From positions 1 to 5,985 of the forward strand of contig JALWSI010000124.1 in the NCBI GenBank assembly GCA_027080315.1: a stretch of 5,985 nucleotides of DNA, given 5' to 3'. Below the pieces are notes generated by a model. It had not been told where the DNA came from. It saw only the letters and a program-made list of their open reading frames with translations, and made no database searches. The position numbers were made by a program, and so were the translations under genes. The first letter of the stretch is position 1. Every line of letters starts with the position of its first letter. The stretch comes from a bacterium. Lineage in GTDB: Bacteria; Thermosulfidibacterota; Thermosulfidibacteria; Thermosulfidibacterales; JALWSI01. Positions 1 to 5,985 of the stretch are shown piece after piece.

Positions 1-687
1 AGAGAAGCCCTTGAGGCCTATCATAACCCCTGTGTCAAAAGAGACGGTGGTTATGGGGGTGATGAGCACTCCTCCCACAGCCCCAAGAGCCCCGCTCAAG
101 AAGAAGGCCAGCAGCCTGATCCTCTCCACAGGTATCCCCATGAGCATAGCCGCCCGGGGATTACACGCAACGGCCCTCATGGCCTTGCCATAGCGGGTTG
201 ACCTGAAGAACCAGAAAAGAACCAGCACAACCACTAAGGTGACACCAAAGATCCACAGGCTCTGGGGCATGAGGTAGGCACCGAGTATCCTTATCGGGGT
301 GTCGCCTGAAAAAGGCGGGAGGGAGAGGGGGCGTTTCCCCCAAACCAGCTTTATCACTCCCCTTATGAAGATGGAGGCTCCGATGGTGATGAAGATGAGA
401 ATGAGCACATCCTTGGAGACCGCGGGCTGTATGAGGCACCTATCCATAACCACACCCACCAAGGCCACAAGGAGAACCGCAAGGAGAAAGGCCACAGGAA
501 GGGGCAGGTGAAGCCCCACAAATAGGGTGACCATGAGCATTCCCCCCAAGGTGAGAAAGTCGCCCTGGGCGAAGTTCACTATGCCTGTGGCGTTGTGAAT
601 CAGGCAGAAACCCAGGGCTATCAAGGCGTAGATGCTTCCTGTGGCAAGACCAGAGAAGAGGAACTGGGCAAAGAGGTGGCCCTCCAT
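1..687 (-). CDS. livH: LIV-family ABC transporter permease, LivH type (5' 229 codons; C-terminus outside window)
   Basis: This is an inner-membrane permease subunit of a hydrophobic amino acid (HAAT/LIV) ABC importer. LivH pairs with a LivM-type permease, LivG/LivF ATPases and a periplasmic binding protein, none of which is inside the window. Reading back from an ATG at 687-685, the frame is open for 229 codons to the window edge; full LivH proteins are about 290-300 residues. Visible family features are the N-terminal hydrophobic segment with GLATGSIYALIALGF (13-27), the LivH hallmark GIVNFAQGDF (35-44), further hydrophobic segments at about 45-80, 94-112 and 144-161, and the cytoplasmic EAA-like ATPase-contact loop GKAMRAVACNPRAAMLMGIP (167-186). 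The start is fixed by AGGAGG 7 nt upstream (700-695). Just before that lies an intrinsic terminator and a Trp-codon leader peptide, so expression is probably controlled by tryptophan attenuation. The family default is branched-chain amino acids; the leader argues for Trp or aromatic uptake. Family assignment is firm, substrate is inferred. Confidence 0.95.
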   Translation of the reverse strand, partial: MEGHLFAQFLFSGLATGSIYALIALGFCLIHNATGIVNFAQGDFLTLGGMLMVTLFVGLHLPLPVAFLLAVLLVALVGVVMDRCLIQPAVSKDVLILIFITIGASIFIRGVIKLVWGKRPLSLPPFSGDTPIRILGAYLMPQSLWIFGVTLVVVLVLFWFFRSTRYGKAMRAVACNPRAAMLMGIPVERIRLLAFFLSGALGAVGGVLITPITTVSFDTGVMIGLKGFS

Positions 688-694
688 CTCAGCC

Positions 695-700
695 CCTCCT
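695..700 (-). promoter_or_regulatory. livH Shine-Dalgarno abutting the terminator U-tract
   Basis: The minus strand reads AGGAGG, 7 nt before the livH ATG. It begins at the base immediately after the TTTTT of the upstream terminator (705-701). A transcript ended at the terminator would therefore lack the ribosome binding site completely, while any read-through transcript carries it outside all the helices described here. Control should therefore be at transcription rather than through occlusion of the binding site. Confidence 0.9.
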
Positions 701-737
701 AAAAACGAAGGGCTGTGAACCGAAGCCCACAGCCCTT
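701..737 (-). terminator. Intrinsic terminator with UUCG tetraloop in the livH leader
   Basis: On the minus strand AAGGGCTGTG (737-728) pairs perfectly with CACAGCCCTT (717-708). The stem continues through two G.U pairs (727/718 and 726/719) and a C-G pair (725/720) that closes a UUCG loop (724-721), an exceptionally stable tetraloop type. After the stem comes CG and then TTTTT (705-701). It is segments 5:6 of the attenuator described here. The 5' arm can instead pair with 764-752, which would abolish the terminator. The plus strand also has TTTTTT (740-745) after the inverted repeat, so the hairpin could work in both directions, but no plus-strand gene leads into it. Confidence 0.9.
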
Positions 738-764
738 GATTTTTTAAGAATGGCCGTGGGCTTC
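722..764 (-). promoter_or_regulatory. Antiterminator helix S4:S5
   Basis: Bases 764-752 pair with 734-722 over 13 bp with a single G.U (755/731), leaving a 17-nt A/T-rich loop (751-735). Wobble-containing pairs could extend the base of the stem to 768/718. It uses the 3' arm of the 751-780 hairpin and the 5' arm of the terminator, so it excludes both. Segment S4 begins exactly where helix S2:S3 ends (765), so the two read-through helices lie end to end and could stack coaxially. Confidence 0.8.
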
Positions 765-780
765 AGCCTGCCCACGGCCA
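751..780 (-). promoter_or_regulatory. Protector hairpin S3:S4 (anti-antiterminator)
   Basis: This is a perfect 11-bp GC-rich inverted repeat (780-770 with 761-751) with an 8-nt loop. It starts 11 nt after the leader stop codon, just beyond where a terminating ribosome would end. When formed it locks S4 away from the terminator arm. It is followed by ATTCTTAAAAAA in the transcript rather than a U-run, so it is unlikely to be a terminator itself. Confidence 0.82.
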
Positions 781-791
781 ACGGTATCATC

Positions 792-866
792 TCACGCGGC
801 TCCTGGGCAGACTTCGCCCCTGCACCACCACCAGAAGCCGTTGCTATGTGCCATTTGAACCATCAT
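792..866 (-). CDS. Tryptophan leader peptide, 24 residues with three consecutive Trp
   Basis: This small open frame starts at ATG 866-864, with a second ATG directly after it, and ends at TGA 794-792. The peptide begins MMVQMAHSNG, continues FWWWCRGEVC and ends PGAA. The three TGG codons lie at 833-825, residues 12-14. Tandem codons for the regulating amino acid, a short peptide, a stop codon just before a set of competing hairpins and a terminator ahead of the structural gene are the defining marks of a ribosome-mediated attenuator; the E. coli trp leader has two Trp codons in 14 residues. The ribosome binding site is only GA-rich (GAAGAGAGAG ending at 868), not a strong AGGAGG. Starts at the second ATG (863) or at residue 5 (854) are possible and do not affect the Trp codons. 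The peptide itself probably has no other role. Confidence 0.9.
   Translation of the reverse strand: MMVQMAHSNGFWWWCRGEVCPGAA
797..840 (-). promoter_or_regulatory. First leader hairpin S1:S2 overlapping the Trp codons
   Basis: CGGCTTCTGG (840-831) pairs with CCAGGAGCCG (806-797), 10 bp with one U.G pair (835/802). The 5' arm contains the first Trp codon of the leader peptide, and the 24-nt loop holds the other two. It competes with S2:S3 by sharing 806-804 and by enclosing 813-807 in its loop. A small alternative stem, GGGC (819-816) with GCCC (808-805), also exists in this region. Confidence 0.7.
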
Positions 867-908
867 GCTCTCTCTTCTTTCAAAAGCCCTCTTCTGTGTC
901 AACCCTCT

Positions 909-2984
909 CTACTTTGGAAGAACAACCTTTGAGAGGTCTGCTATCCCTTTGAAGAGACCGGCTATGCGATTGAGGAGAGATAGGCGGTTCTTCTTAACCC
1001 TCTCGTCCTTGTCCATCACCAGCACATTATCAAAGAAGCTGTCAACCTTGGACTTAAGGGCAACGATCTTGGCCAAAGCACCAGAGTAGTCCTCATTGGC
1101 TTTGGCCTCCTCCACTTCCGGAGCTATTCTCTCAACCTCTTCAAAGAGGGCCTTCTCTGCATCCTCTTTCAGCAAGGCGGGATCAATCCCACTCTCCTCA
1201 AACCCCTCAGGGATGATGTTCATCACCCTCTTGAAGGTGGTCATCAACTCTTCAAACTGGGGATCTTTGCTCACCTCAACAAGGGCGTCAACCCGTTTAA
1301 GGGTCTCTACCACATCGTCAAAGGCCTCAGAAAGCACGGCATCCACCAGATCTTGCCTGTAGCCCTGGGAGACCAGCTGATGGTAGAGCCTCTGTCTAAT
1401 AAAGGAGATAACATCGTTCTTAACCTCCTCTGCCGGTCTCTCCATCTTATCCTTCAAGAGCCTTGAAGACTCCTCAATCAGCTCAACCAACGAGAGCCTG
1501 TAGCCCTTCTCAGAGATGGTGCGCAGCATGCCCAGAACATCCCTACGAATGCCGTAGGGATCCTCGGATCCTGTGGGGATCAACCCGATTCCAAAACAGC
1601 CCACAATGGTGTCAAGCCTATCGGCTATCCCCACTATGGCCCCTGTCACCGTGCTGGGGATATCGTCCCCTGCAAATCGGGGCAGGTAGTGCTCAAAGAT
1701 CCCATCTGCCACCAGGGGATCCTCTCCCTGGATCCTGGCATACTCCCGCCCCATAACCCCCTGAAGCTCGGGAAACTCGTACACCATCTGGCTCTCAAGG
1801 TCGGCCTTTGCAAGAAGAGCGGTGCGATCAACAAGATCGCTCTTGTCAGGGGCCACATTCTGGGCAATCTTCTTGGCAAGCTCCCTGAAACGCATCACCT
1901 TCTCGTACGATGTGCCCAGTTTCTCCTGGAACACAACATCTTTCAGTTTCTCAAAGTACTTTTCAAGGGGAACCTTCTTGTCCTCTTCAAAGAAGAACTT
2001 GGCGTCGGCAAGCCGTGCCCTTAGAACCCTCTCGTTACCCTCAACGATGAGATCCATGTCATCGGTCACCATGTTGCTCACCACCACAAAGTGAGGAAGA
2101 AGCTCTCCCTTCTCGTTGAAGATGGGAAAGTAACGCTGGTGCTCCTTCATGGGGGTTATCAGCACCTCTTTGGGCAGAGAAAGGTACTCCTCCTCAAAAG
2201 AGCCGCGTAGGGGCACGGGATACTCTACCAGAAAGTTGATCTCGTCCAATAGGTCCTCGTCCTCCATGGCCACCCCTCCCACCTCTTGGGCCTTCTGGGA
2301 GACTCCCTTCCAGATGGTCTCCTTTCGCTCGTCGTGGTCAACCACCACATAGGCCTCTCTAAGCCTCTCCTGATAGCCCTCTGGAGACTCAAGGGTTATT
2401 GGTTGGGGGGCCAGGAATCGGTGCCCATAGGTCACCCTGCCGCTGCTAATATCCTCTATTGAGAACTCCACCACCTCCTCGCCAAAGAGGGCAAGGATCC
2501 AGTGTATGGGCCTTGCAAACCTGAAGTTGTAATCTGCCCAACGCATAGACTTTTTGAAGGGAATCTTGGCCATAAGATTGGGGAGAAACTCTCTAAGTAT
2601 CTCAAGGGTCCCTTTGCCAGCCTCCCTCTTAACCACAGAGAGATACTCGCCTTTTGGGGTGGTGACCCGCTCTATCTCATCAAGGCTCACCCCTTGGGAT
2701 TTACAGAAGCCCTCTGCCGCCTTGGTAGGATTGCCATCTGCATCAAAGGCCACCGAAACCGGGGGACCCATCACCCTCTCCTCTTTGTCCCTCTGGCTCT
2801 CTGCCATATCAAGCACCCTAAGCACCAGCCTTCTGGGGGTTCCCCAGGTGATGATCTCGCCATGGTCTATTCTCTGGTTCTCCAGCTCCCTCTTAACCAT
2901 CTTCCCCATGGCATCCAAGGCCGGCAGCATGAAGCTGGCAGGAATCTCCTCTACGCCTATCTCAAACAGCAGCTCTCTCCCCAT
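909..2984 (-). CDS. glyS: Glycyl-tRNA synthetase beta subunit
   Basis: This is the cytoplasmic beta subunit of the bacterial alpha2beta2 glycyl-tRNA synthetase. With the alpha subunit (GlyQ, which carries the aminoacylation core) it charges tRNA-Gly; the beta subunit mainly binds tRNA. At 691 residues it matches the usual length of about 690 and appears intact. Recognisable stretches are the N-terminal LLFEIGVEEIPASF (5-18), RRLVLRV (51-57), MRWADYNFRFARPIHWILAL (147-166), KEHQRYFP (280-287), NERVLRARLADAKFFFEED (317-335), the HD-like middle region YEFPELQGVMGREYA (402-416) and GSEDPYGIRRDVLGMLR (472-488), and the C-terminal anticodon-binding DALR-type end with ERVKKNRLSLLNRIAGLF (661-678). 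The ATG start has AGGAGGG (3002-2996) about 11 nt upstream, a slightly long spacing, with AAAGG directly next to the ATG. The gene follows vorB by 67 nt. The usual partner glyQ is not adjacent. The leader peptide of livH begins 42 nt after its stop. Confidence 0.98.
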   Translation of the reverse strand: MGRELLFEIGVEEIPASFMLPALDAMGKMVKRELENQRIDHGEIITWGTPRRLVLRVLDMAESQRDKEERVMGPPVSVAFDADGNPTKAAEGFCKSQGVSLDEIERVTTPKGEYLSVVKREAGKGTLEILREFLPNLMAKIPFKKSMRWADYNFRFARPIHWILALFGEEVVEFSIEDISSGRVTYGHRFLAPQPITLESPEGYQERLREAYVVVDHDERKETIWKGVSQKAQEVGGVAMEDEDLLDEINFLVEYPVPLRGSFEEEYLSLPKEVLITPMKEHQRYFPIFNEKGELLPHFVVVSNMVTDDMDLIVEGNERVLRARLADAKFFFEEDKKVPLEKYFEKLKDVVFQEKLGTSYEKVMRFRELAKKIAQNVAPDKSDLVDRTALLAKADLESQMVYEFPELQGVMGREYARIQGEDPLVADGIFEHYLPRFAGDDIPSTVTGAIVGIADRLDTIVGCFGIGLIPTGSEDPYGIRRDVLGMLRTISEKGYRLSLVELIEESSRLLKDKMERPAEEVKNDVISFIRQRLYHQLVSQGYRQDLVDAVLSEAFDDVVETLKRVDALVEVSKDPQFEELMTTFKRVMNIIPEGFEESGIDPALLKEDAEKALFEEVERIAPEVEEAKANEDYSGALAKIVALKSKVDSFFDNVLVMDKDERVKKNRLSLLNRIAGLFKGIADLSKVVLPK

Positions 2985-3051
2985 CCTTTGGTTCTCCCTC
3001 CTAAGCGTTAAGCGGATCCCCTTAAAGGGATTATCTTCCTGATCAATACTC

Positions 3052-4113
3052 CTACGCCTCTCTTTTTACAAGGGCTTCTATTCCTTCAAGTATCTCCTCG
3101 GGGGTGAAGTACCAAGCCGGCTTGGTGAGAGACTCCACACCCGAAGCCTTAACATAGGCCCTCACATCCTCCACCATCTGACCGGTGTTCATCTCAACCA
3201 CTAAGAAGGTTCGCCCCTCTTTATCCAGATTAGCCAAAGCCTTCTTTGGGAAGGGAAATAGCGTTTGAGGCCTGAGCATTCCCACAGGGATACCCTTCTC
3301 TTTGGCCCATCTTATGGCGGTTTTGGCTATTCGGGCCACTGTCCCGTAAGCAACAACCACAAACTGGGGATCATCCTCTAAGAGAAACTCCTCGTATCTC
3401 GTCTCTTCCTCTTCAATGCGACGGTACTTCTCTGCCAGCTTCCGATTATGCTCGGTGAGCTCTCCCATTCCCAGAAAGAGGGACTTGGCCAGTTTTGGGC
3501 TTCTGCCCCTGCAACCCCTCAAAGCCCACGGCTTCTCGCTTGCAAAGGGATCAATCCACTCCTCGGGCATGTCCACTGCCTCCATGATCTGGGAAAGCAG
3601 GGCATCTCCCAAGATCAAGGCGGGGTTCCTGTACTTTTGGGAGAGGTCAAAGGCCATAAAGACCATGTCAACCGCCTCTTGCACATTGGAAGGGGCAAGC
3701 ACTATGGTGCGGTAGTCTCCATGGCCTCCGCCCTTAACGGACTGAAAGTAGTCTCCCTGCGAGGGCTGAATGCCCCCAAGACCGGGGCCTCCCCTGTTCA
3801 TGTTCACCACAACCGCGGGAAGCTCGGCTCCCCCTAAGTAAGAGAGCCCCTCTTGCATAAGGCTTATGCCCGGACTTGAAGAGGAGGTCATGGCCCTTAT
3901 GCCCGAAACCGCCGCTCCCAAGAGCATGTTTATTGAGGCCACCTCGCTCTCTGCCTGAATAAAGACCCCTCCCACCTCGGGAAGTCTCCACGAGAGATAC
4001 TCGGGAATCTGGCTTTGCGGGGTGATCGGATATCCCGCATAGAAACGGCAGCCTGCCCTAACGGCGGCCTCTGCTATGGCCTCACAGCATTTCCACAGTC
4101 TTGACTGGCTCAT
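3052..4113 (-). CDS. vorB: 2-oxoacid:ferredoxin oxidoreductase alpha subunit, VorB-like (2-ketoisovalerate type)
   Basis: This is a 353-residue alpha subunit of a ferredoxin-dependent 2-oxoacid oxidoreductase, an oxygen-sensitive enzyme that converts a 2-oxoacid plus CoA to acyl-CoA, CO2 and reduced ferredoxin. It contains the pyrimidine-binding (PYR) domain: FYAGYPITPQSQI (24-36), QAESE (53-57) with the Glu region that contacts thiamine diphosphate, SSSSPGISL (77-85), and RGGPGLGGIQPSQGDY (107-122) leading to VKGGGHGDYR. A C-terminal domain follows with GMLRPQTLFPFP (278-289) and VVEMNTGQM (305-313). Overall it most resembles VorB, but KorA/PorA-type substrates cannot be excluded. The start chosen is ATG 4113-4111, which overlaps the ferredoxin stop as ATGA; the frame is open 20 codons further upstream, but that extension lies inside the ferredoxin gene and looks unlike the family. 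Oddly, the beta (thiamine-binding) and gamma subunits that normally follow are absent; glyS comes next. Confidence 0.92.
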   Translation of the reverse strand: MSQSRLWKCCEAIAEAAVRAGCRFYAGYPITPQSQIPEYLSWRLPEVGGVFIQAESEVASINMLLGAAVSGIRAMTSSSSPGISLMQEGLSYLGGAELPAVVVNMNRGGPGLGGIQPSQGDYFQSVKGGGHGDYRTIVLAPSNVQEAVDMVFMAFDLSQKYRNPALILGDALLSQIMEAVDMPEEWIDPFASEKPWALRGCRGRSPKLAKSLFLGMGELTEHNRKLAEKYRRIEEEETRYEEFLLEDDPQFVVVAYGTVARIAKTAIRWAKEKGIPVGMLRPQTLFPFPKKALANLDKEGRTFLVVEMNTGQMVEDVRAYVKASGVESLTKPAWYFTPEEILEGIEALVKREA

Positions 4114-4310
4114 TTGTACACCTCTATCACCACATCCGGACACACCTCTGCGCAGAGGGCACAGGAGATACACTCTTCTTGAGAGATTATCTCTACCGGA
4201 TGAAAACCGCCTTTGTTTCTCTTGGTCTCGTTCAACCTGAGGATCTTTTTGGGACAGGCATCAACACACAGGGCACATCCCTTACAGAGCTCTTCGTTAA
4301 TCACTATCAT
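4110..4310 (-). CDS. 2x[4Fe-4S] ferredoxin-type subunit of the 2-oxoacid oxidoreductase (delta/VorD-like)
   Basis: This 66-residue protein has two classical cluster motifs: C9-x2-C12-x2-C15-x3-C19-P and C47-x2-C50-x2-C53-x3-C57-P. It would hold two [4Fe-4S] clusters that pass electrons from the thiamine-diphosphate site to soluble ferredoxin. The size and the ATGA overlap with the downstream alpha subunit point to the delta subunit of the same complex rather than a free ferredoxin. The ATG at 4310-4308 has GGGGAGAG just upstream, and this site lies inside the end of recN, whose stop (4299-4297) falls 14 nt into this gene. Translation is therefore probably coupled to recN termination. Confidence 0.9.
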   Translation of the reverse strand: MIVINEELCKGCALCVDACPKKILRLNETKRNKGGFHPVEIISQEECISCALCAEVCPDVVIEVYK

Positions 4311-5937
4311 CTCTCTCCCCCAACCACGGGATCTTCTCTCCTCCCATCATTCGTTTCAACTCCTCTTTCATCTCACCTTCAGTCAACCTGTCTATTGTGG
4401 TTACGGTTCTATCCTTCTCAACCCTTTTAGCAACCCTGAGGTGGTGATCTCCAAAGGCCGCTATCTGAGGAAGATGGGTTATGCACACAATCTGTCTCTC
4501 TTTTGCTATCTCTTTCAACAGCCTACCCACCTCAACGGCGGTCTCTCCTCCTATCCCCGTATCAACCTCGTCAAGCACCCACAGATCACTCCCCCCTCTA
4601 TGGGATAAAAGGCTGTATATTGCAAGGGTTATTCTTGAAAGCTCACCACCAGAAGCCACCTTCCATAGGGGTCTTTTTCCCTCCCCAGGGTTGGGCTCAA
4701 TGAGAAACTCCACCTTGCTAAGGCCCCAGGGCCCTGGCTCTCCCTCTGAGAACTGAAGGCTAAGCCTTGCCTGCTCAAGCCTTAACTTGCTCAAAATGGC
4801 CTCAACCTCTTGGCAAAAATCCTTCTCTGCCCCTTTTCTTCTCCTGTCCAGCTCCTCCCCTGTACGCCAAAGCTCCTCTTCAACCTCAGCAAGCCTCTCC
4901 TTCAGCTCTTGGGAGCTCTCATGGCTTCTCTCAAGCTGTGAGATCTCTTCCCTCACCTCCTCAAGGTAAGAGAGCATCTCATCCACGGTTTCACCGTACT
5001 TGGGCTTGAATCTGGCAATAAGGTCCAAACGCTCCTCCACCCTCTGAAGCTCCTCTGGATCCTCGTTCATATCCTCTGCCAGAGAGATCAGCTTAAGAGA
5101 GGTCTCTTCAACAGCCACCAAGGCCTCCTCAAGAACCTCTACCGAGGCACCAATCTCTTCTTTTAATCCCCTCCACTCTTCAAGGTTGCCCAAGGCCAGA
5201 TTGATGAACTCCCGGGCAGAGGGCTCGTTCTCTGAGAGATAGCCCGCTGCCGCCATCAGCCCCTCTTTGCACCTTGCAGCCTTTGACAGAACCTCTCTCT
5301 TGCGGCGCAGATCCTCCTCTTCGCCACTTTTAAGGTCCGCCTCTTCCAGCTCTCTAAGTTGAAACCTTAAAAACTCTAAGCGTTTAATCCTTTCTGCAAC
5401 CCCCTCTTCCGCCTCTTTAAGCTCATTTCTCAGCCTCTCCCTCTGGCGATAGAGCTCCAGATACCGCCGGTGAATCCCCTCAAGCCCAGCGTATGCGTCA
5501 AGGATGGCCACGTGGCGGGAGGGATGGAGGAAGGAATGGTGATCCTTCTGACTCTGGATCTCCATGAGATGGGGAGAGAGGGCTCTCAGAGTGGAGAGGG
5601 TTGACACAGAATCGTTGATGAAGACCCGATTCCTCCCCTGTCGGCTGAGAATCCTTCGTACCACTAAGGGATTCTCAAAGGGAATGCCCACCTGCTCCAA
5701 CAGCTCGGCAACCGGGGAGGATCCATCAACCTCAAAGGTGCCTTCAACCAAGGCCTCAGAGGTACCCTCACGCACCATAGAGGAGTCGCCCTTCTTGCCG
5801 GCAAGCAGCCCCAAAGAGTTCACCAGCAAAGACTTGCCAGAGCCCGTCTCGCCGGTGATCACCGTAAGACCCTCTCCAAACTCCAAGAGGGCGTCGGTTA
5901 TCAATGCAAGGTTCTTTGTTCTAAGGGTGAGAATCAC
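4297..5937 (-). CDS. recN: DNA repair protein RecN (SMC-like ATPase)
   Basis: RecN is a cytoplasmic SMC-family ATPase that acts on double-strand breaks in recombinational repair, together with RecA. The frame encodes 546 residues, close to the usual 550-560. It has the N-terminal RecN signature NLALITDALLEFGEGLTVIT (9-28) running into Walker A GETGSGKS (29-36), and RRILSRQGRNRVFINDS (94-110). The Q-loop region EIQSQKDHHSF (126-136) is somewhat different from the more common IHGQHEHQ form. A charged, Leu-rich coiled-coil region covers about 150-385. The ABC signature ASGGELSR (428-435), Walker B WVLDEVDTGIGG (453-464) and H-loop CITHLPQIAAF (485-495) follow. The start is GTG (5937-5935), supported by AGGAGG (5951-5946) 8 nt upstream and by the standard N-terminus. 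Its 3' end overlaps the ferredoxin gene by 14 nt. No SOS box can be judged, since the promoter is outside or absent from the window. Confidence 0.97.
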   Translation of the reverse strand: MILTLRTKNLALITDALLEFGEGLTVITGETGSGKSLLVNSLGLLAGKKGDSSMVREGTSEALVEGTFEVDGSSPVAELLEQVGIPFENPLVVRRILSRQGRNRVFINDSVSTLSTLRALSPHLMEIQSQKDHHSFLHPSRHVAILDAYAGLEGIHRRYLELYRQRERLRNELKEAEEGVAERIKRLEFLRFQLRELEEADLKSGEEEDLRRKREVLSKAARCKEGLMAAAGYLSENEPSAREFINLALGNLEEWRGLKEEIGASVEVLEEALVAVEETSLKLISLAEDMNEDPEELQRVEERLDLIARFKPKYGETVDEMLSYLEEVREEISQLERSHESSQELKERLAEVEEELWRTGEELDRRRKGAEKDFCQEVEAILSKLRLEQARLSLQFSEGEPGPWGLSKVEFLIEPNPGEGKRPLWKVASGGELSRITLAIYSLLSHRGGSDLWVLDEVDTGIGGETAVEVGRLLKEIAKERQIVCITHLPQIAAFGDHHLRVAKRVEKDRTVTTIDRLTEGEMKEELKRMMGGEKIPWLGERDDSD

Positions 5938-5985
5938 CTACCTCTCCTCCTGGCAAAGGGCTTTTATTCCAGAATAGTGTTCCAA
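5938..5985 (-). CDS. Possible C-terminal tail of an unidentified upstream gene
   Basis: One minus-strand frame is open from the window edge for 15 codons (LEHYSGIKALCQEER) to TAG at 5940-5938, which touches the recN GTG directly. A gene ending here would be tightly coupled to recN, as is common in bacterial operons. However, another frame ends at TAA 5966-5964 after WNTILE and is an equally possible tail. NAD kinase often precedes recN, but these few residues do not let me recognise it. The short length makes this a weak call. Confidence 0.3.
   Translation of the reverse strand: MEHYSGIKALCQEER

Follow-up and report, generated by a model that had tools for sequence, protein, structure and literature searches.

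A predicted tryptophan attenuator before a HAAT-family importer operon in Thermosulfidibacterota

The window analysed here, a whole contig of 5985 bases (C124) from a draft genome (G000), very probably carries a ribosome-mediated tryptophan attenuator in front of an importer operon of the livHMGFK type. An earlier note on this DNA had proposed such control of an ABC permease operon, and the proposal is supported, at the level of sequence, by two findings: the leader peptide, its competing helices, the terminator and their spacing are all kept before the liv operon in each of the five genomes that have a livH orthologue, and the same element stands before trpE. We infer the sign of the switch (on at tryptophan shortage), its response to tryptophan and its exact start site; given the shared element before trpE in this phylum, the same sign is to be expected at liv, with expression on when Trp-tRNA is short.

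The first gene of the operon, livH (1–687, minus strand, ATG at 687), encodes a HAAT-family permease and belongs to the BPD_transp_2 family (PF02653, E 6e-32). Because the contig ends inside livH, the gene is truncated and no more of the operon can be seen in G000: livH is the one gene of the HAAT operon on the contig, and livMGFK are presumed to lie behind it. The upstream neighbour is glyS (909–2984, minus strand; TIGR00211, 892 bits), which is outside the switch and is replaced by other genes in the relatives. Further along the same strand (3052–5937) are ordinary neighbours, namely a VorB-like 2-oxoacid ferredoxin oxidoreductase alpha subunit, a small ferredoxin subunit and recN.

The leader and its two predicted states

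All parts of the element lie on the minus strand. A putative promoter starts 7 nt past the glyS stop codon with a −35 hexamer that is a perfect match (TTGACA, 897–902), followed by a poor −10 element (AAGAAG, 879–874), and several relatives have −10 elements better than that of the window copy. In 18 of the phylum's 20 leaders the motif TTGAC(A) is found 34–40 nt ahead of the AUG (902 to 866 in the window; also L058, L102, L108 and others), which places the start site within a few nucleotides of the AUG; this −35 position implies that the leader-peptide mRNAs would be nearly leaderless across the regulon.

The leader frame (MMVQMAHSNGFWWWCRGEVCPGAA and a stop codon; 24 codons, 792–866) opens with two ATGs (866 and 863), ends at the stop codon 794–792, has orthologous leaders in four relatives and includes three tandem TGG codons (825–833) that would act as the sensor and are conserved in the alignment. 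It is followed by a first hairpin (780–751, TGGCCGTGGGC...GCCCACGGCCA) and by a terminator hairpin (737–708) with a UUCG loop, after which CGTTTTT runs to 701. The U-tract (705–701) directly adjoins the livH Shine-Dalgarno sequence AGGAGG (700–695). These are the features that the earlier note had described, a Trp-rich frame of 24 codons and inverted repeats with a terminator whose U-tract touches the livH ribosome binding site, and they are present at 866–792 and between the frame and livH. The folding of the whole leader region has a z-score of −4.2, with none of 200 shuffles as good. An Rfam scan of the window gave no match, and the gathering cut-offs of neither RF00513 (Trp_leader) nor RF00230 (T-box) were reached.

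Five segments can be distinguished. Segment A (GUCUGCCC..., 804–812) lies within the last leader codons and is predicted to pair with B in the stalled state of each of the five liv leaders. Segment B (GGCCGUGGGCAGGC, 766–779), invariant among these, has A or C as its partner, and segment C (UGAAGCCCACGGCC, 752–765) has B as its partner in the stop state and D in the stalled state. Segment D (AAGGGCUGUGGGCUUCGG, 720–737) is the 5′ arm and loop of the terminator, and segment E with the U-tract (701–719) provides its 3′ arm (719–708); together D:E form an intrinsic terminator between leader and livH (737–701, −20.9 kcal/mol). In the mechanism that we propose, transcription would start just past glyS, almost at the leader AUG. 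When Trp-tRNA is short, a ribosome would stall at the Trp codons (833–825) and leave A exposed, so that A:B could pair, C would be released to pair with the emerging D, and C:D would block D:E, allowing livH and the downstream genes to be transcribed. When Trp-tRNA is ample, the ribosome would reach the stop codon (794–792) and cover A, B:C would pair, D would stay free to form D:E, and transcription would end near 701.

Folding in silico supports these two states; to represent the ribosome footprint, each fold started 14 nt past the A-site codon's first base. If the ribosome stands on the first of the Trp codons, A is free, and in all five liv leaders A:B and C:D form ahead of the synthesis of E; if it stands on the stop codon, it hides A, and the terminator D:E forms along with B:C. 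In 15 of the 16 tandem-hairpin leaders the stalled-state energy (A:B plus C:D) is below that of every one of 100 shuffles, and in the remaining leader it is below that of 99. The spacing is conserved as well. In most leaders A starts 16–24 nt downstream of the first sensor codon, with its end close to the stop codon, and B:C starts about 14–20 nt after the stop codon, again in most leaders. A and B still pair while their letters differ from operon to operon: GUCUGCCC/GGGCAGGC in liv, GGUGCCACC/GGUGGCACC in trpE and GCCUGCCC/GGGCAGGC in aro leaders. In an equilibrium comparison most leaders favour the finished terminator even in the stalled state, and C:D would outcompete B:C once D had emerged, so the switch must act kinetically, and the order of folding during transcription must count. 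A weak GGGC/GCCC pairing upstream of A is a candidate that could cause termination when the leader is untranslated.

Conservation with livH and a wider aromatic regulon

The phylum sample consisted of nine genomes, all of one order. When livH was searched as a protein, blind to any leader, orthologues with 60–65% identity were found in four of the other eight genomes, and each of the four has a leader peptide with WWW or WWWW just upstream (MKGFNINQAWWWWQGLVCPLRA, MRIDSINQAWWWRGEVCPLRA, MEGCFIWQAWWWRRVVCPPQA and MERRTHIQAWWWRGVICLSQA), giving five of five with the window. The operon order livH-livM-livG-livF-livK was seen in four relatives, the binding protein of G005 being recovered separately. 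It had been suggested that the regions upstream of livH be aligned for conserved tandem TGG codons and covarying helices: the codons are indeed kept in all four relatives, but covariation within the liv set is weak, there being five liv leaders with B nearly invariant. Relatives with the same livH and no leader or terminator, which would have spoken against the proposal, were sought among the four orthologues and none was seen. Among the significant matches of a covariance model (see below) there were no paralogous livH or other LIV-type genes of the phylum. More distant livH relatives, in metagenome-assembled genomes (MAGs) of Deltaproteobacteria (57–64%), have no leader directly before livH and mostly sit in clusters with genes for indolepyruvate ferredoxin oxidoreductase (IOR) and for phenylacetate-CoA ligase (paaK).

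As the element lies directly behind glyS and in the same direction, the hairpins might be thought a mere glyS terminator and the Trp-rich frame an accident. When the 223-nt region was shuffled 20,000 times with dinucleotides preserved, 14 shuffles gave a small ORF with at least WWW (about 7e-4 per region), and yet such an ORF recurs in five genomes; moreover, the hairpins align in the liv leaders of the relatives while the upstream genes differ, the leader and hairpins staying with livH. We regard an accident of this kind as scarcely credible.

The attenuator at liv appears to be one member of a set. When the nine genomes were searched for the hairpin core GCCGTGGG-N3-22-CCCACGGC, G000 gave two copies (none for a reversed-pattern control), one in the liv leader and one in a probable trpE leader on contig C169, which holds the start of trpE only. 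Elsewhere it was found before trpE, aroA′-aroB′, trpB2 with a PF13557 outer-membrane protein gene, liv and paaK, and its sole occurrence outside aromatic leaders in the nine genomes is one match inside a coding gene. The idea that it is a generic terminator of these genomes was rejected on account of this restriction. The leader codons fit the pathway downstream, being WWW or WWWW at trpE and at the outer-membrane protein-trpB2 unit, mixed Phe/Tyr/Trp at aroA′-aroB′ and Phe at paaK. Since trpE has a leader of its own, the liv switch does not replace control of tryptophan biosynthesis. TrpR was absent from all nine genomes in a search that used E. coli as its control.

Because the window and its relatives served to train the covariance model (R1), its scores on those sequences are not independent. 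Across 386 genomes spread through the domain the model matched only this phylum and two tryptophan biosynthetic leaders, of trpE and trpD, in two unrelated genomes; a search of three genomes in the phylum of G031 found no match. One trpE leader outside the phylum (L122, about 961–1093, minus strand, G088:C134) has the peptide MTDLSIIRHSLTNWWWWIAVP and two tandem hairpins, and the tandem arrangement is therefore not confined to this phylum.

Several members of the set were observed individually. Leaders before aroA′-aroB′ (ADH synthase, TIGR01949, and 3-dehydroquinate synthase II) comprise L110 (G000:C43, about 3086–3250, minus strand), L108, L109, L111, L112, L114, L099 and L120, whose peptides have runs of all three aromatic residues, such as SFSFYWWYYF, SWFWFYYWW and FFYFWWYYF; in most cases the same tandem hairpins come next. 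Such a switch would sense Phe, Tyr and Trp jointly. A WWW leader precedes the PF13557 outer-membrane protein gene and trpB2 (TIGR01415) at L057, L058 and L052 (G003:C67, G005:C188, G008:C238), a unit that probably serves indole salvage; in G000, trpB2 is on C146 behind a similar gene, and the start of the contig removes any leader. Phe-rich leaders before paaK were seen in four relatives (L140, 2473–2535; L141, 2367–2420; L142, 8633–8713, minus strand; L143, 9240–9314, minus strand), with the peptides GGGFFFFGRLGP, WFSFF, GGFFFINLGP and GGFFFGFRGAGP, a hairpin and U-tract, and an IOR alpha gene nearby. This points to a role of PaaK and IOR in making Phe from phenylacetate.

The nascent leader peptide could, in the manner of TnaC, sense free tryptophan and turn on a catabolic importer when tryptophan is high; IOR and PaaK are often catabolic, and a Pro precedes the stop codon in several leaders (SM23_61 ior, some trpE and some paaK). 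This was rejected because the element is shared with trpE, where induction by tryptophan makes no sense. In addition, the liv leaders lack a terminal Pro, the peptides share little besides WWW and those codons that segment A dictates, and the terminator here is intrinsic, whereas tna uses Rho. A TnaC-like device is accordingly judged very improbable, and the preferred reading is still an attenuator that responds to a shortage of charged tRNA.

The cargo of the importer

The earlier note had spoken of a LIV-type amino acid transporter, and of this description the HAAT permease stands, with livHMGFK in the relatives, but an amino-acid cargo is doubtful because residues of LivJ are missing from the relatives' binding proteins. 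Ser79, Thr102, Tyr202 and Glu226, which we take to be the LivJ contacts for the alpha-amino acid ligand, are replaced by T, G, I and H, respectively, in the binding proteins of four relatives, the comparison being a low-identity alignment of proteins from relatives, as the window's own binding protein is off the contig. The nearest solved structures are 7ylt, 3sg0, 3uk0, 4dqd and 3ukj; the last four have QTHG where the query has QCHG, with a His at the Glu226 position common to both. Structures of this kind (3sg0 and kin) are presumably aromatic-acid binders, and a search of the open literature found no ligand paper for 3sg0 and its relatives. The loss of the LivJ residues together with this likeness means that the cargo may be an aromatic acid. 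Judged from sequence comparison, the importer probably carries an aromatic compound, either tryptophan itself or an aromatic or indolic acid, and not Leu, Ile or Val.

Two sub-cases of the attenuator reading follow, to which we give similar weight, holding each to be quite possible though somewhat short of an even chance. The first is that the importer takes up tryptophan itself, a simple starvation response. This agrees with the Trp leader and its starvation logic, and LIV transporters can carry aromatic amino acids, the one of E. coli being annotated as branched chain amino acid/phenylalanine; it sits less easily with the loss of Glu226, which binds the alpha-ammonium group, and of Tyr202 and Thr102. 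The second is that the same switch governs salvage, not tryptophan uptake: the importer would bring in an aromatic or indolic acid (e.g., indoleacetate or indolepyruvate) to be made into tryptophan by PaaK, IOR and an aminotransferase. The missing LivJ residues and the His shared with 3sg0, 3uk0, 4dqd and 3ukj point this way, although the residue argument depends on a low-identity alignment and on the LivJ contacts assumed here. Clusters in the Deltaproteobacteria MAGs join IOR, livHMGF and paaK, one of them (SM23_61) with a Trp leader in front, and in G000 genes for a hisC-like aminotransferase, paaK and iorA stand in a row, a predicted set that could convert arylacetates to aromatic amino acids; the Phe-rich paaK leaders of four relatives are in keeping with this. 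Against salvage, no Trp leader was seen at iorA inside the phylum.

Relation to known attenuators and wider meaning

The earlier note had likened the arrangement to that of the E. coli trp operon. The kinship as a Trp leader attenuator holds, with tandem Trp codons in a short leader, coupled translation and an intrinsic terminator before the first gene, as in E. coli trpL (Rfam RF00513), but the target here is an importer operon, the RF00513 gathering score is not reached, and the topology is a five-segment relay in which a stalled ribosome must expose A and a terminating ribosome must cover it. The his attenuator of E. coli and Salmonella is a relay of alternative hairpins. In passing the position of the ribosome along such a chain to the terminator, the present element (A:B/C:D versus B:C/D:E) seems nearer to E. 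coli his than to trp, although it has Trp and not His codons and one segment fewer, unless the weak GGGC/GCCC pairing is counted. Firmicutes T-box leaders of amino acid transporters likewise let starvation for one amino acid open a transporter operon at a leader terminator, but they bind uncharged tRNA directly, and none was found in the window with Rfam.

A Deltaproteobacteria MAG, SM23_61, has a WWWW leader (L032, 1491–1590; peptide MGGQLLNIWWWWCKEKGGVCP) before iorA-iorB-livHMGF-paaK. It has the same letters in A (GUCUGCCC) and in B:C (GCCGUGGGCAG...GCCCACGGC), but comprises only three segments, with B:C itself the terminator, and would control ior and paaK along with liv. In Sinorhizobium meliloti, trpL-trpE(G) is controlled by attenuation without transcriptional repression, from a leaderless trpL whose RNA begins at the AUG (PMC7298713). 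The putative start at or near the AUG, deduced here from the promoter position only, would make the present leader similar, but the target in S. meliloti is trpE(G).

Attenuators mostly target biosynthetic enzymes in the genomes covered by one survey (PMC3766115). A search of the open-access literature found no report of a Trp attenuator before a transporter or on a HAAT importer. The mechanism is a known one, of ribosome-mediated attenuators and hairpin relays, and the importer as target is apparently new.

That a HAAT importer has a conserved Trp leader is a sequence clue to the role of a transporter that would otherwise be called 'branched-chain'. One element appears with varied codons, for Trp at trpE, trpB2 and liv, for Phe, Tyr and Trp at aroA′B′ and for Phe at paaK, and leader codons therefore offer a direct, testable label of pathway direction. 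It may be, and we put this forward as a tentative and rather doubtful proposal, that tryptophan starvation switches on uptake of an indolic or aryl acid for its reductive conversion to tryptophan by PaaK, IOR and an aminotransferase, in which case the leader codons would mark IOR, PaaK and HAAT importers as an assimilatory salvage network for aromatic amino acids. More generally, the codons bear on the direction, catabolic or biosynthetic, in which uncultured anaerobes use IOR and PaaK.
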